A stretch of DNA of 36,587 nt from Acidobacteriota bacterium (GTDB lineage Bacteria; Actinomycetota; Acidimicrobiia; Acidimicrobiales; CADCSY01). The stretch spans positions 12,293 to 48,879 of the forward strand of contig JAEKLB010000039.1 in assembly GCA_019510095.1 (NCBI GenBank), in the 5' to 3' direction. Below, piece by piece: positions 1 through 36,587 of this stretch. A program made the translations under genes and the position numbers. Position 1 is the stretch's first letter; each line of letters opens with the position of its first letter. Below the pieces are notes generated by a model. That model was given only the letters and a program-made list of their open reading frames with translations, had not been told where the DNA came from and searched no databases.

Positions 1-1
1 C

Positions 2-2215
2 CACGCCAAGGCGTGGCCAGCCCGACCGACCGAGCTCGCCCACCGTGAGCTCGACGTCGGCGGCGAGTACCAGTGGCGCCGCGAGGGCGAGTACCACCTC
101 TTCAACCCGGAGACGGTGTTCCGCCTCCAGCACGCCACCCGGACCAAGCGCTACGAGATCTTCAAGGAGTACACCAAGCTCGTCGACGACCAGTCGACGA
201 AGCTCGCCACCCTGCGCGGCCTCTTCACCTTGGCCAGCGACCGCCCGCCGGTGGCGATCGACGAGGTCGAGCCGATCAGCGAGATCGTGAAGCGGTTCTC
301 GACGGGCGCCATGTCGTATGGCTCCATATCCAAGGAGGCCCACGAGACGCTCGCCATCGCCATGAACCGGCTCGGCGCCCGATCGAACACGGGCGAGGGC
401 GGCGAGGACGCCGACCGCTTCGTCGCCGACCCCAACGGCGACCTTCGGCGCAGCGCGATCAAGCAGGTTGCTTCCGGGCGCTTCGGGGTGACCAGCGAGT
501 ACTTGGTCAACGCCGACGACATCCAGATCAAGATGGCCCAGGGCGCCAAGCCCGGCGAGGGCGGCCAGCTCCCGGGCCAGAAGGTCTATCCGTGGATCGC
601 CAAGACCCGGCACTCGACACCGGGCGTCGGGCTGATCTCACCGCCGCCCCACCACGACATCTATTCGATCGAGGACCTGAAGCAGCTCATCCACGATCTG
701 AAGAACGCCAACCCACGCGCCCGGGTGCACGTGAAGCTGGTCGCCGAGGTGGGCGTCGGCACGGTCGCGGCGGGCGTGGCCAAGGCCCATGCCGACGTGG
801 TGCTGATCTCCGGTCACGACGGTGGCACCGGGGCCGCACCGCTCACCTCGCTGAAGCACGCCGGCGCGCCGTGGGAGCTCGGCCTGGCCGAGACCCAGCA
901 GACCCTGTTGCTCAACGGCCTCCGCGACCGCATCGTCGTGCAGGTCGACGGTCAGCTCAAGACCGGCCGTGACGTCGTGATCGCCGCCCTGCTCGGCGCC
1001 GAGGAGTTCGGCTTCGCCACCGCACCGCTGGTGGTGTCGGGCTGCATCATGATGCGGGTCTGCCACCTCGACACGTGCCCGGTCGGCGTGGCCACCCAGA
1101 ACCCCGAGCTGCGCAAGCGGTTCAGCGGCCGCCCCGAGTTCGTCGTCACCTTCTTCGAGTACATCGCCGAGGAGGTGCGGGAGCTGCTCGCCCAGCTCGG
1201 GTTCCGCTCGCTCGACGAGGCCATCGGCCATGCCGAGGCGCTCGACGTCGACCCGGCCATCCAGCACTGGAAGAAGACGGCCGGCCTCGACCTCGCCCCG
1301 ATCCTGCATGTCCCCGCGGTCGACCCCTCGGCATCGCTCCGCCAGGTGCGGGCCCAGGATCACGGCCTCGACAAGGCGCTCGACCAGGAGCTCCTGCGGC
1401 TGGCGGCGGGCGCCCTCGAGACCGGCGAGCGGGTCGACATCGAGCTGCCGATCCGCAACGTCAACCGCACCGTGGGCACCATGCTCGGCGCCGAGCTCAC
1501 CCGCCGCCACGGCGGGGAGGGCCTCGCCGACGGCACCATCCAGGTGCAGTTCACCGGCTCTGCCGGCCAGAGCTTCGGCGCCTTCCTCCCGAGGGGGATC
1601 ACACTCCGGCTCCACGGCGACGCCAACGACTACGTCGGCAAGGGACTGTCCGGCGGGCGACTCGTCGTCAAGCCACCGGCGGAGGCGCCCCTGGTCGCCG
1701 AGGAGAACATCATCGCCGGCAACGTCGCCCTCTACGGCGCCACCTCCGGCGAGGCGTTCCTCCGTGGCGTCGTCGGCGAGCGCTTCTGCGTGCGCAACTC
1801 CGGGGCCACCGCCGTCGTCGAGGGCGTCGGCGACCATGCGTGCGAGTACATGACGGGCGGCACCGCCGTGGTGCTCGGGCCGACCGGGCGCAACTTCGCC
1901 GCCGGCATGTCGGGTGGCGTCGCCTACGTGTACGACCCCGGCGACAGCTTCCCCCAACGGGTCAACCTCGAGATGGTCGACCTCGACCCTCTCGAGGACG
2001 ACGATCGGGTCGCGCTGCGCGAGATCATCCGCCGCCACGAGGCCGAGACCGGCTCGTCGGTGGCATCGCGGATCCTCGAGTTCTGGCACGAGGAGGTTCG
2101 CAACTTCGTGAAGGTCATGCCCAAGGACTACAAGCGGGTGCTCGAAGCGATGCGCCTGGCTGAGGAGCGGGGCGACGACGTCGATCAGGCGGTCATGGCA
2201 GCAGCTCATGGGTGA
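2..2215 (+). CDS. gltB: Glutamate synthase large subunit, C-terminal part
   Basis: The window opens inside this gene, so the N-terminal glutaminase domain is missing; the frame is open from base 2 and 737 residues remain of a family length near 1500. The enzyme makes glutamate from 2-oxoglutarate and glutamine-derived ammonia in the cytoplasm. Visible parts are the FMN/2-oxoglutarate barrel ([13 protein letters not shown], then [14 protein letters not shown]), a [3Fe-4S] motif C-x5-C-x4-C ([12 protein letters not shown], bases 1043-1078) and a C-terminal beta-helix of glycine-rich turns ([31 protein letters not shown]). The stop overlaps the gltD start by eight bases, which points to translational coupling of the two subunits. 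Identification is secure; only the 5' end is unseen. Confidence 0.97.
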
Positions 2216-3548
2216 CATCACCGGATTCCTCAAGCACACGCGGGAGACGCCCACCCGGCGCCCCGTACCCGTTCGGTTGCGGGACTGGAAGGAGGTGTAC
2301 GAGCCGTTCCCCGAGCCGCACCTGCGGTCCCAGGCGTCGCGGTGCATGGACTGCGGCATCCCGTTCTGCAACAACGGCTGCCCGCTCGGCAATCTCATCC
2401 CCGACTGGAACGACCTCGTGTACCGGGGCAACTGGCAGGACGCCATCGAGCGCCTCCACGCCACCAACAACTTCCCCGAGTTCACCGGCCGCCTGTGCCC
2501 GGCGCCATGCGAGGCGGCGTGCGTGCTCGGCAGCAAGAAGGTCGCGGTCGTCGGCTCCGGTCCTGCCGGGCTGGCTGCCGCCCAGCAGCTCACCCGCGCC
2601 GGTCACGACGTCGTGCTGTTCGAGCGAGCCGACCGCATTGGCGGGCTCCTCCGCTATGGCATCCCGGAGTTCAAGATGGAGAAGCGGTTCCTCGACCGCC
2701 GGCTCGAGCAGATGGTCGCCGAGGGCACCGAGCTGCGACCCTCGACCAACGTCGGCGTCGACATCACCGCCGAGCAGCTGCGCGCCGACTTCGACGCCAT
2801 CGTCCTCGCCGGCGGCGCCACGGCGGCACGCGACCTGCCGATCGCCGGCCGCGAGCTCACCGGCGTGTACCAGGCGATGGAGTACCTCCCCATCGCCAAC
2901 CACGTGCAGGAGGGCGACCTCCCCGAGCCCACCATCAGCGCGGCGGGCAAGCGAGTGGTGATCATCGGCGGTGGCGACACCGGCGCCGACTGCCTCGGCA
3001 CCGCCCACCGCCAGGGCGCGGCATCGGTCCACCAGTTCGAGATCCTTCCCCGGCCGCCCGACGAGCGCCCGGCTAGCACGCCGTGGCCGACGTGGCCGCT
3101 GATCTTCCGCACGTCGTCGGCCCACGAGGAGGGCGGCGAGCGCGTGTTCTCGGTGAACACCGAGTGCTTCCTCGGCGACGAGCAGGGCAATCTCCGGGCG
3201 CTGCGGGCCCACGAGGTGACGATGGTCGATGGGAAGTTCGAGAAGGTCGAGGGCTCCGACTTCGAGCTCGACTGCGAGCTGGTGCTGCTGGCCATGGGCT
3301 TCGTCGGGCCCGAGCGGCCCGGCTTCCTCGAGCAGCTCGGCGTCGACATCACCCCTCGCGGCAACGTGGCGCGCGACGGCACGTGGGCGAGCAACGTCGA
3401 GGGGGTGTTCGTGGCCGGCGACATCGGCCGCGGCCAGAGCCTGATCGTGTGGGCGATCGCCGAGGGTCGGTCGTGCGCGGCGGCCGTCGACCGCTGGCTC
3501 GTGGGCCAGTCCGACCTCCCCGCCCCGCTGGTGGCAACCTCCTCGTGA
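2208..3548 (+). CDS. gltD: Glutamate synthase small subunit (NADPH-dependent), internally shortened
   Basis: This subunit passes electrons from NADPH through FAD and iron-sulfur clusters to GltB. The N-terminus [15 protein letters not shown] fits the family and supports the ATG at 2208. Cluster cysteines are Cys46, 49, 54, 58 and Cys97, 101, 105. The FAD loop GSGPAG is at 116-121 and the NADPH loop GGGDTG at 254-259, and the C-terminal FAD motif is [10 protein letters not shown]. At 446 residues it is short. The roughly 35-40 residue helical linker that normally joins the cluster domain ([13 protein letters not shown]) to the FAD loop is absent, so VLG runs directly into [10 protein letters not shown] near base 2530. 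The frame is intact, so this is a clean in-frame loss. It could be a real variant, a non-functional allele or an assembly collapse. Confidence 0.93.
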
Positions 3549-3561
3549 TGGTGACGTTCGG

Positions 3562-3909
3562 GTGATCCTGGTGAGCTTCGACATCGACGGCACCCTCGAG
3601 ACCGGCGACCCGCCCGGGCCGATCTCCATCGAGATGGTGCGCGAGGCCAAGGCGCGCGGCCATGTGATCGGCAGCGCGTCCGACCGCACCGTCGCCTTCC
3701 AGCGGCGCATGTGGGAGGAGCACGAGGTCGAGGTCGACTTCGTCGGCCACAAGCACCACCTGGCCGACATCATCAGCAAGTTCGAGTGCAGCCGGCTCCT
3801 CCACATCGGCGACACCACGGTCGACGAGCACTACGCCAGGTTGGCCGGCCTCGAGTTCTTCTTCGCCGACAAGATCCCTGATGCCGGCGCCGCCGGCTGG
3901 GTGTTTTGA
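3562..3909 (+). CDS. Small HAD-superfamily hydrolase
   Basis: A 115-residue protein starting at GTG 3562, 13 bases after gltD, hence probably in the same operon. HAD motif I is MILVSFDIDGTLE, with the nucleophile and acid aspartates in DIDGT; the second motif is probably SASDRT. The C-terminal GDTTVDEHYARLAG supplies the GDxxxD acidic pair that holds magnesium. There is no cap domain, so it may act on a macromolecular or bulky phosphate, or be a minimal phosphatase. The substrate cannot be told. Its stop shares four bases (TTGA) with the next gene's TTG start. HAD membership is clear; the link to glutamate synthase is only positional. Confidence 0.8.
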   Translation: MILVSFDIDGTLETGDPPGPISIEMVREAKARGHVIGSASDRTVAFQRRMWEEHEVEVDFVGHKHHLADIISKFECSRLLHIGDTTVDEHYARLAGLEFFFADKIPDAGAAGWVF

Positions 3910-4709
3910 GCGGGATACGCGGCTTCCTCGACCTCGAGCCGCTTGGCGACGACCGGTTCGCCGCCCCCATCCCTCACTACCCCGACCGGCCCACCATGTT
4001 CGGGGGCCAGGTCGCTGGCCAAGCGCTCCGCGCGGCAGCGATGACGGTCGACCCCCAGCAGCTGCCGAGCTCGCTCCACGCCTACTACGTCACCTCGGGC
4101 GCCCTCGATGTGCCGTTGGTGATGGAGGTCGAACGAGTGCGCGACGGCCGGTCCTTCGCCAACCGACGGGTTGAAGCGGTACAGGACGGGCGGGTCGTGC
4201 TCAGCCTCGAGGCCGCCTTTCATCGCCCGGAGGACGGGCCGGTCCGCGCCGAGCCGCTGCCCCCACTGCTGGTACCGCCCGAGGAGCTCCCCGCCGAGCC
4301 AGCACCGGCCCGCGGCTTTCCCGACGTCCCGGTCGAGGTGCGGACGCTCGACGCCGAGTCGATCCCTTCGACCGCCGGGCTGACGCTCTGGGCCCGGTCC
4401 CGCGAGGCATGGCCGGCCGACGACCCCGTCGGGGCCGCGTGCCTGCTCACGTACCTGGCCGACATGCGTACCGGGTTCGCCGCCGCCTCCGGCCTTGCCG
4501 GCTTCGAACCGGGGATGATGACGAGCCTCGACCACAGCCTCTGGTTCCACCGCCCGGTCGACGCCAACGGCTGGGTGCTCGTCCAGATGCGCCCCCTCGT
4601 CAATGCCGACGCCCGCGGCCTGGTCCTCGGCACGATCCACGACCGGGCCGGGAACCACGTCGCCTCCTTCACCCAAGAGGTGCTGGTCCGGCCCCGCCGC
4701 GACCCGTGA
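3906..4709 (+). CDS. Acyl-CoA thioesterase, TesB type (double hotdog)
   Basis: A 267-residue cytoplasmic thioesterase that would hydrolyse acyl-CoA to free acid and CoA. The first hotdog contains TMFGGQVAGQALRAA and the family signature RDGRSFANRRVEAVQDG. The second contains YLADMRTG, SLDHSLWFHRP and a C-terminal ASFTQEVLVR, which fit the Asp, Thr/Ser and Gln positions of the TesB active site. The start is TTG 3906 inside the stop of the HAD gene (TTGA overlap); no better start gives the MSGIRGFLDLEP N-terminus expected for the family. It is the last gene of the gltBD run and the only fatty-acid gene there, so co-transcription may not mean shared function. Confidence 0.88.
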   Translation: MSGIRGFLDLEPLGDDRFAAPIPHYPDRPTMFGGQVAGQALRAAAMTVDPQQLPSSLHAYYVTSGALDVPLVMEVERVRDGRSFANRRVEAVQDGRVVLSLEAAFHRPEDGPVRAEPLPPLLVPPEELPAEPAPARGFPDVPVEVRTLDAESIPSTAGLTLWARSREAWPADDPVGAACLLTYLADMRTGFAAASGLAGFEPGMMTSLDHSLWFHRPVDANGWVLVQMRPLVNADARGLVLGTIHDRAGNHVASFTQEVLVRPRRDP

Positions 4710-4775
4710 CCCGCCTGTCGATGTGGTCTGCTTCGGGGTGTTCATCCCGTTACCACCCGGTATCGACGGTGATGG

Positions 4776-4805
4776 TTGAGCGTGATGGCTTAATCGAGCT
4801 ACATT
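4776..4805 (+). promoter_or_regulatory. Candidate sigma-70-type promoter for the first solute-binding protein
   Basis: TTGAGC (4776-4781) and TACATT (4800-4805) are separated by 18 bases and lie in the relatively AT-rich gap upstream of the TTG start at 4901. Each box matches four of six consensus bases. The predicted leader of about 90 bases would include the inverted repeat and CRP-like site listed next. This is inferred from sequence only. Confidence 0.4.
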
Positions 4806-4822
4806 CCAATTAGCCCTTCCCT

Positions 4823-4850
4823 CAACAGTGAGACACGCGTACAACTGTTG
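4823..4850. promoter_or_regulatory. Inverted repeat CAACAGT-N14-ACTGTTG
   Basis: Seven-base perfect arms (4823-4829 and 4844-4850) flank 14 bases. The element lies between the candidate promoter and the CRP-like site, upstream of the first solute-binding protein. It could be an operator or a leader hairpin. No regulator gene sits next to it. Confidence 0.35.
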
Positions 4851-4853
4851 CCA

Positions 4854-4869
4854 TGTGACTCGCGTCACC
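4854..4869. promoter_or_regulatory. CRP/GlxR-like binding site
   Basis: TGTGA-N6-TCACC matches the cAMP-receptor consensus TGTGA-N6-TCACA in nine of ten defined positions. It ends 31 bases before the start codon of the solute-binding protein. CRP/GlxR control of uptake genes is well known in actinobacteria. Because it lies downstream of the candidate -10 box it would repress from there, unless transcription begins nearer the gene. Confidence 0.45.
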
Positions 4870-4900
4870 GTGGCGCGTTCGTTGAGCAGGGGGAAATCAA

Positions 4901-6283
4901 TTGGTTCATCCCAAGCGGGGTGCGTCCCGACGCGGGCTCGCCATCGCCGTCGTCCTCGGGCTGGTCTTCACGCTCTCGAGTACGGAGATGGCGGTCGCCA
5001 AGACCACCAAGAAGTGCGCCAAGGGCTATGTCAAGACCAAGGGCAAGTGCCGCAAGAAGGCGGCCGCGGCAACCACGACCAAGAAGGCCGCTACCACCAG
5101 CACCACGGCCACCGCCAGCCCGTCGTCGAACACCAACAAGGGCGTCATCAAGCTCGGCGTGATCAGCAGCGAGATCAGCAGCGCCAACGTGCCGATCCCG
5201 GCTGAGGGCAAGCAGATCGCCCAGGCGTGGGTCGACGCCACCAATGCCGCCGGCGGCATCAACGGCTACAAGTTCGAGCTCATCTACAAGAACGCCAACC
5301 GCGACTCCGCCCGCGCCTTGCAGGCCATCAAGGACCTGGACAAGGCCGGTGTCGTCGCCTTCACCGAGGGCGACGCCGGGTTCATGCCGTCGATCCGTGA
5401 CTACATGACCAAGGCGAACATCCCGGTCATCGGCGGCACGCCCTACACCAACGAGTTCGACTGGCACCCGATGTTCTTCCAGGTCCAGCCGGGCCAGGCC
5501 GAGGGCGTCTACGGCCAGGTGGCCGCCGCCCGCGACGTCGGCGCCAGGCACTTCCGGAACGTGTACTGCATCGAGGTCGCCGCCTGCGCCACCTCGGTGG
5601 CTGAGACCAAGTACGCGGCCGACCGCGAGGGCCTGAAGTTCTCTTCTGAGGGTGGCTCGGCGGTCGCGCCCGACAACACGGCGACGTGCCTGTCGGCCAA
5701 GAACGCTGGCGTCGACTTCTTCCAGTCGAACGGCCTGAACTTCGCCAACGTCATTCGTGACTGCGCTCGGCAGAACTACCACCCGACCTATGCGCAGGGC
5801 GGCCAAGCCAGCCAGGCCACCATCGACGCGGCCAAGGGCGAGAGCGTTGCCGGCAACCTCTACGAGTTCGGGATCTTCTACAACGGCCCCGAGGTCCAGC
5901 GGTTCAAGCAGGCCCTGGCCCACACCGACCAGAAGTTCGAGGACGGCACCGCCGGGCAGCAGTCGGTCCAGGTCTGGCTCGGCATGGAGATGATGGGAGC
6001 GATCACCAAGCGCCTCACCACCCCCGGCGTCCCGACCCGCCAGCAGTTCATCGACACGATCTACTCGATCAAGAGCGAGAACCTCGGCGGCCAGATCGCG
6101 CCGATCAACTACTCCGTCCAGAAGCCCGGCACCGGCAAGCACGCCACCAGCGACTGCTGGACCGAGCACATTCTCAAGGACGGCAAGATGTACCACATGG
6201 ACACCCACGGCCAGATCGTCACCAAGCTGACGTTCATCTGTGGCACGGGCTTCACCCTGAACGACCACGCCCCGCCCATGTGA
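4901..6283 (+). CDS. Secreted type I solute-binding protein (branched-chain amino acid/amide ABC family)
   Basis: A 460-residue extracytoplasmic binding protein of the LivJ/Peripla_BP_6 type, expected to capture a small solute for an ABC importer. The TTG start at 4901 is supported by a GCAGGGGGA ribosome site seven bases upstream. A signal peptide (KRGASRRGLAIAVVLGLVF...) probably ends at AVA33; there is no lipobox. Residues 34-80 are a Lys/Thr/Ala-rich linker holding a small motif with Cys39 and Cys50. The mature fold starts at VIKLGVISS and includes NAAGGINGYKFELIYKN. Several cysteines in the body are shared with its paralogue at 6401, suggesting disulfides. No permease or ATPase gene lies in the window, so its importer partner is elsewhere or absent. 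The ligand is unknown. Confidence 0.88.
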   Translation: MVHPKRGASRRGLAIAVVLGLVFTLSSTEMAVAKTTKKCAKGYVKTKGKCRKKAAAATTTKKAATTSTTATASPSSNTNKGVIKLGVISSEISSANVPIPAEGKQIAQAWVDATNAAGGINGYKFELIYKNANRDSARALQAIKDLDKAGVVAFTEGDAGFMPSIRDYMTKANIPVIGGTPYTNEFDWHPMFFQVQPGQAEGVYGQVAAARDVGARHFRNVYCIEVAACATSVAETKYAADREGLKFSSEGGSAVAPDNTATCLSAKNAGVDFFQSNGLNFANVIRDCARQNYHPTYAQGGQASQATIDAAKGESVAGNLYEFGIFYNGPEVQRFKQALAHTDQKFEDGTAGQQSVQVWLGMEMMGAITKRLTTPGVPTRQQFIDTIYSIKSENLGGQIAPINYSVQKPGTGKHATSDCWTEHILKDGKMYHMDTHGQIVTKLTFICGTGFTLNDHAPPM

Positions 6284-6330
6284 TCCATCTCATGTGAGCC
6301 GCCTCCCGTGAGTCGTCTCATGTGAACGTT
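6275..6330 (+). repeat. Four tandem degenerate 14-base repeats over the stop codon
   Basis: Units at 6275-6288, 6289-6302, 6303-6316 and 6317-6330 read CCCATGTGATCCAT, CTCATGTGAGCCGC, CTCCCGTGAGTCGT and CTCATGTGAACGTT. The first contains the real stop codon. Since 14 is not a multiple of three, the repeated TGA places a stop in all three frames. The array runs almost directly into the terminator palindrome. Confidence 0.7.
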
Positions 6331-6340
6331 CCCCCTGCGG

Positions 6341-6383
6341 ACGGAACGACTCCCGGTCAGCTGACCGGGAGTCGTTCCGTTTT
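6341..6383 (+). terminator. Perfect 40-base palindrome followed by T4: intrinsic terminator
   Basis: Bases 6341-6360 and 6361-6380 are exact reverse complements with no spacer, centred on CAGCTG, and the right arm runs into TTTT (6380-6383). As RNA this is a very stable hairpin with a U tract, the standard intrinsic terminator form. It sits between the two solute-binding protein genes and ends only 17 bases before the second start codon, so it may also limit read-through into the paralogue. Confidence 0.85.
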
Positions 6384-6400
6384 CCTGCCACGCTGGTGCC

Positions 6401-7684
6401 ATGCGGGCGGCACGACCTCACCTTCGGCGCGGGCTCGCACTCGTCGTCGCCAGCGTGCTCGCGGTCCCCGTCGGCGGCGCCGGCACCGCGCTCGCGACGC
6501 CGGCCCGGCGGCGCCGGGCGGCCACGACCGCCGTCGCCAAGGGGATCATCCGCGTCGGCCTCATCGCCTCCGAGCACGGCGGCCGAGGCCAGCCGATCCC
6601 GCTGGAGGCCAAGCAGATCGCCGACGCGTGGGCCGCCATCCAGAATGCCGCGGGCGGGATCAACGGCTACCGGTTCCAGATCGTCTATCGCAACGTCGAC
6701 GGCGACGCCAGGAAGGCAGTGCAGGCCGTCCGCGAGATCGACGCCGCGGGCGCGCTCGCGCTGACCACTGGCGACGCGTCGGTGATGCCGGCCGTCGCCG
6801 ATCTGCTGGTCCAGCGTTCGCTCCCCGCCATCGGCGGCCAGCCCTACACGCCCGAGTGGGACTGGCACCCGATGCTGTTCCCAGTGGAGGCTGGCCCGGC
6901 TGCGGGGAGCTACGGCCAGGTCGCCGCCGCCCGCGATGTCGGCGCCACCCATTTCCGCAACGTGTACTGCGCCGAGCTCCCTGCCTGTCTCGAGTCGGTC
7001 AAGCCCACGAGGTATGCCGCGCAGCGCGAGGGCCTCCGGTTCACCGCGCAGGCCGCGCCCGGCACGGCCGCCGACTACACCGCGACCTGTGTGGCGGCCA
7101 AGGCCGATGACGCCGACTTCTTCCAGGCCAACGGGCTCGACTTCGCGGCCGTGGTCCGCGACTGCAGCCGCGTCGGGTACCACCCGATCTACGGCGTCGG
7201 CGGCTCGGCCAGCGCCGGGGTGATCGACCAGGCAAAGGGCGAGCGCCTTGCCGGGGACCTCTTCGAGGTCGGGGTGTTCTACGACGGCCCCGAGCTGGCC
7301 GCCTTCCGCCGGGCCCTCGCTCGTACGTCGTTCCGCGTTGCCGACGGCAGCGCCACCCAACGCTCGGTGCAGACCTGGCTCGCGTTGGAGATGATCGGCG
7401 CCATCGCCCGGCGCCTCCTCGTCGCCAAGCCGACCCGGAGCGACTTCCTCAACGCGGCCTACATGGTCAAGGGCGAGACCCTGGGCGGCCAGATCGCGCC
7501 CATGGACTACACGGTGCAACGGCCCGGGACTGGCGGCCATGCCGCCAGCGACTGCTGGACGGAGGACGTGGTGAAGGAGGGCCGTTACCTGCACATGGAC
7601 AAGAGCGGCGCGCCGGTCAGCCGCCTCACGTTCGTGTGCGGCACCGGGCTCCGCTACGACGACCACTCCCCACCCCACGAGTGA
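6401..7684 (+). CDS. Secreted type I solute-binding protein, paralogue of the preceding gene
   Basis: A 427-residue paralogue of the protein at 4901 with long matching stretches (NAAGGINGYRFQIVYRN, YGQVAAARDVGATHFRNVYC, ASDCWTE, FVCGTG). The signal peptide (RRGLALVVASVLAVPVGG) probably ends near ALA32. It lacks the Lys/Thr linker with the two extra cysteines, while the cysteines of the body are conserved. ATG 6401 fits the signal peptide, but there is no clear ribosome site and the terminator palindrome ends just upstream, so expression would rely on read-through or an unseen start. Duplication followed by divergence is the simplest history. The ligand is unknown and no transporter partner is nearby. 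Confidence 0.86.
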   Translation: MRAARPHLRRGLALVVASVLAVPVGGAGTALATPARRRRAATTAVAKGIIRVGLIASEHGGRGQPIPLEAKQIADAWAAIQNAAGGINGYRFQIVYRNVDGDARKAVQAVREIDAAGALALTTGDASVMPAVADLLVQRSLPAIGGQPYTPEWDWHPMLFPVEAGPAAGSYGQVAAARDVGATHFRNVYCAELPACLESVKPTRYAAQREGLRFTAQAAPGTAADYTATCVAAKADDADFFQANGLDFAAVVRDCSRVGYHPIYGVGGSASAGVIDQAKGERLAGDLFEVGVFYDGPELAAFRRALARTSFRVADGSATQRSVQTWLALEMIGAIARRLLVAKPTRSDFLNAAYMVKGETLGGQIAPMDYTVQRPGTGGHAASDCWTEDVVKEGRYLHMDKSGAPVSRLTFVCGTGLRYDDHSPPHE

Positions 7685-7717
7685 GCTCCCGGAGCACAAC
7701 GTCACCGCCAGACAGAC

Positions 7718-7747
7718 TTGTCAGTGACTGACATTCCGCGGTAGAGT
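7718..7747 (+). promoter_or_regulatory. Promoter of the acyl-CoA dehydrogenase/kinase operon
   Basis: TTGTCA (7718-7723, five of six to TTGACA) and TAGAGT (7742-7747, a TANNNT box) are spaced by 18 bases. The ribosome site ACAGGGAGA follows before ATG 7780. The 15-base palindrome at 7719-7733 covers the -35 box and part of the spacer. Confidence 0.6.
7719..7733. promoter_or_regulatory. Perfect palindromic operator TGTCAGTGACTGACA
   Basis: Seven-base arms (TGTCAGT/ACTGACA) flank one central G. The position over the -35 box is typical of a repressor site, and the operon encodes a TetR regulator at 10097-10726, the natural candidate to bind it. No second copy was seen in the window. Confidence 0.6.
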
Positions 7748-7779
7748 CCGCCTGTCGCCAACGAGACAGGGAGACCGTC

Positions 7780-9063
7780 ATGGCATGGGATTTCTCGACT
7801 GAGCCGGAGTTCCAGGAGCAGCTCGACTGGGTGGAGCAGTTCTGCAAGGAGGAGATCGACCCCATCGATCTGCTGTTCCCGGGGGCAGCGAAATCCCGGG
7901 ACCCGAAGATGAAGGCGCTCTGCGACCCGCTCAAGCAGACCGTGAAGGACAAGGGGCTGTGGGCGCTGTTCCTCGACGAGGAGCTGGGCGGCCCCGGCTT
8001 CGGCCAGCTGAAGCTGGCGCTGCTCAACGAGGTGCTGGCCCAGCACGGCTCGGCGCCGGTGATCTTCGGGACCCAGGGCCCGGACACGGGGAACATGGAG
8101 ATCCTGGCGGCCCACGGCACACCCGAGCAGAAGGATCGCTGGCTCTACCCGCTCATGAACCAGGAGATCTGGTCGGCGTTCTCGATGACCGAGCCGCAGG
8201 GCGGGTCCGATCCCACGCTGTTCAAGACCACCTCGGTCAAGGAGGGCAACGAGTGGGTCATCAACGGCGAGAAGTGGTTCACGAGCTTCGGGAAGGAGGC
8301 CGACATCCTCCTGGTGATGTGCCAGAACGGCATCTTCATCGTCGAGCAGGGCACGCCTGGCGTCGAGTGGCTCAACGGCGCCGGCGCCCATGACCACGTC
8401 CGCTACAACAACGTGCGCGTTCCCCTCGACCATCTGCTCGGCCCCGAGGGCGGCGGGCGCATGCTGGCCCAGCGCCGGCTCGGCGGCGGCCGGATCCATC
8501 ACGCCATGCGAACCGTGGCCGCATGCAAGAAGGCCATCGACATGATGTGCGAGCGGGCCCTGTCACGCGAGTCGCACGGCAAGACGATCTCCGAGCACCA
8601 GATGGTGCAGGAGCAGATCGCCGACTCCTACTCGCAGTACCACATGCTCCGCCTGCTGGTGCTGTGGACGGCGTGGACGATCGACAACTCCTCGACCCGC
8701 GAGGCCCGGACCCAGATCGCCATGTGCAAGACCACCTGCGCGGAGATCCAGAAGGACATCATGTTCCGCGCCATCCACATGTTCGGCTCGCTCGGCGTCA
8801 CCCATCTCACGCCGCTGCAGCAGATGTGGGCGAGCGTGCCGACCCAGTTCATCATGGACGGCCCCAACGAGGTCCACAAGGTCACCATCTCCCGCAACGT
8901 GCTCAAGAGCTACCAGCCGCACGAGGGCAACTGGCCGACGCAGTTCCTCCCCGCGCTGCGGGAGGAGGCCAAGAAGAAGTTCGCCGGCCTCCTCGCCGAC
9001 GACCCCGAGCTGGCCGCACGCGTCGACAGCCTCGAGGCCGCCCAGTACGCCCGCATCTCATGA
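7780..9063 (+). CDS. Acyl-CoA dehydrogenase of the ACAD10/11 type
   Basis: A 427-residue FAD flavoprotein. Supporting motifs are the FAD/substrate strand FSMTEPQGGSDPT, the ACAD10/11-type helix GGGRIHHAMRTV, and the C-terminal MDGPNEVHK. The last motif puts Asp360 where typical acyl-CoA dehydrogenases have the catalytic Glu (EGTNEIQ); ACAD10/11 proteins share this DGPxEVH form. The next gene, overlapping by ATGA, is an APH-fold kinase. In animals the kinase and dehydrogenase domains are fused in ACAD10/ACAD11, and in Pseudomonas the pair is LvaA/LvaC, used on 4-hydroxyacyl-CoA. That role is inferred here from family and context. ATG 7780 has the ribosome site ACAGGGAGA at good spacing. Confidence 0.9.
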   Translation: MAWDFSTEPEFQEQLDWVEQFCKEEIDPIDLLFPGAAKSRDPKMKALCDPLKQTVKDKGLWALFLDEELGGPGFGQLKLALLNEVLAQHGSAPVIFGTQGPDTGNMEILAAHGTPEQKDRWLYPLMNQEIWSAFSMTEPQGGSDPTLFKTTSVKEGNEWVINGEKWFTSFGKEADILLVMCQNGIFIVEQGTPGVEWLNGAGAHDHVRYNNVRVPLDHLLGPEGGGRMLAQRRLGGGRIHHAMRTVAACKKAIDMMCERALSRESHGKTISEHQMVQEQIADSYSQYHMLRLLVLWTAWTIDNSSTREARTQIAMCKTTCAEIQKDIMFRAIHMFGSLGVTHLTPLQQMWASVPTQFIMDGPNEVHKVTISRNVLKSYQPHEGNWPTQFLPALREEAKKKFAGLLADDPELAARVDSLEAAQYARIS

Positions 9064-10100
9064 CCGACGCGCGAGCAGGCATCGAGCTCGACATCGGTGT
9101 GCTCGAGGACTGGATCGGCGACCGGCTGCCCGGCGCCGGCGAGCCGATGACGGCCGAGCGCCTCGGGGCGGGCAGCGGGATCGCCAACGCCCTCTTCTTC
9201 ATCCGGCGGGGCGGGCACCAGTGGGTGCTCCGGCGCCCGCCTGCCATCAAGAACCATCCCTCAGCCGCCAACACCGAGCGGGAGTGGCGCATCCTGCGGG
9301 CACTCGAGGGCACCTCGGTCCCCCACCCCACGGCCCGGCTCTTCTGCGACGACCCCGACGTCATCGGGGCCACCTTCATGATCATGGATGTGGTCGATGG
9401 CTTCACGCCCGGGGTCGAGGTCCCCGACTGGGTCGTCGACACACCGAACGGCCTCTACGACCTCGGCATGTCGTATGTCGACGGGCTCGTCGAGCTGGCC
9501 AAGGTCGACTGGGTGGCCAGCGGCCTCGAAGGGCTCGGCAAGCCCGAGGGGTTCCTCGAGCGCCAGGTCTCCCGCTGGGTCGGCCAGCTCGACGGCTACC
9601 GCGTCCGCCAGCTGCCCGAGGAGGCCTTCCTCACCGAGTGGCTCGAAGCCAACCGGCCGCCGATGAGCCCGGCCGCCATCATGCACGGCGACTACAGCCC
9701 CTTCAACGTGATGGCGGCCAACGACGCGCCGGTGCGCTTGGCGGCGATCATCGACTGGGACACCGGCACCATCGGCGACCCGCTGCTCGACATCGGCCAC
9801 CTCCTCGCCCGCTGGGTCCATCCGGGCGAGGACGGGCCGCTCACCCTGCCCACCGGTCCGCTGGACGGCTACCCGACCCGCAAGGAGATGGCCGCCCGCT
9901 ACGAGGAGCGCAGCGGGCGCGACCTCAGCGCCCTCCCCTATTACGAGGCACTCTCCCTGTTCAAGCTGGGCGTGATCCTCGAAGGCAACTACTCGCGGGC
10001 GTCCAAGGCCGGCGTGCCCGACAGCGAGAACCGGATGATCACCAGCGCGCCCCGGCTGTTCACGGTGGCGGCTGAGTTCGCCCGCGGGCAGAGGTCTTGA
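9060..10100 (+). CDS. APH-fold phosphotransferase, ACAD10/11 N-domain-like kinase
   Basis: A 346-residue kinase of the aminoglycoside phosphotransferase fold. The catalytic loop is MHGDYSPFNVM, with His209, Asp211 and Asn216; the metal-binding aspartate is Asp232 in IIDWDTGTIGDPLLD. The segment PHPTARLFCDDPDVIGATFMIMD is typical of the ACAD10/11 N-terminal-like branch rather than of antibiotic-resistance enzymes. ATG 9060 overlaps the dehydrogenase stop (ATGA) and the gene ends in a TTGA overlap with tetR, so tight coupling is expected. The likely role is phosphorylation of a hydroxyacyl-CoA before the partner dehydrogenase-fold enzyme acts. Drug-resistance function is unlikely in this setting. 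The fold is clear; the substrate is inferred. Confidence 0.87.
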   Translation: MTDARAGIELDIGVLEDWIGDRLPGAGEPMTAERLGAGSGIANALFFIRRGGHQWVLRRPPAIKNHPSAANTEREWRILRALEGTSVPHPTARLFCDDPDVIGATFMIMDVVDGFTPGVEVPDWVVDTPNGLYDLGMSYVDGLVELAKVDWVASGLEGLGKPEGFLERQVSRWVGQLDGYRVRQLPEEAFLTEWLEANRPPMSPAAIMHGDYSPFNVMAANDAPVRLAAIIDWDTGTIGDPLLDIGHLLARWVHPGEDGPLTLPTGPLDGYPTRKEMAARYEERSGRDLSALPYYEALSLFKLGVILEGNYSRASKAGVPDSENRMITSAPRLFTVAAEFARGQRS

Positions 10101-10726
10101 CCGAGACCTTCCAGGCCAAGAAGCGGCGGTACACCGCCGGCGAGATCACCCGCGTCGCCCTCCGGCTGTTCGGCGAGCGGGGCTTCGACGAGGTCACCGT
10201 CGATGAGATCGCTGCCGAGGTGGGCATCTCGTCGCGCACGTTCTTCCGGTACTTCGCCACCAAGGACGAGGTGCTCCTCCAGTACCAGCGCCGCCTCAAT
10301 GAGCGGATGATCAACGCGGTTGCCGGGCGACCACCCGAGGAGGGGCCGGTCACCGCCTTGCGCAACGCCTACCTGGTCACCTCGACGGTGCCGGCCGAGG
10401 ATCGGGAGGCGGTCGCCCTGCAGAGCCGGTTCCTGTTCTCGACGCGTGACCTGATCGCGCGCGCCCATGGCGAGCGGGCGGCCGACAACGGGCCCATCAT
10501 CGAGCTGCTGGCCCAGCGCATGGACGTCGATCCGGCCGTCGATCCCCGCCCCGAGACGATCGCCGTGAGCATGGGCGCAGCCGCCGGCGCCGCGTTCCAC
10601 CGCTGGGTCGCCGGCGGCGGCCGCGGTGACCCCGCCGACCTGATCGCGGCCGCCCTCGACCTGCTCGAGACCGGGCTCGCCTCCCTCGAGATCACCCCAC
10701 CCCGTCGACGAACGAGGAGCGCATGA
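10097..10726 (+). CDS. TetR-family transcriptional regulator
   Basis: A 209-residue repressor-type protein. The N-terminal helix-turn-helix is in FDEVTVDEIAAEVGISSRTFFRYFATKDEVLLQY, with the usual FRYF and K-D/E turn. The C-terminal ligand domain is variable, as expected. The TTG start at 10097 lies in the kinase stop (TTGA) and the stop overlaps the next ATG (ATGA), so the regulator is made with the enzymes. It most likely represses the operon at the palindrome 7719-7733 and is released by an acyl-CoA or acid intermediate; that is inference from position. Confidence 0.92.
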   Translation: MTETFQAKKRRYTAGEITRVALRLFGERGFDEVTVDEIAAEVGISSRTFFRYFATKDEVLLQYQRRLNERMINAVAGRPPEEGPVTALRNAYLVTSTVPAEDREAVALQSRFLFSTRDLIARAHGERAADNGPIIELLAQRMDVDPAVDPRPETIAVSMGAAAGAAFHRWVAGGGRGDPADLIAAALDLLETGLASLEITPPRRRTRSA

Positions 10727-11487
10727 CCAACCCCAGCTTCGACCTCACCGGCAAGGTTGCCGTCGTCACCGGCGGCAGCCGCGGCATCGGGCGAGCCATC
10801 GTCCAGGCCTACGCGGAGGCCGGCGCCGACGTCGTCATCGCCAGCCGCAAGCTCGACGCCTGCGAGGTGGCCGCCAAGGAGGTCGAGCAGTCGACGGGCC
10901 GCCGAGCGCTGGCAGTCGGCTGCCACGTGGCCTACTGGGACCAGTGCGATGCCCTCGTCGAGCGCACCTACGCCGAGCTCGGGCGCTGCGACATCCTCGT
11001 CAACAACGCTGGCATGTCGCCGCTCTACGACAAGCTCACCGACATCACCGAGGACTACTACGACAAGGTCCACGCGGTGAACCTCAAGGGGCCGTTCCGG
11101 CTGGCAGTGCAGTTCGGGGCGCGGATGGCCGAAGGCGACGGTGGCTCGATCATCAACGTCGGCACCATCGGCTCCCTGCGCCCGGGCAGCAGGGAGATCG
11201 TCTACGCCTGCGCCAAGGCCGGCCTCAACGCCCTCACCATCGCCATCGCCGAGGCCTACGGCCCCAAGGTCCGCTCCAACTGCCTCCTGCCGGGAGCGGT
11301 CATGACCGACATCGCCGAGTCCTGGAGCGAGGAGCGCAGGGCTGCCGCCGGCGCGGGCGCCCCGCTCAAGCGCCCCGGCTACGCCGCCGACTTCGTGGGA
11401 CCCGCCCTCTGGCTGGCCAGCGAGGCATCGGCCTTCATCACTGCCGACATCATCCGCGTCGACGGTGGTCAGTACCGCCAGATGTAG
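10723..11487 (+). CDS. Short-chain dehydrogenase/reductase
   Basis: A 254-residue NAD(P)-dependent oxidoreductase. The Rossmann loop TGGSRGIGR is at 16-24, NNAG at 94-97, and the catalytic Tyr161 and Lys165 in YACAKAG. The usual catalytic serine position holds Thr148. The C-terminus WLASEASAFITADIIRVDGGQYR is typical of classical SDRs of the FabG type. The ribosome site AACGAGGAGC supports ATG 10723. As the fourth gene of the operon it probably oxidises a hydroxyacyl-CoA or alcohol intermediate made by the kinase/dehydrogenase pair. The substrate is not determinable from sequence. Confidence 0.92.
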   Translation: MTNPSFDLTGKVAVVTGGSRGIGRAIVQAYAEAGADVVIASRKLDACEVAAKEVEQSTGRRALAVGCHVAYWDQCDALVERTYAELGRCDILVNNAGMSPLYDKLTDITEDYYDKVHAVNLKGPFRLAVQFGARMAEGDGGSIINVGTIGSLRPGSREIVYACAKAGLNALTIAIAEAYGPKVRSNCLLPGAVMTDIAESWSEERRAAAGAGAPLKRPGYAADFVGPALWLASEASAFITADIIRVDGGQYRQM

Positions 11488-11516
11488 CGGCAAGACCCGA
11501 CACCCGAGGGAGTTCC

Positions 11517-12308
11517 ATGCGCGTCGAAGGAAAGATCGTCGTCATCACCGGTTCCGGCTACGGCATCGGCAAGGGCTTGGCCGAGCGGTTCGTCACCGAG
11601 GGCGCCAAGGCGGTGGTGATCTCCGACATCAACGAGGAGCTGATGGCGTCGGTCGCCGAGACCCTCGGCATGCCCGCCATCGCCTGCAACGTGGCCGATC
11701 CGGCGGCGCTCGCCAACCTCATCGAACAGACGGAGCGCGAGATCGGTCCCATCGACCTGTTCTGCTCCAACGCCGCCTACGGCTTCGGTGGGCCGGTGCC
11801 GAACACGACAGGAAACCAGGGCGGGCTCGACGCGACCGAGGACGACTGGGAGCGGAGCTGGCAGATCAACGTCATGGCCCACATCCGGGCCGCGCGCCAG
11901 CTCATCCCGCTCATGCTCGAACGGGGCGGCGGCTACTTCCTCAACACCGTCTCGGCGGCCGGGCTCATCACGTCGATCTCCGGCGCGCCGTACACCGTGA
12001 CCAAGCACGCCGACATCGGCTGGGCCGAGTGGATCATGCTGAACTACGGCGACCAGGGCATCGGCGTGTCGTGCCTGTGCCCGACCGCCATCGCCACCAA
12101 GCCGGGCCAGTTCGACGGCAACGAGACCATCGGGTTGGTGCAGACGCCTGCCGAGGTCGCCCAGTACGTCGTCGACGGCCTCGACGAGGAGCGGTTCCTC
12201 ATCCTGCCCAACCCGGCGGTCGGCGGGTCGTTCCTGAAGAAGGCGACCGATTACGACGCCTGGCTGGCGCGCACCATCGCCCGGATCGGCGCCATGAAGG
12301 GCGAGTAG
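11517..12308 (+). CDS. Short-chain dehydrogenase/reductase
   Basis: A 263-residue SDR, 29 bases after the previous gene, with its own ribosome site CCGAGGGAG before ATG 11517. Motifs are TGSGYGIGKG (11-20), a variant SNAAYG instead of NNAG, and Ser146, Tyr159 and Lys163 (SGAPYTVTKHA). Asp37 after the second strand suggests NAD rather than NADP. It differs clearly from the upstream SDR, lacks the C-terminal DGG motif and has an extended C-terminus (FLKKATDYDAWLARTI). It is the last gene of the operon and converges on the CoA-transferase gene with a seven-base gap. Confidence 0.9.
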   Translation: MRVEGKIVVITGSGYGIGKGLAERFVTEGAKAVVISDINEELMASVAETLGMPAIACNVADPAALANLIEQTEREIGPIDLFCSNAAYGFGGPVPNTTGNQGGLDATEDDWERSWQINVMAHIRAARQLIPLMLERGGGYFLNTVSAAGLITSISGAPYTVTKHADIGWAEWIMLNYGDQGIGVSCLCPTAIATKPGQFDGNETIGLVQTPAEVAQYVVDGLDEERFLILPNPAVGGSFLKKATDYDAWLARTIARIGAMKGE

Positions 12309-12315
12309 CCGGCCG

Positions 12316-14751
12316 CTACTGGGCCTTGCACGCCTCCTGGTCGAAGACGACGCCGGCTTCCTTCAGCCGAGTGATCTCCTCGTCGGAGTAGCCGTACTCC
12401 TGAAGGAGGGCATCGGTGTGCTCTCCCGTGAGGCACGGGATGCCGAGCCTCCCTGGCGTCTCGGAGAACGTGGCGGGCAGGCCTTCGCGCACGATCCGAC
12501 CGAACGTCGGCTCGTCGATCTCGAAGGTCAGACCGCTCTCCCGCAAGCCGGGGTCGTCGACGGCGAACTGGGCGGCGCCGACCTCGGTGACCTTGACGCA
12601 GGCGATGCCCTTCGGGATCAGCTCGTCCTCCCACGCCTGGGCCGGCTTGGCCTGGAAGACGGCCTCCAGTGCCTTGATGAGTGCCTCGTCGTGCTCCTTG
12701 CGGGCCGCGACATCGGCGAACTGGGAATCATTGGCCAGGTCGCTCTGGCCCAGGGCGGCCACGAGCGCCTGCCAGGCCTTCTCGGTCGGGGCGGCCAGGC
12801 ACACGTGGCCCTCGGCCGCCGGATAGCAGCGGTAGAGGGCGTTGAGGCCCCACTGCTCAGGGTCCATGAGCGGGAGCGGGGGCTTCCCCTCGTAGGTGAT
12901 GAAGTCGTCGGAGGTCCCGTAGAGGTTGCCGTTGAGCATGGTGGTGCTGACGAACTGGCCCTGACCGGTGCGGTGCTGGTGGTAGATGGCGAAGAGCAGT
13001 CCCGACAGCACGCCGAGCGAGGCGTTGGCGTCGCCGGTGACGATCGAGTTGATGCGGGGCGCCAGGACTACGCGCAGCTCGTCGACGCTCATGCCGTCGG
13101 CCATTGCCGGGTCGAGCCACATGCCGCTCTGGCGGTGGAAGCCACCGGCGACGGCCGTGGCGATCTGGGCGTACATGGCCCGGTGCGACTGCGGACCGTC
13201 GTACCCGTAGCCGCCCGCATGCAGGTACACGATGCCCGGGTTGATCTCCTTCGCCTTGTCGTAGCCGAGGTTCATCTTCTCGGCCACGCCCGGCCGGAAG
13301 CCGCACACGAACACGTCGGCGGTCTCCAGGATCTTGTGGATCACGGCCTGGCCCTCGGGCTTGCGGAGGTCGATGGCGAAGCTCTCCTTGCCTTCCATCA
13401 CCTTCGAGCCACCGGTCTCCCGGATGCCGAAGCTCCAGCGCTGCGGGTCGCCCCGCTGGTCCTCGATCTTGATGACGCGAGCGCCGAGGGCCGCAGCCAA
13501 GGTCGTGCCGTTGGGCATGGCGTAGAAGTAGCCGAACTCGACGATCGTGATGCCCTCGAGTGGATGCTTGGGCAGGGGCGCAGCCCCTGCGGGTGAGGAC
13601 GAGCGCCGCACCTCTCTCGTCTGCTCGCCGATCGCTGGCGCCGAGCGGTCGATGACCGAGGGCGACCCGAGGAAGCGGGCGATCGGGCCGATCTCCTTGA
13701 TCGTGCCAAGGCGAGGATCCTCGACCTCGACGACGTGGTGGTTGTGCAACACCTGCGCGTGTTGCATCGCCTCTTCAGTCGTGCCGGCAATCTCACAGGC
13801 GACGTCGGGCTCGGCCAGCACACGTTCCATCAGCTCGGCCGCGGTCATCTGCCGCACTGCTTCCCACACATGCTGCTCGAACTCGTCTGCGTCCTCAGCC
13901 GACTGGAAGTACGGCGCGTCCTTGAACCTGGGATCCTCCAGCACGTGCGCGACGCCGCACGCCCGCGCGAGCGCTTGGAGCTGGTGCGGGAGCAAGGTGC
14001 AGAACACCATCCACCGCCCGTCCTTGGTGCAGGGGATGAAGGTGTACCGGCTGGCGGACACACCGACCTTCGGTTGCTCACCCGATGCTGCCTGCTTGGC
14101 CATGGCCTGGCGCATGGCCTGGATCGTCACCACGCCGAAGTAGTCGAACGGGCTCAGGCCCTGGTACATGCTGGCCTCGACCCGCTGCCCCTTGCCCGTC
14201 TTGTCGCGGACGATCAGGGCCGCCAGCACCGACGACACACCCATGTGGGCGGCCCCGTGGCTGCCCAACAGCTCGTTGGCGAACTGAGGCCCGGGCCGGT
14301 AGGCGAACATGCCGCGAGTGAAGACGCCCGACTTCGCTGCGACGATCGCCTCGTAGGCGGGCAGGTGGGCGTAGGGGCCGGTTGACGCGAAGCCGCGGAT
14401 CGCGCAGTACACCAGCGCCGGGTTCGACGCCTTCAGCGCCTCGTACCCGAGGCCCCAGCCGTCGGTGACACCCGTCCCGAACCCGTCGATGAACACATCG
14501 GCCTTGGCGATCAGGTCGCGGGCCTGCGCCTGTCCCTCGTTCGTGCGGAGGTCGCAGACCTGGCTGTCCTTGCCCCGGTTCCATGCCAGGAACCCGTTCA
14601 CGTTGCCGCTGCGCAACGGGTCACCCTCCGGCGGCTCGAGCTTCACGACGTGGGCGCCGTTGTCGGCCAACATCATCCCGATCATCGAGCCGGCGATGCT
14701 GCCGGCCCCCGCCTCGATCACGGTGAGGCCGTCACAGATGCGCTGGGTCAT
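12316..14751 (-). CDS. Two-domain class III CoA-transferase (CaiB/BaiF)
   Basis: An 811-residue fusion of two class III CoA-transferase domains (about 1-375 and 398-811) joined by a linker with RRSSSPAGAAPLP. Each half has the family start (GLTVIEAGAGSIAG; GITIVEFGYFYAMP) and the strand before AAL/FAIxxxHRTGxGQ. Aligning on that strand puts Asp574 (VTGDANASLG) of the second half at the catalytic aspartate that forms the acyl-enzyme, while the first half has Ser164 (LLGSHGAAHMG). One half is therefore probably catalytic and one structural. It would move CoA between acyl groups to activate an acid. Start ATG 14751 has AAGGGGGA upstream. The thioesterase gene lies 63 bases upstream on the same strand, suggesting an operon. 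Confidence 0.9.
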   Translation of the reverse strand: MTQRICDGLTVIEAGAGSIAGSMIGMMLADNGAHVVKLEPPEGDPLRSGNVNGFLAWNRGKDSQVCDLRTNEGQAQARDLIAKADVFIDGFGTGVTDGWGLGYEALKASNPALVYCAIRGFASTGPYAHLPAYEAIVAAKSGVFTRGMFAYRPGPQFANELLGSHGAAHMGVSSVLAALIVRDKTGKGQRVEASMYQGLSPFDYFGVVTIQAMRQAMAKQAASGEQPKVGVSASRYTFIPCTKDGRWMVFCTLLPHQLQALARACGVAHVLEDPRFKDAPYFQSAEDADEFEQHVWEAVRQMTAAELMERVLAEPDVACEIAGTTEEAMQHAQVLHNHHVVEVEDPRLGTIKEIGPIARFLGSPSVIDRSAPAIGEQTREVRRSSSPAGAAPLPKHPLEGITIVEFGYFYAMPNGTTLAAALGARVIKIEDQRGDPQRWSFGIRETGGSKVMEGKESFAIDLRKPEGQAVIHKILETADVFVCGFRPGVAEKMNLGYDKAKEINPGIVYLHAGGYGYDGPQSHRAMYAQIATAVAGGFHRQSGMWLDPAMADGMSVDELRVVLAPRINSIVTGDANASLGVLSGLLFAIYHQHRTGQGQFVSTTMLNGNLYGTSDDFITYEGKPPLPLMDPEQWGLNALYRCYPAAEGHVCLAAPTEKAWQALVAALGQSDLANDSQFADVAARKEHDEALIKALEAVFQAKPAQAWEDELIPKGIACVKVTEVGAAQFAVDDPGLRESGLTFEIDEPTFGRIVREGLPATFSETPGRLGIPCLTGEHTDALLQEYGYSDEEITRLKEAGVVFDQEACKAQ

Positions 14752-14814
14752 GGATCCCCCTTGGGTTGAACACGGGCGCTCAAAGAGTGCCGCATTTGGT
14801 GGGTGCTCTGCGCA

Positions 14815-15657
14815 TCAGTCCTGGATGAGCACCGTTTCCCGGGCGGTCGCCAGCGGGTGGCCGCCGTCGTCGACCACCTCGGCCTCGAAGACGGCCAGCC
14901 GGCGGCCACGATGGCGGGCCCAGGCCCGGACCTCGACGCGGTGCCCCAGCGGGATCTCCCGGAGGAACTCGATCCGGGCATCGAGGTGCCGCCAGCGGGT
15001 GCCGGCAGCCAGCGACTGCGCCCGGGCCACGGCGATCCCGAGCGTGCCGATGGCCGCGGTCGCTCCCCCGTGCACCATGCCGTAGGTCCGGCCGAACTCC
15101 GGAGGTGGCACCAACGCCACCTTCACCGAGCGGTCGTCCCCGCCTGCAATTCGGGCGCCGCAGGCGACGGCCAGGGCGGTGCCGAGGACCCCTGCTGCCG
15201 GGGTGCCCGACCGCTCGACCGGCCCGGCCGCACCGTGCGAGCTGGGGGGCCCGGCCGGCCTCGGCGTGATGAACATCGACCGCAACGTCACCAGCCCGAC
15301 CGTCGTCCCGCCGGCCTCGACCGACCCTCTGGTCAGCCCCACGCCGTCGGCCCGATGGCTGACGCTGCTCGCGCACGAGAGGGGCCCGACCGGCTGGTCG
15401 GCGAGGAAGTCGGCGTGCAGGCTGATGGTGACCGGCATCTTCCCGTCGGCGACAGTGGCGACCGACGTGCCGAGGGCGGCATCGGCGAAGCCCAGGACCG
15501 CCGTCGGCAGGCCGGCCACGGTCAGCTCGTCGAGCCAGGGTCCCGGTATCGCCGAGCACGAGCTGGTGCCGACACCGATCTCGTCGATCCGGAAGCCGAT
15601 CACCCGGAAGTACGGTGACGCGTCCTCGTCGCGGGAGTCGAGGATGCGGGCGGCCAC
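14815..15657 (-). CDS. Double-hotdog acyl-CoA thioesterase
   Basis: A 280-residue protein with two 4HBT/PaaI-like hotdog halves. The first has ADFLADQPVGPLSCASSV and TVGLVTLRSMF; the second has FGRTYGMVHGGATAAIGTLGIA, the classic HGG hotdog helix, then LDARIEFLREIPLGHRVEVRAWARHRGRRLAVFEAEV. It probably hydrolyses an acyl-CoA. The GTG start at 15657 is favoured because TAGATT lies exactly six bases upstream, the arrangement of a leaderless actinobacterial mRNA. It precedes the two-domain CoA-transferase on the same strand. Only 21 bases separate it from the divergent DUF1697 gene. The substrate is unknown. Confidence 0.82.
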   Translation of the reverse strand: MAARILDSRDEDASPYFRVIGFRIDEIGVGTSSCSAIPGPWLDELTVAGLPTAVLGFADAALGTSVATVADGKMPVTISLHADFLADQPVGPLSCASSVSHRADGVGLTRGSVEAGGTTVGLVTLRSMFITPRPAGPPSSHGAAGPVERSGTPAAGVLGTALAVACGARIAGGDDRSVKVALVPPPEFGRTYGMVHGGATAAIGTLGIAVARAQSLAAGTRWRHLDARIEFLREIPLGHRVEVRAWARHRGRRLAVFEAEVVDDGGHPLATARETVLIQD

Positions 15658-15663
15658 GCGGGA

Positions 15664-15669
15664 AATCTA
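15664..15669 (-). promoter_or_regulatory. -10 box of a leaderless promoter (TAGATT)
   Basis: On the minus strand TAGATT is followed by six bases and then the GTG start at 15657. TANNNT-N6-start is the usual signature of leaderless transcripts in actinobacteria. There is no ribosome site, which agrees. Confidence 0.5.
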
Positions 15670-15678
15670 GGGGGCGGC

Positions 15679-16212
15679 ATGGGCAGGTATGCGGCCCTTC
15701 TTCGCGGGGTCAACGTCGGTGGGCGGGCCAAGGTGGCGATGGCCCCCCTCCGCGCGACGTTCGCCGATCTCGGCTGCACCGAGGTCGCGACCTACGTGCA
15801 GAGCGGCAACGTGGTGTTCACCGCGCCCGGAACGGCTGCCGCGTTGGAGCGCGCCATCGAGCAGCGGCTGGCGGCCGAGCTCGCCCTCGACATCCGGGTG
15901 GCGGTGCGATCGGCCGCCGACCTGCGCCGGGTGGTGGCCGGCAACCCGTTCCTGCCCGGCGCCGACCCCCAGGCGCTGCATGTCATGTTCCTCATCGACC
16001 CACCGCCGGCCGCCCGCCTCCGGGCACTCCCCACAGGAGGCAGCGGGGAGGCGGTGCAGGCGGGTCGCCATGAGCTCTACCTCCATCTCCCCGGCGGGAT
16101 GGGTCGGGCCAAGCTGCCCGCAGCGGTCGGCCGGGCCATCGGCGTGCCGACCACAGTTCGCAACTGGCGGACGGTGACGGCGTTGGCCGAACTGGCCGGT
16201 TCGGGTCGCTAG
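15679..16212 (+). CDS. DUF1697 family protein
   Basis: A 177-residue conserved protein of unknown function. The family signatures are complete: YAALLRGVNVGGRAKVAMAPL at the start, TYVQSGNVVFTAPG after it, and the C-terminal GMGRAKLP...TTVRNWRTVTALAEL. The ribosome site CTAGGGGGCGGC precedes ATG 15679. Its promoter would lie inside the divergent thioesterase gene. The stop shares the bases CTAG (16209-16212) with the stop of the opposite-strand gene. DUF1697 has no established biochemical role, and I do not assign one. Confidence 0.9.
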   Translation: MGRYAALLRGVNVGGRAKVAMAPLRATFADLGCTEVATYVQSGNVVFTAPGTAAALERAIEQRLAAELALDIRVAVRSAADLRRVVAGNPFLPGADPQALHVMFLIDPPPAARLRALPTGGSGEAVQAGRHELYLHLPGGMGRAKLPAAVGRAIGVPTTVRNWRTVTALAELAGSGR

Positions 16213-17090
16213 GGACGCTCGATGCTGGCCGGGAGGGCGGCGAGCCGCTCGGCGAAGATGCGGACGATGGCGCCGGGATCGGTCTCGCCGTCGACGGTGG
16301 CGGGGTTCGACTGGGGCAGGTAGACGCCGAGCAGCACCCGGCCCCGTCGCAGGTAGGCCACCAACCATCGCCGGTCGCCTCCCCCGGCCTCGTTGGACAC
16401 GAAGTCGAAGGCGACCCGATCGACACCGGCAACCCGGGGCCACGTCGAATCGGGTGGGTCGGCGAAGCGCAGGGTCGTGGCCGGGCAGCGGGCGGCCTCC
16501 CGGCGGATCTCGGCGAAGGCCTGAGCCGTGGCGGCCGCGGCGTCGTACAGGACAGCCTCGGTGCTGACCGTCTCGACCGTGCCGTCGGCCAGCGCCACCA
16601 GCTGGAGCCGGGCCCGGCGACGGGCCTCGCTCTGGTAGGTCCCGTCGCAGAGGTCCAGGGTCTTCTGGCCGGCGACCTGGTTGCCGCCAGGAAGGAGGCG
16701 GACCGCGGTGTCGGCGGGAACGTCGCTGCCGCGCAGCCCGAGTCGCCGCAGCAGCTCGGCGTCGACGCCCTCGGGGTCGACCCGCCCGGCCGAGGATCCC
16801 GGAGCCGACGTCGGCGGCGTCGTGGAGGTGGTCGTGGAGGTGGTCGTGGGGGCGGTGGTCGCGCTCGCCCGCGACGCGTCGTGGTCGCCGCGCCGGCCCA
16901 CCACGGCGATGGAGGTCAGGCCCAGGAGACCACCCACGACCCCGATGGCGATGGCCTTGGTGAGCACGCCGCGACGAGCCGGCCGCTCGAGAGGGGGCTC
17001 CGGCGCTTGCGAGCGAGCGCCGGCCGGGACCTCCCAGGCACGGGGGCTCTGGGGGGTCGACCACAGCGGCTCGTTGCTCCAGTCATCCAT
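16209..17090 (-). CDS. Membrane-anchored extracytoplasmic protein of unknown function
   Basis: 293 residues starting at ATG 17090. Residues 1-42 are a cytoplasmic Pro/Arg-rich tail; residues 43-64 (LTKAIAIGVVGGLLGLTSIAVV) form one membrane helix; residues 73-101 are a Thr/Ser/Pro linker of the sort that spans the cell wall. Residues 105-293 form a soluble domain with two cysteines (DLCDGTYQSE and ARCPATT) that could pair. The layout recalls actinobacterial sensor domains such as the PknH C-terminal type, but I cannot confirm homology. It diverges from the MoxR operon with a 113-base gap, so shared regulation with that operon is possible. Confidence 0.65.
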   Translation of the reverse strand: MDDWSNEPLWSTPQSPRAWEVPAGARSQAPEPPLERPARRGVLTKAIAIGVVGGLLGLTSIAVVGRRGDHDASRASATTAPTTTSTTTSTTPPTSAPGSSAGRVDPEGVDAELLRRLGLRGSDVPADTAVRLLPGGNQVAGQKTLDLCDGTYQSEARRRARLQLVALADGTVETVSTEAVLYDAAAATAQAFAEIRREAARCPATTLRFADPPDSTWPRVAGVDRVAFDFVSNEAGGGDRRWLVAYLRRGRVLLGVYLPQSNPATVDGETDPGAIVRIFAERLAALPASIERP

Positions 17091-17203
17091 GGCTCACCCA
17101 ACTGTCGGACACCTGCCTGGGAGCCGGCTGTGGCCGCTTCGCCCCCCGGTGCTTAGCAAGTTCCCGCCAACATCCCAGACGACTCTCAGGAAAACCGGGC
17201 ACC

Positions 17204-18328
17204 GTGGCAGCCATGGACTTCCGCGCCAACGACGAAGCCGGTGCCGACGAGCTGAGCCCGGCGGCCAGCGCCGCGCTCCTCGAGGACGCCCTCTTCCAGG
17301 TCAAGCGGGTCATCGTCGGCCAGGACCGGATGGTCGAGCGAGCGCTGCTCTGCTTGCTGGCCAACGGCCACTGCCTGATCGAGGGCGTACCCGGCCTGGC
17401 CAAGACCCTGACCGTCTCGACCCTCGCCACCGTTGTCGGCGGCACCTTCTCCCGGCTCCAGTTCACCCCCGACCTGGTGCCCGCCGACATCGTCGGCACC
17501 CGGATCTGGCGACCGTCCCGTGAGGAGTTCGACATCGAGTGGGGCCCGGTGTTCGCCAACCTGGTCGTCGCCGACGAGATCAACCGCGCACCGGCCAAGG
17601 TGCAGTCGGCGCTCCTGGAGGTCATGGCCGAGCGCCAGGTCTCGATTGGCGGGCAGACCCGCGCCGTCCCCGCCCCGTTCCTCGTCCTCGCCACCCAGAA
17701 CCCCATCGAGTCCGAGGGCGTCTACGCCCTTCCCGAGGCCCAACGCGACCGGTTCCTCATGCAGATCGTCGTGCGCCAGCCGTCGTACGAGGAGGAGACC
17801 GAGATCGCCCACCGGATGGGTGGACGCCGGCCCGAGGCCGAGCCGGTGCTCACGACCGCCCAGCTCCTCGACCTCCAAGCGTCGGTCAGCCGGGTCTTCG
17901 TGCACCACGCCGTGCAGGACTACGCCGTCCGGCTGGTGATGGCCACCCGTGACCCCGCTCGCTGGGGCCTCCCCGAGCTGGCACCCCACGTCGCCCTCGG
18001 GGCCAGCCCCCGCGCCACGCTCGGCCTGGTAGCCGCGGGACGGGCCCTCGCCGTGCTCAGGGGTCGCCGCTTCCTCGTGCCCCAGGACATCCACGACGTG
18101 GCGCCCGAGATCCTCCGTCACCGCCTCCTGCTCACCTACGACGCCCTGGCCGACGACGTCAAGGTCGACGACGTCGTCGACCGGGTGCTGGCAACCGTGC
18201 AGGCCCCTCGCGTCGCGCCCCACCAGGACGAGGTGCCGCCGACCTTCGCGACGGCGACCGGCGTCGACCCCGCGACAGCCCAGGTCGAGCCCCGGTTCGG
18301 AACCACCGACTACGGCGCCAGCGCATGA
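17204..18328 (+). CDS. MoxR-family AAA+ ATPase
   Basis: A 374-residue AAA+ chaperone-like ATPase. Walker A is GVPGLAKT (61-68), Walker B LVVADEINRAP (Asp124, Glu125), sensor 1 LATQNPIE and the arginine-finger region LPEAQRDRFL. MoxR proteins remodel or activate VWA-domain partners, and here the DUF58 and VWA genes follow in the same operon. GTG 17204 is chosen because CAGGAAA lies 11 bases upstream; ATG 17213 is also possible. The protein ends with a roughly 40-residue tail beyond the ATPase core. It overlaps the DUF58 gene by ATGA. Confidence 0.93.
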   Translation: MAAMDFRANDEAGADELSPAASAALLEDALFQVKRVIVGQDRMVERALLCLLANGHCLIEGVPGLAKTLTVSTLATVVGGTFSRLQFTPDLVPADIVGTRIWRPSREEFDIEWGPVFANLVVADEINRAPAKVQSALLEVMAERQVSIGGQTRAVPAPFLVLATQNPIESEGVYALPEAQRDRFLMQIVVRQPSYEEETEIAHRMGGRRPEAEPVLTTAQLLDLQASVSRVFVHHAVQDYAVRLVMATRDPARWGLPELAPHVALGASPRATLGLVAAGRALAVLRGRRFLVPQDIHDVAPEILRHRLLLTYDALADDVKVDDVVDRVLATVQAPRVAPHQDEVPPTFATATGVDPATAQVEPRFGTTDYGASA

Positions 18329-19326
18329 CGGTGGCCGATCGCGCCCGCCGGCGGTGGCACCTGGCGCCCGGCCGCCCGGTCACCCTTCCCCGGTCGACGG
18401 GACCGGCGACGCTCGCGTCGCGGGCGGCGACCCTCCGGCGGCTCGAGCTCGACGTGACCCGACGACTCGACGGGCTCGTCAGCGGCGACCATCTCGCCTA
18501 CGCGACCGGGCCCGGCAGCGAGCGCACCGGCGCCCGCCCCTACGAGCCGGGTGACGATGCCCGCCGGATCGACTGGAGCCTCACCGCCCGTGCCGGCAGC
18601 GCCCACGTCCGCACCACCGAGGCCGACCGTGAGCTGGAGACCTGGGTCGTCGCCGACCGCTCGGCGAGCCTCGACTTCGGGACGGCCCGCCACGAGAAGC
18701 GTGAGCTGGTGCTCGCGGCCACGGCCGCGTTCGGTGCGTTGACCGTCCGGGGCGGCAACCGCTTGGGCGTCCTGATCGCGGGGGGCGACCAGCTGCTCAC
18801 TGTCCCGGCGCGGACCGGCCGCACCGCCTTGTTCGCGGCCCTGGCCCGCCTGCACGACACCGAGCGCATGGAGACCGCGCCGGGAGCCGGTTCCGACCTG
18901 GCGGCTGCCCTGCTTCGAGCCGAGCGCACCGTGCGCCGCCGGGGGCGGGTCGTCGTCCTCTCCGACTTCCTCGACGCCACCGGCTGGGTGACCCCGCTGC
19001 GGCGCCTCGCCCTTCGCCACGAGGTGGTGGCTGGCCACATCACCGACCCCCGCGAGCTCGAGCTGCCGGCGGTGGGGATCCTCACCGCGGTCGACACCGA
19101 GACCGGCCGGCAGGTCCACGTCCAGACCAACTCGGCCGAGCTGCGGACGAGGTACCGCGCCGCCGCGACCGAGCGGGCCGACAGCATCCGGCGAGCGATC
19201 GCAACGGCGGGAGCGGAGTACCTCCCGCTCTCGACCGACCGCGACTGGCTCCTCGACGTCGCCACCTTCATCAACCAACGGGCCGCCCGGGCGATGAGCC
19301 GCCCGGCCCGGATCGTGGCGCCATGA
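18325..19326 (+). CDS. DUF58 domain protein
   Basis: A 333-residue protein with the DUF58 signature GARPYEPGDDARRIDWSLTA followed by AHVRTTEADRELETWVVADRSASLDFG, where DRSAS resembles a VWA metal site. The remainder (TVRGGNRLGVLIAG, RVVVLSDFLDATGW) continues a VWA-like fold. DUF58 proteins are constant partners of MoxR ATPases in operons; their biochemical role is poorly known. It overlaps both neighbours by ATGA, implying equal and coupled translation of the three proteins. No membrane helix is evident, unlike many DUF58 proteins, which carry two N-terminal ones. Confidence 0.9.
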   Translation: MTVADRARRRWHLAPGRPVTLPRSTGPATLASRAATLRRLELDVTRRLDGLVSGDHLAYATGPGSERTGARPYEPGDDARRIDWSLTARAGSAHVRTTEADRELETWVVADRSASLDFGTARHEKRELVLAATAAFGALTVRGGNRLGVLIAGGDQLLTVPARTGRTALFAALARLHDTERMETAPGAGSDLAAALLRAERTVRRRGRVVVLSDFLDATGWVTPLRRLALRHEVVAGHITDPRELELPAVGILTAVDTETGRQVHVQTNSAELRTRYRAAATERADSIRRAIATAGAEYLPLSTDRDWLLDVATFINQRAARAMSRPARIVAP

Positions 19327-20291
19327 CGTTCCTGTCGGCCTGGCGCCTCGTCCTGCTGGCCGCCCCGGCCGCCGTGCTCGCCGCCTACCTCGTCGCCCAA
19401 CGCCTTCGGTCGCGAGCGGCCGCCCGCTTCACCAGCGTCGATCTCCTCGCCTCCGTCGCACCCCGCCGGCCCGGCTGGCAGCGCCACGTGCCGGCCGCCG
19501 CTCTCCTCGCCGCCATGGTGCTCCTCGTGGTCGGCTTCGCCCAGCCGGCGCGGGTCACCCGCACGCCGCGCCAGCGGGCCACCGTGATGCTCGCCATCGA
19601 CACGTCAGGGTCGATGGTGGCAGCCGACGTGGCGCCGACCCGGCTGGCTGCCGCCGAGGAAGCGGCCCGCAGCTTCGTGAAGGCCCTGCCACCCGGCGTC
19701 CAGCTCGGCCTGGTGTCGTTCAACCGAACTGCCCAGGTCCTCGTGTCACCGACCACCGATCGCAGCACCGTGCTGGCGTCGATCGACGAGCTGGTTGCTC
19801 GAGGTCCCACGGCCACCGCCGACGCCATCGACCTGTCCCTGTCGGCCATCGCCGCCACGCCCGTCGGCGCCAACGGGAAGCCCGCCCCGGCCGCGATCGT
19901 GCTGATGAGCGACGGCACACCGACCGTCACCGATGCCGCCGGCACACCCCAAGAGGCGGTCGACGCGGCTGCTGCCCGGGCCAAGGAGGCGGGTGTGGCC
20001 ATCAGCACCATTGCCTTCGGCACCCAGTCGGGCACGGTGTCGCTCAGTGGCGAGATCATTCCGGTCCCATCGGATCCGGCGGCCATGGCCCGCATCGCCA
20101 AGGCGAGTGGCGGCAAGACCTTCACGGCCAAGACCGCTGATGAGCTGACGTCGGTCTACCGGGAGATCGGCCGGGCGGTCGGCTACGACGTCCACCGCCG
20201 GGAGATCACCGCCTGGTTCACCGGCCTCGGGCTGTTGATGGCGATGGCGACGGCCGGCACCGCCCTGGTATGGACACAGCGGATCGTCTGA
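19323..20291 (+). CDS. Membrane protein with VWA domain (BatA-like)
   Basis: 322 residues. Membrane helices lie at about 7-25 and 57-74 with another at the C-terminus (TGLGLLMAMATAGTALVW), the standard BatA topology. The VWA domain between them has an intact MIDAS: Asp93-x-Ser95-x-Ser97 (DTSGSM), then Thr in GPTATADAID and the acidic VLMSDGTPT. It binds a divalent metal and probably a protein ligand at the membrane surface. It is predicted to work with the MoxR ATPase and DUF58 protein encoded upstream. The next gene, a protease, begins 10 bases later. Confidence 0.92.
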   Translation: MTFLSAWRLVLLAAPAAVLAAYLVAQRLRSRAAARFTSVDLLASVAPRRPGWQRHVPAAALLAAMVLLVVGFAQPARVTRTPRQRATVMLAIDTSGSMVAADVAPTRLAAAEEAARSFVKALPPGVQLGLVSFNRTAQVLVSPTTDRSTVLASIDELVARGPTATADAIDLSLSAIAATPVGANGKPAPAAIVLMSDGTPTVTDAAGTPQEAVDAAAARAKEAGVAISTIAFGTQSGTVSLSGEIIPVPSDPAAMARIAKASGGKTFTAKTADELTSVYREIGRAVGYDVHRREITAWFTGLGLLMAMATAGTALVWTQRIV

Positions 20292-20301
20292 CGGGATCGA
20301 C

Positions 20302-21591
20302 ATGAGCATCGACTGGATCACCGCACCACTGCCGTGGGAGACCGAGGCTGCGCCTCCGGGCGCGGCGGCGCCTGGGTACGAGACCGGGCCGGATTCGCAG
20401 CCGGCGCCCCCGCCAGCCGATCGCCATCGGCAGACGACGAGCCTCCGCCTGGTCGCGGCGGCCGCCATCATCGCCCTCGTCGCTGGCTTCGTCGCCGTTG
20501 GCGGGCGCATCCGGACCCACGGCGATCGGCCGAGCGAGGGAGCGGCCGTCGTCACCCCGACGCCGCTGCCCACCACACCGCTGCCGAGCACGCCCGTCCC
20601 GGCCACTCCGGGCGCCGGGCCCTCGGCGGGACCATCAGCCGCACCCGGCCCCGGCCTCTCCGCCGACCAGATCGACGGCATCGCTGCCAAGGCACACGAC
20701 GGGATCGTCGACATCAACACCGAGATCGACTTCGGCCGGGGGCGGGGGGCCGGCACCGGGATGATCCTGACCGCCGACGGCGAGATCCTGACCAACAACC
20801 ACGTCATCAACAACGCCACGACCATCGCCGTCACGCTCGTGTCAACCGGTCGTTCCTACAAGGCGCGCGTGATCGGCACCGCTCCCACCGAGGACATCGC
20901 CCTGCTGAAGATCGAGGCCTCCGGGCTCTCGCCCATCGCCATCGGCGACTCGACCGCGGTCACGCCGGGCGATCCGATGGTCGCCCTCGGCAATGCCGGC
21001 GGGCGCGGCGGCGAACCCGCAGTCGTCTCAGGCATCGTGCAGGCGGTCAACGAGACGATCACCGCCAGCGACGATGCCAGCGGAACTGACGCCCAGACGC
21101 TCTCCGGTCTCATCGAGACGGACGCCCCGATCGAGCCGGGTGACTCCGGCGGTGCGCTCGTCGACATCGAAGGCAGGGTGGTCGGGATGAACAGCGCCGC
21201 GTCGGTCGGCGGTCACTTCAGCTCGCCCGCCACCGCTGGCTTCGCCATTCCCATTGCCAGGGCCATCCCGGTGGTCGACCAGATGCGCGCCGGCCGGGCC
21301 AGCGACGTCATCCACCTCGGGCTTCCCGCCTTCCTCGGCGTCGAGCTCGGGCGGGGCGTCGGCGGTCCGGCAACGATCATCGGCGTGACGAGCGGGACGC
21401 CCGCCGCCCGGCTCGGGCTCGCTGCCGGTGACACGATCCTCTCCGTCGACGGCGTCGCGGTCGCGACCGACAACCTCTCGTCCGTCATTCGCAGTCATCG
21501 AGCTGGTACTCGCGCCGTGGTCCGCTGGACCGACACCGACGGTGGTACCCACGCCGCAGCGGTGACGCTGGCCGAAGGTCCTGCCGACTGA
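20302..21591 (+). CDS. Membrane-anchored trypsin-like serine protease with PDZ domain (HtrA/DegP type)
   Basis: 429 residues. A cytoplasmic Pro-rich tail is followed by one membrane helix (47-67, SLRLVAAAAIIALVAGFVAV) and a Pro/Thr linker. The protease domain has the full triad: His167 (ILTNNHVINN), Asp198 (TEDIALLKI) and Ser282 (EPGDSGGAL). The PDZ domain follows (FLGVELG, then GTPAARLGLAAGDTILSVDGVAV). It should degrade or process proteins outside the membrane. Being last in the MoxR/DUF58/VWA operon, only 10 bases after the VWA gene, it may be the effector of that system or a quality-control partner. The classical BatB, BatC and BatD genes are not present. Confidence 0.93.
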   Translation: MSIDWITAPLPWETEAAPPGAAAPGYETGPDSQPAPPPADRHRQTTSLRLVAAAAIIALVAGFVAVGGRIRTHGDRPSEGAAVVTPTPLPTTPLPSTPVPATPGAGPSAGPSAAPGPGLSADQIDGIAAKAHDGIVDINTEIDFGRGRGAGTGMILTADGEILTNNHVINNATTIAVTLVSTGRSYKARVIGTAPTEDIALLKIEASGLSPIAIGDSTAVTPGDPMVALGNAGGRGGEPAVVSGIVQAVNETITASDDASGTDAQTLSGLIETDAPIEPGDSGGALVDIEGRVVGMNSAASVGGHFSSPATAGFAIPIARAIPVVDQMRAGRASDVIHLGLPAFLGVELGRGVGGPATIIGVTSGTPAARLGLAAGDTILSVDGVAVATDNLSSVIRSHRAGTRAVVRWTDTDGGTHAAAVTLAEGPAD

Positions 21592-21597
21592 TTCGGG

Positions 21598-22359
21598 TCA
21601 GTGGCCGACCCAGCGGGGATCGCGCTTCTCGATGAAGGCGCGGGGGCCCTCCGTGTAGTCCTCGGTGGTGGCCAACCTGTTCTGGGCCTCGCGGCTGGCC
21701 GCCCAGATCTCGACCGGGTCGGCGTCGAGCGACTCGAGGGCGATGCGCCGGGTCTCCCGCACCGCCAGCGGCGCGTTGGTGTTGATCCGTTCGGCAAGGG
21801 CCATGGCCGCGGTGACGGCCTGCCCGGCTTCGACGAGATCACTCACCATGCCCAGGCGGAAGGCGGTCTCGGCATCGATGGGATCGCCGGTGAGCAGCAT
21901 CTTCAGCGCGACCTGTTGGGGCAGGACGCGAGGAAGGTGCACCAGGCCACCGCCGGCGGCCACCAGTGACCGCTTGACCTCGGGCAGGCCGAAGCGGGCG
22001 GCCTTCGATGCCACGATGAGGTCGCAGGCCAGCGCCAGCTCACAGCCGCCGGCCAGGGCGGCGCCGTCGACGGCAGCGATGACCGGCTTGGTGCGGGGCC
22101 GGCGCACGAACCCAGCGAAGCCGCCCCGCTCGGTGCGCATCTCCCCATCGCGGCCAGCGCTGAACAGCTTTAGGTCGGCACCGTCACAGAACACCGATCC
22201 GGCACCGGTGAGCACACCTGCCCACAACTCGTCGTCTCCCTCGAGCCGGTCGACCGCAGCTTCCAGGCCGGTGGCGACGTCACCGTTCACCGCGTTGCGG
22301 GCCTCGGGGCGGTTGATGGTGATCAGGGCCGTGCGGCCGCGGACGTCGACGTCGATCAC
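21598..22359 (-). CDS. Enoyl-CoA hydratase/isomerase (crotonase)
   Basis: 253 residues from GTG 22359, which gives the usual crotonase beginning IDVDVRGRTALITINRPEARNAV. Both catalytic glutamates are present: Glu107 (ALAGGCELALACD) and Glu127 (FGLPEVKRSL), and the oxyanion loop is FCDGADLKLF. It should hydrate an enoyl-CoA. A longer frame upstream to 22506 exists but would run into the preceding gene and adds a non-crotonase stretch. It is last in the minus-strand operon with the CoA-transferase, thiolase-like and Zn-ribbon genes, 76 bases after the latter. It converges on the protease gene with a six-base gap. Confidence 0.9.
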   Translation of the reverse strand: MIDVDVRGRTALITINRPEARNAVNGDVATGLEAAVDRLEGDDELWAGVLTGAGSVFCDGADLKLFSAGRDGEMRTERGGFAGFVRRPRTKPVIAAVDGAALAGGCELALACDLIVASKAARFGLPEVKRSLVAAGGGLVHLPRVLPQQVALKMLLTGDPIDAETAFRLGMVSDLVEAGQAVTAAMALAERINTNAPLAVRETRRIALESLDADPVEIWAASREAQNRLATTEDYTEGPRAFIEKRDPRWVGH

Positions 22360-22435
22360 CGCCAGATCATGACACCCGGCCTCGTTCTCTGGTCTCCCCA
22401 CGACCGCCGCGCGCAGCGCGGTACCGAAGAGCGGT

Positions 22436-22786
22436 TCAGGCCGGCGTGAACACGGGGACGAGTCGCCCGGCGCGCTCCTCGAAGGTGGCGCCCACGGTGT
22501 CGCCAATGGCGGTGCCGGACGCGGCGTGGGCCATCACCCGGACGCCCTCATCGAGATCGACGAGCACGAGGGTGTAGGGCACCAAGGGTCGCCACTCGTC
22601 GCTCGGCGCCCGGTGCACGACGGTCGTCGCCACCACCCGACCGCGGCCGGCGCTCGCCACCTCGTCGGGATCGAGCCGCCCGCACCGCGGGCAGAAGGGG
22701 CGCTGGAAGTACCAGACGTTGCCGCAGCCGCCGCACGACAGCACCACCAGCTGCGGCTCCCCGGTGGTCCAGTCGGCAACGGTCAC
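22436..22786 (-). CDS. Zn-ribbon/OB-fold (DUF35) acyl-CoA-binding partner
   Basis: 116 residues. The N-terminal zinc ribbon is CGGCGNVWYFQRPFCPRCG, with two CxxC pairs; the OB-fold follows (GRGRVVATTVVHRAP, VPYTLVLVDLDEGVRVMA). DUF35 proteins form complexes with thiolase-like enzymes, as in the steroid side-chain aldolase Ltp2-ChsH2, where the domain is needed for activity. Here the GTG start is locked to the thiolase-like gene's stop by a GTGA overlap, strongly suggesting the same kind of complex. It probably has no catalysis of its own. Confidence 0.9.
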   Translation of the reverse strand: MTVADWTTGEPQLVVLSCGGCGNVWYFQRPFCPRCGRLDPDEVASAGRGRVVATTVVHRAPSDEWRPLVPYTLVLVDLDEGVRVMAHAASGTAIGDTVGATFEERAGRLVPVFTPA

Positions 22787-23919
22787 GGGAGCGCCACCAC
22801 CATCGAGGTGTGCGACGACATGACGCCACCATCGCCGTGCAGCAGAGCAACGTCGGGTTGGCCAGGGATCTGACGGGCTCCCGCCCGTCCCGTCAGCTGG
22901 CGTTGGAGCTCGGCCATGTGTGACATCGCACCGGCAACGCCGCAGTGGCCGTACGAGAGGAGGCCACCGTGGGTGTTGAGCGGCACCGCACCGCCCGGTG
23001 AGAAGTGCCCGTCCCGGGCCAGGGCGCCGGCCTGGCCCGGCGGTGCCAGCCCGATCTCCTCGAGCAGCAGGGCGAGGGTCACGGTGAAGCTGTCGTAGAC
23101 CGCCGCGTACCGGATCCGGTCGAGCCCGATGCCCGCTTCGTCGAGCGCCATCCGCGACGACGGCCCCGCGCCGTAGGACAGCAGATCGGGCACGACCGAG
23201 ACGTGCTGGTGCTGGTGGGCCTGCCCGGAGCCGAGCACCCGGAGACAGTGGTCGTTCACCTGGTCGCCGGTCACGACCATCGCCGCACCACCGTCGGAGA
23301 CGGGGCAGCAGTCAAGGAGCTTCAGCGGCTCGGCCACGGCGCGCGAGACCAGCACGTCCTCGACCGTGATCGGCTCGCGGTAGTGGGCTCCGGGGCTGTC
23401 GACCGCGTGCGAGCGCATGGCCACTGCCAACTCGGCCAGGTCGGCCTCCCCGGCACCTCGACCGTCGAGGTAGGCCGACGCGATCAACCCGTAGTAGGCC
23501 GGGACGGTGGTGCCCAGCGGCACCTCGTAACGAGGGTGGCCCACCTGGGCGAGCGCCTGGATGGCGCTGTCGCGGGTCTGGCCCGACAGGCGATTCTCGC
23601 CGGCGACGATCAGCAGCCGGCTGGCCGCCTTGCTCTGGATCACGAAGTGGGCGGTCGCCGCCATGGCCAGGCCGGTGGCGCCACCGAGCTGCAGGGCCGC
23701 TGCGTAGCGAGGGCGGATGCCGAAGTGCTCGGCGAACACCGTTGCCAGCATCAGGTGCGGCATCGTCGTCGAGTAGCCGCAGATGATCCCGTCGATGTCA
23801 GCACGCTCGAGGCCGGCGTCGGCCAATGCGCCGGTCGCTGCCTGGGTCATCAGACCGAGGGTGTCCTGCCCCTCGTGCCTGCCGAACGCCGTCGCGAAGG
23901 ATCCTGCGATGTAGCTCAT
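22783..23919 (-). CDS. Thiolase-like (SCP-x/Ltp type) protein lacking the nucleophilic cysteine
   Basis: 378 residues with the thiolase fold: IAGSFATAFGRHEG at the start, LQLGGATGLAMAATA at the nucleophile helix, VSDGGAAMVV in the middle and NTHGGLLSYGHCGVAGA at the C-terminal active-site loop. The nucleophile helix has Gly (79-80) where thiolases have Cys, so ordinary thiolysis through an acyl-enzyme is not expected. Members of this branch that pair with DUF35 proteins include Ltp2-type retro-aldolases that use tyrosines; YDSF in AAVYDSFTVTLALL is a candidate. Overlaps with both neighbours (ATGA with the CoA-transferase, GTGA with DUF35) tie it into the operon. Aldolase activity is inferred, not shown. 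Confidence 0.88.
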   Translation of the reverse strand: MSYIAGSFATAFGRHEGQDTLGLMTQAATGALADAGLERADIDGIICGYSTTMPHLMLATVFAEHFGIRPRYAAALQLGGATGLAMAATAHFVIQSKAASRLLIVAGENRLSGQTRDSAIQALAQVGHPRYEVPLGTTVPAYYGLIASAYLDGRGAGEADLAELAVAMRSHAVDSPGAHYREPITVEDVLVSRAVAEPLKLLDCCPVSDGGAAMVVTGDQVNDHCLRVLGSGQAHQHQHVSVVPDLLSYGAGPSSRMALDEAGIGLDRIRYAAVYDSFTVTLALLLEEIGLAPPGQAGALARDGHFSPGGAVPLNTHGGLLSYGHCGVAGAMSHMAELQRQLTGRAGARQIPGQPDVALLHGDGGVMSSHTSMVVALP

Positions 23920-25082
23920 GCGGTGAGAGCAGTGATCTCGTCGTCGCCGAGGTCGAGCTCCCGCAGCACGGCCGCGGTGTGCTCACCGAGGTCAGGGACC
24001 TTGCGGTACTCGGCCTCGTAACCCTCGATGGTGATCGGCGGCAGCAGCACCGGCACGGGGCCGACCGAGGTCGGCGTGTCGCGCCAGCGGTTGCGCGCCG
24101 CCAGCTGCGGATGCGAGAGGAGGTCGACCGACGTACGGACGCGCCCGTTGGCGATCCCGGCCGACTCGAGCAGGGCCATCGCTTCCTCGGTGCTGAGCAT
24201 GGCCAGCCGGTCAGCGACCACGGCGTCGACCTCGGTCCGGTGACGGGCACGCCCTTCGGCGCTGGCGAACCGCTCGTCGGCCGCCGCGTCAGGGCGCCCC
24301 AACGCGTTGGCCAGGCGCACCCACTCCCGGTCGTTCTGCACGCCGAGCACGACCACGGTGCCATCGGCGGTGGTGAAGCCGTCGTACGGCACCAGCGACG
24401 GGTGCCCGAGGCCGTGCGGCTCATGGGGCTTGCCCGTCGAGCGGCTGTAGAGCGTGCTGAAGGTCATCCATTCGGCGACGGTGTCGAGCATGGCGATCGA
24501 CAGCGACGCGCCCTCCCCCGTGCGCTCCCGCCGCAGGAGGGCGGCGAGCACGCCACTGAACGCGTAGGCCCCAGCCGAGAGGTCGGCCACCGACGTGCCT
24601 GCCTTGGCCAGCACCCCGGGCTTGCCGGTCACCGAAGCCAGGCCACCCTCGCACTGCACCAGGAGGTCGTAGGCCCGCTTGTCCGCGTAGGGACCATCGG
24701 GTCCGTAGCCGCTGATGTCACAGACCACGAGACGGGGGTTGCGGGCCCGCAACGAGCCGGCATCGAGGCCGAGCCGGGCGGCGGCGCCGGGGCTCAGGTT
24801 CTGGACGAACACGTCGGCCCGATCGATCAGCCGCAGGACGACCTCCCGGGCGGCGGGATCCTTTACGTCGAGCGCCACCGACTCCTTGCCCCGGTTGAGC
24901 CAGACGAAGTACGTGGCCAGCCCGTCGACGAGGCTGTCGTAGGTGCGGGCGAAGTCCCCGCCGTCGGGGCGCTCGATCTTGATGACCCGGGCGCCCATGT
25001 CGAGCAGCTGGCGGGTGGCATAGGGCGCGGCGACGGCGTGCTCCATGGTGATGACCGTCATGCCCTCCAGCGGGGCGGTCAT
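23916..25082 (-). CDS. Class III CoA-transferase (CaiB/BaiF)
   Basis: A 388-residue single-domain CoA-transferase. It starts LEGMTVITMEHAVAAPYATRQLLDMGARVIKIERP, has NRGKESVALDVK, and carries Asp167 (TSVADLSAGAYAFSG) at the catalytic aspartate position. The C-terminal half shows RTSVDLLSHPQLAARNRW and DLGEHTAAVLRELG-like family motifs. It would activate the pathway acid by transferring CoA. It is first in a four-gene minus-strand operon with the thiolase-like, DUF35 and crotonase genes. ATG 25082 has GAAGGGG nine bases upstream. It diverges from an acyl-CoA dehydrogenase across a 62-base region with palindromes. Confidence 0.92.
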   Translation of the reverse strand: MTAPLEGMTVITMEHAVAAPYATRQLLDMGARVIKIERPDGGDFARTYDSLVDGLATYFVWLNRGKESVALDVKDPAAREVVLRLIDRADVFVQNLSPGAAARLGLDAGSLRARNPRLVVCDISGYGPDGPYADKRAYDLLVQCEGGLASVTGKPGVLAKAGTSVADLSAGAYAFSGVLAALLRRERTGEGASLSIAMLDTVAEWMTFSTLYSRSTGKPHEPHGLGHPSLVPYDGFTTADGTVVVLGVQNDREWVRLANALGRPDAAADERFASAEGRARHRTEVDAVVADRLAMLSTEEAMALLESAGIANGRVRTSVDLLSHPQLAARNRWRDTPTSVGPVPVLLPPITIEGYEAEYRKVPDLGEHTAAVLRELDLGDDEITALTA

Positions 25083-25120
25083 CGGCTGGGCCCCTTCATC
25101 GGCCGGCGAGCGTAGGCGCT

Positions 25121-25143
25121 GCCGATCGGCGCAATACTGCGCC
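25121..25143. promoter_or_regulatory. Overlapping palindromes in a divergent promoter region
   Basis: GCCGATCGGC (25121-25130) is a perfect ten-base palindrome. It overlaps GGCGCA-ATAC-TGCGCC (25128-25143), a six-base-arm inverted repeat that ends one base before the GTG start of the acyl-CoA dehydrogenase. A weak -10-like AATACT (25133-25138) lies inside the second repeat. A shared operator for the two divergent acyl-CoA units is possible. Confidence 0.4.
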
Positions 25144-25144
25144 G

Positions 25145-26311
25145 GTGGAGCGAACCGATCCCCAGGTGGCCGACGAGATCGTCGGGACGGTGAAGCGGTT
25201 CGTCGAGCGAGAGGTGCTCCCCGTCGCGGTGGCCCTCGAGCACGCCGATGAATACCCGACCGACATCGTGGAGGGCATGGCCGCCCTCGGCATCTTCGGC
25301 GCGACCATCCCGGTGGAGTACGGCGGCCTGGGGCTCGACATCCTGACCTACGCCCGGATCACCGAGGCGCTGTCGGCCGGCTGGATGTCGCTCTCGGGCG
25401 TGATCAACACCCACGTGATGGCGGCGCTGCTCATCACCCGCCATGGCACCGACGAGCAGCGGAGCCGGCTCCTCCCCCGGATGGCCACCGGCGAGCTCCG
25501 GGGTGCCCTCTCGCTCTCGGAGCCCGATGCCGGCAGCGACACCCGCAACCTGCGCTGCCGGGCCGAGCCCGACGGTGACGAGTACGTCATCACTGGCACC
25601 AAGATGTGGGTCACCAACGGCGAGCGGTCCGGGATCGTCGCCCTGGCCGCGAGGACAGCCGAGGGCATCACCTGCTTCCTCGTCGAGAAGGAGCCCGGTC
25701 CCTGCCCCGAGCGAGCCAGCCTGGTTGCGAGCCGCCACATCGACAAGCTGGGCTACCGGGGCGTCGAGACGGTCGAGATGGTCTACGACGGCCATCGGGT
25801 CCCCGCCTCGTCCGTGCTCGGCGGCCCGGCCAACCTCGGCCGCGGCCTCCATCTGATCCTCGCCGGCCTCGAGCTCGGTCGCATCAACATCGCCGCCCGC
25901 GCCTGCGGTGTCGCCACGGCCGCCTACGAGGCAGCCATGGCCTATGCCCAGCAGCGGGTGACCTTCGGCCAACCGATCGCCCAGCACCAGGCCATCCAGT
26001 TCAAGCTGGCCGACATGGCCACCAAGCTCGAAGCCTCCCGCCTCCTCACGCGGAGCGCAGCGGAGCGGTTCCAGCGGGGCGAGCGGGCCGACGTCGAGGC
26101 GGGCATGGCGAAGCTGTTCGCGTCCGAGTCGGCGCTCGAGATCTCCATGGAAGCCATGCGCATCCACGGCGGCTACGGCTACGCCACGGAGCTGCCGGTC
26201 GAGCGCTTCTACCGGGACGCGCCCCTCATGGTGATCGGCGAGGGGACCAACGAGATCCAGCGCATGGTCATCGCCCGCGGCCTGCTCCGCCGGTGGGCCG
26301 AGGAGCACTGA
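25145..26311 (+). CDS. Acyl-CoA dehydrogenase
   Basis: 388 residues, a standard acyl-CoA dehydrogenase. FAD and substrate motifs are ALSLSEPDAGSDT and ITGTKMWVTNG; then VTFGQPIAQHQAIQFKLADM; the C-terminal RIHGGYGYATELPVERFYRD and GEGTNEIQRM, with Glu366 as catalytic base. It introduces the 2,3 double bond in an acyl-CoA and passes electrons to ETF. GTG 25145 gives the usual N-terminal length; no ribosome site is visible, so the mRNA may be leaderless. It is divergent from the CoA-transferase operon and probably acts in the same pathway, between activation and hydration. Confidence 0.94.
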   Translation: MERTDPQVADEIVGTVKRFVEREVLPVAVALEHADEYPTDIVEGMAALGIFGATIPVEYGGLGLDILTYARITEALSAGWMSLSGVINTHVMAALLITRHGTDEQRSRLLPRMATGELRGALSLSEPDAGSDTRNLRCRAEPDGDEYVITGTKMWVTNGERSGIVALAARTAEGITCFLVEKEPGPCPERASLVASRHIDKLGYRGVETVEMVYDGHRVPASSVLGGPANLGRGLHLILAGLELGRINIAARACGVATAAYEAAMAYAQQRVTFGQPIAQHQAIQFKLADMATKLEASRLLTRSAAERFQRGERADVEAGMAKLFASESALEISMEAMRIHGGYGYATELPVERFYRDAPLMVIGEGTNEIQRMVIARGLLRRWAEEH

Positions 26312-26318
26312 TGGCCGG

Positions 26319-26340
26319 CCGCCCCCTCTACCAGGGGCGG
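26319..26340. terminator. Hairpin between convergent genes, possible bidirectional terminator
   Basis: CCGCCCC (26319-26325) and GGGGCGG (26334-26340) form a seven-pair GC stem with an eight-base loop. It lies just after the acyl-CoA dehydrogenase stop and spans the stop codon of the convergent gene. There is no T tract, so termination strength is doubtful. Confidence 0.35.
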
Positions 26341-26870
26341 AGGCCCGGGATCGGCACCCGGGGCGTGCAGACCACGACGGGCATCTCGCGGGCGTTACCG
26401 GCAGCCCGCTTCTCGTAGACCTCGTACTCCGGGATCCGGTCCTTGATGTACGACCAGATCTCGTCACGCTCGTCACCGGAAGCGGTGTAGGTGTCGCACG
26501 AATGCCGGCGCCGGTTGATGGTGAGCCACACCAACGGATGCGCCTGGAGGTTGAGGTACCAGTCGGGGTGCTTCGCCGCGCCCCCGACCGAGCCCACGAT
26601 GACCACCCGGCCGTCGTGCACGTAGTACCCGAGCGCCTTGTCGCGCAGCTCACCCGTGGTTCGGCCCACGGTCGTGAGCAGGAGCGTGGGGATGTACTCG
26701 AGGCCCCGGTTCACCCGGGTGGCCCAGGTGACGAGCGAGAGGCCGGTGTAGCGGACCAAGGCATTCTCGACCGGCGTGGTCAGGCCGGCCTTGCCGAGGA
26801 CGTTGAACCAGGCTCCCTCGGGCGGTGGCCACCGTCGGGTCGGGCGGGCCGGGGCGCCTTCGTCTGCCAC
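26328..26870 (-). CDS. Deazaflavin (F420)-dependent nitroreductase family protein (DDN type)
   Basis: 180 residues from GTG 26870. The family signature is clear: TLLLTTVGRTTGELRDKALG, then DGRVVIVGSVGGAAKHPDWYLNLQAHPLVWL, the DDN/FGD-like split-barrel that binds F420. It probably reduces a quinone, enone or similar compound with reduced F420. A longer upstream frame (to 27131) would overlap the divergent crotonase and has no family similarity, so it is not used. TAGCGT eight bases upstream of GTG suggests a leaderless mRNA. It converges on the acyl-CoA dehydrogenase. Confidence 0.88.
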   Translation of the reverse strand: MADEGAPARPTRRWPPPEGAWFNVLGKAGLTTPVENALVRYTGLSLVTWATRVNRGLEYIPTLLLTTVGRTTGELRDKALGYYVHDGRVVIVGSVGGAAKHPDWYLNLQAHPLVWLTINRRRHSCDTYTASGDERDEIWSYIKDRIPEYEVYEKRAAGNAREMPVVVCTPRVPIPGLRPW

Positions 26871-26878
26871 GGTCCGAG

Positions 26879-26884
26879 ACGCTA
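26879..26884 (-). promoter_or_regulatory. -10 box of a likely leaderless promoter (TAGCGT)
   Basis: A minus-strand TANNNT hexamer lies eight bases upstream of the GTG start at 26870, and there is no ribosome site. The spacing is slightly longer than the ideal six to seven bases. Confidence 0.4.
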
Positions 26885-26934
26885 CCGAAACGGGTGGCCG
26901 GACGAGGCGGCGACGCTCTGACAGGCTGCGGGCT

Positions 26935-27657
26935 GTGCCCGACTTCCTGAAGACCTCGGTCGAGGCCAACGTGGCCACCGTCTGGCTCGACCGGCCACCG
27001 GTCAACGCCGTGAACGCCCAAGTCCTGGCCGAGCTCCTGGAGGTGTTCTCCGGGTTGGGGCAGGACGACGACGTGCACGCAGCAGTGTTCGCGTCGACCT
27101 CCGACAAGGTGTTCTGTGCGGGCGCCGACATGAAGGGCGGTCAGGAGCGGCGCCGGACATCTGAGCTCGATAACGGCCGCCCGATGCGGGCGGCCCTCGA
27201 GGCGGTGCTGCACTGCGCGGTGCCGGTCGTGGCAGCCGTCAACGGCCCGGCACTCGGCTCCGGCCTCGGCCTGGTGTCGATGTGCGACATCATCGTGGCG
27301 TCGGAGCAGGCGGCGTTCGGCCTGCCGGAGGTCGGCGTCGGGATGCTCGGCGGTGGCGCCCACCTCCAGCGCATGATCGGGCCGCACCGCATGCGCGAGC
27401 TGTTCTTCACGGCGCGGCGGATCAGCGCCGTTGAGCTGGCCGCCATGGGCGCCATCTCCCGTGTCGTACCGCACGAGCACCTGATGAGCGAGGCCCTCGA
27501 CATCGCCGGGCAGATCGCCGCCATGGACCCGGTCGTGGTCAGGGTCGGCAAGGAGTCACTCAACCGGGTCGAGAGCCTCCCGGTGATGGACGCCTATCGG
27601 ATCGAGCAGGACTACACGGCCCGGCTACGCGCCTCCCGACGAGAGTCGAGCGAGTGA
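26935..27657 (+). CDS. Enoyl-CoA hydratase/isomerase family protein with one catalytic Glu missing
   Basis: 240 residues from GTG 26935, giving the crotonase start FLKTSVEANVATVWLDRPPVNAV. The oxyanion loop FCAGADMKGG is present. The first catalytic glutamate position is Gly112 (GPALGSGLGLVSMCD, where hydratases have GGCEL), while the second, Glu132 (FGLPEVGVGMLGG), is kept. One-Glu crotonases include isomerases and other activities, so simple hydration is less likely. It diverges from the DDN gene by 64 bases and is followed 18 bases later by the FkbM methyltransferase. The reaction is unknown. Confidence 0.87.
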   Translation: MPDFLKTSVEANVATVWLDRPPVNAVNAQVLAELLEVFSGLGQDDDVHAAVFASTSDKVFCAGADMKGGQERRRTSELDNGRPMRAALEAVLHCAVPVVAAVNGPALGSGLGLVSMCDIIVASEQAAFGLPEVGVGMLGGGAHLQRMIGPHRMRELFFTARRISAVELAAMGAISRVVPHEHLMSEALDIAGQIAAMDPVVVRVGKESLNRVESLPVMDAYRIEQDYTARLRASRRESSE

Positions 27658-27675
27658 GCTCCGGCGATCCGGGCG

Positions 27676-28692
27676 ATGCGTAAGGAGGCGGCGCCGCCGG
27701 CAACGGTCACGACGGCCGAGCTCACGCTCCCCGGCGGCGAGCGAGCTCAGCTCGGTGTCCCGAGCCACGGCGACGTGGTCGCCGACCAGCTCCTGTCGGG
27801 TGCCTACGAGCTGCCACCGGCCCACGCGCTCGTCCTCGACCTCCTCCCGGCCGGCGGGTTGCTGCTCGACGTCGGCGCCCACCTCGGCACCCTCGTGGTC
27901 CCGGCCGCCCGTGGCGGCGCCACCGTGGTGGCGGTCGAGCCCAACCCGACCAACGCCAGTCTGCTGCGGGCCAACACCTCAGGTCTCGACGTCCGGGTCG
28001 TGGAGGCGGCAGCCGGTGCCCGCCCCGGCACGCTCCCCTTCCTTCCCGACGGGCCGTGGGGCCGCATCACGCGGCGCCGGCAGCGCGGCACGATCGACGT
28101 CGACGTCGTGTCCGGCGCCGAGCTGCTCCCCGTCTTGGGCCGCCCCGCCGACGTGGTGAAGCTCGACGTCGAGGGGTCCGAGGTGGAGGTGCTGGCCGGG
28201 CTGGCACCGGTCCTGGCCCACCGGCCGCCGCTCATCTTCGAGTGCAACGCCTACGCCCTGGCGCTGCGCTCGGTACCCGTCGAGCGGCTCACGCGCGCCG
28301 TCGAGGCCCTCGGCTACGAGGTGTTCCGCATCGATCCACCCAACCGGCTCTTGCCGGCCGGCAGCGCCACCTTTCAGGCCCGCTCGTGGATCGACTGCCT
28401 CGCTGTCGCCGGCGGTCCCCCGACCGGCACACCGTGGGTCGTCGGTCCCCGCCCGAGCGCCGGCGACATCGTGGACGACATCGTCGTACAAGCCCGCGAT
28501 CCCCATGCCGGCACCCGGGTGTGGCTGGCGACCGCCCTCGCCGGCGCGCCGTCCGAGGTGCTCGGCGATGCGCGGGTCACCGAAGCCTTGCGCGCGCTTG
28601 CGGCGGACAGCGAGCGGCGGGTCAGGCGGGCGGCGAAGCGGACGATTCGCCGGGCTCAGCGCGGCACGCGAGGCCGCACGGCGAAGGCGTAG
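27676..28692 (+). CDS. FkbM-family SAM-dependent methyltransferase
   Basis: 338 residues. The SAM site is LLLDVGAHLGTLVVPAARG (DVGAHLG 65-71), then VVAVEPNPTN with the ribose-binding Glu88; later VVKLDVEGSEVEVLAGL is the FkbM hallmark. FkbM enzymes O-methylate sugars, polyketides or other metabolites. The core ends near WIDCLAVAGG, and about 75 more residues follow, with a basic C-terminus (SERRVRRAAKRTIRRAQRG) that could be disordered. The 3' end overlaps the convergent TauE/SafE gene by 37 bases. It may be co-transcribed with the crotonase upstream. The acceptor is unknown. Confidence 0.87.
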   Translation: MRKEAAPPATVTTAELTLPGGERAQLGVPSHGDVVADQLLSGAYELPPAHALVLDLLPAGGLLLDVGAHLGTLVVPAARGGATVVAVEPNPTNASLLRANTSGLDVRVVEAAAGARPGTLPFLPDGPWGRITRRRQRGTIDVDVVSGAELLPVLGRPADVVKLDVEGSEVEVLAGLAPVLAHRPPLIFECNAYALALRSVPVERLTRAVEALGYEVFRIDPPNRLLPAGSATFQARSWIDCLAVAGGPPTGTPWVVGPRPSAGDIVDDIVVQARDPHAGTRVWLATALAGAPSEVLGDARVTEALRALAADSERRVRRAAKRTIRRAQRGTRGRTAKA

Positions 28693-29542
28693 AACAGCGC
28701 GATCGGGAAGCCGATCAGAAAGGGCGCGGCGACGGCCTGCGCGGTGACCCAGGTCGTACGGCGATGGTCGACAGCCGTCCACTGTTCCGGCGGGCGCAAC
28801 GATGCGTCGGTCGCACCCCACAGTGGCGCACCCACGAGGACGACGAGCAACAGCGACGTGCCCAGCGCGGCGTTGCTCAGATCGAGCAGCTTCAGCGCGG
28901 AGGCCAGCAGGATGATGATCAGCACTGGCCGGATGAGGGCATCGGGAGCACGCGACGACACCCGGGCGCCGAGGTAGACCCCCGGCAGGCAACCGACCAG
29001 AAGTGATCCGGTGAGCCCCAGATCGACGTGCCCGAACAGGGCGTGGCTCACGGTCGCCGCCCCGACCAGCGGAATGGCCTGCACCAGATCCGTGCCCACC
29101 AGCTGCCTGGCGGAGAGGCGCGGATAGAGCAGCAGGAGCATGACCATCATCAGGGAGCCCGAACCCACCGACGTCATGCCGACGATGAAGCCGCCGGCCA
29201 TGCCGATCAGGACGGTGGCCACCCGCTTGAGCTGCATCGGCTGTGCCTCGTCGGCACCCGTCTTGCCCCCACGAACACGCCGGCGAAGGCCGAGGGCACC
29301 GAGCCGATCGCCAGCCAGCCGGCCAGCGACCAGTTGACCGTCCCGCTGCGGAAGTGCACCGCCGCGCCCACCGGCTTCATGACGAGGGAGGCGAGCAGGT
29401 CGCTGGAGACCGCGGTGCTGGGGTTGACGCCGAAGAGCAGCACCAGGATCGGCGTCATGAGCGCGCCCCCACCCATCCCGGTGAGGCCGACGGTGAAGCC
29501 CACGAGGGCGCCAGCCACCACCTTCAGGAGATCCAGATGCAT
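28656..29542 (-). pseudogene. Sulfite exporter TauE/SafE-type permease, interrupted by a frameshift
   Basis: A membrane permease encoded in two frames. The first part starts at ATG 29542 (MHLDLLKVVAGALVGFTVGLTGMGGGALMTP) and carries the family repeat GxTGMGGG with SSDLLASLV. After GVFVG the frame is lost, and the protein continues in another frame with LKRVATVLIGMAGGFIVGMTSVGSGSLMM, the second copy of the repeat, to the stop at 28656. One extra G in the G5 run at 29266-29270 would join the halves into about 295 residues, the normal family size. The gene is therefore either freshly inactivated or carries a homopolymer base error. It would export sulfite, taurine-derived or similar anions. Confidence 0.85.
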
Positions 29543-29596
29543 CGGGCCATCCTGCCTGGTGGTGCCGCCCGCGCCTGACTTCGGTCATGTCCGTCC

Positions 29597-30664
29597 GTGC
29601 TCGCCCTCACCCGCCAGCTTTCACAGCTCGAGGCAGTCACTGCCCGAGCCCTGGCCAGGTGGGACGCCAACCGGTCGTGGGCCGACGACGGCGGCCGCTC
29701 GGGCGCCGCGTGGTTGGCGGCCAAGACCCATCTGCCGAAGCCGACCTGTCGGCGCCGCATCCGCCTCGGACGAACGATGCGCGACCTCCCGGCAGTCGCC
29801 GCGGCCTGGTTGGCCGGCGACGTCGACGGCGCCCACGTCGGCGCGCTCGGCGCCAACCGAAACGACACCACGGCCGCTCCCATGACGCGTGACGAGGATG
29901 ACCTCGTCAGGATGGCCCGCAACCTCAGCTACCAACAGTTCTGCCGGGCACTGGCCTACTGGCGGCACCGCGCCGATCCCGATGGCACCGAGCGGGACGC
30001 GGCGCGCATGCACGAGCAACGCCGGCTCGATTGCGCCCAGAGCTGGCGGGGAGCGTGGTTCGGATCGTTCACGCTCGGCCCCATCGCCGGCGCGGTCGTC
30101 GACGAGGCCTTGCGCCGCATCGAGGACGAGCTGTTCGAGGCCGACTGGGCCGAGGCCAAACACCTGCTCGGGCGCGACCCCGCCATCACCGAGCTGTCCC
30201 GGACCGCCGCGCAGCGGCGGGCTGACGCCCTGGTCGAGATGGCCATCCGGGCCCACGCCACGCCACCCGGCGGCCGCCGCCCGAAGCCGTTGCTCAGCGT
30301 CGTCGTCGGCCTGGAGACCCTCAAGGGGCGGATCTGCGAGCTGGCCAACGGCACGCCGATCGCTCCCGGCAGCCTCATCCCGTGGCTCGACGACGCCGAG
30401 ATCGAGCGCATTGTCTTCGACGGCGAGTCACGGGTCATCGACGTCGGGGTCCGCCAGCGCCTGTTCACCGGCGCAACCCGCCGGGCCGTCGAGATCCGGG
30501 ATCGCGAGTGCTTCCACGACCTCTGCGACGTCCCTGTTCATCGCTGTCAGATCGACCACGTCGTCCCGTACGGCAAGGCCGGCCAGACGACCCAGCACAA
30601 CGGCCGGGTTGCGTGCGGCTTCCACAACCGGCTCCGCAACACCGAGGACCCGCAAGGTCCGTGA
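29597..30664 (+). CDS. DUF222/HNH nuclease-like protein (13E12-repeat type)
   Basis: 355 residues. The N-terminal two-thirds is the helical DUF222 region (LSQLEAVTARALARWDANRSW, AAWLAGDVDGAHV, RRADALVEMAIRA). The C-terminus is an HNH domain with zinc ligands Cys305-x4-Cys310 and Cys340-x2-His343 and catalytic Asp320-His321 (CQIDHVVPYGKAG), with Asn335 and His343 as later motif residues. Such proteins occur in many copies in actinobacterial genomes and resemble the M. tuberculosis REP13E12 family; their function is unproven. GTG 29597 is the first start in frame and has no clear ribosome site. The gene stands alone between a permease remnant and an amidohydrolase. Confidence 0.88.
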   Translation: MLALTRQLSQLEAVTARALARWDANRSWADDGGRSGAAWLAAKTHLPKPTCRRRIRLGRTMRDLPAVAAAWLAGDVDGAHVGALGANRNDTTAAPMTRDEDDLVRMARNLSYQQFCRALAYWRHRADPDGTERDAARMHEQRRLDCAQSWRGAWFGSFTLGPIAGAVVDEALRRIEDELFEADWAEAKHLLGRDPAITELSRTAAQRRADALVEMAIRAHATPPGGRRPKPLLSVVVGLETLKGRICELANGTPIAPGSLIPWLDDAEIERIVFDGESRVIDVGVRQRLFTGATRRAVEIRDRECFHDLCDVPVHRCQIDHVVPYGKAGQTTQHNGRVACGFHNRLRNTEDPQGP

Positions 30665-30683
30665 GGTCGGCCCCCGCCTCCGG

Positions 30684-31889
30684 CTACGTCGGGATCAGGG
30701 AGAGCGCGTTGTCGCGCATGATGCGCTTGACGCTGGCGGCGTCGAGCTTGTCGAGGTGCTGCATGTAGTCAGCCGGCTGCGGCGTGCCTTCGAGGTGCGG
30801 CCAGTCGGAGCCGAACAGGACCCGATCGGCGCCGATCGCCTCGGCCAGGCGGGGCACGTTCTCCTCCGGGAACGGCGACACCCAGATGTGGCGCTTGAAG
30901 ATCTCGGACGGGAGCTCCTTGACCGTGACCCCGAACGCCTCGATCTGGCGGGCGACGATCCCGCCGGAGTGGTCCAGCGAATGCAGGCAGTACTCCACCC
31001 ACTCGCCCCCGAGCTCGATCGAGGCGATGTGCACGTTGGGGAACCGCCCGAAGAGGTTGCCGAGGACGAGGGCGAGGCACGTATCGAGCATCGACCGGTT
31101 GCCCCTGATGGTGGTCATGAGGTTCTGCTCGTAGGCCGCGTCGCCCACACCGTGCTGTTGCCACATCTCCGTGAACATGCGCGAGTAGGGGTCGGGTGCG
31201 GCACCGGCGTGGTAGGCGGCGACCACGCCCGACTCGTTGATCCGCGCCCAGAAGGGATCCCACGCGATGTCGGCGGGCGAGCGACCCCCGGCCGGACCCG
31301 GGCGCATGACGATGACGCGGGCGCCGCGGTCGAGCACTGCGTCGAGCTCGGCGACCGATCGGGCAGGCTCGATCATCGGGATGAACGGCGCACCGATGAT
31401 CCGGCCCTTGTAGTCGAAGCCCCAGTCCTCCTCGAGCCACAGGTTGAAGGCGTGGAACAGCTTGTAGGTCATGTCGATGTGAGTGGGGTTGAGGCCGTCG
31501 ACCCCGACGGCGAGCGTCGGGAAGAAGACGGCTCGCTCGACGCCCTGCTCGTCCATGACGTGCAGGCGGGCGTCCCGCTGGTGGTAGTGGTCGGGCAGCG
31601 GCTCCAGCTCGGTGCCGAACGACGACTGCGTGCCGAAGTTGGCCCGCTCCCCGCCTTGCGCAAGCTCCTTCAGGCGTATGTGGAAGGCCCCGGGCTTGCC
31701 GACCGGGTTGAAGGTCGGGTTCGGGATGGCCGTGTGCAGCTGGGTCCCGAACATGATGCGCCGCTTCTTGCCCTCGGCAACCCAGTGCACGAACTGCTTG
31801 ACGCTCTCGTCGCCGTGCCGGGTGAACGCGTCCTCGGCCTCGTAGTAGTGGTTGTCGAAGTCGACGAGCTGGTAGTCAAGATCGGGCAT
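30684..31889 (-). CDS. Amidohydrolase 2 family metal-dependent hydrolase
   Basis: 401 residues from ATG 31889. The N-terminus QLVDFDNHYYEAEDAFTRH is typical of the actinobacterial amidohydrolase-2 branch, which has DxHYYE rather than HxH. Later metal and active-site motifs are VVAAYHAGAAP, ASIELGGEWVEYCLHSLDHSG and VLFGSDWPHLEGTP, whose Asp is the catalytic residue of the family. It would hydrolyse or decarboxylate a cyclic or aromatic acid; related proteins act in aromatic breakdown. TACGAT exactly six bases upstream of ATG indicates a leaderless transcript. A longer frame to 31940 adds a basic non-family stretch and is rejected. Confidence 0.9.
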   Translation of the reverse strand: MPDLDYQLVDFDNHYYEAEDAFTRHGDESVKQFVHWVAEGKKRRIMFGTQLHTAIPNPTFNPVGKPGAFHIRLKELAQGGERANFGTQSSFGTELEPLPDHYHQRDARLHVMDEQGVERAVFFPTLAVGVDGLNPTHIDMTYKLFHAFNLWLEEDWGFDYKGRIIGAPFIPMIEPARSVAELDAVLDRGARVIVMRPGPAGGRSPADIAWDPFWARINESGVVAAYHAGAAPDPYSRMFTEMWQQHGVGDAAYEQNLMTTIRGNRSMLDTCLALVLGNLFGRFPNVHIASIELGGEWVEYCLHSLDHSGGIVARQIEAFGVTVKELPSEIFKRHIWVSPFPEENVPRLAEAIGADRVLFGSDWPHLEGTPQPADYMQHLDKLDAASVKRIMRDNALSLIPT

Positions 31890-31895
31890 TCTCCG

Positions 31896-31901
31896 ATCGT
31901 A
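31896..31901 (-). promoter_or_regulatory. -10 box of a leaderless promoter (TACGAT)
   Basis: TACGAT on the minus strand, then six bases (CGGAGA), then the ATG at 31889. This is the ideal TANNNT-N6-start arrangement. The GGAGA next to ATG is too close to serve as a ribosome site. Confidence 0.55.
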
Positions 31902-31970
31902 ATGGTCTGGTCTCCTCACCCGCTTGCCCCCAAAGGGCATGCGCCTCGCCGATGGCGAAGGCGGCGCCCC

Positions 31971-32105
31971 TCAACAACGGCTCGATCTCAACTCCTGGCA
32001 GCCGGCGAGCTCTCCCACCACGCAGGCCTGCTGGGCGCCGCTGGCGCCGGAGACGTGGAAGGTCACCTCGGTGGAGGTGCCGCCGTTCCGGTTCAGATCG
32101 ATCAT
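31971..32105 (-). CDS. Short 44-residue frame coupled to the STAS gene, possible beta-sandwich fragment
   Basis: ATG 32105 overlaps the in-phase stop of the STAS gene as ATGA, so the two were probably an operon. The protein begins MIDLNRNGGTSTEVTFHVSG and contains ACVVGELAGC. The pattern recalls the first strands of CBM48/AMPK glycogen-binding domains (VTF...VVGDFNxW), but it stops after 44 codons, well short of that domain. It may be a truncated gene or a genuine small protein. The similarity is weak and unverified. Confidence 0.4.
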   Translation of the reverse strand: MIDLNRNGGTSTEVTFHVSGASGAQQACVVGELAGCQELRSSRC

Positions 32106-32475
32106 GTCGTGAGATGCTCCTGCTCTGCTTCCTTGCGTTCGGTTCGTACGTCGACGAGTTGGCCCACACCGGTACCTGGAGCAGGCGGAGGATCCCGGCG
32201 TTGGCATTTCGAATGACGAGAGCCTCACGGTTCTGCCCGACACGCCGGGACGCTCCAATGAGCACGGCGAGGCCGGTGCTGTCCATGAAGGTGGTCTTTT
32301 GTAGGTCGATCTCGACCCGGTCGTGAGTGGCGAGCACGTCATCGAGCACGCGGCGGAACTGCGGTGCCGTCGACATGTCGACTTCGCCGGCCAGCGTGAT
32401 GACCGGACGGCCGTTGCCGTTCCCCTCACCCCAGGTGACCGACAGCCCTGCCGGGAAAGCTTGCGAATCGCGCAC
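32102..32475 (-). pseudogene. STAS-domain anti-sigma factor antagonist, frameshifted near its C-terminus
   Basis: A SpoIIAA-type regulator, expected to bind an anti-sigma kinase. GTG 32475 has GGAGG seven bases upstream. The domain reads VITLAGEVDMSTAPQFRRVL, RVEIDLQKTTFMDSTGLAVL (DSTG is the phosphorylation-site motif) and NANAGILRLLQV. At 32173/32174 the frame breaks: the expected C-terminus (TGVGQLVDV and a charged tail) is in the next frame and ends at 32102, where its stop overlaps the following ATG. One added base would give a normal 124-residue protein. As read, the first frame instead runs on for a long unrelated tail. This is either a base error or a recent mutation. Confidence 0.8.
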
Positions 32476-32689
32476 CGAAGAGCCTCCGAAGCCCTCTCGA
32501 CACGTGCCGTCCTGGCAGCTCAAGCCGACGAGGACCACCATACCCTTGGCCCCGGCTCCGCGACACGCGCCAACGATGAGCCGCGCAGAGCTCTCATCTG
32601 TGTAGCGTTGCTCGCACCGCTCGAGTTGGCCGTCGCCTTTGAGCCCGCAGGGGACACGACTCGCTCCGGCTTGAACTTCGGAGCACCAG

Positions 32690-33424
32690 TTGGCGGACGC
32701 CCCGCTCACCAGCAGCCTTGCGGCGCTGTCGCGATTCTTCGTCGGCGACGGCACCCTCGAGGAGACGCTGTCGAGGGTCACCTACCTGGCCGTCGACGCC
32801 ATCCCGCCTGCTGACTTCGCTGGCATCACGATGATGGTCGAGGGGCGCCACCGCACGGCGATCTTCACCGATGAGACGGCACCGGAGATCGACGAGGCCC
32901 AGTACAACTCCGGCGAGGGACCCTGCCTCGACGCCTTCCGTGAGCAGCAGATCAGGCGCATCGACTCCACGCTCGCCGACGGGCCGTGGCCCCAGTTCCG
33001 GCTGGCTGCCGCCGCACATGGCATTCGCAGCACGCTGTCGGTTCCCATGCTGGTCGAGAAGGCCGCGGTCGGCGCCATGAACCTCTATGCCAACCGGGAA
33101 CGCGCCTTCGGCGACGACGACGCCGAGACCGCCATGCTCTTCGCGTCCCAGGCCGCCATCGTGCTCGCCAACGCCCAGGCCTACTGGGACGCCCGCGAGC
33201 TCAGCACCGGGCTCAGCGAGGCCATGCAGCACCGCGCCGTCATCGAGCAGGCCAAGGGCATCCTCATGGCCGCGCAGGGCTGCGACGAGGACACCGCGTT
33301 CGATCTTCTGGTCAAGGCGTCACAGCGAGAGAACCTCAAGCTCCGCGACATCGCCCAGCGCATCGTCGACACCACCATCGCCCGCGGGCCACGCACAAGG
33401 GAACACGATGCCCCTGAGCCCTGA
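32690..33424 (+). CDS. GAF-ANTAR regulator
   Basis: 244 residues. The GAF sensor domain spans about 14-165 (AGITMMVEGRHRTAIFTDE, YNSGEGPCLDAFREQ, STLSVPMLVEKAAVGAMNLYA). The ANTAR RNA-binding domain follows at about 175-230 (MQHRAVIEQAKGILMAAQGC, then AFDLLVKASQRENLKLRDIAQRIVD). Such proteins bind paired hairpins in nascent mRNA and prevent termination. The TTG start at 32690 is supported by GGAG six bases upstream. It diverges from the STAS gene across 214 bases and overlaps the following small gene by 17 bases. The ligand and RNA targets are unknown. Confidence 0.92.
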   Translation: MADAPLTSSLAALSRFFVGDGTLEETLSRVTYLAVDAIPPADFAGITMMVEGRHRTAIFTDETAPEIDEAQYNSGEGPCLDAFREQQIRRIDSTLADGPWPQFRLAAAAHGIRSTLSVPMLVEKAAVGAMNLYANRERAFGDDDAETAMLFASQAAIVLANAQAYWDARELSTGLSEAMQHRAVIEQAKGILMAAQGCDEDTAFDLLVKASQRENLKLRDIAQRIVDTTIARGPRTREHDAPEP

Positions 33425-33671
33425 GAGCACAGCCGCCCTGCAGCAGGGCATCCTCGCCAGCGGCTACACCATCACCGGCCTTTGGGTCGCCGCCGCCGGG
33501 TTCGGCGGCCCAATTCGATGGGCTGATCTCGCCGACATCGCGTCCGGTGACCGCCCAGCCACCCCGGCTGAGCACAACATCCTCGCCGCCGCGCTCAACG
33601 ACCACTTCGCCGACCTCGGCCACGACCACCCGGTCGCCTCCTGGCAAGAGCTCGCCTCCTTCCCGGCCTGA
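33408..33671 (+). CDS. Small protein of unknown function downstream of the GAF-ANTAR gene
   Basis: 87 residues from ATG 33408, with CAAGGGA upstream; it overlaps the regulator's 3' end by 17 bases, so it is very probably co-transcribed and coupled. The sequence has a hydrophobic stretch (TITGLWVAAAGFGGPIRWADL) and an acidic, His-rich second half (NDHFADLGHDHPVASWQEL). I do not recognise a family. It looks like a real gene because of its position, ribosome site and normal composition. It could assist or modulate the regulator. Confidence 0.6.
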   Translation: MPLSPESTAALQQGILASGYTITGLWVAAAGFGGPIRWADLADIASGDRPATPAEHNILAAALNDHFADLGHDHPVASWQELASFPA

Positions 33672-33774
33672 GCTCGCCTTCACCGCCTCCTGACTCGCCT
33701 CACTCCGGCACCAGATCTCGGCGGTCTCTGTAACACTGGCGCGCCACGTCGCCCCCTTCGACCCGTGGAGAGAC

Positions 33775-34749
33775 ATGCGCTTCGGCTTGCACCTTGATAT
33801 GAGGAATCGGCCCGACAGTGGTGACAGTTGGCCAGCGCACTATGGCCGCTGGCTCGAGCGCCTCGAGGAGGCAGATCGGCTGGGCGCAGACTCCATCTGG
33901 CTCTCGGAGCACCACTTCTTCGACGACGGCTATCTGCCGCAGCTCTGGACCTTCGCGGCTGCGGTAGCGGCGCGGACCTCGCGAGCCCGCATCGGAACTG
34001 CCGTGAACATCCTGCCGCTGCACACGGCCGTCGAGCTAGCCGAGCAGATCGCCATCGTCGACGTGATCAGCGGCGGGCGGACGGAGCCGGGCTTCGGTGT
34101 TGGCTACCGGAAGCCGGAGTACCGAGCCTTCAACGGTGACTTCAAGGGCCGCTACCGCGTCTTCGCTGAGCGCATCGTCGAGATGCGCGAGCTCTGGGGA
34201 GAGACCGGCACCGGGCGCACGGTGACTCCGCGTCCCGTGCAGAGCCCCGTACCGATGTGGGGCGGCTTCGGCGGCCCGATGGGCGCACGTCTCGCTGGAC
34301 GCCTCGGCCTGGGCCTTCAGTCGATCAACCCCGCCCTCCTCGACCCCTACAAGGCCGGCTTGGCTGCTGGCGGTCACGATCCGGCCAGCGCGCGGGTCGC
34401 CGGCAGCTTCGAGATGTTCGTCACCGACGACCCAGAGCGCACGTGGGCCGAGATCGGCAGCCATCTGACCTACCGCGGCCAGTCGTACCAGCGATACATG
34501 TTCGAAGGGACGAGCCTGGAAGCCAACCCGCCGAAGTATGCGGGTCACGCCAAGGAGAGCATCCTGGTCGGCACGCCGCAGCAGATCGTCGATGGCATCG
34601 CCGCTCGCACCGCCGGGCTACCGGTGGAGCACCTGTACACCTGGGCCGACCACCCCGGGATCTCGGCCGAGCTCGTCGACCGACACATCGAGCTGGTCCT
34701 GACCGAGGTCGCTCCCCTGCTGCGCCAGCGAGCAGCTTCCCCGAGCTGA
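33775..34749 (+). CDS. Luciferase-like monooxygenase (LLM class)
   Basis: A 324-residue TIM-barrel flavin or F420 enzyme. The start MRFGLHLDMRN and LEEADRLGADSIWLSEHHFFDDGYLP match the family; the middle has NILPLHTAVELAEQIAIVDVISGGRTEPGFGVGY, the phosphate-binding region. The C-terminal part contains SILVGTPQQIVDGIAA. It oxidises or reduces an unknown substrate with reduced flavin or F420. ATG 33775 has GTGGAGAG upstream. It is followed by the SDR and another LLM gene on the same strand, which suggests a small oxidation module. Confidence 0.9.
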   Translation: MRFGLHLDMRNRPDSGDSWPAHYGRWLERLEEADRLGADSIWLSEHHFFDDGYLPQLWTFAAAVAARTSRARIGTAVNILPLHTAVELAEQIAIVDVISGGRTEPGFGVGYRKPEYRAFNGDFKGRYRVFAERIVEMRELWGETGTGRTVTPRPVQSPVPMWGGFGGPMGARLAGRLGLGLQSINPALLDPYKAGLAAGGHDPASARVAGSFEMFVTDDPERTWAEIGSHLTYRGQSYQRYMFEGTSLEANPPKYAGHAKESILVGTPQQIVDGIAARTAGLPVEHLYTWADHPGISAELVDRHIELVLTEVAPLLRQRAASPS

Positions 34750-34811
34750 CGCGGTCCGATCGGCACCGTTCGAGGAGGTCGATCAGGCGACGCGCGCCGA
34801 GGCGCTCGTCC

Positions 34812-34817
34812 TACACT
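34812..34817 (+). promoter_or_regulatory. -10 box (TACACT) ahead of the leader frame
   Basis: A TANNNT hexamer lies seven bases before the ATG at 34825, as in leaderless transcripts. No -35 box is clear. Confidence 0.45.
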
Positions 34818-34824
34818 CGCCGGC

Positions 34825-34872
34825 ATGAAGCCTTCGAGTGTTTCGAGCCGTCCCGGCGCGGTTGTCGCATGA
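34825..34872 (+). CDS. 15-codon leader peptide coupled to the SDR gene
   Basis: The frame MKPSSVSSRPGAVVA begins seven bases after a TACACT box and ends in a TGA that overlaps the SDR start (ATGA, 34869-34872). The SDR has no ribosome site of its own, so translation of this leader could deliver ribosomes to it. The peptide shows no run of one amino acid typical of attenuators. This is inferred from arrangement only. Confidence 0.4.
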   Translation: MKPSSVSSRPGAVVA

Positions 34873-35702
34873 GCGGGAGCGACGACCGACTGAGCGGCAA
34901 GGTCGCGGTGATCACCGGGGCCAGCCGCGGTATCGGCAAGCAGGCTGCCCTGCGGTTGGCCAGCCACGGTGCCAAGGTGGTGATCGCGGCACGAACGGTC
35001 GAGCCCCGCGCCAACACCCCTGGCACGCTCGGTGACACGGCCGACGAGCTCCGAGCGCTCGGCTGCGAGCCGTTGGTCCTGGCCGCTGACCTCTCGCGTC
35101 AGGAGGACTTGGATCGGCTGGTGGCGTCCACGCTGGAGCAGTGTGGCGGGGTTGACATCCTGATCAACAACGCTGCCTACACGGTTGGCAAGGCGTTGTT
35201 CTCGCAGGTACCCGATCTGACCCGGGATCAGTGGGAGAAGGGCTTCGCCATCAACGTGACGGCCCCCCTGATGCTCACGACCGCCTTCTGGGAGTCGATG
35301 CGCCAGCGGGGCGGCGGCCTTGTCATCAACGTGACGTCACCATCCGCTGATCTGCAACCGCCCGGACAGACGAGCGGGCTTCCCGAGAGCACCTTGACCA
35401 ACGGACCGGTGTACGGGGCGAGCAAGGCGGCGCTGAACCGCATGGCCAACGTGGTCGCGGCCACCGGCATGCCGCACAACATCGCGGTCATCAACCTCGC
35501 CCCTGGTCACGTCCTGACCGAGACGATGGACGAGACGTACCGCCAACAGGGCATCGTCGGGTCCGAGACGGGCGCGATCCCGCTGAGCGTGCCTGCCGCC
35601 GCCATCGACTACCTCTGCACGATCGAGGACCCGATGCGCTACAGCGGCCAGATCGTCCACGCGCCCAAGCTCGTCGAGGAACTGGGGCTCGCGGTCGCCT
35701 GA
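34869..35702 (+). CDS. Short-chain dehydrogenase/reductase
   Basis: 277 residues from ATG 34869. The cofactor loop is TGASRGIGK (17-25), then INNAAY, and Tyr182/Lys186 in YGASKAALN. The stretch between the serine region (VINVTSPSA) and the tyrosine is about ten residues longer than usual, with LQPPGQTSGLPESTLTNG as the insert, a feature of some actinobacterial SDRs. It lies between two LLM-type oxidoreductases and may act on their product. No ribosome site precedes it; a leader frame overlaps its start. Confidence 0.9.
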   Translation: MSGSDDRLSGKVAVITGASRGIGKQAALRLASHGAKVVIAARTVEPRANTPGTLGDTADELRALGCEPLVLAADLSRQEDLDRLVASTLEQCGGVDILINNAAYTVGKALFSQVPDLTRDQWEKGFAINVTAPLMLTTAFWESMRQRGGGLVINVTSPSADLQPPGQTSGLPESTLTNGPVYGASKAALNRMANVVAATGMPHNIAVINLAPGHVLTETMDETYRQQGIVGSETGAIPLSVPAAAIDYLCTIEDPMRYSGQIVHAPKLVEELGLAVA

Positions 35703-35766
35703 TCGCGCCACGGCGCCACAACCTGCCACGACGTCCGACCGGCGAGGCCGGAGAATCTCCGCGCGC

Positions 35767-35785
35767 CCGGTGACAAGCTCACCGG
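35767..35785. terminator. Hairpin CCGGTGA-N5-TCACCGG, weak terminator candidate
   Basis: A seven-pair stem with a five-base loop lies 65 bases after the SDR stop. There is no T tract. It could terminate weakly or serve as an operator ahead of the next gene. Confidence 0.3.
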
Positions 35786-35838
35786 CGCCACTTCCGCTTC
35801 CGACCGCAATGCTGCGTTGAGTGACAGGAGACCTGAAG

Positions 35839-36587
35839 GTGCGTATTGGGATCGTGCTGGGCGAATCCGGCGGTTTCGGTGATGCCATCCCGGCGCTCGG
35901 CGCCGAGTACCGCAGGGCCGCGGCGGCTGGGTTCTCCTCTGTCTGGATGACCCAGCACCTCGGCTTCGACGTGCTGACCCTGATGGCGACATGGGGAACC
36001 GAGGGGCCGGAGCTCGGCACGGCCGTCGTGCCGGTACAGACCCGCCATCCGGTGACCCTCGCCGAGCAGGCGTCCACCACCCAGGCCCTGACGGGCGGCC
36101 GATTGACATTGGGCCTCGGTCTCGCCCACGCCGCGACCCTCGAGGCGGTCTACGGGCTGCCTCGTCTCCGGTCGGTCAGCTACCTGGCGGACTACCTCTC
36201 CGCCTTGCAGTCGCTGATGGCCGGTGAGAAGACCGTTCCCAGCGAGCGCTTCAGCATGGCCGCGCGGCTGGCCGCCCAGCTCCCCGAGGCTCCTCCGATC
36301 CTGCTTGCCGCCTTGGGCCCTCGGATGCTCGAGCTGGCTGGAGCCCAGACTGCTGGCACGATCACGTGGATCACCGGCGCCACCACGTTGGCCACTTACA
36401 TCGCGCCGGCCATCCGGGCTGCGGCCGAGGCCGCGGGACGCGGCGAGCCGCGTGTCGTGGCCTGCCTTCCGGTCTGCGTCACCTCGAACGTCGACGACGC
36501 TCGCCAGCGCGTCGGCGCCTCGATGAACTCCTACAACGGCGTTCCTTCGTACCGGGCGATGCTCCACCGAGAGGACGTCAGCGATGC
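35839..36587 (+). CDS. Luciferase-like monooxygenase, probably F420-dependent (3' end cut off)
   Basis: 249 codons are visible; the gene runs off the window. GTG 35839 is chosen because AGGAG lies eight bases upstream; an in-frame GTG at 35821 is less likely. The start VRIGIVLGESGGFGDAIP, then AAAAGFSSVWMTQHLGFDVLTLMA, VVPVQTRHPVTLAEQASTTQALTGGRLTLGLGLAH and PILLAALGPRMLELAG are typical of actinobacterial F420-dependent LLM enzymes. It differs clearly from the LLM at 33775. The substrate is unknown. The gene continues past 36587. Confidence 0.88.
   Translation, partial: MRIGIVLGESGGFGDAIPALGAEYRRAAAAGFSSVWMTQHLGFDVLTLMATWGTEGPELGTAVVPVQTRHPVTLAEQASTTQALTGGRLTLGLGLAHAATLEAVYGLPRLRSVSYLADYLSALQSLMAGEKTVPSERFSMAARLAAQLPEAPPILLAALGPRMLELAGAQTAGTITWITGATTLATYIAPAIRAAAEAAGRGEPRVVACLPVCVTSNVDDARQRVGASMNSYNGVPSYRAMLHREDVSD

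Follow-up and report, generated by a model that had tools for sequence, protein, structure and literature searches.

Known routes for removing a 4-hydroxyl group

Kinase-then-elimination chemistry has been reported for ACAD10/11 and for LvaA/LvaC (PMC12440821, PMC6692424). In mammalian ACAD10 and ACAD11, the kinase and the acyl-CoA dehydrogenase (ACAD) are fused, and the cryo-EM structure of ACAD11 assigns binding of the 4-phosphate to R626, H634 and R637 and catalysis to D753 (PMC12440821). The levulinic acid catabolism (lva) cluster and its P. citronellolis counterpart instead encode a separate kinase, ACAD and SDR together, and lva has a sigma54-type regulator, LvaR. A phosphorylate-then-dehydrate strategy is also followed by the 25-hydroxy steroid kinase (25-HSK), a protein of APH-type fold that helps to dehydrate a tertiary steroid alcohol at the expense of ATP (PMC8449060). 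MftR, the mycofactocin regulator of the TetR family, with a TetR_C_14 domain, binds long-chain acyl-CoA, and its published operator, T-N2-GGCA-N5-TGCC-N2-A, is a palindrome preceding the controlled operon (PMC8728441).

Here we describe a five-gene bacterial operon within a window of 36,587 nucleotides (the whole stretch of DNA that was analysed). The source is an uncultured bacterium, assigned through the relatives of the kinase to the Actinomycetota, close to Acidimicrobiia. The operon is likely a variant of the ACAD10/11-LvaAC kind, and its chemistry is likely the removal of a 4-hydroxyl. We estimate a probability of roughly 0.7 that it is a self-regulated catabolic operon feeding a CoA-joined 4-hydroxy (or 4-oxo) carboxylic acid into beta-oxidation.

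Organization of the operon and its counterparts

The operon spans positions 7780-12308 and consists of five genes on one strand, preceded by an inverted repeat and followed by a convergent gene:

7719-7733, no strand: inverted repeat TGTCAGTGACTGACA, perfect, with 7-nt arms and a 1-nt spacer; probable TetR operator
7780-9063, + strand: ACAD, 427 aa; Pfam Acyl-CoA_dh N/M/C
9060-10100, + strand: APH-fold kinase of the ACAD10/11 N-terminal type, 346 aa; Pfam APH, 106.5 bits
10097-10726, + strand: TetR regulator, 209 aa, TTG start; Pfam TetR_N and TetR_C_14
10723-11487, + strand: SDR1, 254 aa; Pfam adh_short
11517-12308, + strand: SDR2, 263 aa; Pfam adh_short
12316-14751, opposite strand, convergent with the operon: CoA-transferase

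The five genes are real, and the operon is conserved and regulated. All five proteins exceed their Pfam cut-offs, the GC3 of the genes lies between 0.91 and 0.955, and the TetR and two SDR genes are joined to the kinase/ACAD pair as originally predicted. The predicted 4-base overlaps were found at three junctions: the kinase ATG overlaps the ACAD stop by four bases (ATGA), and the kinase-TetR and TetR-SDR1 junctions read TTGA and ATGA, respectively. SDR1 and SDR2 are instead separated by a 29-base gap (11488-11516). A scan for small ORFs directly 3' of the kinases gave nothing convincing.

A search of genomes for the same gene order recovered all five gene types on plasmid pRHL2 of Rhodococcus jostii RHA1, arranged as kinase-TetR-SDR1-ACAD-SDR2 and with the same 4-base overlaps at the kinase-TetR and TetR-SDR1 junctions. 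The full set is thus represented in a second class, and the grouping of the five genes is more than chance. Four of the types (kinase-TetR-SDR1-ACAD) are found in Rhodococcus yunnanensis and Nocardia flavorosea. The loci of Rhodococcus sp. DMU1, Nocardia sp. BSTN01 and Streptomyces brasiliensis combine kinase and ACAD with a nearby acyl-CoA synthetase and enoyl-CoA hydratase, the S. brasiliensis locus having no adjacent SDR1.

The kinase belongs to the ACAD10/11 type

The kinase carries the motifs HGDYSPFN and IDWDTG, which make up the complete HGD/IDW site of the original prediction. Equivalents of D220 and N225, the Asp and Asn of catalysis, and of R176, an Arg reported to touch CoA, are present in the alignment, together with the Arg-Glu pair of helix C (RERDN), where the Arg preceding the helix-C Glu was scored in place of R86 of PMC12440821, whose numbering is not exactly matched. 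With the ACAD pocket described below, the pair holds all published substrate-recognition residues. Against PDB sequences, the kinase scores 183 bits to 9o56, 130 bits to 3dxp and 109 bits to ACAD11.

Its family names include aminoglycoside phosphotransferase, and its fold is common to APH and choline kinases, which would suit an enzyme acting on an unrelated small molecule (an antibiotic, a sugar or a choline-like compound) and standing beside an ACAD by accident. We regard this as extremely improbable, as the scores above compare with 24 bits to macrolide kinase and 22 bits to viomycin kinase, the NCBIfam models for APH(3') (24.3 bits, cut-off 205) and Mph(A) (19.2 bits, cut-off 550) both fail, and, among 143 loci collected for related kinases, 79 show an adjacent ACAD. 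We thus assign the kinase to the ACAD10/11 type, far from antibiotic kinases; a grouping with the latter, which would have spoken against the original prediction, did not appear. Separate kinase and ACAD genes are the usual bacterial state, yet in the literature found, tested activity of bacterial enzymes of this type is limited to P. putida and B. pseudomallei.

In the kinase tree, the protein falls within a 10-member actinobacterial clade (100 SH-aLRT) that is separate from the group of ACAD11, 3dxp and the Burkholderia and Azoarcus kinases. The lva-like clusters of Burkholderia and Azoarcus represent the lva system in our trees, in place of P. putida LvaA/LvaC; with this representation, the kinase lies outside the clade of LvaA-like kinases, at about 30% identity to them, and was rejected as an LvaA orthologue. 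The original comparison with LvaA and LvaC is right in kind, but does not extend to orthology, as the trees place both the kinase and the ACAD outside the lva-like and ACAD11 branches.

The AlphaFold model of the kinase (mean pLDDT 90.7) retrieved 3dxp as its top Foldseek match, followed by the 25-hydroxy steroid kinase (9fsg, 9ft5). This fold match raises the alternative that the same phosphorylate-and-eliminate chemistry is directed at the acyl-CoA of a bulky steroid or terpenoid, or at a hydroxyl other than that at C4, with the clade serving side chains of xenobiotics, terpenoids or sterols. The DMU1 locus also encodes a KshA_C Rieske oxygenase and an enoyl-CoA hydratase that scores well on EchA19, below the cut-off, and sibling loci are located on Rhodococcus plasmids. 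Against these points, the kinase is distant from 25-HSK in sequence (30 bits, compared with 183 to 9o56), steroid-like genes were observed in a single sibling neighbourhood, and the ACAD pocket residues are those of ACAD11, an enzyme of 4-phosphoacyl-CoA. We consider this alternative unlikely. The substrate of 25-HSK itself is a free steroid alcohol and not an acyl-CoA. Our preferred reading of the substrate is a 4-hydroxyacyl-CoA, and we propose the protein as a 4-hydroxyacyl-CoA kinase.

The ACAD carries the phosphate-pocket residues of ACAD11

Both motifs named in the original prediction, GRIHHAMR and DGPNEVH, are present in the ACAD. At the aligned ACAD11 positions 626, 631, 633, 634, 637 and 753 it has R, R, H, H, R and D, identical to mouse ACAD11 and matching the pocket residues of the Burkholderia and Azoarcus lva-like ACADs. 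Two conventional ACADs from the host genome lack the set and read WRSYRE and SRTIME at the aligned sites. The nearest PDB entries by sequence are those of ACAD11 (8v3u, 203.9 bits; 8v3v, 201.6 bits), and a search with the predicted model (AlphaFold, mean pLDDT 88) gave 4hr3 and ACAD11 as the nearest folds. Across scorable ACADs adjoining related kinases, four diagnostic residues are kept in 63 of 69.

The ACAD tree contains a 57-row branch (100 SH-aLRT) that holds this ACAD, ACAD11 and the Burkholderia and Azoarcus lva-like ACADs, and that stands apart from the conventional ACADs. Within it, our ACAD sits in a separate inner set of 34 rows (100 SH-aLRT). By residues and tree, it is of the ACAD10/11/LvaC type, in a sister branch to ACAD11 and outside the lva-like and ACAD11 branches.

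The ACAD fold is common to many conventional dehydrogenases, and the protein might be an ordinary alpha,beta-dehydrogenase passing electrons to ETF, with the kinase as a regulator or bystander. We judge this very unlikely: the protein has both the Asp of catalysis and the R/H/R set that binds phosphate, and ACAD10/11, which share them, showed no activity on unsubstituted acyl-CoAs of 6-22 carbons (PMC12440821). We propose it instead as a 4-phosphoacyl-CoA eliminase yielding 2-enoyl-CoA.

The SDRs and the proposed route

SDR1 has counterparts of 62-68% identity in five sibling loci, and relatives of 47-58% adjoin many of the more distant ACAD10/11-type kinases. Its identity to the SDR of the Azoarcus lva-like cluster is modest (35%), and a paralogue of 59% identity lies in the same genome with no kinase beside it. 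We propose SDR1 as a 4-oxoacyl-CoA/4-hydroxyacyl-CoA oxidoreductase with an LvaD-like role. SDR2 is a putative second oxidoreductase, 45% identical to the protein encoded last in the five-gene cluster of RHA1 pRHL2.

An ACAD10/11-type pair with the published recognition residues, accompanied by a regulator and SDRs, and a kinase that is not of the antibiotic or sugar type, make a kinase/elimination route that is redox-neutral and leads from 4-hydroxyacyl-CoA to 2-enoyl-CoA the best reading of the operon. The families, residues, gene set and conservation of the operator are observed; from them we infer which reactions run and in which direction, as well as effector and substrate, as follows. 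SDR1 would interconvert 4-oxoacyl-CoA and 4-hydroxyacyl-CoA, and the kinase would place a phosphate onto the 4-hydroxyl. The ACAD, using Asp360 and a redox-active FAD with no net oxidation, would expel the phosphate to give 2-enoyl-CoA, which ordinary hydratases and thiolases could then take on. TetR is envisaged to repress from the palindrome at 7719-7733 until released by an acyl-CoA. If this is true, phosphorylation-driven dehydroxylation reaches past levulinate and 4-hydroxy fatty acids.

The operon differs from lva in having a TetR regulator, an extra SDR and no synthetase. It differs from mammalian ACAD10/ACAD11, with which it shares kinase and ACAD active-site residues and the ACAD fold, in its two separate proteins and in being a bacterial operon with its own regulator. 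DUF6285 (PF19802), which we take to be the LvaB family, is absent from the host genome (2.95 Mb). The P. citronellolis region is without lvaB (PMC6692424).

A palindrome upstream of the operon is a predicted TetR operator

The inverted repeat TGTCAGTGACTGACA, newly found in this analysis, lies 46 bases upstream of the ACAD start; no other site in the window matches it within two mismatches, where shuffles lead one to expect 0.01. In 8 of 9 loci, this one among them, a consensus, TGWCAGNNNCTGWCA, precedes the genes with no more than one mismatch, and the figure is 7 of 8 when the two near-identical Acidimicrobiia loci are treated as a single locus. Having been refined on the same loci, the consensus makes the per-locus figures somewhat favourable. 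These sites lie 20-107 bases before the first gene and are otherwise rare in the same loci. The RHA1 locus has a two-mismatch site, a level reached by shuffles in 6% of cases. As the palindrome recurs at sibling operons, it is likely the TetR operator. No unlinked regulon emerged in the host genome, where the search gave one further two-mismatch site and a reversed control gave a similar count; that site precedes another MftR-like TetR gene and an MFS gene.

The TetR proteins of the sibling loci are 42-49% identical to that of the operon. Like MftR, the operon's regulator has a TetR_C_14 domain and a palindrome before the operon that it would control. It was nevertheless rejected as an MftR equivalog, scoring 106.8 bits on the NCBIfam model TIGR03968 against a cut-off of 224.9, and its palindrome, TGTCAGTNACTGACA, does not follow the MftR operator given above. 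With its MftR-type C-terminal domain, the protein is probably an acyl-CoA-responsive autorepressor.

CoA activation

In agreement with the original prediction, neither the operon nor those window genes that were examined include an acyl-CoA synthetase. The original prediction suggested that activation could come from the neighbouring CoA-transferase (12316-14751), which would join the pathway as an addition to the main explanation. That gene adjoins the operon, and family III CoA-transferases are present in several sibling neighbourhoods. It is, however, convergent and on the opposite strand, its far-side promoter is without the operator, and the CoA-transferases of the siblings are distantly similar (about 26-30%), whereas the synthetases of three sibling loci are 65-75% identical to one another. 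At the BSTN01 locus, the synthetase and TetR genes diverge and have a second one-mismatch copy of the operator between them, in front of the synthetase and the enoyl-CoA hydratase. This arrangement links the synthetase to that regulator and makes a synthetase the likelier activator. The CoA-transferase is therefore an unlikely candidate, and CoA activation probably proceeds via an acyl-CoA synthetase encoded elsewhere. The host genome has many acyl-CoA synthetase homologues; the search for a clear orthologue of the siblings' synthetase ended at a best match of 39%.

Distribution of the module and exchange of the ACAD partner

Among the matches listed from 98 genomes, all from the same order or more closely related, there is no further kinase above 46% identity; closer relatives are carried by Rhodococcus plasmids and by members of other classes. 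This patchy distribution suggests that the module has moved by horizontal transfer.

Two ACAD subtypes accompany the kinases of the clade. The ACADs of our operon, DMU1, BSTN01 and S. brasiliensis have the ACAD11 residues, and those of RHA1, R. yunnanensis, N. flavorosea and the two near-identical Acidimicrobiia loci have Trp at position 637 and are about 31-35% identical to ours. By this pattern, the kinase's ACAD partner has been exchanged for another subtype at least once, and the replacement of R637 by Trp in five sibling ACADs implies that the ACAD11 pocket need not always serve the module. Placing the kinases of the Trp-637 group in one clade was weakly rejected by an AU test (p 0.036), with the group named after the trees had been seen, so that the test does not establish a second exchange.

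We tentatively extend these observations, at somewhat less than even odds, to a dehydroxylation module that is mobile and autoregulated and stands apart from both lva and ACAD10/11. Its kinase-SDR-TetR core would have recombined with two ACAD subtypes, bearing either the ACAD11 pocket or Trp at R637, to strip gamma-hydroxyls from different acyl-CoAs, perhaps including terpenoid or steroid side chains. Our literature search on the substrate of the RHA1 pRHL2 and DMU1 loci returned no report. With this operon comes a defined branch that has a regulator and a predicted operator as well as counterparts on pRHL2 of a workable host, R. jostii RHA1, and whose two ACAD subtypes form a natural experiment on the pocket residues that set substrate choice.

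Genes surrounding the operon in the window

Immediately 5' of the operon, and co-directional with it, lies a tandem pair of genes for ABC substrate-binding proteins of the Peripla_BP_6 type, which possibly represent an uptake system. Three Peripla_BP_6-type genes are likewise found 5' of a related kinase-ACAD pair on R. rhodochrous pGD02.2.1. The two genes of the window are separated by a perfect palindrome, possibly a terminator or attenuator, and further genes for the handling of CoA esters follow the operon.

4901-6283, + (operon strand), ABC substrate-binding protein (Peripla_BP_6), first of the tandem pair
6341-6380, perfect 40-base palindrome with 20-nt arms and no spacer
6401-7684, + (operon strand), ABC substrate-binding protein (Peripla_BP_6), second of the tandem pair
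12316-14751, convergent with the operon, two-domain family III CoA-transferase of 811 aa
21598-27657, further genes of CoA-ester metabolism, encoding a second CoA-transferase, a further ACAD, two enoyl-CoA hydratases and a thiolase-like protein

Related loci

Four loci outside the window (L011, L073, L076 and L077) encode an ACAD subtype in which pocket positions 633 and 637 (ACAD11 numbering) are occupied by Arg and Trp, respectively. The kinases adjoining these ACADs belong to the same clade as the window's kinase.

The genome from which the window derives carries another kinase together with an ACAD that retains the full set of pocket residues (contig C15, L154), in the vicinity of an LvaD-like SDR (40%) and a synthetase homologue. 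This genome may hold two systems of this type, the operon and L154. On contig C83, a paralogue of SDR1 with 59% identity occurs without an adjoining kinase (L163). The same contig bears a copy of the predicted TetR operator with two mismatches (382-396, L158), located where a different TetR gene of the MftR-like type begins; an MFS transporter gene follows that TetR gene.
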